Below, one piece after another: positions 1 to 35,961 of a stretch of 35,961 nucleotides of DNA. The notes beneath the pieces are model-generated. The model had not been told where the DNA came from. It saw nothing but the letters and a program-made list of their open reading frames with translations, and did not search any database. This DNA comes from a virus: IMG/VR virus record IMGVR_UViG_3300046328_000070, positions 1-35,961 of that record, one strand, 5' to 3'. Made by a program: the position numbers and the translations under genes. How positions within the stretch are numbered: the stretch's first letter is position 1; every line of letters begins with the position of its first letter.

Positions 1-438
1 ATCTAATGGAGTTACGAAGACTTTATCTTTAGTAACAAAGTTCCAGTGATTACCTGGGATTTGTTTAAGATCTTTATCTATCGAACAGATAATGTAACCA
101 GTCATACTATCACAGGCAGTAGCTTCGATACCAATTAGATCATCAGCCTCATTGCCTTCAGAGATAATAGCATTCCATGATTCTACTAAGTAGTCACGAC
201 ATGCTTGTAAGTGTACTGGTTTAGGTTTGTCTTTTCTGTTTGCTTTGTATTCAGGATAGATCTCATAACGATAGTTACCAGAGCCAGTGAGGAAGCATTT
301 GTATTCATCGCTCTCTGTTTCTCGTAGTATATCTCTCATCATGACATCGACCCGAAGGACTGCAATGTCCTCCGGTTCATGCTCTGCACTAGCTGAACAG
401 CGATAAGCTACTATATCACCATCAATGATAGCTAGCAT
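1..438 (-). CDS. 5'-3' exonuclease, N-terminal part (cut by window edge)
   Basis: Reading from ATG at 438 to the window edge gives 146 residues of a protein resembling the phage FEN-type 5'-3' exonuclease (T7 gp6 / Pol I small-domain family). These enzymes remove RNA primers and degrade host DNA. Visible motifs are IIDGDIVAYR at residues 4-13, the helical-arch basic stretch YKANRKDKPKP, the metal-site motif EADDLIG and SIDKDLKQIPG. The C-terminus lies outside the window. Its ATG overlaps the stop of the upstream ssDNA-binding-protein gene (TAATG), so translation is probably coupled. This partial gene reads cleanly in one frame. The family call is firm; phage subfamily is not determined. Confidence 0.85.
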   Translation of the reverse strand, partial: MLAIIDGDIVAYRCSASAEHEPEDIAVLRVDVMMRDILRETESDEYKCFLTGSGNYRYEIYPEYKANRKDKPKPVHLQACRDYLVESWNAIISEGNEADDLIGIEATACDSMTGYIICSIDKDLKQIPGNHWNFVTKDKVFVTPLD

Positions 439-956
439 TAATCGATATCAGGAAAGTCATCAGTTAGTGTGGCTAAGCTAGCTACTCCTGGTTCTTGCAC
501 TTGGCTTTTCCCGAACACGTAGTCTTCGAACACTTTGGCTGTTGCCAGAACATCATCGAGCTTAATAGACTTTGCACCCACTGATAAAACGTTAACGGCT
601 GTACTGAGAGATGACTGACGAATGATGTAGACTTGACGGGCAGCTCTTTCTTCAGGCGTTTCGTAGGTTGATCTTGGGCTGGCTGTTGCTCCTGTTTTGC
701 TACCTTGGCTGCTCGAACTAGACCCTTCGCTCTTTGTGGCTTCTGTGAATTCCCAGTAACCTTTGTCGTTTTTGTTGAGTTTGACATCAAATACTTCTCC
801 TTTACTTGCTGCTGATAATGTTGCATATAACGCTTTGTTACCAAAGCTAACTACGTTTTTCTTTTCACTGCGACCTTCTTGATTGAGGTACTCAACAACT
901 GCAATTTTATACTTACCTTTGTCTTGTACATCTACATTATTGATTGTGATTTGCAT
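438..956 (-). CDS. probable phage ssDNA-binding protein
   Basis: This 172-residue protein has a beta-rich N-terminal half (about 1-75) that could be an OB fold. A Ser/Gly-rich linker follows, then a conserved-looking helical segment (YETPEERAARQVYIIRQ) and an acidic aromatic tail (DDFPDID). Such tails are how bacterial and phage SSBs contact replication partners. It sits between the polymerase C-terminal half and the exonuclease, which fits a replisome role. AAAGG lies upstream of the ATG, and the start overlaps the polymerase stop by 20 nt. The function is inferred from the tail and the neighbourhood; I did not recognise a canonical SSB core. Confidence 0.65.
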   Translation of the reverse strand: MQITINNVDVQDKGKYKIAVVEYLNQEGRSEKKNVVSFGNKALYATLSAASKGEVFDVKLNKNDKGYWEFTEATKSEGSSSSSQGSKTGATASPRSTYETPEERAARQVYIIRQSSLSTAVNVLSVGAKSIKLDDVLATAKVFEDYVFGKSQVQEPGVASLATLTDDFPDID

Positions 957-1698
957 GTGTTTCCTTTACTTGTTTTAGATATTGTGAGTAGTACTCTACA
1001 GAGTCGTTCATATTAGGACCGACACTGCACTCACACTTTAATGGTATGTTTGGTTTAACTCCGAACATCCTATCGAAATTATCAGGCATGTCCGCAAAGC
1101 TAGACTCAAACAAATTAATAACAGTCTCTACGTTCTCCTTGGGTACATCAACCAAGATAGAGTCATGGATCGTTCCTATTAGCTTAGCTTCAATGTTTTG
1201 CTTTTTTAAGCGGTTGAAGAACGACACTCGTATTACTGCCATTATGTCATGACCAGTACCCTGAACAGGGTGATTAGTCAATGTAGTCCAAGGTAATACT
1301 AGATCACCTCGGTAGTTACGTTTCATTTCAAAGAACCACTCACGTCCTTGTGGTCCTACAACGGGCTTCCCTGCGGCGACCAACTTTGATAAGGATAGAT
1401 GCCACTGATCTAGTCCGTTGTACTTCGTGAAGAACTTGTCTCCGATATCTTCCCAGAACCTTACTGATGAACTTGTAGAAGCGAACTCTGGATCTTTTGA
1501 AAACGCATAAGCAGAACCCCGATAAATTGTTCTGAACAAATACTTCTTTGCAATAAGGCGTGACGGTAGCCCGAATGCTTTCTCGTTTTCTAAGTGTAGA
1601 TCTTTTCCATTTTGTATCTCGTCGATACCTATCTTGTCTTGGCTTAACCATACTGCTGTCCACCATTCTAATGCTTTTGCATCTGCTTGTATTAACAT
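937..1698 (-). CDS. DNA polymerase family A, C-terminal half (palm/fingers)
   Basis: This 253-residue product (from ATG 1698) carries the catalytic half of a Pol I/T7-like polymerase. Motif A is QADAKALEWW (catalytic Asp at residue 6), motif B is the O-helix-like region with AKKYLF and TIYRGSAYAF, and motif C is TIHDSILVDVP. It lacks the exonuclease and thumb regions, which are encoded by the separate gene at 1922-3037. Motif A begins only six residues from the start, so the break is placed exactly between the thumb/primer-grip region and the palm. A GTG at 1719 could extend it by seven residues. No clear ribosome binding site precedes ATG 1698, and a sigma-70 promoter lies directly upstream, so it may be translated from a nearly leaderless message or by coupling. 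Activity requires assembly with the N-terminal half, which is inference. Confidence 0.85.
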   Translation of the reverse strand: MLIQADAKALEWWTAVWLSQDKIGIDEIQNGKDLHLENEKAFGLPSRLIAKKYLFRTIYRGSAYAFSKDPEFASTSSSVRFWEDIGDKFFTKYNGLDQWHLSLSKLVAAGKPVVGPQGREWFFEMKRNYRGDLVLPWTTLTNHPVQGTGHDIMAVIRVSFFNRLKKQNIEAKLIGTIHDSILVDVPKENVETVINLFESSFADMPDNFDRMFGVKPNIPLKCECSVGPNMNDSVEYYSQYLKQVKETHANHNQ

Positions 1699-1709
1699 AT
1701 ATATATAAT

Positions 1710-1738
1710 AGTATAACACATCACGAGGAATATGTCAA
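1710..1738 (-). promoter_or_regulatory. sigma-70 promoter upstream of polymerase C-terminal half
   Basis: On the minus strand TTGACA (1738-1733), a 17-bp spacer and TATACT (1715-1710). The -35 overlaps the stop codon of the 64-residue ORF. The expected transcription start lies only about 5 nt before ATG 1698, so the message would be nearly leaderless. Confidence 0.75.
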
Positions 1739-1929
1739 GTCCTTTTTGAAGTTAAATAACATTCTTGTTGTACTTGTTTTTCAGGATGAAATAACTTGTC
1801 ATATGTAGCTTTGTCAAACGTCATTAGTGCATCCTTAAATGTATCAGTACCTTCGAGATTAATAAAGTCACGTACTTGGGACATCACTTCATGTTCCCAG
1901 AATTCAATTGCTAGTTGCTCTTCACTCAT
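1735..1929 (-). CDS. 64-residue ORF inserted between the two polymerase halves
   Basis: A 64-codon ORF starts inside the end of the polymerase N-terminal half (8 nt overlap) with a good ribosome binding site, AAGGAG, five bases before the ATG. The product is acidic to neutral, mostly helical by eye, and matches no family I know. It shows no HNH, GIY-YIG or LAGLIDADG motif, so it is not a recognisable homing endonuclease. Its TGA stop at 1735-1737 is in the same frame as the downstream polymerase half, with HIPRD encoded just after the stop. It may be a free-standing small protein, or the remnant of an element that split the gene. Confidence 0.55.
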   Translation of the reverse strand: MSEEQLAIEFWEHEVMSQVRDFINLEGTDTFKDALMTFDKATYDKLFHPEKQVQQECYLTSKRT

Positions 1930-3037
1930 ATTGACTCCTTACATTAGTTTGTAGTTCAGGTGGCATGTTTTGTAGGTTAGGTTTGGTTGATGATAGCCGA
2001 CCTGTTGATGTGGTTACTTGATTAAACTGACCATGAATCTTGTTTGCTTTCCAGTTCATTTCATTGTTGATCTTGATAAAGCCCTCATAGAACTCATTAA
2101 CCTTTGTTAGCTGTGCTAGTTTTAATAGACCTGCGACAGTACCTGTCTTGTCTTTTAGCTTCTTAAGGACGTCTTCTGACGTGCTGAATAGCCCTTCTTT
2201 TTGTAACTCTGTACCTTCAAGCGGTTTAAATAAGCCAGGTAACGTGTGAGTTTCCCGTACCACTTTAAACCTAGGCTGTCCAATCTTCGTACCTGTTTTA
2301 TAAAGCCCTGCGATTTCCCGCCTTTCTTCTTCGATGGTACCGCCATACATGTAAGCCGATAGGTGATCCGTAGAATTAAAGTTAATAGGTACATGAGGAT
2401 ACTTACTGCTAAGATCATTGGTAATGATAGCGATCTGTTCTTTAATGTTGTCAGAGTCTGCTTTACATTTATCCAAGTCAACTGGTAACCCATTGTATTC
2501 CATCTCCTCTAGTGTGATTAAGTCCATGCATGTCAGTTGGACTAGCCGCTTTTGTAGCGGCGTCACAACTTCCTGCTGTTTGTAATACAGTTCAAGCGTC
2601 TGTTTGACATCTTGAATGTTGTATGCTGACAGGATATCCCATGGTATTTCAGTTGTATCAATACCGTTTTTCCAGTATTGTTCTTTAACTACGTCTAACT
2701 TAGCCTCAAGTCCGTACTTCTCCAGACATTTATCAAGACTAGGATACTTCATCTTCTGTCTACTAATGATAAACTCAGCTAGTTGACAGTCCCAAACACG
2801 TACATTAGACACGTCATACCCAGCACTCCTAAGCCAGTGAAGGTCAAACTTAATGTTAAAGCCAACAAGAAGGTCTGCAGACGAAATGGCTGCCTGTACT
2901 TCAGGTACATACCCATCTCCCACGCACTGCTCCGTAGTCCCATCAGTCCAAGCAACAGACACAAGCTTGTTACTAGTATCAAAGGGATTACCTTTATTAG
3001 AAATAGTACACTCGATATCAATTGAGATTACTTTCAT
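1922..3037 (-). CDS. DNA polymerase family A, N-terminal half (3'-5' exonuclease and thumb)
   Basis: This 371-residue product starts at ATG 3037, overlapping the previous stop (ATGA). All three proofreading motifs are present: Exo I SIDIEC (Asp7, Glu9), Exo II GFNIKFDLHWL and Exo III AYNIQDVKQT. The thumb region follows and ends in the family A signature GRLSSTKPNLQNMP. The reading frame stops shortly after, at NVRSQYE, where intact polymerases run on for roughly ten residues into motif A. Proofreading should be active; polymerisation needs the separate downstream half. A TTG nine bases upstream is an alternative start, but the ATGA coupling favours 3037. Confidence 0.9.
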   Translation of the reverse strand: MKVISIDIECTISNKGNPFDTSNKLVSVAWTDGTTEQCVGDGYVPEVQAAISSADLLVGFNIKFDLHWLRSAGYDVSNVRVWDCQLAEFIISRQKMKYPSLDKCLEKYGLEAKLDVVKEQYWKNGIDTTEIPWDILSAYNIQDVKQTLELYYKQQEVVTPLQKRLVQLTCMDLITLEEMEYNGLPVDLDKCKADSDNIKEQIAIITNDLSSKYPHVPINFNSTDHLSAYMYGGTIEEERREIAGLYKTGTKIGQPRFKVVRETHTLPGLFKPLEGTELQKEGLFSTSEDVLKKLKDKTGTVAGLLKLAQLTKVNEFYEGFIKINNEMNWKANKIHGQFNQVTTSTGRLSSTKPNLQNMPPELQTNVRSQYE

Positions 3038-3240
3038 TGTGTGCAATAGTCAGAGGGTTGGATCTCACAGTACAGTGGTACGTCAGTACGTTTGTACTCT
3101 TCATTGTATTTGTCCATCATTGTTTCTGCTTGGTCGATTTGTTCGAACACACCCATGACATGTGGTGCATAGGAATCTTCCTTAGCTAGTCGCATTACAA
3201 CATAGCATGGAATGTATTTACGTCGTACTTTAGTTAACAT
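3034..3240 (-). CDS. small hypothetical protein (68 aa)
   Basis: This 68-residue product has a basic N-terminus and a pattern of alternating strands and one helix (EQIDQAETMMDKYNEEY). I do not recognise the family. The start overlaps the end of the upstream 72-residue gene by 7 nt (AAATGTTAA), and its stop overlaps the polymerase start (ATGA). It is therefore embedded in the replication operon and probably co-translated with polymerase. It could be a small replication or host-modulating factor; nothing in the sequence decides this. Confidence 0.65.
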   Translation of the reverse strand: MLTKVRRKYIPCYVVMRLAKEDSYAPHVMGVFEQIDQAETMMDKYNEEYKRTDVPLYCEIQPSDYCTQ

Positions 3241-3452
3241 TTCTCTCTCGCTTTCTTTAGTATTGTTCTAATCATTTCTAATATGTTATCTTCTTGAAAT
3301 GAATAAATAGAACATCTTTGTTCGCTAAAAGCATATACATATTCTAGTAGTTCATCATCACTTAACTCTCTTGGTGCGGTGTATTGATAATTTCTTTTCT
3401 TATTAAACTCAATAGCTTCTTCTAAAGTTCCTAGTTTATCTTCAGGTTTCAT
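3234..3452 (-). CDS. small hypothetical protein (72 aa)
   Basis: A predominantly helical, charged 72-residue protein (LGTLEEAIEFNKKRN, then SDDELLEYVYAF). I recognise no family. Its ATG shares a base with the helicase stop (TAATG), so it is probably translated by re-initiation after the helicase. It lies between helicase and polymerase, and a minor replication role is possible but unsupported. Confidence 0.65.
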   Translation of the reverse strand: MKPEDKLGTLEEAIEFNKKRNYQYTAPRELSDDELLEYVYAFSEQRCSIYSFQEDNILEMIRTILKKAREKC

Positions 3453-4666
3453 TATGACATGTCTTCATAGCGTGCAATTGCAGGGTTAATATGTACTTCC
3501 ATTCTACCATGACGTAGTTCTGGAATACTGTCTTCATCTCCTGTAAGTTTGTTCTTAGACAAATGTAAGAAGCGAATGTATTCAAAGCCGACATCATGTA
3601 TAGCACCGATACCCATGATCCAGTCAGCTTCCGCTTGTTTGGATGTCTTGGCATTGGCAACGTTGTTCATAGTTAACCATCGTTGATTTTCTCCCGTACC
3701 ATCAGCTTGTGTAATCCCGATAACAGGTCCATAGGTCTTAGCCATTTCCCGGGCCCATTGATAAATGGCACCGAGCCTGAGATCTTCACGGTCATTAGTA
3801 AACCCTTTGATCTTATCGATCTGGTCAAAGACGATTAGCTCAGGGTTTAATGTGGCACATAGTTTCTCTAAGTCAGCTGCGGTAGCAGACACACCATCGT
3901 AAATCTTAAGTCTACCACCGATACGTCTATGGAACTCGTCACGTGCAGCTGGAATGTCACGGAATAGTTCTATGTTAGTAAGTCCTAACAATGCTTGGTA
4001 ACAGCGTAGCATTACTTTGTTTGATTGTTCTTCGTTGTTTACCCACAGGATTGGGCGTTCAGCCTGCTCTGCCATGTGTGTAATCTCTGATGCTAGGAAC
4101 GTTGTCTTGCCCGTTTCTGGACGGGCGAATACAAAGCCGAAGTCACCTTTACGTAGTGATCCTAGAGAACGATTAAGGGCGCCTAAACGCCATCTAAGAC
4201 CTGGTTTAGCAAAGGCATCATGGTGTAACAACTCTAAGTCATCCGTTGTGAATGATAGAGGCTCGTCTTCGAGAGTCTCAACAGTGTCGAGCTGTTGTAC
4301 TAGTTTGTTAACATCCTCAATACCTTTACGTCCTTCACTTGCATCGTAAGACACAAGGGCTAACTGTGATAAGACAGTCTTTTGTTTGTATGATTTAAGT
4401 AACTGACTGATCAGTTCTGGTTTAACATCTGCATCTCGCATTGTCTCGAGGACTGCTCGATGCGTCTTATCTATCTTACCTGATGTTTCACATACAATCT
4501 CGAACTCTGGAACAGTCAAGTCTGAGTCATGTTTGATGTGATAATTATCTAAGATAGTTAATAGTGTACTTAATTCTCTTGTTAACTGTTTTACATTAAC
4601 ATACTTTCTATACTCTGCCCACGTAGGTTTTGTAAGAAGTGCTTTTAATACTTGTAATTCAATCAT
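3452..4666 (-). CDS. replicative DNA helicase (DnaB / T7 gp4 helicase-domain type)
   Basis: This 404-residue RecA-fold helicase has Walker A ARPETGKTT at about 181-189, an H1a-like acidic segment NNEEQ at 210-214 and Walker B LIVFDQIDK at 277-285. A H3-like GITQADG follows at 317-323. The N-terminal 150 residues are helical, as in DnaB-like proteins, and no primase domain is fused. The primase is the separate gene just upstream, an arrangement that splits T7 gp4 into two polypeptides. AGGAAA precedes the ATG, and a consensus sigma-70 promoter lies inside the end of the primase gene, so helicase and downstream genes can be transcribed independently. It would unwind DNA ahead of the split polymerase. 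Confidence 0.9.
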   Translation of the reverse strand: MIELQVLKALLTKPTWAEYRKYVNVKQLTRELSTLLTILDNYHIKHDSDLTVPEFEIVCETSGKIDKTHRAVLETMRDADVKPELISQLLKSYKQKTVLSQLALVSYDASEGRKGIEDVNKLVQQLDTVETLEDEPLSFTTDDLELLHHDAFAKPGLRWRLGALNRSLGSLRKGDFGFVFARPETGKTTFLASEITHMAEQAERPILWVNNEEQSNKVMLRCYQALLGLTNIELFRDIPAARDEFHRRIGGRLKIYDGVSATAADLEKLCATLNPELIVFDQIDKIKGFTNDREDLRLGAIYQWAREMAKTYGPVIGITQADGTGENQRWLTMNNVANAKTSKQAEADWIMGIGAIHDVGFEYIRFLHLSKNKLTGDEDSIPELRHGRMEVHINPAIARYEDMS

Positions 4667-4692
4667 GTAATTTCCTGTATGTATGTCTTAAT

Positions 4693-4721
4693 ATTATAAC
4701 ACAGAAACTTTAATGTGTCAA
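4693..4721 (-). promoter_or_regulatory. sigma-70 promoter upstream of helicase
   Basis: On the minus strand TTGACA (4721-4716) is followed after exactly 17 bp by TATAAT (4698-4693), a perfect consensus pair. The bases just before the -10 are TGTGT and just after are ATTAAGACATACA, resembling the other promoters in this window. It overlaps the last codons of the primase gene and points at the helicase, 27 nt away. Confidence 0.85.
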
Positions 4722-5408
4722 GAAGTATTTTATCTTTTCATCATTATATTCCTTAGGATCTAAGTTAGTGAACACTGACAAAGCAGGGAGTCCGATAGAC
4801 TTGGAACGGTTGACAATATCATGGCTGTTTTTCCATTTATCCGAATCTAGCCAGACTATAATCCCCCTGCATTGTGTCTTTAAACGCATTAAAAGGTGCG
4901 TAGAAGCCTCTGAACCGAACAGGGGCATAGCTACCCCTACCCTTCCTATCTTAATGGCACTGACGAGATCCTCGACAAGTATAATTGGATTGGTTTTTGC
5001 ACCACAAAAGTACATAACATCATGAATTTTACCTTGAGAATAGTACTTTGACTTTGCCTCAGGACTGAAGTTTCTTGCTTGCCAAGCTATCAACTTCCCG
5101 GACCCATCGTACAAAGGGAAGATTAGTTGTTGCTTAGATTTAGACCAGAGCATACGATACCGTACTCTTTCAGTTTGGGTTATGGCATACTTATCCAGCC
5201 AATCTAATGCAATTTTATCTATCTGTGCAGAAGTATCTTCAGGTAATTTAATAACCTTTGGACTATCTTCTGTTGTTTTTGGTACGTAATGGGAAGAAAA
5301 CTCCGTATAACCACAGCCAAAACAATACGCAGAACCGTCATCATATCTACCTAAGTTGTCTTTAGACCCACATTTAGGGCATGATTCATGTTTGACGAAT
5401 GTTGCCAT
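4710..5408 (-). CDS. DNA primase (Zn-binding plus TOPRIM)
   Basis: This 232-residue primase matches the primase half of T7 gp4. An N-terminal zinc ribbon has Cys10, Cys13, Cys29 and Cys32 (SCPKCGS and CFGCGY). An RNA-polymerase-like region contains LIFPLYDGSGKLIAWQARNF (about 95-113), and TOPRIM motifs are ILVEDLVSAIK (143-153) and VWLDSDK (185-191). It synthesises lagging-strand RNA primers, probably in complex with the adjacent helicase. It stops without a helicase domain, so it is a stand-alone protein. The ATG has only a distant GGGGA upstream, and its start overlaps the preceding small gene by 23 nt. Confidence 0.9.
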   Translation of the reverse strand: MATFVKHESCPKCGSKDNLGRYDDGSAYCFGCGYTEFSSHYVPKTTEDSPKVIKLPEDTSAQIDKIALDWLDKYAITQTERVRYRMLWSKSKQQLIFPLYDGSGKLIAWQARNFSPEAKSKYYSQGKIHDVMYFCGAKTNPIILVEDLVSAIKIGRVGVAMPLFGSEASTHLLMRLKTQCRGIIVWLDSDKWKNSHDIVNRSKSIGLPALSVFTNLDPKEYNDEKIKYFLTH

Positions 5409-5574
5409 CGGTTGGTGATATCCCCATAAAGTAATAACATTTATCTGCTAGTGGATCATCTTTAGGACTAGAACTAAAGTATGATTGACGATGCTCATTA
5501 GGCATAGCCATGTATCTGTAGCATTGAAATCTGGATTTGCATTGGTTATCCATACACATTGTAATGTCTGGCAT
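5386..5574 (-). CDS. small cysteine-rich phage protein (62 aa)
   Basis: From ATG 5574 this is a 62-residue protein with Cys7, Cys12, Cys18 and Cys44 and the stretch RYMAMPNEHRQSYF. It resembles a small protein seen in many phages, with Cys pairs that could bind zinc. The start is chosen because GGAGGA lies upstream and the ATG overlaps the previous stop (TAATG); a longer frame upstream has no support. Function unknown. Confidence 0.7.
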   Translation of the reverse strand: MPDITMCMDNQCKSRFQCYRYMAMPNEHRQSYFSSSPKDDPLADKCYYFMGISPTDGNIRQT

Positions 5575-5849
5575 TAGTATCGTCCTCCTTTGACACGGTA
5601 AGGGAATCTTGTTTCTTTCATAAAACAAAACTCTTCACCGTTTTTAGTTACTCTAAATGCTTCCCAGTTAGAACCGGTATCACATTTGATATGCATTAAG
5701 TTTGAGTATGCATCACTTCCCCACACCCCTATCAGTAGGCCTAGGATGAAGGCTGGTACAGTCATCCGGTTGATAAGCGTGTCCACAACAAGGCGGGATT
5801 TGTTTGTTAATTGGGTTGTCAACGATTTGACGTAATCTGGCAATTTCAT
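5574..5849 (-). CDS. small single-span membrane protein (91 aa)
   Basis: This 91-residue product has a basic N-terminal region, one membrane span (VPAFILGLLIGVWG) and a C-terminal domain with two Cys. GAAGG sits five bases before ATG 5849; a GTG six bases further up is possible. It overlaps the upstream 78-residue gene by 137 nt in another frame, which is unusual for this phage. The topology (short N-terminus, one span, small soluble domain) would suit an inner-membrane factor such as a superinfection or lysis accessory protein, but nothing specific identifies it. Confidence 0.6.
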   Translation of the reverse strand: MKLPDYVKSLTTQLTNKSRLVVDTLINRMTVPAFILGLLIGVWGSDAYSNLMHIKCDTGSNWEAFRVTKNGEEFCFMKETRFPYRVKGGRY

Positions 5850-5949
5850 TGGCACCTTCTTTAAGTAAGTTACGAGTTACATAGTAATCGTCTTGATTAG
5901 CATAAGCTAACATACGATCATGAATATCACCAATGAATGTTGATGTCAT
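5713..5949 (-). CDS. small hypothetical protein (78 aa), overlaps next gene
   Basis: A 78-residue ORF preceded by AAGGA. The N-terminal half is a plausible helical protein (EGANEIARLRQIVD) like small phage proteins with an EI-RLR repeat. The C-terminal 35 residues are Pro/Cys-rich and lie in the 137 nt shared with the membrane-protein gene in a different frame. Either both frames are used or the true protein ends earlier in relatives. Function unknown. Confidence 0.5.
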   Translation of the reverse strand: MTSTFIGDIHDRMLAYANQDDYYVTRNLLKEGANEIARLRQIVDNPINKQIPPCCGHAYQPDDCTSLHPRPTDRGVGK

Positions 5950-6013
5950 TCTTGTGATCCTTTTTGAATTGCATATAGGCTACGGCAATAATTGCCCCGA
6001 ATAATAATAACAT
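5927..6013 (-). CDS. putative 28-residue membrane microprotein
   Basis: ATG at 6013 overlaps the stop of the 87-residue gene (TAATG) and opens a 28-codon frame. It encodes a hydrophobic segment (LLLFGAIIAVAYM) followed by a basic, polar tail (FKKDHKND). This is the typical form of a phage membrane microprotein. Support is coupling and composition only; there is no strong ribosome binding site. Confidence 0.45.
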   Translation of the reverse strand: MLLLFGAIIAVAYMQFKKDHKNDINIHW

Positions 6014-6276
6014 TAGTTAGTTCTTTCTGATAGTGTCCATTCTACTAATCCATCTCTAATTACTGATGGATGATTGTTACGAATCCATGCTAATACGTCA
6101 AGTCCTGCATTTCTAGGTTTGTATTTAACACGAGTTACATGGCATGGATGAATATAACCTACATCTTCTAGATGTAATAATCTATTAGACATTGAGTATC
6201 CAGTAACTCTGTGATTATTATTGTTGTAATTAACATAACAATGCATGGGAAATAGTGCTTGTGTTTTAGTGGACAT
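6013..6276 (-). CDS. small hypothetical protein (87 aa)
   Basis: An 87-residue protein rich in Asn/His with a short strand-rich core (HRVTGYSMSNRLLHLEDVGYIHPCHVTRV). It resembles small SH3-like beta-barrel proteins in spacing but is not assignable. It overlaps the upstream 40-residue gene by 11 nt. The ribosome binding site is weak, consistent with coupled translation. Confidence 0.6.
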   Translation of the reverse strand: MSTKTQALFPMHCYVNYNNNNHRVTGYSMSNRLLHLEDVGYIHPCHVTRVKYKPRNAGLDVLAWIRNNHPSVIRDGLVEWTLSERTN

Positions 6277-6388
6277 GATTTGTAATAGGTGCAGGGAATG
6301 TTAACTTACGCATAACTTTAGGTTTGATTGTATTACCTAATGCAGCACCTAAACGGCTGTCTTGTTTATTCTTCGATTTCGTCTTCAT
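6266..6388 (-). CDS. basic microprotein (40 aa)
   Basis: A 40-codon frame from ATG 6388 with GAGG six bases upstream. The product is strongly basic (MKTKSKNKQ, then IKPKVMRKL) and may bind nucleic acid. It overlaps the Zn-binding protein gene upstream and the 87-residue gene downstream, continuing the chain of coupled genes. Function unknown. Confidence 0.5.
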   Translation of the reverse strand: MKTKSKNKQDSRLGAALGNTIKPKVMRKLTFPAPITNHVH

Positions 6389-6545
6389 AGCCATCCTCTA
6401 ATAAGTCCTTTCGTTCAATAACATCAATGTCATTTGCAATAGTGCTATAGCATTTGTTGCACATATCAATGTACTCACCGGTGTTTACACCTTTGCGAGT
6501 TGCTTCGAAGTCAGTTAGTACACAATTACAGGCGACACATCTCAT
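6366..6545 (-). CDS. small Zn-finger-like protein (59 aa)
   Basis: A 59-residue protein starting at ATG 6545, overlapping the H-protein-like gene stop (ATGA). Cys3, Cys6 and Cys8, then Cys29 and Cys32 (CVAC ... CNKC), form a likely zinc ribbon. An acidic C-terminal tail follows (EDGYEDEIEE). Coupling to the last gene of the amidoligase cassette suggests co-expression. It could bridge proteins or nucleic acid; no function is assigned. Confidence 0.65.
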   Translation of the reverse strand: MRCVACNCVLTDFEATRKGVNTGEYIDMCNKCYSTIANDIDVIERKDLLEDGYEDEIEE

Positions 6546-6832
6546 GCAATCTCCGCATAGAATAATGGTTTGGTTGAATCTAATTCATCAGGACGTTCTA
6601 AAGCATCGCCGTTAAAGCTGATACGTTTGACTGTGAATGGTAGTTTGAGAGAACCTAATGAGTCAGTACCTTCTACTGCTATAATAGGATCTCCAGCTAC
6701 ATAGTTACGTTTACGGTCATTGACTGGAATGATTGACCATAGTTGACCAAAGATGTCAAAGGCTGTATCTGTTAAGCCAATAACAGAAGTACCGTCGTCT
6801 TTGGTTTGTTTCCAGAATAGATCAGCGTCCAT
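6542..6832 (-). CDS. H-protein (GcvH)-like carrier domain lacking the lipoyl lysine
   Basis: This 96-residue protein aligns by eye along most of its length with the glycine cleavage H protein. [20 protein letters not shown] (17-36) matches the H-protein segment [30 protein letters not shown] (46-55) matches AGDDCAVAES, and [11 protein letters not shown] (74-84) matches NDALSDSPEL, followed by a final PLFYAEI. At the site where H protein carries the lipoylated lysine (ESVK), this protein has EGTD, so Asp57 replaces Lys; Lys63 is the nearest lysine. It overlaps the ATP-grasp ligase gene by 11 nt. I infer it is a repurposed swinging-arm or carrier domain that serves as substrate or scaffold for the neighbouring ligases. 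Remote similarity only, with no search run. Confidence 0.65.
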   Translation of the reverse strand: [96 protein letters not shown]

Positions 6833-7613
6833 AAGCTAATTCCTTAATTTTAGTTGAGTAACTGGTTAATGTAGAACCTTCTAGGCCTGGTGCTGTGTTA
6901 ACTTCTAATGCATAGCATTTATCATAATGCTGATTATAGATGACATCGACAGCACCGAAGTCTAGACCTAAGCTTGTTACAGCTTGAATTGCGACATCTC
7001 GTAGATCGGATGGTTCGATAATGTCATCACGACAAAATACGAAGCCGTTAGCGTGATTGCGAATAAGGAAACCAGCGTCAGACCCCATAGCCCTACGTTT
7101 TTCTTGAATGTCGATAACTTCGTTATTAAATACATGAACACGGAATTCTTTCTTTTTCTTTATGTACTTTGTATATAATGGTGCAGATACAAGCTCATCT
7201 GGATTACTAGCAATAACAATACCATTGCCAGAATGTGCTTGAACTCTGGTGCGACAAAAGACTGTAGAACCTTCCTCAAGCCAAGATAGAGCAGTAAAGT
7301 AATCCGTAGTCCACTCTGGACAAGACACGCCATCATCAGACCAGTAATTGAAAGTACGTAGTTTGTTAGAAGCAAGACCAACTGCGTCAGGCTTGTTAAT
7401 AATAGTACAATCTGGGTCATCTAAAAAGCTTTCACTTGAACCCCAGTTAACTACAACTCGGGTTGGTTTAAGTAAATGAATACGACTAGCGTTAACACAT
7501 AAGACTGTTAATCGGAGCTCCTGGGAAAGGGAACTCTGTAATGACTGGGCTGAGCGACTGCCCGGTTTGTACTTGAGTATTGCTATTTTTGAAGTTGGGT
7601 GTTGTTTTCTCAT
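6822..7613 (-). CDS. ATP-grasp amide/peptide ligase (RimK-like)
   Basis: This 263-residue protein has ATP-grasp features: a glycine-rich nucleotide loop (RVQAHSGNGIVIA), the YTKYIKKKKEFRVHVF region that contacts ATP, and a C-terminal metal-binding stretch (ALEVNTAPGLEGSTL). The family joins a carboxylate, through an acyl-phosphate, to an amine. The N-terminal segment (KIAILKYKPGSRSAQSLQSS, then VVVNWGSS) resembles other phage ATP-grasp proteins, so the long start at 7613 is preferred. This overlaps the class II amidotransferase by 122 nt in another frame. No ATG lies near the end of that overlap. Its 3' end overlaps the H-protein-like gene, which may encode its substrate. Confidence 0.85.
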   Translation of the reverse strand: MRKQHPTSKIAILKYKPGSRSAQSLQSSLSQELRLTVLCVNASRIHLLKPTRVVVNWGSSESFLDDPDCTIINKPDAVGLASNKLRTFNYWSDDGVSCPEWTTDYFTALSWLEEGSTVFCRTRVQAHSGNGIVIASNPDELVSAPLYTKYIKKKKEFRVHVFNNEVIDIQEKRRAMGSDAGFLIRNHANGFVFCRDDIIEPSDLRDVAIQAVTSLGLDFGAVDVIYNQHYDKCYALEVNTAPGLEGSTLTSYSTKIKELAYGR

Positions 7614-8835
7614 TAAGGGCTTCCATTACGCAATCGCTACATACTACACGATAATTATTAGAATTGCCACGAAGTTTAACACTGGTTAGTGTAGTTTCAT
7701 GACGTAGGATTCTTGAGTTACATTTGTCACAGGTACAATGATCGACAACGTAATTCCAAGTGGCTGTTGGTATTTTAGTATTATAAACTTGCGTATGCTC
7801 TGCATCTTCAATACTATCTAGATTGTAGCTTTCACCACAATTGCTAGACCATTTACTACTTACATAACCTTGCATGTATGGTTGTTTTAAGATGCGAGGC
7901 ATGTCATCTAATGTATATTCAGCACACATAAGACCAGTGAAATCCATATTAGGAATATGTGATAGTAATTTACCACGTACTCTGATACGGTTAGCAGCTG
8001 TCTTAGGTATGAGAACTTCGTCAACTTTGATTAGGACTTTAGTGCCTCTAGCAATATCCGCCGTAGGATTCCCACCACTTTTCTTCTGCGGATAAGTCGG
8101 AGCCGTAATACCTCGACTGTAGTAAGTGGTTACTGACTTTGGGCGGAAGATCTCGAAGTCTTCCTCTTCCTTGTTACCTTTAGCATCGAATGAGATAAGC
8201 TTACCAACAGGGAATGTTTCTGGTTTGCCATATGTACCTGTCTTACGACCAAGCACATACTCTAGCAATCCACTTTCGGATGCGAAGTAGATGTTGGTTG
8301 ACGTTTCAACAAATGACAAAGGACGTTCCGAGTTGCGGGCAATGAAGAGTTTTTGTTGTTCTCTGTCGTACCAGACGAATGCGAAGGCACCGTCGATTTC
8401 TTTGAGGACATCCTTGGCTGGGCGTTCATTAAGAGCATGGGTAATTGCATGACTATCTACCTCCACATCTTTGTTAAAGTCTTTATGATTGTGCAATGTA
8501 CCATTATGTACAAGAACAATCTTACCTTCACTGAATGGATGAGCATTTGTAGTATTAACAGCACCACGAGTAGCGGAGCGATTGTGACCTACTACAAGTT
8601 GCATTGATGATTGAGCTTTGGTGCGGAACTCTGCCCACTCAGGACATCTGAATAGCATGTGCGGTTCAGCTGCAACTTTGAGAGTACGGGCTTGACGGTT
8701 TTTGTAGACACCGAATACACCAGTACTATCTTCGCCACGAAGACTGTCACACACAAGCATATTCTCGAATAACTCTAGGTCGTTATAGTACAAACCACCT
8801 GAAGTTTTAGAGACAATACCTACGATACCACACAT
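7492..8835 (-). CDS. class II (Ntn-type) glutamine amidotransferase with C-terminal Zn-ribbon
   Basis: This 447-residue protein begins MCGIVGIVS, so Cys2 becomes the N-terminal nucleophile after Met removal. Class II motifs follow: LRGEDSTGV (32-40), GHNRSATRG (83-91), LVHNGTLHN (108-116), GAFAFVWYD (149-157) and ARNSERPL. It should hydrolyse glutamine to release ammonia for a partner enzyme. The C-terminal part (about 200-447) is not a synthetase or SIS domain. It carries a Cys cluster (CTCDKC ... CSDC) likely to bind zinc. Ammonia acceptors are probably the adjacent ligases. Start overlaps the amidoligase stop (TAATG); its end overlaps the ATP-grasp gene. Confidence 0.9.
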   Translation of the reverse strand: MCGIVGIVSKTSGGLYYNDLELFENMLVCDSLRGEDSTGVFGVYKNRQARTLKVAAEPHMLFRCPEWAEFRTKAQSSMQLVVGHNRSATRGAVNTTNAHPFSEGKIVLVHNGTLHNHKDFNKDVEVDSHAITHALNERPAKDVLKEIDGAFAFVWYDREQQKLFIARNSERPLSFVETSTNIYFASESGLLEYVLGRKTGTYGKPETFPVGKLISFDAKGNKEEEDFEIFRPKSVTTYYSRGITAPTYPQKKSGGNPTADIARGTKVLIKVDEVLIPKTAANRIRVRGKLLSHIPNMDFTGLMCAEYTLDDMPRILKQPYMQGYVSSKWSSNCGESYNLDSIEDAEHTQVYNTKIPTATWNYVVDHCTCDKCNSRILRHETTLTSVKLRGNSNNYRVVCSDCVMEALNEKTTPNFKNSNTQVQTGQSLSPVITEFPFPGAPINSLMC

Positions 8836-9686
8836 TAGAATACTCCTTTACTGTAATCAAAACGAGTCATGAACAGCTTGCTAACTGCAAGATCTTCACG
8901 CATCGTCTTGGTATATGTGCCATTGTTACTTAACTTATTGAATCTTTCACCAAATACAAGATAACCTAGATGTAGGTAGTCACGTGTTTGACTGCATTCA
9001 CGTATGAGACTTTCTAATTCATCAGTGGTATGACTTGTAGCAAAGTTCCAAATAGCATATAAATAATGTAACCACTCAAATAGGACAGTACGATTGTTAG
9101 TACCACGTAGATGACGGAACTCGATAGTACCATAGCTACCCATAGGACTAAGGTTGAGACCTGTATACTTACTCCATGGAATGTTACAATCTGCACGACC
9201 TACAAAATGTCTACGAGTATTTACGTAGTAGTTAGTACTACCTAGTGGTACACAGAAGATAGATTTCTTACGTTCTGGACCAGCAAACTTATATAACAAG
9301 TCTTCGAAGCATTGATATAGAATAACAATGTTGTAGATTTGTGATAACTCTAGCTCACGAACATTCATATGTACATGGATAGATGTACGAGGACTGAAGT
9401 GAGCACTGCTTGGTAAGTTGTCGAATAGATGATTAACAGCAGACTCTACAAGTTTTGGAGGTGTAGGTAAGCTAATAAACTCTAGACCTGAGTTACGTAA
9501 TGAACCGTCAGTATGTACAGACCATGAATGATCTAGACGTACATTGTCTCTGACATTCTCTACTTCTACTTCGATACCGATAGTTGGGTTATTGTAACGA
9601 CTAAAGCCTTGAGTATCATCTAATGCTGGTAGGTTAGCATTATTAATATTAAGCTTTTTGAATGATACTAATTCATTTAATCTCAT
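8835..9686 (-). CDS. amidoligase (Amidoligase_2-type, glutamine-synthetase fold)
   Basis: This 283-residue enzyme has the amidoligase motifs IGIEVEVE (36-43, metal-binding acids), HTDGSLRNSGLEFIS (58-72), RTSIHVHMNV (100-109), KYTGLNL (173-179) and YGTIEFRHLRGT (185-196). Members of this family form amide bonds using ATP through gamma-glutamyl-phosphate-like chemistry. It lies between a second, distinct COOH-NH2 ligase and a glutamine amidotransferase. The start is placed at ATG 9686, six bases after GAGG; a GTG directly before it is possible. Its substrate is unknown; a small metabolite, a peptide, cell-wall or a carrier protein are all possible. Confidence 0.88.
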   Translation of the reverse strand: MRLNELVSFKKLNINNANLPALDDTQGFSRYNNPTIGIEVEVENVRDNVRLDHSWSVHTDGSLRNSGLEFISLPTPPKLVESAVNHLFDNLPSSAHFSPRTSIHVHMNVRELELSQIYNIVILYQCFEDLLYKFAGPERKKSIFCVPLGSTNYYVNTRRHFVGRADCNIPWSKYTGLNLSPMGSYGTIEFRHLRGTNNRTVLFEWLHYLYAIWNFATSHTTDELESLIRECSQTRDYLHLGYLVFGERFNKLSNNGTYTKTMREDLAVSKLFMTRFDYSKGVF

Positions 9687-10272
9687 CACGAACCTCAGTT
9701 AAGAAATCAGGAGCATCAATAGAGCCGTCAGCTTTTACAGTACCAACAGGTAATAGTCGATAGAATAACACGATTACATCTTTACGAGCATTGGCAATAC
9801 AGAAATTGCGACTAAGAGCTACAGATCTGTAACCTTGTTTAAGCAAGTCTAAGCCTTCGTATAGTGTATGGAACTTAGGATTGAAAGCACTACGGATACT
9901 AGTGAAATCAAACTTGGTACCTGAGTTTTCTAATAACATAAACTGTGTTAATGGGTTGTTAAAGATGCTGTTGTTATGGTGAATGCCACGTTTCCACTGG
10001 CGTTCTGCCATACGTCTAAAGAATACAGCATGTTTGCCTTGTTGAATATATGTTGCAGTCGGTACTTTGAACAAGATCCTAGCAGTTGTGTTGTAGTTAA
10101 GCAACACAGTGCCTAGCTTATCAGATGACAACTCGAGTTTTGGAAACTTACTACCATCATTGACAGTACGGATAAGTCTGAATAACTCTGGTTGTTTGTC
10201 TTCGAAAGCTACTTGCACATAACTGCCTTGATACTTGCGGTCAAAGTCCTCAAATATCTGATTGATGTTCAT
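9673..10272 (-). CDS. conserved-looking unknown protein in amidoligase cassette (199 aa)
   Basis: A 199-residue soluble protein, basic and rich in aromatic residues, with regular alternation of strands and helices. I recognise no catalytic motif. It is locked between the two glutamine-synthetase-fold ligases: its ATG overlaps the COOH-NH2 ligase stop and its stop overlaps the amidoligase start. That position suggests it is a subunit, substrate-binding protein or third enzyme of the same pathway. Motifs such as QGKHAVFFRRMAERQWKRG could bind phosphate or nucleic acid. Function unknown. Confidence 0.75.
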   Translation of the reverse strand: MNINQIFEDFDRKYQGSYVQVAFEDKQPELFRLIRTVNDGSKFPKLELSSDKLGTVLLNYNTTARILFKVPTATYIQQGKHAVFFRRMAERQWKRGIHHNNSIFNNPLTQFMLLENSGTKFDFTSIRSAFNPKFHTLYEGLDLLKQGYRSVALSRNFCIANARKDVIVLFYRLLPVGTVKADGSIDAPDFLTEVRDEIK

Positions 10273-11036
10273 AGAGAAGCTGCCCAGTGTTCAATGTCAT
10301 TGATTAATGAAGCATCTGATTTGTTGATACATTGTTGGATTAAAGCACCAAGGTCATCAGGGATAGATTTACCAGCACGAACAAACTCTACAGCTTTTTG
10401 TGATTGGTTGAATGCCCAACGTTTTGTATCGTCAGATTGTAACCAAGCATTGGATGCTGTGCGATACTCGATGCCATATGATTTAGGACGGAAAGCACCA
10501 GCTTTGCCATATAACTCACGACGTCGAGCATCGGTGTCAAAGCTAAGCATTGGAACACCAACGAATAAGTCCATAGCTTTGGTTAATTCTAGTTTATCTA
10601 GTTCAGGGGCTTCAATATGGATATGACCTCCGGCAGACCGTAAAGCTTTATTACGGCTCCGAGGCCTAGGATTAGCAGAGCCATAGTCCCAAGCGTTGAA
10701 ATCGGGATCGCATCCAAAAGTAAGAGCCCCAGCTGTCGTAAGTTGATCTTTGTCAAATTCAGCAGAAGGAGTGAATACCACAGATAGACCCAACTCGCTA
10801 GCACGACGACTAATCCAATCAAGATTATAGTTAATAGCATTGACGAATTCCTCAGCATTATTAGTTGGAGGGGTATTGAATTCAACAGTTACGTTGTCTT
10901 CTTGAACAGAACAACCATTGCCGATAGGCATTGGCTCATCTTTAGAACCACCGATAAGGCCGACCGAAGAGATATACTTGCCAGCGGCATCACGTAAAAA
11001 AGTCTCTGGGTCAGAACCGATACGAACTAAACTCAT
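10269..11036 (-). CDS. phage COOH-NH2 ligase (phiEco32-like type 2)
   Basis: This 255-residue protein carries the signature of the phage COOH.NH2 ligase type 2 family, named from phage phiEco32 and having a glutamine-synthetase fold. Motifs are RIGSDPETFL (5-14), GLIGGSKDEP (26-35), VQEDNVTVEFNTPP (44-57), FGCDPDFNAW (107-116), RSAGGHIHIE (133-142) and RRELYGKAGAFRPKSYGIEYR (172-192). The acidic and His residues would bind Mg-ATP. It forms an amide between a carboxylate and an amine; the substrates are not known. It belongs to the same coupled cassette as the Amidoligase_2 enzyme and both glutamine amidotransferases. Confidence 0.92.
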   Translation of the reverse strand: MSLVRIGSDPETFLRDAAGKYISSVGLIGGSKDEPMPIGNGCSVQEDNVTVEFNTPPTNNAEEFVNAINYNLDWISRRASELGLSVVFTPSAEFDKDQLTTAGALTFGCDPDFNAWDYGSANPRPRSRNKALRSAGGHIHIEAPELDKLELTKAMDLFVGVPMLSFDTDARRRELYGKAGAFRPKSYGIEYRTASNAWLQSDDTKRWAFNQSQKAVEFVRAGKSIPDDLGALIQQCINKSDASLINDIEHWAASL

Positions 11037-11039
11037 AAT

Positions 11040-11609
11040 TTACTCCCTAAAAGGATTTACTGCTTGATAAACGTCACATTGATTATCTGAGTTTTTATTG
11101 ATAAAACTAGATAGTAATGTGGGCTTTAGAACTTTAATTAATTCTACAATTAGATTATGATAATCGTAATTATTTTCTATACCTACAGGTTTGTCATAAT
11201 ACTCATCATCATCTTCGTCATATTCTTCATCGTAGATTACAGACTTAACAGCTACGAATTGAATGTTAGGTTTCCACCAACCTTCGGTATTTCTAAAGAA
11301 TTGATTAAGTGCTTCTGTGAAACCGTCGGCAAATTCGTCAATAGATTGAAACCTATGTAAGATACTAATACCACAGCATTCTGGATATTGTGAAGACTTG
11401 AAGCTACATTGATAATTATCATTATGGAATATTACATAGTCTGTAACAGCATATACATTACCTACATAGTCTACTTTACGTTCGAATGAGAATCCATTAC
11501 CAATATCAAAAGTATTAGGATCACGTTTAGGAGGTTCGTTAACTTGATTAAGAGTTTGACGTAAGTCCCATGCTTCTAGGCTTTCACTAGCTTCTATGCT
11601 ATTTGTCAT
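11040..11609 (-). CDS. unknown protein in amidoligase cassette (189 aa)
   Basis: From ATG 11609, with GGAG upstream, this is a 189-residue acidic protein with a low-complexity Asp/Glu/Tyr stretch near residues 133-144 (DEEYDEDDDEYYD). An N-terminal strand-rich domain includes SFERKVDYVGNVYAVTDYVIF and QYPECCGISILHRF. I do not recognise a family. It overlaps the class I amidotransferase gene by 11 nt and precedes the COOH-NH2 ligase by 3 nt. It is probably a dedicated member of the pathway, for instance an acceptor or adaptor. The longer frame upstream lacks support. Confidence 0.7.
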   Translation of the reverse strand: MTNSIEASESLEAWDLRQTLNQVNEPPKRDPNTFDIGNGFSFERKVDYVGNVYAVTDYVIFHNDNYQCSFKSSQYPECCGISILHRFQSIDEFADGFTEALNQFFRNTEGWWKPNIQFVAVKSVIYDEEYDEDDDEYYDKPVGIENNYDYHNLIVELIKVLKPTLLSSFINKNSDNQCDVYQAVNPFRE

Positions 11610-12222
11610 GGAGTTTCTCCTTGATTTTAGAAATAGTAAAGTCAATCTCACCTTTGCTTGCATACCATTCAGGATGCCATTGAAAAGCAAGTGCTTTGAT
11701 TTTAGGGAAGTAGACAGCTTCTGGTTCTACTTGATGTTTGTCCATGTTGATACCATAACCACGATAACAGTCACTGAACTTGTCTGTTGACCATGCTAGC
11801 ATATCATGTTCTACATCCCACGGGTACATTTGTTGGTGATGTACGGAAGATACATTAAAGATCTTACCATCATTAGTAACAACAGGATGTGAACCACCAT
11901 GATTGTTTACGTGTTGCACCAAACGACCGCCAGCCAATGCACAAGCGAGTTGAGCCCCACGGCATATGCCAATAATAAGAGCACCTTTAGAGATTGCATC
12001 ATTGATTGCCTCACGTTCTATAATATCTCTACGACTAGGAGTATCAGCAACATGGCTGTCTGTATTAGGGTTATTATAGAGTGATGGATGGATATCAGCA
12101 CCGCCCTCAATAACGATTGCGTCATATTCTAGATTCGGAGACCAACGTTCTATTTTAGTAAATAAGGCTGCAATTTCGTCGGCAATTCCCGTACCCATTG
12201 GCACAGTAGCTAATGTTGTCAT
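11599..12222 (-). CDS. class I glutamine amidotransferase / gamma-glutamyl hydrolase-like (peptidase C26)
   Basis: This 207-residue protein has a class I amidotransferase fold of the PuuD / C26 peptidase type. Key elements are VIEGGADIHPSLY (37-49), the nucleophile elbow GICRGAQ (85-91, Cys87) and the His-Glu pair FQWHPEW (180-186, His183 and Glu185). C26 members cleave gamma-glutamyl bonds or supply ammonia. In this cassette it could trim gamma-glutamyl adducts made by the ligases, or recycle them. It is slightly shorter than bacterial PuuD (about 250 residues). Start overlaps the upstream gene; its stop overlaps the next. Confidence 0.88.
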   Translation of the reverse strand: MTTLATVPMGTGIADEIAALFTKIERWSPNLEYDAIVIEGGADIHPSLYNNPNTDSHVADTPSRRDIIEREAINDAISKGALIIGICRGAQLACALAGGRLVQHVNNHGGSHPVVTNDGKIFNVSSVHHQQMYPWDVEHDMLAWSTDKFSDCYRGYGINMDKHQVEPEAVYFPKIKALAFQWHPEWYASKGEIDFTISKIKEKLHDK

Positions 12223-12533
12223 ACTATTACAAGCTCCCCATCGTCAGTGAAACGTTTGGCAATTACTGTAGGTTTGGCAGTTTCACGGATAGTGTGAATA
12301 GACATAACTACATATGGAATCATAGGATTTGTACTAGCTTTTGATTCACATTCTGTAATAGCTTCAGCTTCTGATGTATAATAACGTTCAGGAATTTGAC
12401 CACGATCAAGACGAATACCACCGTTGTTACGACCGATACGACTAGGACGTTCTGCACGTAGTTCGTTATCTTCGTTATTGGGATTAGATGCACCTGGAAG
12501 GGGCATAACTAACCAGACTTTACGCAACGCCAT
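12219..12533 (-). CDS. unknown protein heading the amidoligase cassette (104 aa)
   Basis: The start at ATG 12533 (AAAGG upstream) lies inside the end of the previous gene (14 nt overlap). The 104-residue protein has VWLVMPLPGASNP near its start, a basic Arg/Gly/Asn-rich middle (RPSRIGRNNGGIRLDRG), YYTSEAEAITECESKA, and ends DDGELVIV. This looks like a compact globular domain from a conserved phage family, but I cannot name it. It immediately precedes the C26 amidotransferase and overlaps it. A role as substrate or accessory of the pathway is inference. Confidence 0.7.
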   Translation of the reverse strand: MALRKVWLVMPLPGASNPNNEDNELRAERPSRIGRNNGGIRLDRGQIPERYYTSEAEAITECESKASTNPMIPYVVMSIHTIRETAKPTVIAKRFTDDGELVIV

Positions 12534-13032
12534 ATGCTTTACCTTTCTTATTAATAGTAGCTTGTAAGCCCTTGATAGTATTCCAACTATTAGGATTGTA
12601 AGATTGTCTACCAATCTGTTTCATACCAGCATTAGTAAACATCTTGAATATTACTGGATGTTGATAGTTTTTAGAACGAGGAGTCTTGAAGAACCAGCCT
12701 TGAATAACACCTTTGTTGTGACAATTACGAGCAATAGAAACTGCAATGTTAAACAAGTGATTTAGGATGTTATCAGGAACATCTCTAGCACCAGTGAATT
12801 CTGCAAATCTACCGAACTGAGCAACACCACAACACCAGTCAGTACGACCAATACCCATATAAAGAATAGAAGATTCATTACCGTAATTAACTACACTTTC
12901 TTTGTATTTGTATAGGTAAATTAACTCATTACTGTACCGTACTACATAATCTGAATTAGGAATACGATAGCCAGAGGCACGGTTGATAGCATGCCAGACA
13001 GGAGTCCAGTTACGTTTGTAATAGATTAACAT
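12520..13032 (-). CDS. hypothetical protein (170 aa)
   Basis: A 170-residue protein, basic and aromatic, with an N-terminal strand-rich half (MGIGRTDWCCGVAQFGRF) and a C-terminal half ending IFKMFTNAGMKQIGRQSYNPNSWNTIKG. The C-terminal pattern, in which a mobile or late element aligns with NAGMK, recalls acetyltransferase-like folds only vaguely. No acetyl-CoA loop is visible. It starts one base after the preceding stop and overlaps the next gene. It may be part of the amidoligase operon. Function unknown. Confidence 0.7.
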   Translation of the reverse strand: MLIYYKRNWTPVWHAINRASGYRIPNSDYVVRYSNELIYLYKYKESVVNYGNESSILYMGIGRTDWCCGVAQFGRFAEFTGARDVPDNILNHLFNIAVSIARNCHNKGVIQGWFFKTPRSKNYQHPVIFKMFTNAGMKQIGRQSYNPNSWNTIKGLQATINKKGKAYGVA

Positions 13033-13033
13033 G

Positions 13034-13210
13034 TTATTTACCTATGACTTGTTTATAGATTTCTGAATAGACAGGGCTAGGAACAGGAGATCCTTTGACA
13101 AGGATAAGACGTCCACGTTGTTTAAGGAAACAAGCCCATTCCCAGTCGTAGAAACCATCACGACCGTAGAATACGTCAAATAAGTTACTGCCTCTAGTTT
13201 TAATAATCAT
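13034..13210 (-). CDS. small RGSN-motif protein (58 aa)
   Basis: ATG 13210 is preceded by GGAG at six bases, inside the end of the upstream gene, giving 58 residues. It begins with KTRGSNLFDVFYGRDGF, which resembles KARGSNIFAVLQFPNRDW in the 104-residue gene at 13870-14184. The shared motif suggests two related early proteins. Function unknown. Confidence 0.65.
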   Translation of the reverse strand: MIIKTRGSNLFDVFYGRDGFYDWEWACFLKQRGRLILVKGSPVPSPVYSEIYKQVIGK

Positions 13211-13442
13211 CTTCAACTCCGTTATCGTAAATGGATTCTGACTGACCTTCTGAATCGAAGTAGTCATAGAATAGTTCAAACTCTTCTGTATCTAGGGGTA
13301 CTAGACTTTGTACATATGGAAGACGGTTATGTCTGTTTTTGAATTCTGTAAAGAACTCATAGAAATCCATACCACGAACAATACAAGCATAAGCTGAAGT
13401 ACCTAGGTTTACTGTTGCATAGTACTGTGCATCTGGAAACAT
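13200..13442 (-). CDS. acidic hypothetical protein (80 aa)
   Basis: An 80-residue protein with an aromatic/acidic C-terminal half (EEFELFYDYFDSEGQSES) and a basic middle (FKNRHNRLPYVQ). Start overlaps the stop of the upstream gene. Highly acidic early phage proteins can mimic DNA, but the size and charge alone do not establish this. Function unknown. Confidence 0.6.
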   Translation of the reverse strand: MFPDAQYYATVNLGTSAYACIVRGMDFYEFFTEFKNRHNRLPYVQSLVPLDTEEFELFYDYFDSEGQSESIYDNGVEDDY

Positions 13443-13873
13443 TACTCACCTCTACGAATAAGCCCGAGCTCTATATCATCAGGGGCATAATTAACGACTA
13501 TTAGCTCATCAGGCCATTGGTAAGTCGCAGAACCATCTAGCCATTTTACTTTTATAGGTGCAAAATAACCTGTTGCTATTGTAACATACGAAACTGTAGA
13601 GATTACAATACCCCAGTTTTCTGGGTTGATACGCTGATACTGACCTTGTTCACGACGAGTGACAATACAACCAGCATCAAAACCTTCTGACTTAGCATAG
13701 TTACTAGCAGTATCTCTAGTAGCCCATGTTGTATTTAAACCACGGTCACGAAGAGTTTTAGGTAAGCCGAAGATATCATCCTCATCTAGTTCTACTAGTG
13801 GAGTGATAACTGGCTCGAATAAGTCGGTAACAACAGGTTCTTCTATCTTTAGTTCGTAGTTATCTGTGGTCAT
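13442..13873 (-). CDS. hypothetical protein with SH3-like C-terminal region (143 aa)
   Basis: The start at ATG 13873 is chosen because it overlaps the previous stop (ATGA); a frame extending to 13927 has no better signal. The first 50 residues are acidic. The C-terminal region (GIVISTVSYVTIATGYFAPIKVKWLDGSATYQWPDELIVV) has the strand pattern and V-K-W-x-D-G turn of small SH3-like barrels found in phage proteins. Function unknown; possibly a protein- or nucleic-acid-binding adaptor. Confidence 0.6.
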   Translation of the reverse strand: MTTDNYELKIEEPVVTDLFEPVITPLVELDEDDIFGLPKTLRDRGLNTTWATRDTASNYAKSEGFDAGCIVTRREQGQYQRINPENWGIVISTVSYVTIATGYFAPIKVKWLDGSATYQWPDELIVVNYAPDDIELGLIRRGE

Positions 13874-14184
13874 AGAGGACTCGTAAATGGTACTGTTGTT
13901 GCACAAATACCACGACGTTGTAGCCATTTAACAATCAGTTTAGCACCAGTACTGTTTTTAGCTACACGATACGGACGATTATTAACCATAACTAACATCT
14001 GTACTTGTTTGGTTTTAACAGGAGTATCAGGTTTAATTGACCAATCACGATTTGGAAATTGCAATACGGCAAAGATATTACTACCTCTTGCTTTTTGTCT
14101 ATCTTTTTTAGTATAGATAAAGCGTGTATTGACGTCATTTGCAGCTGCTCTAAGTAAAGCAGCGTGTTTGTGAGGTGTTGTCAT
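13870..14184 (-). CDS. small RGSN-motif phage protein (104 aa)
   Basis: This 104-residue protein begins TTPHKHAALLRAAANDVN, a pattern seen in many small phage proteins (K-H-A-x-L-x-x-A-A). It then has KARGSNIFAVLQFPNRDW, shared with the 58-residue gene at 13034-13210. It is basic (strongly so at the C-terminus, WLQRRG). Its start overlaps the preceding gene by 4 nt. Function unknown. Confidence 0.65.
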   Translation of the reverse strand: MTTPHKHAALLRAAANDVNTRFIYTKKDRQKARGSNIFAVLQFPNRDWSIKPDTPVKTKQVQMLVMVNNRPYRVAKNSTGAKLIVKWLQRRGICATTVPFTSPL

Positions 14185-14357
14185 TGTGTTTGCACTCCAT
14201 TTCTAATGATAGCTACAGGTTTATTCCAATGAAAAACAACAGCATTGCCGAGTTTAGTTGCACGAGCTATTGCTTTTTCCACGGTTTTATGATTACGACC
14301 ATATTGAACCATGATTTCTTGGTCATAAAACTTGTTAAGTCTGCGTACTGTCCACAT
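14181..14357 (-). CDS. small basic protein with HTH-like segment (58 aa)
   Basis: ATG 14357 lies six bases after GGAGG, giving a 58-residue basic protein. The segment FYDQEIMVQYGRNHKTVEKAIARATKLG has the spacing of a helix-turn-helix, so it may bind DNA. A longer frame reaching 14477 runs through G-rich DNA and starts with GTG without support. A small hairpin (CCGA-TTA-TCGG) sits just above the ribosome binding site and could modulate it. Confidence 0.6.
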   Translation of the reverse strand: MWTVRRLNKFYDQEIMVQYGRNHKTVEKAIARATKLGNAVVFHWNKPVAIIRNGVQTQ

Positions 14358-14451
14358 ATAAAACCTCCGATAATCGGTTAGCATTTCCCCACCCCCCATT
14401 GTATAGTGTAGGTGGGTTTTTTGGGTTTGGATGTTGCTACTGCGGTTGAAC

Positions 14452-14484
14452 AAAAAGGGGGTGAGCAGTTTAACCACATGCTCA
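14452..14484 (-). terminator. possible intrinsic terminator between early genes
   Basis: On the minus strand TGAGCA and TGCTCA form a 6-bp stem around an 11-nt loop, followed by five C and five T. It follows the 106-residue gene in an intergenic space of about 150 bp. The loop is large and the C run weakens it, so it may only attenuate. Confidence 0.35.
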
Positions 14485-14504
14485 GGTGGATCTCGGAAAG
14501 GAGA

Positions 14505-14825
14505 TTAATAGATTGCAGCAGCGTATTGATTTGAATCAGCTACTGGTGTCTCGCCTTTAGGGGCAGACGGTTGACCTACTGGGTTTTGACGGTCTGATTT
14601 AGAAGCGATTTCTTTCCAGCTCTCACGAACTGAATTAGCCTCATCAGCCAAGTCCATCAACTCTTTAACTAGTGGTGAACGGTATCTAACTGCAGATGAA
14701 CATACATCACCAAGTAATTGAGTTACTAGGAATAACTTCAAACCTGCATTAGCGTCTTTCATAACGGCGTTGTATGCGTCGAAGTTGAACTGTGAACGAG
14801 TCATTGTATTGTTTGTTGTAGCCAT
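14505..14825 (-). CDS. hypothetical early protein (106 aa)
   Basis: A 106-residue, mostly helical protein (FDAYNAVMKDANAGLKLFLVTQLLGDVC) with a Pro/Gly-rich C-terminal third. AAGGAA lies upstream of the ATG. It stands between two intergenic spaces that each hold a hairpin. Function unknown. Confidence 0.7.
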   Translation of the reverse strand: MATTNNTMTRSQFNFDAYNAVMKDANAGLKLFLVTQLLGDVCSSAVRYRSPLVKELMDLADEANSVRESWKEIASKSDRQNPVGQPSAPKGETPVADSNQYAAAIY

Positions 14826-14867
14826 GATATTTAATTCCTTATAAAGTTTATTTAATTAAGAGACGAA

Positions 14868-14895
14868 CCGCCGTCTCGCAGAGACAGGACGGCGG
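14868..14895 (-). other. GC-rich hairpin between early genes
   Basis: CCGCC and GGCGG pair around an inner GTCTC-GCA-GAGAC hairpin; an alternative fold extends the outer stem to CCGCCGTC/GACGGCGG. No U-run follows on either strand, so it is probably not a simple terminator. It may be an RNA-processing site or a stabilising element. Confidence 0.5.
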
Positions 14896-14907
14896 AGAGT
14901 CGAGAGT

Positions 14908-15243
14908 TTATTCATTATCCCAATCGGTGATTGATTCTTCAGCTAGTAATTCTAGCTCATCTTCATCGAACTGCTCATCATCCTCATCGTCACCACCATC
15001 TTCGTAGTAGACAGAGAACATTGGATCGTCTACCATAATCCAGTCATCACCAGCTAGATTAGCTAGATAACGACGCCATTCGTCAATGTTCTGACGGTGG
15101 ATAGTCTTACTGATACGGCGTTCTTCAACACCGTTCATGATAAGTCTCCAGCCATTCTCGAATGCAAGGTCATCAAGACCCTCATTAGAGTCAAGGGCGA
15201 TCATACGACCGATTGTTTTATTGCGTAGTAGATTGTATAACAT
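14908..15243 (-). CDS. hypothetical early protein with acidic tail (111 aa)
   Basis: A 111-residue protein with a mixed N-terminal domain (FENGWRLIMNGVEERRISKTI) and a long acidic C-terminal tail (about residues 78-111, DGGDDEDDEQFDEDELELL). AAGGAG precedes the ATG inside the end of the upstream gene. The acidic tail suggests competition with nucleic acid for a basic partner. Function unknown. Confidence 0.7.
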   Translation of the reverse strand: MLYNLLRNKTIGRMIALDSNEGLDDLAFENGWRLIMNGVEERRISKTIHRQNIDEWRRYLANLAGDDWIMVDDPMFSVYYEDGGDDEDDEQFDEDELELLAEESITDWDNE

Positions 15244-15248
15244 AGTAA

Positions 15249-15407
15249 TTACTCCTTAGAATTAGAAAGAACAACTGGTGAGGAGGCAGTCTCAGAAGAG
15301 ACGACTGCCGACGAAGCGGATTCGAAAATATAATCACAAGACTCATCAGACCACTCAATGTTCGTGGTCGATGGTTGAGGTTGGATAGTTGAATGAAAGT
15401 CAATCAT
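15249..15407 (-). CDS. Ser-rich microprotein (52 aa)
   Basis: ATG 15407 follows GGAG and overlaps the stop of the 35-residue gene (ATGA). The 52-residue product is acidic and Ser/Thr-rich (SASSAVVSSETASSPVV). Its 3' part contains a hairpin similar to the one at 14868-14895, so the coding sequence may be partly shaped by an RNA structure. Confidence 0.55.
   Translation of the reverse strand: MIDFHSTIQPQPSTTNIEWSDESCDYIFESASSAVVSSETASSPVVLSNSKE
15285..15309 (-). other. hairpin similar to the one at 14868-14895
   Basis: GGCA and TGCC flank an inner stem GTCTC-AGAA-GAGAC, with GAC bulged. The inner stem is identical to that of the hairpin at 14868-14895. It lies within the 52-residue ORF. Confidence 0.45.
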
Positions 15408-15511
15408 TTTAGTACTCCTGCAAGGAACATAAGATAGAAGGGAATAGCACCCATAAGAGAACCGAGTAACAACATAGCGATGTATTCAGCGATAGTTTTA
15501 AGTAAGTTCAT
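15404..15511 (-). CDS. membrane microprotein, first early gene (35 aa)
   Basis: ATG 15511 follows GAGGT at six bases and opens a 35-codon frame. The product has a short amphipathic start (MNLLKTIAEYIA) and a hydrophobic span (MLLLGSLMGAIPFYLMFLAGVL). It is the first gene of the leftward operon after about 1.1 kb of non-coding DNA and is coupled to the next gene by ATGA. A small inner-membrane early protein of unknown function. Confidence 0.6.
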   Translation of the reverse strand: MNLLKTIAEYIAMLLLGSLMGAIPFYLMFLAGVLK

Positions 15512-15607
15512 AGTATACCTCATAAAGTTAAATATTAATAGAAAGATGCATGTAGGACACACGCATCAGGCGAATGAACAATAACAGCGAAGCGGCGAGG
15601 CGATCAT

Positions 15608-15674
15608 CAAGGGATAGAGAGCTAGCAAGCTATAGATGCTTTAGCATCGTAATAGTTGCTTGCGAACGACCTTG
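15608..15674. ncRNA. candidate structured RNA
   Basis: CAAGG (15608-15612) pairs with CCTTG (15670-15674). Inside, GCAAGC (15625-15630) pairs with GCTTGC (15658-15663), TAT pairs with ATA, and GATGC closes a TTTA loop with GCATC (15644-15648). The nested stems make one extended hairpin. A leftward promoter candidate at 15826-15855 would transcribe it as the leader of the early operon. No Rfam class is recognised. Confidence 0.4.
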
Positions 15675-15825
15675 AGGAGTTAGCCGAATTATTGTAGAAT
15701 GAAGACTGTGTGTGTGGCCATAGCGGCCTGAGCGTGTCAAATTACTTTAGGGAAGAGTGAGGAGCAGTTGGACTGCGACGATTGCTTGTATTAGTACCAG
15801 AAGTTAGTATAGACTTACATATGAT

Positions 15826-15855
15826 ATTATATTGTGGGGGAGATAGCTAAGTCAT
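15826..15855 (-). promoter_or_regulatory. candidate leftward early promoter
   Basis: On the minus strand a perfect -10 TATAAT (15831-15826) is preceded after 18 bp by ATGACT (15855-15850), four of six matches to TTGACA. It faces the structured leader and the early genes. Confidence 0.4.
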
Positions 15856-15922
15856 TGATTCTATTACAGTGGATATATAACAAGGCAGATTCATTGTGTC
15901 CCCAATTAAATAGACAGACAAT

Positions 15923-15986
15923 AGTGTTGTATAAAAACAACACATTTATATCCGTGACATGTAAAGTGTTGTATAAAAACAACACA
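15923..15986. repeat. two identical palindromes (operator- or origin-like)
   Basis: The 22-bp sequence containing GTGTTGT-ATAAAA-ACAACAC occurs identically at 15923-15944 and 15965-15986, with starts 42 bp apart (about four helical turns). Each copy is a 7-bp inverted repeat with a 6-bp spacer. The arrangement suits a dimeric DNA-binding protein, or paired RNA hairpins. Confidence 0.7.
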
Positions 15987-16324
15987 TAGGGTCCAGGATA
16001 AGACATGTATGGGTTTTAGGATGGTAATATACCGGGGGTGGGGGAAAAAGCATTCTTATTATTATTTTATTTATACCACCTTACTACGATTTTTATAGTT
16101 TTATAACTAAAGGGGGGATGGGACTGTATTACATTAATACCTCTAGAAACGATTTAAAGGTACCTACAAGACGTTTTGTTAGTCTACCTAGGGGGTAGCC
16201 TAGGGTAAACAGTATTAATTGATTGTAGATATGTTTAAATAAGTTTAAGACATGGCTCGCTATTCCCGTTGGGGCTCGCTGTGTTACAAACTTAGACGGA
16301 TTAGTAATGAAAGAATACAGCCTT

Positions 16325-16375
16325 GCCCTAGGGGGCGGCAGAGCTATGCTCTCTACCCAGTCCTTTGTTGGACTG
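16325..16375. other. cluster of three adjacent hairpins
   Basis: GCCC-TAGG-GGGC (16325-16336), AGAGC-TAT-GCTCT (16340-16352) and CAGTCC-TTTGTT-GGACTG (16358-16375) follow one another with short gaps. A related hairpin, CTACC-TAGGG-GGTAG, lies at 16184-16198. No U-tract marks them as terminators. Confidence 0.45.
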
Positions 16376-16452
16376 TGACTGTCTTACTTCTTTATTATAA
16401 TACAATAATAAATATAATAAATATAATACATGTAATATATTAATATATTATT

Positions 16453-16481
16453 ATTATACCATACTCTGTCAAGTATGTAAT
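16453..16481 (-). promoter_or_regulatory. candidate leftward promoter in divergent region
   Basis: On the minus strand TATAAT (16458-16453) is preceded by TATGG, as at the rightward promoter at 31773, and followed by an A/T-rich run. The 17-bp-spaced -35 is only ATTACA (four of six). A TTGACA at 16472-16467 is too close, at 8 bp, for this -10 but could serve a weaker one downstream. Confidence 0.45.
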
Positions 16482-16536
16482 AACTCTTGTGTAATAAAAC
16501 ATAAACACACGTGTAATAAATAAATTCAAATAGTAC

Positions 16537-16565
16537 TTGACATTTGTTCATTTTTGTGGTATAAT
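16537..16565 (+). promoter_or_regulatory. sigma-70 promoter for packaging/head operon
   Basis: TTGACA (16537-16542), a 17-bp spacer ending TGTGG, and TATAAT (16560-16565) form a perfect consensus promoter. ATTAGTATATACA follows, as at other promoters here. It lies about 50 bp before the terminase small-subunit gene. Confidence 0.9.
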
Positions 16566-16617
16566 ATTAGTATATACAGTCGAATAGTATCGATTGTTCT
16601 AGTAAAGGAATTATTGT

Positions 16618-17214
16618 ATGAGCAAAGCATCTCTTGCTGATTTATCTAAATCGCCTAAGCGTAGGCGTAAAGCTGGTGTAGGTATTCATGGTAAACCATG
16701 GGCACAATCTCAGAAGATTGATGCAGTACTTACTTACCTTGCTACTGGTAGTGAAACTAAGACGGCGGCAGCTACAGGCATTCCTAAGGCTACGTTGCAT
16801 ATCTGGCGTTATCAACCTTGGTGGAAAGAACTAGTTGTTCAGATCCAAGATGAGAAGGATGACGGAATTAACGCTGACATAGCCAAGATCATTGAGAAGT
16901 CTATGGAGACTGTCTCTGATCGTTTGACTAATGGTGACTTTGGTTTCAATCAAAAGACTGGTGAGATTTTTCGGAAACCTGTTAACCTTAAAGATGCTCA
17001 TAAGGTAGCAGTAGATATGATAGACAAAAGAAACCTACTTAACGGTAAACCTACTTCTCGTTCTGAGAAGGTAGATACCACTAATCAATTAGAGTTCCTA
17101 GCTAAAAAGTTTGCTGAGTTTGCTAACATGTCCAAACAACAGCTTAACAGAGCAGCTAACCAGGATGAGATCATAGATGTGGAAACATCTGAGGTAGATG
17201 ATGCTGGTAACTAA
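16618..17214 (+). CDS. terminase small subunit-like DNA-binding protein
   Basis: A 198-residue protein with a basic N-terminus (KSPKRRRKAG) and a helix-turn-helix segment (TKTAAATGIPKATLHIWRYQPWW, about 47-69). A helical region and an acidic tail follow. It lies immediately before the large terminase gene, overlapping it by 17 nt. Small terminase subunits recognise packaging sites and form rings that activate the large subunit. The assignment rests on HTH, size and position. AAAGGA precedes the ATG, and the consensus promoter at 16537-16565 drives it. Confidence 0.8.
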   Translation: MSKASLADLSKSPKRRRKAGVGIHGKPWAQSQKIDAVLTYLATGSETKTAAATGIPKATLHIWRYQPWWKELVVQIQDEKDDGINADIAKIIEKSMETVSDRLTNGDFGFNQKTGEIFRKPVNLKDAHKVAVDMIDKRNLLNGKPTSRSEKVDTTNQLEFLAKKFAEFANMSKQQLNRAANQDEIIDVETSEVDDAGN

Positions 17215-18718
17215 AGAAGTAATTCATGGACTAATGGGTTCTGTACTATCCAGCGGTTTAGGCGATGCAGTATCCACTCCTAAGTGTCACTTGGAATGGT
17301 GGGATCTGTGTTGTAGTAAAGACAAGTTCGTAGCTATATCCGCACCTCGTGGTCATGCAAAATCTACCGCAGTAACGATGGGTTATGGGTTAGCTACACT
17401 CTTGTTCCGGGAAAGAAAGTTTATGCTTTTAGTATCAGATACTGAGAGTCAGTCTGCTTTATTCCTTGGAGCAATTAAACAACAGTTACAAGAAAACGAA
17501 ACATTGATACAGATGTTTGGTTTAAAGAAGAATGAAAAAGGATTGGTCCAGTTTGTAAAAGAAACTGAGACTGATATTATTGTAGAGTTCGAGGACGGCC
17601 ATAGATTCCGGATTATTGCCAAGGGAGCGGAACAGAAGCTTCGTGGATTAATTTGGAATGGCTCTCGTCCCGACATTATCCTTTGTGATGATATGGAGAA
17701 CGATGAAGCGGTTGTTAACCGTGAACGTCGTGTTAAGTTTCGTAGATGGTTCTACGGCGCCCTATTACCATGTAGAAGCGATAATGGTATTATACGTATG
17801 GTAGGTACTATCCTACATATGGACAGCCTCTTAGAGTCTCTCATGCCTCGTGAGAACGATAAGAAGACAGTTACTGATGGATTAAAGACGTTTAGTCTTG
17901 GCAGAGCTTTATGGAAGTCTGTTAAGTACAAAGCACATAATCCTGACTTTACTGAAATCTTATGGCCAGAGAAGAAGAGTGCTGAAGATCTTAAAGCTTT
18001 AAAAGAAGAATATACTCGTATGGGTATGCCTGATGTTTATTCTCAAGAATACCTTAACGTTCCTTTGGATGAGGCTAATGCCTACTTCAAGAAGATGGAC
18101 TTTAGTAGTATGTCTGATGAGGATAAGAAAGCTAAAGTAAATTATTACATTACAGCTGACTTAGCTATTAGCCAAGCACAGCAAGCTGACTACTCTGTAT
18201 TTATGGTAGCCGGTGTAGATGAAAACAAACGTATACAAATACGAGATGTTATTCGACAACGTTTAGATGGTCAAGAGATTGTAGACACTATCATAGCTCT
18301 TCAACGCTTATATAAGCCTGAGGCTTTTGGTATTGAGGATATGCAAGTATCTAAATCAATTGGACCCTTCCTTAGGGAAGAGATGTTTAAGACTAATACC
18401 TTTGTTAACCTGGTCCCATTAAAACATGGTGGTAAGGATAAGATTGCTAGGGCTAGATCTATTCAAGCCCGTATGCGAGCTAAAGGAGTTAAGTTTGATA
18501 AGAATGCAGATTGGTATACAACCCTAGAAGACGAATGTCTTCGTTTTCCTAGAGACAAGCATGATGACCAAGTAGACTGTTTAGCTTACTTAGGTATGAT
18601 GCTTGATAAACTTATTGAAGCTCCTACTCGTGAAGAAGATGAAGAGGAAGAGTATCAAGAAGCATTACATGCATTTGGATATGACCAAGCTGGTCGTAAC
18701 GTAACTACAGGCTATTAA
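17198..18718 (+). CDS. terminase large subunit (packaging ATPase and nuclease)
   Basis: This 506-residue protein has the TerL ATPase (Walker A APRGHAKST at about 49-57; Walker B IILCDDMENDEA at about 160-171) and a C-terminal RNase H-like nuclease. In the nuclease, YYITADLAISQAQQADYSVF supplies the first catalytic Asp and DKHDDQVDCLAYLG the last. It motors DNA into the prohead through the portal encoded next, and cuts concatemers. The start is one of two tandem ATGs; the second is better spaced from GAGG. The 5' end overlaps TerS and the stop overlaps the portal start. Confidence 0.95.
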   Translation: MMLVTKEVIHGLMGSVLSSGLGDAVSTPKCHLEWWDLCCSKDKFVAISAPRGHAKSTAVTMGYGLATLLFRERKFMLLVSDTESQSALFLGAIKQQLQENETLIQMFGLKKNEKGLVQFVKETETDIIVEFEDGHRFRIIAKGAEQKLRGLIWNGSRPDIILCDDMENDEAVVNRERRVKFRRWFYGALLPCRSDNGIIRMVGTILHMDSLLESLMPRENDKKTVTDGLKTFSLGRALWKSVKYKAHNPDFTEILWPEKKSAEDLKALKEEYTRMGMPDVYSQEYLNVPLDEANAYFKKMDFSSMSDEDKKAKVNYYITADLAISQAQQADYSVFMVAGVDENKRIQIRDVIRQRLDGQEIVDTIIALQRLYKPEAFGIEDMQVSKSIGPFLREEMFKTNTFVNLVPLKHGGKDKIARARSIQARMRAKGVKFDKNADWYTTLEDECLRFPRDKHDDQVDCLAYLGMMLDKLIEAPTREEDEEEEYQEALHAFGYDQAGRNVTTGY

Positions 18719-20760
18719 TGACAGAACTAACTAAACTTAAAATTGAGGAACTGGTAGCGAGTCCTAATATCGCCGAGTTACTTGATGAACGTGACTTACA
18801 TAAAATTGGACTAGATGTTGTTAAGGGATTTGAGAATGATCTACAATCTAGATCTTCTTGGGAACGTAAGACAGAAGAGTCAATGAAACTTGCTTTGCAG
18901 GTTGCTGAATCTAAATCTTTCCCTTGGCCTAACGCATCTAACGTTAAGTTTCCTTTGATCACTATCGCCGCATTACAGTATCATGCTCGCAGTTATCCAG
19001 TATTGGTTGACGGTGAGATGCCGGTTAAATGCCGGGTAATCGGCGAAGATCCAGACGGAGAGAAGACTAGACGTGCAGACCGAGTATCTAATCATATGTC
19101 CTACCAGATTATGGAAGAAGACTGTGATTGGGAACTAGAGATGGATCGTGTTCTTATTACTCAACCTATTGTTGGTTGTGCGTTTAAGAAGACTTACTTC
19201 CATCCAGTATATCGCAGACCTGAGTCTGAGTATATCCTTGCACAAGATCTAGTTGTTAACTATTATACTAAATCACTTGAGACTGCACCACGCATTACTC
19301 ATGTACAGTATATGTCTAAGAATGATCTATATGAGCGTACTGCTCGTGGTTTGTTCCTAGAACTAAAAGATACACGTCCTGTTGCTATTACAGCTTCTGG
19401 CCTAACCCTAACACGTAATAAGTCACAGGGTATGGACGCACCAGAAACAGTAGATCCTAGTACTCCTTTTGAAGTATTAGAACAACACTGCAACATTGAC
19501 TTTGACCAAGACGGGTATGCTGAGCCATATATCGTTTGGGTTAATAGAAGTAACAAACAGGTCTTACGTATTGTAGCTAGATACTTTGAAGACTCTGTTG
19601 AGTATGATCCTAAAGGTAAAAAGGTTCTAAGCATTAAAGCTGAAAACTACTTTACTAAGTTCCCGTTTATCCCTTCTCCAGATGGAGGTTTCTATGACTT
19701 GGGATTTGGAGTACTTTTGGGACCCCTTAATCAAAGCATCGATACAATCATTAACCAATTGGTTGACGCTGGTACAATGGCTAACACAGCCGGCGGCTTC
19801 TTGTCGAGGGGTATCAAAATAAGAGGTGGTAATAGCAACTTTGCTCCATTAGAATGGAAGCACGTTGATACTACAGGTGATGATCTACGTAAGGGTATTG
19901 TACCTTTACCAGTTCGTGAACCTTCACAAGTAATGTTTACTCTCCTTAGTTTGTTAATTAACTATGGTGAGCGTATTGGCGGATCAGTAGATATCTTGGT
20001 AGGACAAAATCCTGGCCAGAATACTCCAGCTGAGACTAGTCGTACGATGGCTGAACAAGGTATGAAGATCTTTAGTGGTATCTTTAAGCGTACTTATCGT
20101 AGCTTGAAGGACGAATTCAAGAAACTATACCGTTTAAATCAGCTATACCTTGATGATGAGAAGCAGTTTGATAGTGATAACGGTGAGTTTAATATCTTTG
20201 CAACGGACTATACTGGTCCTTCTACTGATATTAGACCTGCAGCAGACCCACATATCGTCTCAGATTCACAAAGAATGTCACAAGCACAGGCAATGTTACA
20301 GTTAGCCTCAACAACACCAGGTGTTAACATACGAGAAGCACAGCTATTGTATGCAAAAGCTTGGAAGATTAGCGATGTTGAGCGGTTATTGCCAGATCCT
20401 AAGGGCCCTAATGCAATTCCTCAGGCTCCGGATGTCAAACTTCAGATTGCACAGTTGGATAATCAGACTAGACAGGCTGACCAACAGCTTAAATTGAAGT
20501 TAGGTGTGTTGAAACTAATGAAAGATGCTGAACTTAATCAAGCTAAGATCCATAAACTCGAAGCTGAGGCGGTAAAAGCTCTTGAAGAAGCTGGTGGTGT
20601 AGGTACCAACCAGAAGATAGCTTTACTTAATGCAGAAATTGCAGCAACTAAAGCTAAAAACGATGGAATCAAGCAGGCAATTGACACTATTGTGCAGTTA
20701 AATGCTACTGATGTTTCATCACCAGAAGTAATTGAACCAGTACCAAGTGAGGGAATGTAA
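18718..20760 (+). CDS. portal protein
   Basis: A 680-residue protein coupled to the terminase by TAATG. Characteristic podovirus portal segments include FPWPNASNVKFPLITIAALQYHARSYPVLV (about 65-94), FDQDGYAEPYIVWV and PFEVLEQHCNIDFDQ. A C-terminal helical, Gln/Lys/Ala-rich region (about 575-660) fits a barrel/coiled-coil tail. The dodecameric portal is the DNA channel, motor docking site and tail attachment. The size is typical for portals with a C-terminal barrel. The order TerS-TerL-portal supports the call. Confidence 0.93.
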   Translation: MTELTKLKIEELVASPNIAELLDERDLHKIGLDVVKGFENDLQSRSSWERKTEESMKLALQVAESKSFPWPNASNVKFPLITIAALQYHARSYPVLVDGEMPVKCRVIGEDPDGEKTRRADRVSNHMSYQIMEEDCDWELEMDRVLITQPIVGCAFKKTYFHPVYRRPESEYILAQDLVVNYYTKSLETAPRITHVQYMSKNDLYERTARGLFLELKDTRPVAITASGLTLTRNKSQGMDAPETVDPSTPFEVLEQHCNIDFDQDGYAEPYIVWVNRSNKQVLRIVARYFEDSVEYDPKGKKVLSIKAENYFTKFPFIPSPDGGFYDLGFGVLLGPLNQSIDTIINQLVDAGTMANTAGGFLSRGIKIRGGNSNFAPLEWKHVDTTGDDLRKGIVPLPVREPSQVMFTLLSLLINYGERIGGSVDILVGQNPGQNTPAETSRTMAEQGMKIFSGIFKRTYRSLKDEFKKLYRLNQLYLDDEKQFDSDNGEFNIFATDYTGPSTDIRPAADPHIVSDSQRMSQAQAMLQLASTTPGVNIREAQLLYAKAWKISDVERLLPDPKGPNAIPQAPDVKLQIAQLDNQTRQADQQLKLKLGVLKLMKDAELNQAKIHKLEAEAVKALEEAGGVGTNQKIALLNAEIAATKAKNDGIKQAIDTIVQLNATDVSSPEVIEPVPSEGM

Positions 20761-20982
20761 TTGATTGTTGTAACTGAGCCAGAATTCCTGGAATGGAGAC
20801 AACATCGAGTTACTCAAGCCTTTTTTAAGGCGTGCTTCAATGACCGTGAGACATTAAAAGAGATGTTGCTAGCCGGTACGGATGACGATAATGGAATCCG
20901 TGGCCGTGCAGCAGCACTTGGTTTAATCTTAGGTATGACGTATGAGGACTTGATGGAATCTGTAAGGGAGAATAGAGAATGA
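20761..20982 (+). CDS. small hypothetical protein in head operon (73 aa)
   Basis: The start is TTG directly after the portal stop, with GAGGGA upstream. The 73-residue product is helical (EFLEWRQHRVTQAFFKACFNDRETLKEMLL, then RGRAAALGLILGMTYEDLMES). Short proteins of this look often lie after podovirus portal genes. Function unknown. Its end overlaps the GroES-like gene (ATGA). Confidence 0.7.
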   Translation: MIVVTEPEFLEWRQHRVTQAFFKACFNDRETLKEMLLAGTDDDNGIRGRAAALGLILGMTYEDLMESVRENRE

Positions 20983-21335
20983 GTAACGTATCGGGTATCA
21001 CCCCAATCCTAAATCGTGTATTATTAAAGCCAATGTTTGTTGTAAATAAAACAGACAGCGGTATTATTATTGCTACCGATGATATGAGTGAAAGAGAGCA
21101 AATGGCAAACACTACCGGTGAGGTTGTGGCTATTGGTGATCTAGCATTTCAAGGAGAATATGATAACCCACCGTTTAAGGTAGGTGATAAGATTATCTTT
21201 GCTAAGTATGCAGGCTTGATGTATGTAGGTAAAGATGGTAATAAGTATAGAATGATTAACGATGATGACATTACAGGTATCTTAGATCCAGATATGGATT
21301 TAGTAGACCCTCATCTAAAGAAAGGTATTAACTAA
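20979..21335 (+). CDS. GroES-like co-chaperonin
   Basis: This 118-residue protein matches the Cpn10 pattern: ITPILNRVLLKP (7-18), a shortened mobile-loop region VVNKTDSGIIIA (21-32), GEVVAIGD (47-54), FKVGDKIIFAKYAG (66-79) and a final DDITGILD. No GroEL gene is present in the window, so it presumably works with host GroEL, like T4 gp31, to fold the capsid protein. Its place between portal and scaffold supports that. Overlaps at both ends indicate coupling. Confidence 0.85.
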   Translation: MSNVSGITPILNRVLLKPMFVVNKTDSGIIIATDDMSEREQMANTTGEVVAIGDLAFQGEYDNPPFKVGDKIIFAKYAGLMYVGKDGNKYRMINDDDITGILDPDMDLVDPHLKKGIN

Positions 21336-22189
21336 TGAGTGAAGAAACTAATTTGCAACAGACAGAAGGTCAACAACAAACTCCACCTCCAGTGGATACT
21401 CCTGAATACGAATCCGAAGCGAGAGCACAGGGTTGGGTATCTCAAGAAGAGTACCGCGGTAATGAAAGAGATTGGGTTGATGCTGAAACCTTTGTTAAAC
21501 GAGGTCGTGAGATCCTTCCTATTGTACGTAAGAACAATGAGAAGCTTCTTAAAGAGTTGCAAGAGGCTCGTAAGATTGCTGAAGAAGCAAGAAGTACAGC
21601 TAAAGAATTTCAGAAGTTCCAAAAGGAACAGTACGAACGTAAGGCTAAAGACCTAGAAGCACAGATGTCTGCTATTAAAGCAGCCAGACGTGAAGCTATT
21701 ACAGCAGGTGACGGTGAACGTGTTATTGAATTGGAAGAAGCACAAGATGCTTTGAAAGAGGAATTAGCAATCACTAAAGAACAAGCTAAAGCCGAACCAC
21801 CAAAGCCAGAAGTTAAAGAAGAGATTAAACCTGATGCATCATTGCAATCATGGCTAGATCGTAACGACTGGTTTGGGGTAGACAAACGTACAACTGGTAT
21901 TGCAAATGGTTTAGGAGAGGCTCTTCGAGCTGAGTATCCTAATTTACAAGGACAAGCATTCTTAGACAAACTAGATGAAGAGTTGGCAGCAACACTTCCT
22001 GATAGATTTGGTAAAAAGAAAGTAGCTAATCCAATGGATGTAGGTACACCATCAGGTGGTCGACCTACTAAGAGTAAGCAATCATATGATAACTTACCTG
22101 CAGAAGCTAAATCAGCTTGTGATAGGTTTGTTAAACAAGGTCTGATGACTCGTGAAGAGTACGTAGCAGACTATGACTGGACAGAATAA
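21335..22189 (+). CDS. scaffolding protein
   Basis: A 284-residue, highly charged protein with a Gln/Pro-rich start and a long coiled-coil region (about 55-150, ARKIAEEARSTAKEFQKFQ onward). A basic C-terminal part follows. These are typical of phage scaffolds, which direct capsid assembly and leave the prohead. It is positioned between the co-chaperonin and the capsid gene. There is no protease motif. TAATG overlap with the GroES-like gene. Confidence 0.85.
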   Translation: MSEETNLQQTEGQQQTPPPVDTPEYESEARAQGWVSQEEYRGNERDWVDAETFVKRGREILPIVRKNNEKLLKELQEARKIAEEARSTAKEFQKFQKEQYERKAKDLEAQMSAIKAARREAITAGDGERVIELEEAQDALKEELAITKEQAKAEPPKPEVKEEIKPDASLQSWLDRNDWFGVDKRTTGIANGLGEALRAEYPNLQGQAFLDKLDEELAATLPDRFGKKKVANPMDVGTPSGGRPTKSKQSYDNLPAEAKSACDRFVKQGLMTREEYVADYDWTE

Positions 22190-22199
22190 GGAGATAGAG

Positions 22200-22685
22200 A
22201 TGGCAACAGCAAAGCGCAAGACCGAAGCAGTAGTAGCAAAAGAAGAAGTATCACAACCTTCTACCGAGAAAGCAAAGACAACACGACGCAATCGTGGTGC
22301 CTTTAATGGAACACGTGGTAAATTACAAGTAGGCAAGGATATTCCTGGCTATCATTTGTATTTCTTTAATGATGAACCTGGTCGAGTCCAGGCAGCTTTA
22401 GATGCTGGTTGGGAGTTTGTATCTCCTGAAGAGGTAGGTTATGCTTCAACTAACGTTACTAATAGAAACGTAGATCTTGGAGACAGAGTTAGTGTAGTCG
22501 GTGGAAAGAACGATCAAGGTATGCCTCAACAGCAGATCTTATTAAAGATCCGTCAAGACTGGTGGGAAGAAGACCAGATTGAAATCCAACGACGTAATGA
22601 CAAAACAGATGCCGCAATTCGTAAGGGCAAAGGTGGTTCAGGTGTTGATACCACTGGCTTCTATGATGCCGGTATTAAATATTAA
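22200..22685 (+). CDS. head-associated protein (161 aa)
   Basis: From ATG 22200, preceded by AAGGAG, the product has 161 residues; a longer frame lacks a signal. The first 45 residues are basic and Ala/Thr-rich. The rest includes YHLYFFNDEPGRVQAALDAGWEFVSPEEV, and a Gly-rich end. It lies between scaffold and capsid genes, so it is probably a minor head protein. No family is recognised. Confidence 0.7.
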   Translation: MATAKRKTEAVVAKEEVSQPSTEKAKTTRRNRGAFNGTRGKLQVGKDIPGYHLYFFNDEPGRVQAALDAGWEFVSPEEVGYASTNVTNRNVDLGDRVSVVGGKNDQGMPQQQILLKIRQDWWEEDQIEIQRRNDKTDAAIRKGKGGSGVDTTGFYDAGIKY

Positions 22686-22705
22686 CTATTAATTTGGAGT
22701 TTTAA

Positions 22706-23329
22706 ATGGCAAACGCAAATACTCCTCGTGGCCTAAGCCCAGTAAAAACTATTACTGGTGCTTCATGGAACGAGCAAGGTACATTGTTCGCTATCGCTAA
22801 CGACGCTTCTAACACATACGCTATTGGCGATATCGTGATGGTAGGTTCAGGCAGTGATGCAAACGGCGTACAATACGTAACAAAGGCAGCAACAACAGAC
22901 GTTCCAGTGGGCGTTATCGTTGGTTTCCGCCAAGCAGATCCTGGTGTATCTCTAGTAGGTACTACTCTTGATTTAACAAAGATCTATGTAAGCAAATCAT
23001 CTGGTACTCGTTACGCTTATGTCGTAACTGATCCACAGATCGTATTTGAAGTACAAGGTACTGTAGCTCTTGCTGACGTTGGTAAGAATGCTGGTCTAAC
23101 TATTACAGCAGATCAGACATCTACACTAGCACCATCAAGCCCGTTATCTAATACAGTACTAGATGCTTCTAGTTTCTTAGCATTAGGTTCAGCTGGCTCA
23201 TTGGAATTACCATTGCAGATTATTGGTTTGGCTCAACGTCAAGACAATGCTGCTGGTACAAGTGCGAAAGCATTGGTTGTGTTTAATAAACACCAATACA
23301 AACAAGCAGCTGGTACAGCTTCAGCTTAA
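22706..23329 (+). CDS. head decoration/stabilisation-like protein
   Basis: A 207-residue beta-rich protein (MANANTPRGLSPVKTITG, then VPVGVIVGFRQADP) with the profile of capsid decoration proteins. It immediately precedes the major capsid gene. TTTGGAG lies upstream. Assignment is by composition and position; no diagnostic motif is available. Confidence 0.65.
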   Translation: MANANTPRGLSPVKTITGASWNEQGTLFAIANDASNTYAIGDIVMVGSGSDANGVQYVTKAATTDVPVGVIVGFRQADPGVSLVGTTLDLTKIYVSKSSGTRYAYVVTDPQIVFEVQGTVALADVGKNAGLTITADQTSTLAPSSPLSNTVLDASSFLALGSAGSLELPLQIIGLAQRQDNAAGTSAKALVVFNKHQYKQAAGTASA

Positions 23330-23345
23330 TTAGGAGAAAGATAAA

Positions 23346-24260
23346 ATGGCAGGTGTAATTACAACCGGTTCACATCCAAAAGCCCTATGGCCAGGCATTA
23401 AAGCTTGGTGGGGTCAGGTTTATGACGAACATCCAGAAGAGTTTACAGCTCTTTTTGACAAAGAAACTTCAATGCAGAACTATGAAGAAGACGTACAAGT
23501 TACAGGTTTTGGCTTAGCTCCGGTTAAAGCTGAAGGCGCTGGTGTACAGTATGACTCAGAAGTTCAAGGTTTCACAACTCGCTACACACACGTTGCATAC
23601 GCTCTTGGTTATATTGTAACTAAAGAAGAGTTGGATGACAACTTGTATGAGCAAGTTTCTAAGAAACGTTCTGCAGCTTTAGCTATGTCTTTCCGTCAAA
23701 CGAAAGAAAACGTAGCTGCTAACATCTACAACCGTGCTTTCAATAGCACATACAAAGGTGGCGATGGAGTAGAACTATGCTCTACAGCTCACCCTAATAC
23801 TTCTGGTGGTACTTATTCTAACAAGTTAACAGTTGATGCTGACTTGTCTGAAGCAGCTCTAGAAGATGCAACAATTGCTTTGATGGGTTTTCAAAACGAC
23901 CGTGGTCTATTGATCAACGTAATGCCTAAATCATTACACATCGCTCGTCAAGAATACTACAACGCTGCTCGTATTTTGAAGTCTGTTAATCAGCCTACAA
24001 ATGCTAACAACGACATCAACGTATTGCGTGCAAATAACGTGTTCCCAGGTGGTGCAGTATTAAACCACTACTTTACATCTCCACATGCTTGGTTCATTAG
24101 AACTAACGTACGTGATGGTATGAAGTACTACGAACGTGTTGGTATTTCATTTGATCAAGATAATGATTTTGATACAATGAATGCTAAGGCTAAAGGTTAC
24201 GAGCGTTACAGCTTCGGCTGGACAGATCCTCGTGCTGTCTTTGGTTCAAATGGTCCTTAA
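23346..24260 (+). CDS. major capsid protein
   Basis: A 304-residue protein with features of HK97-fold capsid proteins: a long-helix region (DDNLYEQVSKKRSAALAMSFRQTKENVAANIYNRAF, about 99-133) and conserved late segments (ALEDATIALMGFQNDRG, NVMPKSLHIA, and DFDTMNAKAKGYERYSFGWTDPR). No pro-domain is obvious, matching use of a separate scaffold. AGGAGA precedes the ATG. A terminator follows, as expected for a highly expressed gene. Confidence 0.9.
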   Translation: MAGVITTGSHPKALWPGIKAWWGQVYDEHPEEFTALFDKETSMQNYEEDVQVTGFGLAPVKAEGAGVQYDSEVQGFTTRYTHVAYALGYIVTKEELDDNLYEQVSKKRSAALAMSFRQTKENVAANIYNRAFNSTYKGGDGVELCSTAHPNTSGGTYSNKLTVDADLSEAALEDATIALMGFQNDRGLLINVMPKSLHIARQEYYNAARILKSVNQPTNANNDINVLRANNVFPGGAVLNHYFTSPHAWFIRTNVRDGMKYYERVGISFDQDNDFDTMNAKAKGYERYSFGWTDPRAVFGSNGP

Positions 24261-24277
24261 TAGGGACTGATTAAGAT

Positions 24278-24305
24278 GGGGGCTCACGAGGCCCCCTTCT
24301 ATTTA
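24278..24305 (+). terminator. intrinsic terminator after the capsid gene
   Basis: GGGGGC (24278-24283), loop TCACGAG, GCCCCC (24291-24296), followed by TTCTATTT. A 6-bp all-GC stem with a partly T-rich tail. It probably reduces, rather than ends, transcription into the next structural genes. Confidence 0.8.
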
Positions 24306-24330
24306 ATTTAATATTGATTGGAGATTTATA

Positions 24331-24681
24331 ATGGCTTCATTGTTTAGAGATACTAAACTCGCAATGGTAAAAACAGTTACCGTTGATAGCACTATGGCTA
24401 GTGCAACAGAGATCGCAAAGATCCCTAAGAATTCACGCATCCTTGGTTTTATTGTCAATGGTGCAGGCGAAACAGGCGCTACTATTTCATTAGGCAAGAC
24501 TACTGCCGCTGATGAATATGTTAATGCTTATAGCCTTACAGCAGGTTTTATTCCTTGGATTAATGCTGTAGACTCAGCTGCTCTAGGAACTGTAACTTCT
24601 ACAGACTCTTCTGTGTATGCTATTTGTGATTCAACATCTGGTACTTGGCAAGTTTCTATCATCTTTAGCGCAACTTATTAA
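24331..24681 (+). CDS. small structural protein (116 aa)
   Basis: A 116-residue beta-rich, Ala/Thr-rich protein (FRDTKLAMVKTVTVDSTMASATEIAKIPKNSRILGFIVNG). It follows the capsid gene and terminator, with GGAG before the ATG. The profile fits a small head or tail surface protein. No family is recognised. Confidence 0.6.
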   Translation: MASLFRDTKLAMVKTVTVDSTMASATEIAKIPKNSRILGFIVNGAGETGATISLGKTTAADEYVNAYSLTAGFIPWINAVDSAALGTVTSTDSSVYAICDSTSGTWQVSIIFSATY

Positions 24682-24693
24682 TAGGGGGTTAAC

Positions 24694-25089
24694 ATGGCAA
24701 CGTCCATTCAAATCCTACAAGATGGTCCACGTAACGTTACTGTAAAATACGTAGGTATTCTTACAGCTGACATGACAGAAGAAGTAGTAGTTGATCCTGC
24801 AACTTTATCAGACTTTGATATTAATGGTGTTAAAGCTTCACAGCTTCGTATTGATAAGATTCAATATGACGTAGAAGACTTACTAGCTATTAACTTATTG
24901 TTTGAAGGTTCAGTAGACGCTCCTATTTGGTACTGTGTAGGTCGTGGTATTGGCTCTATTAAAGCACAGGGTGGTATTAGCAATAATGCTACTAATCCAA
25001 CAGGCAAGATTATAGCTACTAGTAACTATACAGGTACTGGTTCTACTCCTCTTAGCTTTTCAATTATCCTTGATTTGGTAAAACAGTAA
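24694..25089 (+). CDS. small structural protein (131 aa)
   Basis: A 131-residue beta-rich protein (SIQILQDGPRNVTVKYVGILT, then DINGVKASQLRIDKIQYDVEDLL). It resembles small virion proteins that follow capsid genes in marine podoviruses. AGGGGG lies upstream. Function unknown. Confidence 0.65.
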   Translation: MATSIQILQDGPRNVTVKYVGILTADMTEEVVVDPATLSDFDINGVKASQLRIDKIQYDVEDLLAINLLFEGSVDAPIWYCVGRGIGSIKAQGGISNNATNPTGKIIATSNYTGTGSTPLSFSIILDLVKQ

Positions 25090-25448
25090 TGGAAGAAATC
25101 ATTGGTTTATTATTCTTAGATCGTAACCTTACGCATTTAGAGCATCTTAAAGCTACAGGCCCTGGCAGCTATGCCAAGCATATGGCTTTGGGGTCTTTCT
25201 ATGATGATGTTATTGATCTAGCTGACAAGCTTGCAGAAGCGTATCAGGGTGCAGAAGGTATTATGCAGGACATTCCTTTAATGTCTAATGTGCCTAATGA
25301 GCCAATTGATATGACTCTATACTCACATATGCAAATGATCGAAGCTATGCGTAAGAGTGCTTGTAAGATCACAGCAATCCAAAACATTATAGATGAGGTA
25401 GTATCATTATACTTATCGACTATTTATAAGTTAAGGAACTTACAATAA
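25089..25448 (+). CDS. hypothetical helical protein (119 aa)
   Basis: A 119-residue helical protein (LTHLEHLKATGPGSYAKHMALGSFYDDVIDLADKLAEAYQG), resembling phage proteins with a ferritin-like or DUF5856-like helical pattern. The start overlaps the previous stop (TAATG). Possible DNA- or envelope-related accessory. Family call tentative. Confidence 0.6.
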   Translation: MEEIIGLLFLDRNLTHLEHLKATGPGSYAKHMALGSFYDDVIDLADKLAEAYQGAEGIMQDIPLMSNVPNEPIDMTLYSHMQMIEAMRKSACKITAIQNIIDEVVSLYLSTIYKLRNLQ

Positions 25449-25603
25449 TGCAAGTAACAAACACAAACGCTAAAGAACTTCAATTAGAAGCTACTATCAT
25501 TAAAGCTGATGGTACAATCGTACAGCTTGGAGTTATTGATTATTGGCATAAGAACCCAATTAAACGTATTATATGGAGAATTAAAAAATGGCTACACTCT
25601 TAG
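25448..25603 (+). CDS. small phage protein with basic C-terminus (51 aa)
   Basis: A 51-codon frame starting with TAATG overlap and ending 16 nt inside the next gene. The product reads KADGTIVQLGVIDYWHKNPIKRIIWRIKKW near its end, a pattern common in short phage proteins beside tail genes. The basic, Trp-rich C-terminus could touch a membrane. Function unknown. Confidence 0.6.
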   Translation: MQVTNTNAKELQLEATIIKADGTIVQLGVIDYWHKNPIKRIIWRIKKWLHS

Positions 25604-25953
25604 TCAACACAGGTAAAGCAGTAATTACCAATCGTATTAAAGGTGCTGGTACAGAACCTTCTTATGTAGCATGGGGAACTGGCGCAGGTACTACAGCTGC
25701 TGCAGATACAACTTTGTTTACAGAAACAGGAACTCGAGTAGCAGGTACATCAACACAACAAACTACTACAACTACTAATGATACTTATCAAGTTGTTGGT
25801 ACACAAACAGCAGGTGGTGCTTTAACTATCACTAACGCTGGTTTATTTGATGCGCTTACTACAGGTAACTTATTTGTTAAAGGTGACTTTACAGGTATTG
25901 TTTTAGCTACTGGTGATTCAATTCAATTTACATTTAAAGCACAATTTAGTTAA
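25588..25953 (+). CDS. structural protein, tail-associated (121 aa)
   Basis: A 121-residue Thr/Gly-rich beta protein (ITNRIKGAGTEPSYVAWGTGAGTTAAADTTLFTETG). The N-terminus and the AWGTG pattern are often seen in virion proteins encoded before tail fibres. TATGGAG precedes the ATG. It is likely a fibre or baseplate attachment component. Confidence 0.65.
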   Translation: MATLLVNTGKAVITNRIKGAGTEPSYVAWGTGAGTTAAADTTLFTETGTRVAGTSTQQTTTTTNDTYQVVGTQTAGGALTITNAGLFDALTTGNLFVKGDFTGIVLATGDSIQFTFKAQFS

Positions 25954-25964
25954 TAGGTATTTAT

Positions 25965-27614
25965 ATGGCATTTACATTAGCAGATAGAGTTAAAGAAACA
26001 ACAACATCCCCTGGTACGGGTACCGCTACACTAGCAGGAGCTGTGTCTGGATACCAATCCTTTTCTGCTGGTATTGGTGCTAATAATACTACTTACTATG
26101 TTATCGCAGACCAATCCGGTACAAACTGGGAAGTTGGTCTCGGTACAGTAGGGGCCGGTGGTACAACGCTGGCCCGTACTACTGTTTATAAGTCATCTAA
26201 CGCTAACGCATTAGTTAACTTTGCAACAGGAACACAAGACGTATTTTGTACTTATCCAGCTCAAATGGCTGTATATGGAAATACAACAGTTACTGCCGGT
26301 TCTTATACGAACGCAAATATTACTGTTGATGCACAAGGAAGATTAACATCTGCCTCTAATGGTACAGGTGGATCTTCAACACTCACACTTAATAATAAAA
26401 CAGCTGCATATACAGTTGATGCTACTGATTTAGGTAAAGTAATTAACTGTACAGCTAACACATTTACAGTTAGTGTAACGTCTCCTGTTACACTGGGAGC
26501 AGGATTTAATTGCTGGATTTGGAATACTAGTGACAGTTACCCAGGTACTGTAGTTACAGTAACACCTTTAGCAGGAACAATTGCTGGTCAGTCTAGTATT
26601 ACTTTATACCAAGGTGAAGGTATTCAAATTGTATCTGATGGTACTAATTTTATTATTGGTGATAACGATTACATAAGTCAAAATACTAGAGGAATTTGGG
26701 TTAGACCAGCTGCATCTGGTGTTAACTCAACTGCAATAGGTAGAGCAGCAGTTTCTGGAGCAGAATCTTCAACTGCTATTGGAAACAACTCAAGTAATGG
26801 TGGGTCAACTACTGCTACTGGTCTTGGGTCTATGGCTCTTGGTGGGGCTTACGCTTCTGGCACAGATTCTCTAGCTGCCGCAATTTCTAGTAATTCAACT
26901 AGCTATGGTGCTACTGGCACAAGCAGTATTGCTATGGGCTATCTGACTAAGGCCACAGCTAACTATGCAGTTGCTGTTGGTAGACAATGTACAGCTAACT
27001 CTGCTGATGCTTTTGCTTTTGGTAGTGTTGCAAGTGCTTCAGGAAATGGTGCTTTATCTTTTGGAGGAGCATCATCTGGAAATTACGCTACTAGTTTTCA
27101 TGGTGTAGCATCAGGTACTTATTCAGCTGCTTTTGGATATGGTGCAAATACTCATAGTGTATATGGTAAAGTTGCATGGGCATCTCAACCAATAAATACA
27201 CAAGGTGATTCACAAAGTTCCTTAGTTACATTTAGAAAACAAACAGCAGATGCAACTCCAGCTAAATTACTTTCTTCATTTAGTGGAGATACAGTTGGGC
27301 CAACTAATCAATTAACATTACAAAACTATTCATCTATGATGTTTAGAATTCAGGTTACAGGAAAACAAGCATCTAGTACAAACATAGCTGGTTATATCTT
27401 TGAAGGAATAGCCTATAGAGGAGCCAATGCCTCTACAGTTGTACTTAAAAACTCAACTAAAAACGTATTATATGAAGATGTAGCGGGTTGGGATTGTGCT
27501 ATTGCAGCAGATACTACTAATGGTTGTATTTCAATTACAGTTACTGGCACAGCTGCAACAACAATTTACTGGGCGGCTTCTGCTCAATGTACAGAAGTAG
27601 CTACATTATCATAA
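25965..27614 (+). CDS. tail fibre protein with YadA-head-like repeats
   Basis: This 549-residue protein begins with a domain common at the N-terminus of phage tail fibres (FTLADRVKETTTSPGTGTATLAGAVSGY, to about residue 105), which probably attaches to the virion. Residues about 254-405 contain repeats of the form S-x-A-[IVF]-G...A-x-G (STAIGRAAVSGAESSTAIGN, SIAMGYLTKATANYAVAVG), as in the trimeric head of YadA adhesins. The last 140 residues form a separate beta domain, probably the receptor-binding tip. Trimerisation is inferred from the repeat family. Confidence 0.8.
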   Translation: MAFTLADRVKETTTSPGTGTATLAGAVSGYQSFSAGIGANNTTYYVIADQSGTNWEVGLGTVGAGGTTLARTTVYKSSNANALVNFATGTQDVFCTYPAQMAVYGNTTVTAGSYTNANITVDAQGRLTSASNGTGGSSTLTLNNKTAAYTVDATDLGKVINCTANTFTVSVTSPVTLGAGFNCWIWNTSDSYPGTVVTVTPLAGTIAGQSSITLYQGEGIQIVSDGTNFIIGDNDYISQNTRGIWVRPAASGVNSTAIGRAAVSGAESSTAIGNNSSNGGSTTATGLGSMALGGAYASGTDSLAAAISSNSTSYGATGTSSIAMGYLTKATANYAVAVGRQCTANSADAFAFGSVASASGNGALSFGGASSGNYATSFHGVASGTYSAAFGYGANTHSVYGKVAWASQPINTQGDSQSSLVTFRKQTADATPAKLLSSFSGDTVGPTNQLTLQNYSSMMFRIQVTGKQASSTNIAGYIFEGIAYRGANASTVVLKNSTKNVLYEDVAGWDCAIAADTTNGCISITVTGTAATTIYWAASAQCTEVATLS

Positions 27615-27624
27615 GGATTATAAT

Positions 27625-27930
27625 ATGGCAATTCAATTAGATTTAGAACACTCACAATATGGTGTTGCATTTAAAGGTGCATATTTTCGTATTGTAACAG
27701 TATCAATTAGTAGAAATACTATTAGCCCTATTTTACCTAAGCTTATGGTAATGATAGACGTAGCTGGTTATGCTACACAACCTACAAATGACAACACACG
27801 TGATATTGACTTTAGACGCTATCACGTACCTTTGCTTGATATTGAAGTACAAGAAGGCTCTGCTTTTTTAGATAAGTGTTATACATGGGTAATGAGTCAG
27901 CCGGATATGGCAAATAGCGTAGGAGTTTAA
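27625..27930 (+). CDS. small structural protein (101 aa)
   Basis: A 101-residue protein between two fibre-like genes (IQLDLEHSQYGVAFKGAYFRIVTVSIS, with later DIDFRRYHVPLLDIEVQEG). A similar small protein is common in marine podovirus tail regions. AAGGAT precedes the start. Function unknown. Confidence 0.6.
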   Translation: MAIQLDLEHSQYGVAFKGAYFRIVTVSISRNTISPILPKLMVMIDVAGYATQPTNDNTRDIDFRRYHVPLLDIEVQEGSAFLDKCYTWVMSQPDMANSVGV

Positions 27931-27931
27931 T

Positions 27932-28585
27932 ATGCCTATTAACTTAAACCATACAGGTGCTGGTGTAGTTACACTAAATGCACCTACTAGTGGTACTCCT
28001 ACATTAACTTTACCAACAGCTGATGGTACGTCAGGACAAGCATTAACTACAGATGGTGCTGGTAATTTATCTTTTTCTACGGTAGGTGGTGATTTATATT
28101 ACCGTAGAAACACAGCAACTACGTTAAACTCCGGTGTTACTACACAACAATCTTGGTTAGGATTAACTGATGGTGTGACAGTTGCGGCTAATACTGTATA
28201 TGAGTTTGAAGGATATTTTCAGTTAAACACATCAGGTACTACATCACATACTGAACGTACTAGTTTTATTTTAACTACTGCAACCGTTACTGACATTGAT
28301 TACTTTGTAGAACGTTTTGTTAACAGTGCTGCTGGTTCAGCTCAGTTTGGTAACGTAGGAACATCAGAGGCTAACTTAACTGTTACTGGTTCTATTACTA
28401 CTACACAAAACGTACACTATCACATTTATGGTACTGTTGCTTTTGGTACTGGAGGTTCATTTGATCCTGCTCTTTCATTCTCAGCTGCTCCTGGTGGTAC
28501 TTCTACAATAGGTCCTGGTGCTTTCTTTAAGCTTAGAGCAATAGGAACAACTGGTTCTAATAACTCTAGTGGTACATGGGTTTAA
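27932..28585 (+). CDS. tail fibre or appendage protein (217 aa)
   Basis: A 217-residue Thr/Gly-rich protein. The N-terminal segment LPTADGTSGQALTTDGAGNLSF (about 29-50) is a frequent phage fibre motif. The C-terminal 150 residues look like a jelly-roll-type tip (VYEFEGYFQLNTSG, HYHIYGTVAFGTGGSF). Probably a short fibre or accessory receptor-binding protein. Confidence 0.7.
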   Translation: MPINLNHTGAGVVTLNAPTSGTPTLTLPTADGTSGQALTTDGAGNLSFSTVGGDLYYRRNTATTLNSGVTTQQSWLGLTDGVTVAANTVYEFEGYFQLNTSGTTSHTERTSFILTTATVTDIDYFVERFVNSAAGSAQFGNVGTSEANLTVTGSITTTQNVHYHIYGTVAFGTGGSFDPALSFSAAPGGTSTIGPGAFFKLRAIGTTGSNNSSGTWV

Positions 28586-28607
28586 TAATTAACAATGGGT
28601 AATAATT

Positions 28608-31220
28608 ATGTTTAGTGATGGTCCTATTTCTTCTGCTCCGTTTTCAAGTAGTAGTAGAGTTGCTAGTGTATTTACTAAACTAATTACTTACCTATCAACA
28701 ACTACAGTTACTAGACGTCTGGGTGTTTCATTAATTAAAAGTATTACAAGTACTATTACTGCAACCCTTACAGATGTCTTTGCTTATCTTAAGCAGTTAA
28801 CTGTATCTATTACTAAGACTGTATCTTTAATACGGTCTATCAGACTTACAAAGAGTATTACTGTTACAACCGTAGCATCTATTATTAGACGTATTTTAAA
28901 GACGTTATTAGATCAGATTACCACTACAGCAACAGTAACAACTATTAAGAGTCTGTTAAAAACTATAACAGTTAGTATTACAAATACAATTACTTTACTT
29001 AAGAGTATTGCATTTAAACGTACTTTAACTGTAGCAGTAACAACAACTGCAAGTTTAATTAAACGTCTATTTGAAATTATAAGTAGTACAACTACAGTAA
29101 CAAGTTCAATTACATTAATTAAACAATTACTACGTACTATTAGCGTATCTATTACTACTATTAGTTCTGTAATTAAACGCTTAATTAGAACATTAAGTAT
29201 TACAGTAACAAATACAAGTACTATAATTAATCTTAGAACAGTACTTAAAGCTATAACAGCTACAGTAACCACTGCAGTTACTATTATTCGTAGTATCTTA
29301 AAACCAATTACACGTACTGTGTTAGTAACAGTTAGCTTAACTAAACGATTGTTTGAGACATTAACAGTGTTAGTTACTAATACAGTAACCTTAATTGAAT
29401 TAGCTGCTATCTTACGTACATTGGCAGTAACGTCAACTGTTGTAGTTTCGATGATTCGTAGTATTAAAATAACTCTTACTGATTTAATATCTACAACAGT
29501 CACACGACTAAGTAGTGTATTAAAACCATTAAGTGCATCTGTTACTAATACTGTTAGCATGATTAAATCAATTAGATTAATTAAGGCAATAACAGATACT
29601 GTTGTTATTACGCAACAAAAAGCATTATCTTTATTTAAGACTGTAACAAGTACAGTTACTGTGACTATACGTAAAGCTTTAAGTTTAATTAAAACAATTA
29701 GTATTACCGTAGTTCCTACAATGATTAAGGCCATTAGCCTTATTAAAACCATTGCAGTTACTGTAACAACTTTATTATTTAAGTCTGTACCTAAGACTTT
29801 AAGTGATCTTGTTGCTACCTCAGTAACCTTAAGTAGAGCATATTCATTAATTAAAGCTATTAATAGTACTGTAACTCCTACTATTAAAAAGGCTATTAGT
29901 TTAATTAAAACTGTAAGCAGTTCAGTTGTTATTAGTTTAATTAGACGTATTAATAAGATCTATAGAGTAACAGTTACATCAGTAAAAACCCTTAGAAAGT
30001 CTGTGTTAAAGCCTATTACTAGAGCAATAACTACAGTAGCTATTTTAAATGTATTACGTGCTAGGATAATGACAGTAGCTATTACTACTACAAGGTCCTT
30101 GTTTAAACAAGTAGGTAAGCGTATAACAGCTACTAAGACTGTTATAGCCACTATGACTAGAGGTAGGGCTAGGGTATTAAGTATAGTATCTAATGTAACT
30201 ATAACTAGCCATAAGCTTGTTTATAAGTATCTTAATGTATTAGTTAACGTTTTAATTAAGTTCTATAAAGATGTTATTAATGTATTTGGTAATATTACTA
30301 AGTACACTATTAAACTAAAACCTAGAAAAACACTTACACATATTACTAAGAGTTTGCGTGTAGATGTTTCTAGTAAGAAGTCTTTAATTAATATTGTTAA
30401 AGGGTTTACTATTAGGTTATGGAGAGCTGAAAAACAGCCTATCTTAGAAAGACCAGAGTACAGCATTTTAACATTAGGTGCATGTCATAGGTCTTATAAG
30501 AACTTACCTAAAGTAAAAGTAAACACTAACTTACATGTAGATATGGTAATAATACCAGCTGCAAGTGATTATGTTAAATCAGTATATATTGCAATTGATG
30601 TAGCCACATTAACTACTAGAGGTAATATGCCATTAGTACATATTTGGCAGTCTCCAAACCAGTATCCTGGTGGACAGTCTGTCTATAAGTATTTATTAGG
30701 TAGTGATCCTAGTGGTTTTGCTTATACCTATGAAGACTCTGTAACGGCCCTAAACGAGGCTACAGGAGGCGTTCCATATGCCTATGATGGGTCAGCTACT
30801 ATAGGAGACGCAACGTTCACTATGGGCGATTTACCGGCTTTACAGACATTTGATAAGTATCTTGATGTTAGAACCCCAATTACTTCAACTTATGGTGATT
30901 TCTACTCTGTAAGTGATGGTTCTATTACACCATATACTCATGGTACTGTATGGTCTTATGTTGATTTATTCCCACAAAGTACAGTTAATGATGCTAACTC
31001 ATTGACAAATACTACAACATATCCTACATATCCATATACTGCAGGTCTCTATTATTATTATGATTCATTAAATGGTGGTGGTACATTTAATACTCGTGGT
31101 GAAATGGATACCTTTAGAGATGTTACTATTGCAGATTGTTTAAGCAATGGCTATGGTTTAACAACCCTATTCTATGACACTGATGGTGGTTACTATCCAG
31201 ATGTTACTATACCACTTTAA
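28608..31220 (+). CDS. repetitive cationic protein with C-terminal domain (870 aa)
   Basis: About residues 20-560 are a degenerate tandem array with a period near 19-20. Its unit reads roughly K-[ST]-[IL]-[ST]-x-[ST]-[IV]-T-x-T-x-[ST]-[LI]-I-[KR]. It contains very few acidic residues, so this part is strongly cationic and beta-prone. The last 270 residues are non-repetitive, aromatic and acidic. The gene sits among fibre genes and is probably a virion protein. Candidate roles are a long fibre shaft or a membrane- or DNA-interacting protein. Homologous repeat proteins with unknown function exist in marine phages. The coding strand is unusually A/T-rich. Confidence 0.75.
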   Translation: MFSDGPISSAPFSSSSRVASVFTKLITYLSTTTVTRRLGVSLIKSITSTITATLTDVFAYLKQLTVSITKTVSLIRSIRLTKSITVTTVASIIRRILKTLLDQITTTATVTTIKSLLKTITVSITNTITLLKSIAFKRTLTVAVTTTASLIKRLFEIISSTTTVTSSITLIKQLLRTISVSITTISSVIKRLIRTLSITVTNTSTIINLRTVLKAITATVTTAVTIIRSILKPITRTVLVTVSLTKRLFETLTVLVTNTVTLIELAAILRTLAVTSTVVVSMIRSIKITLTDLISTTVTRLSSVLKPLSASVTNTVSMIKSIRLIKAITDTVVITQQKALSLFKTVTSTVTVTIRKALSLIKTISITVVPTMIKAISLIKTIAVTVTTLLFKSVPKTLSDLVATSVTLSRAYSLIKAINSTVTPTIKKAISLIKTVSSSVVISLIRRINKIYRVTVTSVKTLRKSVLKPITRAITTVAILNVLRARIMTVAITTTRSLFKQVGKRITATKTVIATMTRGRARVLSIVSNVTITSHKLVYKYLNVLVNVLIKFYKDVINVFGNITKYTIKLKPRKTLTHITKSLRVDVSSKKSLINIVKGFTIRLWRAEKQPILERPEYSILTLGACHRSYKNLPKVKVNTNLHVDMVIIPAASDYVKSVYIAIDVATLTTRGNMPLVHIWQSPNQYPGGQSVYKYLLGSDPSGFAYTYEDSVTALNEATGGVPYAYDGSATIGDATFTMGDLPALQTFDKYLDVRTPITSTYGDFYSVSDGSITPYTHGTVWSYVDLFPQSTVNDANSLTNTTTYPTYPYTAGLYYYYDSLNGGGTFNTRGEMDTFRDVTIADCLSNGYGLTTLFYDTDGGYYPDVTIPL

Positions 31221-31231
31221 AAAGGCTTATT

Positions 31232-31543
31232 ATGGCAGATACATTTAGTTACAAAATACCTACGGAAAGTGCACTCTTTACGTTTGACTTTTCACAGGTA
31301 TTAGAACCAACAGAAACAATCTCTACCGCAGTGTGTACTATTATAGTCATGAGTGGTGTAGATGCTAATGCTGATGATATGATAGTCAATGCGGCTATCA
31401 TTGATGGACAGACAGCTATGCAGAGGATTGAGGGTGGTGTCAGTGAAGTCTCTTATAGGCTTGTTATGACTGTCACTACCAGCGAATCTAATACATATGT
31501 AGGTGTTGGCGATATTTCAGTATATGGCGCTGAACTAGTATGA
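31232..31543 (+). CDS. small structural protein (103 aa)
   Basis: A 103-residue beta protein (FSYKIPTESALFTFDFSQVLEPTETISTAVCTI), resembling a phage Ig-like small domain of about 100 residues. It follows the repetitive protein and overlaps the next gene (ATGA). Function unknown; perhaps attachment of the fibre. Confidence 0.6.
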   Translation: MADTFSYKIPTESALFTFDFSQVLEPTETISTAVCTIIVMSGVDANADDMIVNAAIIDGQTAMQRIEGGVSEVSYRLVMTVTTSESNTYVGVGDISVYGAELV

Positions 31544-31767
31544 GTTATACTCCTTCCTATAAAAAAGGGGATTGGATTGCAATGTGTGATGTCTGTGGAC
31601 GAAAGTACAAGGCATCATTACTTGCTCAGCGATGGGACGGCCTTATGTGCTGTACCCAAGACTGGGAGCCAAGACAACCTCAAGACTTTGTAAGAGGACA
31701 GACTGATATCATGAAAACACCATGGTCTCGTCCAGAGCCTGACGATACTTTTATTGATGTTGAATAA
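31540..31767 (+). CDS. Zn-ribbon-like small phage protein (75 aa)
   Basis: A 75-residue protein with CDVCG (Cys16, Cys19) and a Cys37-Cys38 pair within LMCCTQDWEPRQPQDFVRG. Similar small Cys proteins are common in podovirus tail regions. It could bind zinc. It ends just before the promoter at 31773. Confidence 0.7.
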   Translation: MSYTPSYKKGDWIAMCDVCGRKYKASLLAQRWDGLMCCTQDWEPRQPQDFVRGQTDIMKTPWSRPEPDDTFIDVE

Positions 31768-31772
31768 AAAGC

Positions 31773-31801
31773 TTGACAACTTATCAATAATATGGTATAA
31801 T
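31773..31801 (+). promoter_or_regulatory. sigma-70 promoter for lysis/tail operon
   Basis: TTGACA (31773-31778), a 17-bp spacer ending TATGG, and TATAAT (31796-31801), all consensus. ATTAATATATACA follows, nearly the same as at 16566. It precedes the holin-like gene by about 25 bp. Confidence 0.9.
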
Positions 31802-31825
31802 ATTAATATATACACAGGAATTTAA

Positions 31826-32053
31826 ATGACAATAGAAGCCCTTGAACATCGTGTTGTTCGCCTAGAGGTTAAGACAGACAATCATGAAGAAGACATTAAG
31901 GAGCTTCGTGACTCTCACTTAGATCTAAAGGCAACGATGCATAGTATTGAGAAATCATTAAATCAGATTAAGTACTTAGCAATGGGTGCCTTAGCTGTAG
32001 TAGTAGCCCAGACTATAGGTCTGGATAAAGCAATTAAACTTATATTAGGATAG
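31826..32053 (+). CDS. XhlA / holin-like protein (75 aa)
   Basis: A 75-residue protein: a coiled coil (EALEHRVVRLEVKTDNHEEDIKELRDSHLDLKATMHSIEKSL) followed by a single C-terminal membrane span (YLAMGALAVVVAQTIG). This matches the layout of haemolysin XhlA-type proteins, often paired with holins. It probably acts at the inner membrane at the end of infection. A dedicated promoter lies directly upstream. No endolysin is seen in the window. Confidence 0.7.
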   Translation: MTIEALEHRVVRLEVKTDNHEEDIKELRDSHLDLKATMHSIEKSLNQIKYLAMGALAVVVAQTIGLDKAIKLILG

Positions 32054-32054
32054 T

Positions 32055-32810
32055 ATGTCAAGTACATTTACTGTAACACGTGATCAGATTATTCAGTTAG
32101 CATTACGTAAATTGGCTGTTTTGGAACTAGGAGATACTCCAGATCCTGCTACTGTCTCTAATGCTAGTCTAGCTTTAAACTTATTATTAAAACAAATGTC
32201 TACTGAAGGGTTAAAGCTTTGGAAGATACAAGAGGTTATTGTACCTCTTACAAGCGGTCAGACATCGTATACACTTGGTGGTACTGGTGGTGATGACATG
32301 TATATGCCTGATGGCACTACATTAATTACAGATAAACCATTGAAACTTATACAAGCTTTCTATCGTAATAGCAGTACTCCACCTGTGGATGTACCTATTA
32401 TGTTAATCTCTAGACAAGAATACAACATCCTTGGATCTAAACAGAGTCAGGGTGTATCAAATAGCGTGTACTATGATGTACGTCGTGATAACGGTATCCT
32501 TAATGTATTCTTAACACCAGATGATTACACTGCTACAAACAACGAATTACATTTAGTATTTCAATTCCCTATTAACGATCTCTCTAGAGCTCAAGATATT
32601 CCTGACTTCCCTAATGAGTGGATGAATACATTAGTCTGGAACTTAGCAGATCAGTTAGCAATTGAATACGCTGTTCCAGCTAACCATAGACAAGAGATTG
32701 CTATTAGAGCTTCAACATATAAAGAACAATTAACGTCTTGGGATGTAGAGTCATACAGTACTTTCTTCCAACCAGACTATAGAAATAGTAGATACTACGG
32801 AAAAATCTAA
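32055..32810 (+). CDS. head-to-tail adaptor / tail tubular-like protein
   Basis: A 251-residue protein beginning FTVTRDQIIQLALRKLAVLELGDTPDPATVSNASLALN, characteristic of podovirus adaptors (P22 gp4- or T7 gp11-like), which extend the portal. Later segments include FPNEWMNTLVWNLADQLAIEY. It directly precedes the tail-hub gene and is coupled to it (TAATG). The choice between gp4-like and gp11-like is not settled. Confidence 0.75.
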   Translation: MSSTFTVTRDQIIQLALRKLAVLELGDTPDPATVSNASLALNLLLKQMSTEGLKLWKIQEVIVPLTSGQTSYTLGGTGGDDMYMPDGTTLITDKPLKLIQAFYRNSSTPPVDVPIMLISRQEYNILGSKQSQGVSNSVYYDVRRDNGILNVFLTPDDYTATNNELHLVFQFPINDLSRAQDIPDFPNEWMNTLVWNLADQLAIEYAVPANHRQEIAIRASTYKEQLTSWDVESYSTFFQPDYRNSRYYGKI

Positions 32811-34729
32811 TGCCAATTCAAAGACTACCATTAACACAACCCATTGAAAGTCGTACTGCTTCCTTTACAAAAGACTCTAGAAGCGTTAATGGTTACTTTG
32901 AAACCAGAGACACTAAACGAGAGTTTATTAAACGTCCTGGGTTAGAGTATGCATCTAACATCGTAACTACTGTTATACCGGAAGTAGCACAGGCTCAAGG
33001 CCTTGCTGAGTTTAGAAACATGCTTATTGCTGTTATTGAGAATACAGTATATAAGATTGACCCTACTACTTATGATCAAGAGATTATAGGTACTATTGAT
33101 GGGGTTGTTGCTCAAGTATGGTTTGTTAAAGACTTTCTAGATATGCACTTAGTATTCCATAATGGAACTAATGGTTATTACCTAGATGATACTTTTGCAT
33201 TAACTCAGCTTAAAACAGACAACGTAATTAAAGTAAACATTATAACAGGTGGTACTACATATCCTGAAGATACTACTGTTGTATTTGGTGCACCTCCTGT
33301 AGGTGGTACTCAAGCAACAGGTACTGTACAAGTTACTGGTGGAGTCATTACTGGAGTCACTGTAACTAATGGTGGTTCTGGTTATCTAACAGCACCTAGT
33401 GTTACGTTCTCAACATATTCATATACATCTCCTTTTGTTATTAATACATCAGGAACAAACATACTAACAGTCAGTTCATATACTGGAACTATTACTACAG
33501 GTATGACAGTAACTGGTATTGGTGTACCAGTAGGTACTACAGTAACAGCAGTAACCGAAACATCACCATATAATTATACTATTGAGATTAGTAATAATAC
33601 AACAGCATCGGTAGCTATTGCTACCTTCTCTGAACCACAAGCTGGGGCAGAAGCAGTTGCTGTATTAAATGCTTTTCCAGCAGGTAACTTTGCTACTAAC
33701 ATTGTGTTCTTAGACCAATATATCTTTATTGGTGGCTGTAATAATAGAATCTACAATAGTTATGTAGGAGATTGTACTAAGTGGAATGCTCTTGATTACT
33801 TATCATTTGAACAGTCTACTGACAGATTACTTGGTATTGCTAAACACTTTAACTACTTAGTAGCTTTTGGTGAGTGGAGTACACAGTTCTACTATGATGC
33901 TGCTAATGCAACAGGATCACCTCTTGCTAACTCAGCTACTTATATGATTGAGATTGGAGTTGCGGCTCCAACATCTATTGTACAGTCAGAACAAACTGTA
34001 ATCTGGGTAGGTAAAAGTAAAAACAATGGAGCTTCTGTATACTTATTAGAAGGTACATCTCCACAGAAAGTATCAACCCACAACATTGATAGGTTCTTAA
34101 CTAACTCTACATTAGAAAAAGTAACTGCCTATACTGTTAAGGTAAATGGTCACTTATTCTACATTCTGTCCTTGCATGATACTAACGTTACATTAGTATA
34201 TGACTTAATGGAAAAGACTTGGTACCAATGGACACAGTGGGCTAAGGGATCTAATGACCAGCCTAATGCTGGTGTATATGGCGAGTCTTATTTTAGACCT
34301 AGCTATTATGCACAAGTAGTTAATAAACCTTTTGTATTAGATGATGATAATGGTTCATTGTACATTGTAAATCCATATATGTATACGGATAACAATGCTC
34401 CAATCTACTATAGATCAGTATCAGATAATACAGACAGTGGAACAACTAAACGAAAGTTCTTCCATAGAATAGAAATTATTGGTGACAAGATACCAGCGAC
34501 CATGCTGATTCGCCATACAGAAGATGATTACAATTCATGGTCAAACTATAGACAAGTAGATCTAAGTAAACCTAGAGCTCAGCTATATCAATGTGGTCAA
34601 ACACGTAGACGAGCTTGGGAGTTCTTATGTACAGATGATGTACCACTAAGAATTGACTCAGCAGAGATAGACTTCTCTATTGGAGAAATGGAACAAGAGG
34701 CCGTAGGGCCAACACAGCGAAGAGGATAG
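32810..34729 (+). CDS. P22 gp10-like tail hub / DNA stabilisation protein
   Basis: A 639-residue protein that starts MPIQRLPL, as P22 gp10 does. It has a pattern shared with that family: GYFETRDTKREFIKRPGLEY, then GIAKHFNYLVAFGEWSTQFYYDAANATGSPL (about 340-370), IEIGVAAPTSIVQ, and late RKFFHRIEIIGD and RRRAWEF. Gp10 forms the propeller hub at the portal end that seals DNA and joins the tail needle. Residues about 142-285 contain extra Gly/Thr-rich repeats (GGSGYLTAPSVTFS) not in P22 gp10. Good support from gene order. Confidence 0.8.
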   Translation: MPIQRLPLTQPIESRTASFTKDSRSVNGYFETRDTKREFIKRPGLEYASNIVTTVIPEVAQAQGLAEFRNMLIAVIENTVYKIDPTTYDQEIIGTIDGVVAQVWFVKDFLDMHLVFHNGTNGYYLDDTFALTQLKTDNVIKVNIITGGTTYPEDTTVVFGAPPVGGTQATGTVQVTGGVITGVTVTNGGSGYLTAPSVTFSTYSYTSPFVINTSGTNILTVSSYTGTITTGMTVTGIGVPVGTTVTAVTETSPYNYTIEISNNTTASVAIATFSEPQAGAEAVAVLNAFPAGNFATNIVFLDQYIFIGGCNNRIYNSYVGDCTKWNALDYLSFEQSTDRLLGIAKHFNYLVAFGEWSTQFYYDAANATGSPLANSATYMIEIGVAAPTSIVQSEQTVIWVGKSKNNGASVYLLEGTSPQKVSTHNIDRFLTNSTLEKVTAYTVKVNGHLFYILSLHDTNVTLVYDLMEKTWYQWTQWAKGSNDQPNAGVYGESYFRPSYYAQVVNKPFVLDDDNGSLYIVNPYMYTDNNAPIYYRSVSDNTDSGTTKRKFFHRIEIIGDKIPATMLIRHTEDDYNSWSNYRQVDLSKPRAQLYQCGQTRRRAWEFLCTDDVPLRIDSAEIDFSIGEMEQEAVGPTQRRG

Positions 34730-34732
34730 TAA

Positions 34733-35179
34733 ATGGTAACATACCAGGAAGAGTCATACTTAGATTGTATTGACGAGTTAAAACAGATTTACCCAGAACA
34801 TTATGACGAGTTGACCGTAACTAAAAGCGTTCCACTAGAGCCTAATTATGATGCATATAATAAGCTATCTGAACTTGGAATTCTTAAGTTAATTACGTGT
34901 CGTAAAGACTCAGAATTAATTGGATACATTATGTTTATTATTACTCCACATCTACATTATAAGTCATGTATAACAGCCGTAGAAGATATCTACTTCTTAA
35001 AGAAACAATATCGACAAGGCCGTACTGGTATACGACTATTTCAATTTGCTGAGACTTATTTGAAATCATTAAATGTAAACAGAGTTATTTATGGTACTAA
35101 GGTACATCTAGATAACTCTAAATTATTTGAATATCTAGGGTACACTTTCTTTGAGAAGTTGTACACTAAACTAATATAG
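34733..35179 (+). CDS. GNAT-family N-acetyltransferase
   Basis: This 148-residue protein has GNAT motif A-like features: VEDIYFLKKQYRQGRTGIRLFQFAE, where RQGRTG provides the acetyl-CoA pyrophosphate loop, followed by a VNRVIYGTKVHLDNSKLFEYLGY segment. Length fits the family. It lies among tail genes and may modify a virion protein or a host target. Substrate unknown. Small start spacing (4 nt) implies co-translation with the hub. Confidence 0.8.
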   Translation: MVTYQEESYLDCIDELKQIYPEHYDELTVTKSVPLEPNYDAYNKLSELGILKLITCRKDSELIGYIMFIITPHLHYKSCITAVEDIYFLKKQYRQGRTGIRLFQFAETYLKSLNVNRVIYGTKVHLDNSKLFEYLGYTFFEKLYTKLI

Positions 35180-35187
35180 AGGATATT

Positions 35188-35826
35188 ATGGCTGGGTCAC
35201 TAGGAATGGTAAGTAGTGCAATGGGAATTGCAAGTGGTATTAACGGTCTCTTTGGAGGCGGTGGCGGAGGAGGCGGCGGTGGCGGTTCATCTGCATATGA
35301 TCCATATGGCCCCTACCGTGCAGGTGCTGCTGCAAAACTAGATGCATTAATGAATAACCCTGCTACTGCTATGTCAATGCCAGGTTTCCAGATGCAATTA
35401 GATCAAGGTATTAATGCTGTTGAACGTGGTGCTGCTGCTAAAGCAGGACTATTCTCAGGTGGAGAACAAGCAGCATTACAAGCTACTGGTATGAATACAT
35501 TTGGTAGCTATTACAATAGTACGTTAGCTAACTTAATGCAGATGTCTGGTGCTACTGATAAGCCATCAGCAGCTGGATTAGCAGCCTCTCAAGCTGCATT
35601 AAATCAACAGACTTTAGATCAACGTAATATGCAGAATATCACTGGTGGTATTGGTGGATTACAGGGTGCTTTTGGTACACCTATGACTTCATATGATTCA
35701 GTAGGTACTAGTTGGTTCTCTCCGTATTCATGGGGTAATGGCGGATCATCTAATTATCTAGGATCATTAGGTGGTGGCGGATATGATCCTGCATTAGGTG
35801 GTGGAACTACTGGTCTAGGAGATTAA
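35188..35826 (+). CDS. glycine-rich internal/ejection-like protein (212 aa)
   Basis: A 212-residue protein. It has an amphipathic start (SLGMVSSAMGIASGINGLFG), an eleven-residue glycine run (about 24-34), a helical core with GFQMQLDQGINAVERGAAAKAGLFSGGEQAALQ, and a Gly-rich C-terminus. This pattern is typical of podovirus internal proteins that are injected with DNA (P22 gp7-like role). AGAGGA precedes the ATG. Role inferred from position and composition. Confidence 0.65.
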   Translation: MAGSLGMVSSAMGIASGINGLFGGGGGGGGGGGSSAYDPYGPYRAGAAAKLDALMNNPATAMSMPGFQMQLDQGINAVERGAAAKAGLFSGGEQAALQATGMNTFGSYYNSTLANLMQMSGATDKPSAAGLAASQAALNQQTLDQRNMQNITGGIGGLQGAFGTPMTSYDSVGTSWFSPYSWGNGGSSNYLGSLGGGGYDPALGGGTTGLGD

Positions 35827-35827
35827 T

Positions 35828-35961
35828 ATGGCTGATAGCTTAATGGCAGCATATAAAGAAGGCTATGAAGCAACACGATCAGTAGCAGAAGATGTTGCTA
35901 GTCGAGATATGCTTAAACAGTCCTATGAACAATCAGTAGAAACAGATGAAAAGACTGGTGA
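35828..35961 (+). CDS. start of next internal-protein gene (cut by window edge)
   Basis: ATG 35828 follows the previous stop by one base. It opens a frame running off the window for 44 codons (MADSLMAAYKEGYEATRSVA, then DVASRDMLKQSYEQSVE). The helical, polar start resembles internal virion/ejection proteins. Full length is not visible. Confidence 0.6.
   Translation, partial: MADSLMAAYKEGYEATRSVAEDVASRDMLKQSYEQSVETDEKTG

What the first reader, a model, noticed from the sequence alone, without database searches (positions are those of the whole stretch)
937..3037. Family A DNA polymerase split into two genes exactly before motif A
Exonuclease and thumb (371 residues) are separated from palm/fingers (253 residues). 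Both have intact catalytic motifs. The break falls between the GRLSST...NVRS region and QADAKALEW, where group I introns or inteins would hit a highly conserved stretch. Both halves lack stray stops, which suggests they are functional and reassemble as a two-subunit enzyme.
Basis: partly seen in the sequence, partly recalled or inferred. Interest (0 to 1): 0.75.

Follow-up and report, generated by a model that had tools for sequence, protein, structure and literature searches.

The report
Phage DNA polymerase made in two pieces
This virus of bacteria encodes its DNA-copying enzyme as two separate proteins, cut cleanly in a surface turn beside the active site; the same cut in over 150 related virus sequences, never re-joined, suggests a genuine two-part enzyme rather than a gene mended by splicing.

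Summary
On the minus strand a 371-aa chain (3'-5' exonuclease, thumb, first palm strand; 3037-1922) and a 253-aa chain (rest of palm, fingers, motifs A/B/C; 1698-937) together make one family A DNA polymerase. Only a 2-4 residue turn is missing: the break lies in the turn of the beta-hairpin before motif A. About 157 non-identical junctions in isolates and contigs show the same break. The halves lie from 17-base out-of-frame overlaps, through a bare stop+ATG, to 3.6 kb apart, and a targeted scan found no fused gene. Both halves are under strong purifying selection. So this is an inherited gene split, not an intron, recoding or assembly error; group I introns in relatives lie at other sites of the gene and are recognised there. 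The split was published for phages MEP401/402 (PMC10580990), where an intron was suggested. New here: evidence against the intron, the structural site, an independent second split (ICP2/VP41), and, in this subclade, a near-perfect sigma-70 promoter 11 bases before the catalytic half's ATG without a ribosome-binding site, implying a nearly leaderless separate mRNA. Assembly of the two chains is inferred, not shown.

The parts
1922..3037 (-). N half of family A DNA polymerase: 3'-5' exonuclease, thumb, first palm segment with GRLSSxxPNLQN motif (371 aa)
   Evidence: start ATGA overlaps the stop of the upstream ORF
1735..1929 (-). 64-aa small helical ORF between the halves; Shine-Dalgarno AAGGAG; overlaps the end of the N half by 8 bases
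   Evidence: conserved in close relatives, pN well below pS, AF2 three helices pLDDT 80; function unknown
1710..1738 (-). sigma-70-type promoter TTGACA-17-TATACT with extended -10 TG; its -35 overlaps the stop codon of the small ORF
   Evidence: one of only five sites with at most 1 mismatch in the window (1.6 expected); equivalent site in L011, L013, L014, L016-L019, L039
937..1698 (-). C half of family A DNA polymerase: palm from motif A, fingers, motifs B and C (253 aa); no Shine-Dalgarno, ATG 11 bases after the -10 element
3452..4666 (-). DnaB-like replicative helicase, upstream gene of the replication operon (context)
   Evidence: preceded by a perfect sigma-70 promoter 4721-4693 (-)
4710..5408 (-). 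DNA primase (context)
   Evidence: phrog_47 4.6e-28

Best explanation
A phage replicative DNA polymerase of family A has been permanently split into two genes. The break lies in the turn of the palm beta-hairpin formed by the strand ending ...(V/F)xSRY and the strand carrying motif A, so each chain keeps whole secondary-structure elements: the N chain carries proofreading and the thumb, the C chain carries the polymerase centre. Most likely the two chains dock non-covalently by completing the palm sheet, and polymerase activity needs both. Shown: the anatomy, the exact site, its conservation, absence of any fused form in the family as sampled, purifying selection on both chains, and variable spacing. 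Inferred: docking, activity, and that in this window's subclade the C chain is transcribed from its own host-type promoter as a nearly leaderless mRNA, separately from the helicase/N-half operon.
For: Divided Pfam match and intact motifs. Same site in all family members: 159 non-identical split junctions in total (two of them the ICP2/VP41 type at another site); the 8 fused genes in the set are distant outgroups fetched on purpose. A scan built to find fused genes returned no fused one. Spacing from -17 through -1 (TAATG), 0 (stop then ATG) to 592, and 3598 bases with seven annotated genes between. Alignment places the break in the DGG/GDDG turn of unsplit relatives. AF2 model of relative L058, its single separating stop read as Gly: pLDDT 91.6, junction in a loop between strands, best PDB match Klenow fragment E 3e-26. 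dN/dS 0.06-0.11 for both halves wherever synonymous sites are not saturated. In the tree the split rows lie on one side of one branch. Promoter and missing SD. Split B-family gp43A/43B of Aeromonas phage 25 co-purify and are active (PMC2988022).
Against: No protein, RNA or complex data. Two-chain docking could not be modelled; the AF2 model is a read-through of a relative, which tethers the halves artificially. A BFVD polymerase of 674 aa matches the model over its full length at 35% identity (A0A6J5TAY8), so unsplit relatives exist not far outside, or possibly within, the family. The leaderless reading rests on sequence only, and some close relatives lack the promoter (L015, L020, L021).
Confidence: 0.88

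Rival explanations
1. The halves are exons and the interval is a self-splicing (group I-like) intron, as suggested for MEP401/402.
For: Group I introns are common in phage family A polymerase genes (PMC11878797); some relatives do carry one, at motif B (L057, Rfam E 1e-9; L173 by anatomy) and probably at GRLSSSKP| (L181, E 0.05). PMC10580990 suggests it.
Against: Gaps of 0, -1, -7, -11 and -17 in many relatives leave no room for an intron; one relative has seven genes between; all frames occur; the 223-base interval is largely filled by an SD-led, conserved ORF plus a promoter; no group I match in the window gap although SPO1's intron is found in the same mode (E 4e-4).
Confidence: 0.03
2. A single fused protein is made by recoding (stop read-through or frameshifting).
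For: Several relatives have only a stop codon between the halves in the same frame (L058, L060, L117, L130).
Against: In the window the two halves are in different frames (starts 1339 bases apart) and 223 bases apart; relative frame and distance vary freely among relatives; nearly every C half starts with a start codon at the same alignment column.
Confidence: 0.02
3. The gene is a decaying pseudogene or the break is an assembly error.
For: One relative's N half carries an internal stop (L016) and MW202697's C half seems to have a one-base shift.
Against: Identical split in isolates and about 157 non-identical junctions; dN/dS about 0.1 for both halves; all catalytic residues kept.
Confidence: 0.03
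4. The two chains no longer work together: the N chain is a free 3'-5' exonuclease and the C chain a separate polymerase.
For: Separate promoter for the C half in this subclade; halves 3.6 kb apart in one relative.
Against: The N chain still carries thumb and the conserved GRLSSxxPNLQN palm segment, which has no role in a free exonuclease, and these are among its most conserved residues.
Confidence: 0.04

Closest known systems
MEP401/MEP402-type split DNA polymerase (Methylophilales phages, Zobellviridae; PMC10580990)
   Same: Same two halves at the same site with a small ORF between; 44-45% identity in the N half, about 41% in the C half
   Different: Window has a small ORF without detectable homology to theirs and an internal promoter without SD before the C half; the paper leaves open an intron, which the spacing data argue against
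Split gene 43 (43A/43B) of T4-related Aeromonas phages 25 and 44RR (PMC2988022)
   Same: Replicative phage polymerase encoded by two genes; for phage 25 the two products co-purify and polymerise
   Different: B-family enzyme, different break, seg homing endonuclease or untranslated spacer between
Vibrio phages ICP2 and VP41s3 polymerase
   Same: Family A polymerase split in the same 30-residue stretch, genes in the same operon
   Different: Break about 13 residues earlier (QN[IL]SN | MSD[VI]K[KR]C), HNH endonuclease between in ICP2 (phrog_2081, 5e-41); VP41s3 lies outside the split clade, so an independent event
HMO-2011-type DNA polymerase
   Same: Related replication module and alignable polymerase
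   Different: One chain, with a DnaJ-type zinc domain inserted between exonuclease and polymerase; no split
SPO1/Bastille polymerase with group I intron
   Same: Interruption in the stretch before motif A (GRLSSNEP| in SPO1)
   Different: Real ribozyme intron, some 25-30 residues upstream of the break studied here

Membership tests
Family A DNA polymerase | Motifs A, B, C and the palm/fingers/thumb fold | tested here: met
   model of relative L058 matches Klenow
Family A DNA polymerase | 3'-5' exonuclease DxE, NxxxD, YxxxD motifs | tested here: met
   D7/E9, D65, Y139/D143 invariant in A1; PF01612 match
MEP401-type split DNA polymerase | Break between the SRY strand and M[LI]xxADAKALEW, N half then C half on one strand | tested here: met
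MEP401-type split DNA polymerase | Common descent of the split forms | tested here: met
   split rows on one side of one branch; the branch itself has 37/92 support, the set of unsplit rows plus VP41 96/87; one origin is not rejected rather than proven
MEP401-type split DNA polymerase | Same small ORF between the halves as in MEP401/402 | tested here: not met
   profile-profile E 0.07, within reversed controls
Group I intron-interrupted polymerase gene | Group I core in the interval | tested here: not met
   none; positive controls found
Group I intron-interrupted polymerase gene | Exons joined in the RNA | not testable with these tools
   needs RNA data
Split intein (trans-splicing) | Intein N and C domains at the chain ends | tested here: not met
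   The N chain ends within about 4 residues of the break strand and the C chain starts at motif A; no room for intein domains
Homing-endonuclease split (as in T4-type gp43, ICP2) | Homing endonuclease gene in the interval | tested here: not met
   64-aa ORF has no Pfam/PHROG nuclease match; relatives L063 and ICP2 do have HNH genes there
Two-subunit enzyme | Physical association and joint activity of the chains | not testable with these tools
   no multimer prediction or assay available

The most novel reading that the evidence does not exclude
An obligately two-subunit family A replicative polymerase, cut inside the palm, in which re-fusion is selected against across a whole phage lineage; in the window's subclade the catalytic subunit is dosed separately from the proofreading subunit through its own leaderless mRNA, so that the ratio of polymerase to exonuclease chain can change during infection.
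Probability: 0.3. Interest if true: 0.75.

Novelty: new variant of a known kind. Interest (0 to 1): 0.55.

Why it matters
It offers a natural split of a Klenow-like polymerase at a site that tolerates cutting within the palm, next to the catalytic aspartate. That is useful for asking how a polymerase active site can be assembled from two chains, and as a starting point for split-polymerase tools. It also corrects a published suggestion that the interval is an intron, and shows one 30-residue stretch interrupted several separate times in phages: SPO1's intron, the ICP2/VP41 split, and this split.

Tried and rejected
Nucleotide-level relatives in the phage collection: none. Rfam at gathering threshold turned out uninformative, because it also missed SPO1's known intron; only the E-value mode was used for the argument. 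Homology of the window's 64-aa ORF to the small ORF of the MEP branch: not supported (G1 vs G2-G5 E 0.02-0.07, as in reversed controls), while G2, G4 and G5 are each linked to G3 (E 2e-6 to 3e-4). Fold search with the 64-aa model: nothing significant. Bacterial genomes: only two contigs of one MAG, so no host inference. The idea that residues are missing at the break was rejected by alignment. L004 (MW202697) was left out of the tree because of an apparent one-base shift in motif A, L016 because of an internal stop.

Full report
What is there. The window is a virus record of 35,961 bases from a tailed phage with a replication module on the minus strand and a structural module (terminase, portal, major head protein, head closure) on the plus strand. 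The replication module reads primase (5408-4710), DnaB-like helicase (4666-3452), two small ORFs, polymerase N half (3037-1922), a 64-aa ORF (1929-1735), polymerase C half (1698-937), a 172-aa ORF (956-438). The N half has the 3'-5' exonuclease motifs and the thumb and ends ...GRLSSTKPNLQNMPPELQTNVRSQYE*; the C half starts MLIQADAKALEW at motif A and keeps motifs B and C. Pfam DNA_pol_A covers profile positions 42-141 in the first and 153-379 in the second.

Nothing is missing. In unsplit relatives the stretch reads, for example, KKVFVSRF-DGG-KVMEADFAQLEFR (HMO-2011) or KKLFISRFGDDGQIIQSDFSSLEIY (phiKT). In the split family it reads TLFLSRYGETT* and MILNADAKALEW (MEP402), or TNVRSQYE* and MLIQADAKALEW (window). 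The break is in the turn of the hairpin, and the initiator Met takes the first position of the motif-A strand. An AF2 model of relative L058, whose halves are separated by one stop codon only (read as Gly so that one chain could be folded), gives pLDDT 91.6, a loop at residues 375-379 between a short strand and the motif-A strand (380-387), and Klenow/Bst polymerase I as closest solved structures. This shows where the break lies in the fold; it does not show docking of two separate chains.

It is conserved. Isolates MEP401, MEP402, Alcaligenes phage QDWS535 and two assembled genomes from Manatee Spring have the same arrangement. Contig searches bring the total to 159 non-identical split junctions, of which ICP2 and VP41s3 are split at another site; the 8 fused genes in the set are distant outgroups fetched on purpose. 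Non-identical junctions are not independent species, and a few of the longest gaps also contain introns. A DNA-pattern scan designed to catch fused genes (QN, 54-84 bases, DAK..LEW) returned only split family members or chance matches. A tree of 53 polymerases puts the 41 split rows on one side of one branch; support for that branch itself is modest (37/92), for the set of all unsplit rows but one plus VP41 it is 96/87, and long branches make the deep order unsure.

It is not an intron. The distance between the halves is -17, -11, -7, -4, -1 (TAATG), 0 (stop directly followed by ATG), 3, 4, 8, and up to 592 bases, and 3,598 bases with seven annotated genes between in MW202796. All relative frames occur. 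In the window the two halves are in different frames. The small ORF has its own Shine-Dalgarno (AAGGAG) and overlaps the N half's stop. Real introns in the same gene look different: in L057 the coding sequence breaks off inside motif B (RLIAKIFLFR|) and resumes after an HNH-encoding group I intron (Rfam E 1e-9), L173 shows the same anatomy, and L181 has a weaker group I match at GRLSSSKP|. SPO1's intron is found in the same search mode (E 4e-4); the window gap gives nothing. The authors of the MEP401 paper reported the split and thought an intron possible (PMC10580990); these data argue against that.

A second, independent split. In Vibrio phages ICP2 and VP41s3 the break is about 13 residues earlier, QN[IL]SN | MSD[VI]K[KR]C, and in ICP2 an HNH endonuclease gene (phrog_2081, E 5e-41) fills the gap, which the record annotates as a join. 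VP41s3 groups with unsplit Vibrio and Autographiviridae polymerases (100/99), and Vibrio phages K380 and 526E57-1 in that group are unsplit. HNH genes also sit in the gap of some members of the present family (L063). Invasion by a homing endonuclease is therefore a plausible origin of the split, as for T4-type genes (PMC2988022); for the present family this is inference.

Function. Both halves evolve under strong constraint (dN/dS 0.06-0.11 in comparisons with L011, L012, L015, L018 and L021 where synonymous sites are not saturated). The N half keeps the GRLSSxxPNLQN palm segment among its most conserved residues, which makes sense only if it completes the polymerase. For split gp43 of Aeromonas phage 25 the two chains co-purify and polymerise (PMC2988022). 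The most likely mechanism is non-covalent reassembly across the palm sheet. Why the split is never repaired is open: separate dosing, or termini that have adapted to being free, are both possible.

Expression in this subclade. Directly before the C half lies TTGACA-17-TATACT with an extended -10, 11 bases from the ATG, and no Shine-Dalgarno. In the whole window only three sites (4721-, 16537+, 31773+) are better, all perfect; sites with at most one mismatch occur five times against 1.6 expected in first-order Markov sequences. The three perfect sites share TATAATATTA and the site before the C half has TATACTATTA. Close relatives L011, L013, L014, L016-L019 have the equivalent promoter 8-11 bases before the ATG, L039 16 bases, L012 a degenerate one; L015, L020, L021 have none. 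A start about 7 bases after the -10 (general knowledge of sigma-70 promoters) would give a leader of 2-5 bases. This is a sequence-based inference.

The small ORF. The window type (G1) is conserved in its subclade and predicted to be three helices. In the MEP branch another set of small ORFs (G2-G5), linked through G3, recurs at the same place. G1 and G2-G5 cannot be shown to be related. Some members have no ORF there at all, so it cannot be essential to joining the halves in general.

Verdict. A true, heritable gene split giving a presumptive two-chain family A polymerase. The split as such is published for MEP401/402; the argument against the intron, the structural site, the breadth, the independent second split and the separate promoter are additions.

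Noticed in passing
window 6822-12222 (-): Cluster of amide-bond and glutamine enzymes: RimK-like ATP-grasp (6822-7613), class II glutamine amidotransferase (7492-8835), amidoligase (8835-9689), COOH.NH2 ligase (10269-11036), second glutamine amidotransferase (11599-12222); a possible phage peptide or surface-modification pathway.
   Followed up: no
window 4721-4693 (-), 16537 (+), 31773 (+): Three perfect TTGACA-17-TATAAT promoters, all followed by ATTA; with the site at 1738 (-) they look like a shared promoter class read by the host RNA polymerase.
   Followed up: partly
window 31544-32054: About 500 bases without a long ORF that contain one of the perfect promoters (31773+); possible small genes or RNA.
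   Followed up: no
L057:4827-5544 and L173:2800-3520: HNH-encoding insertions inside motif B of the C half in relatives of this polymerase; L057 is a group I intron by Rfam (E 1e-9), L173 by anatomy only.
   Followed up: partly
L181:2290-3280: Insertion encoding a probable homing endonuclease at GRLSSSKP|, the same site as SPO1's polymerase intron; weak group I match.
   Followed up: partly
L008 (ICP2, HQ641346) 4456-7024: Polymerase annotated as a join across an HNH endonuclease gene; the downstream part has its own ATG (MSDIKRC) at the same place as VP41s3, so the join annotation may be wrong.
   Followed up: partly
L004 (MW202697) about 3990-4030: Apparent one-base shift in motif A of the C half, so the annotated C half is truncated to 182 aa; possibly a sequencing error.
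   Followed up: no
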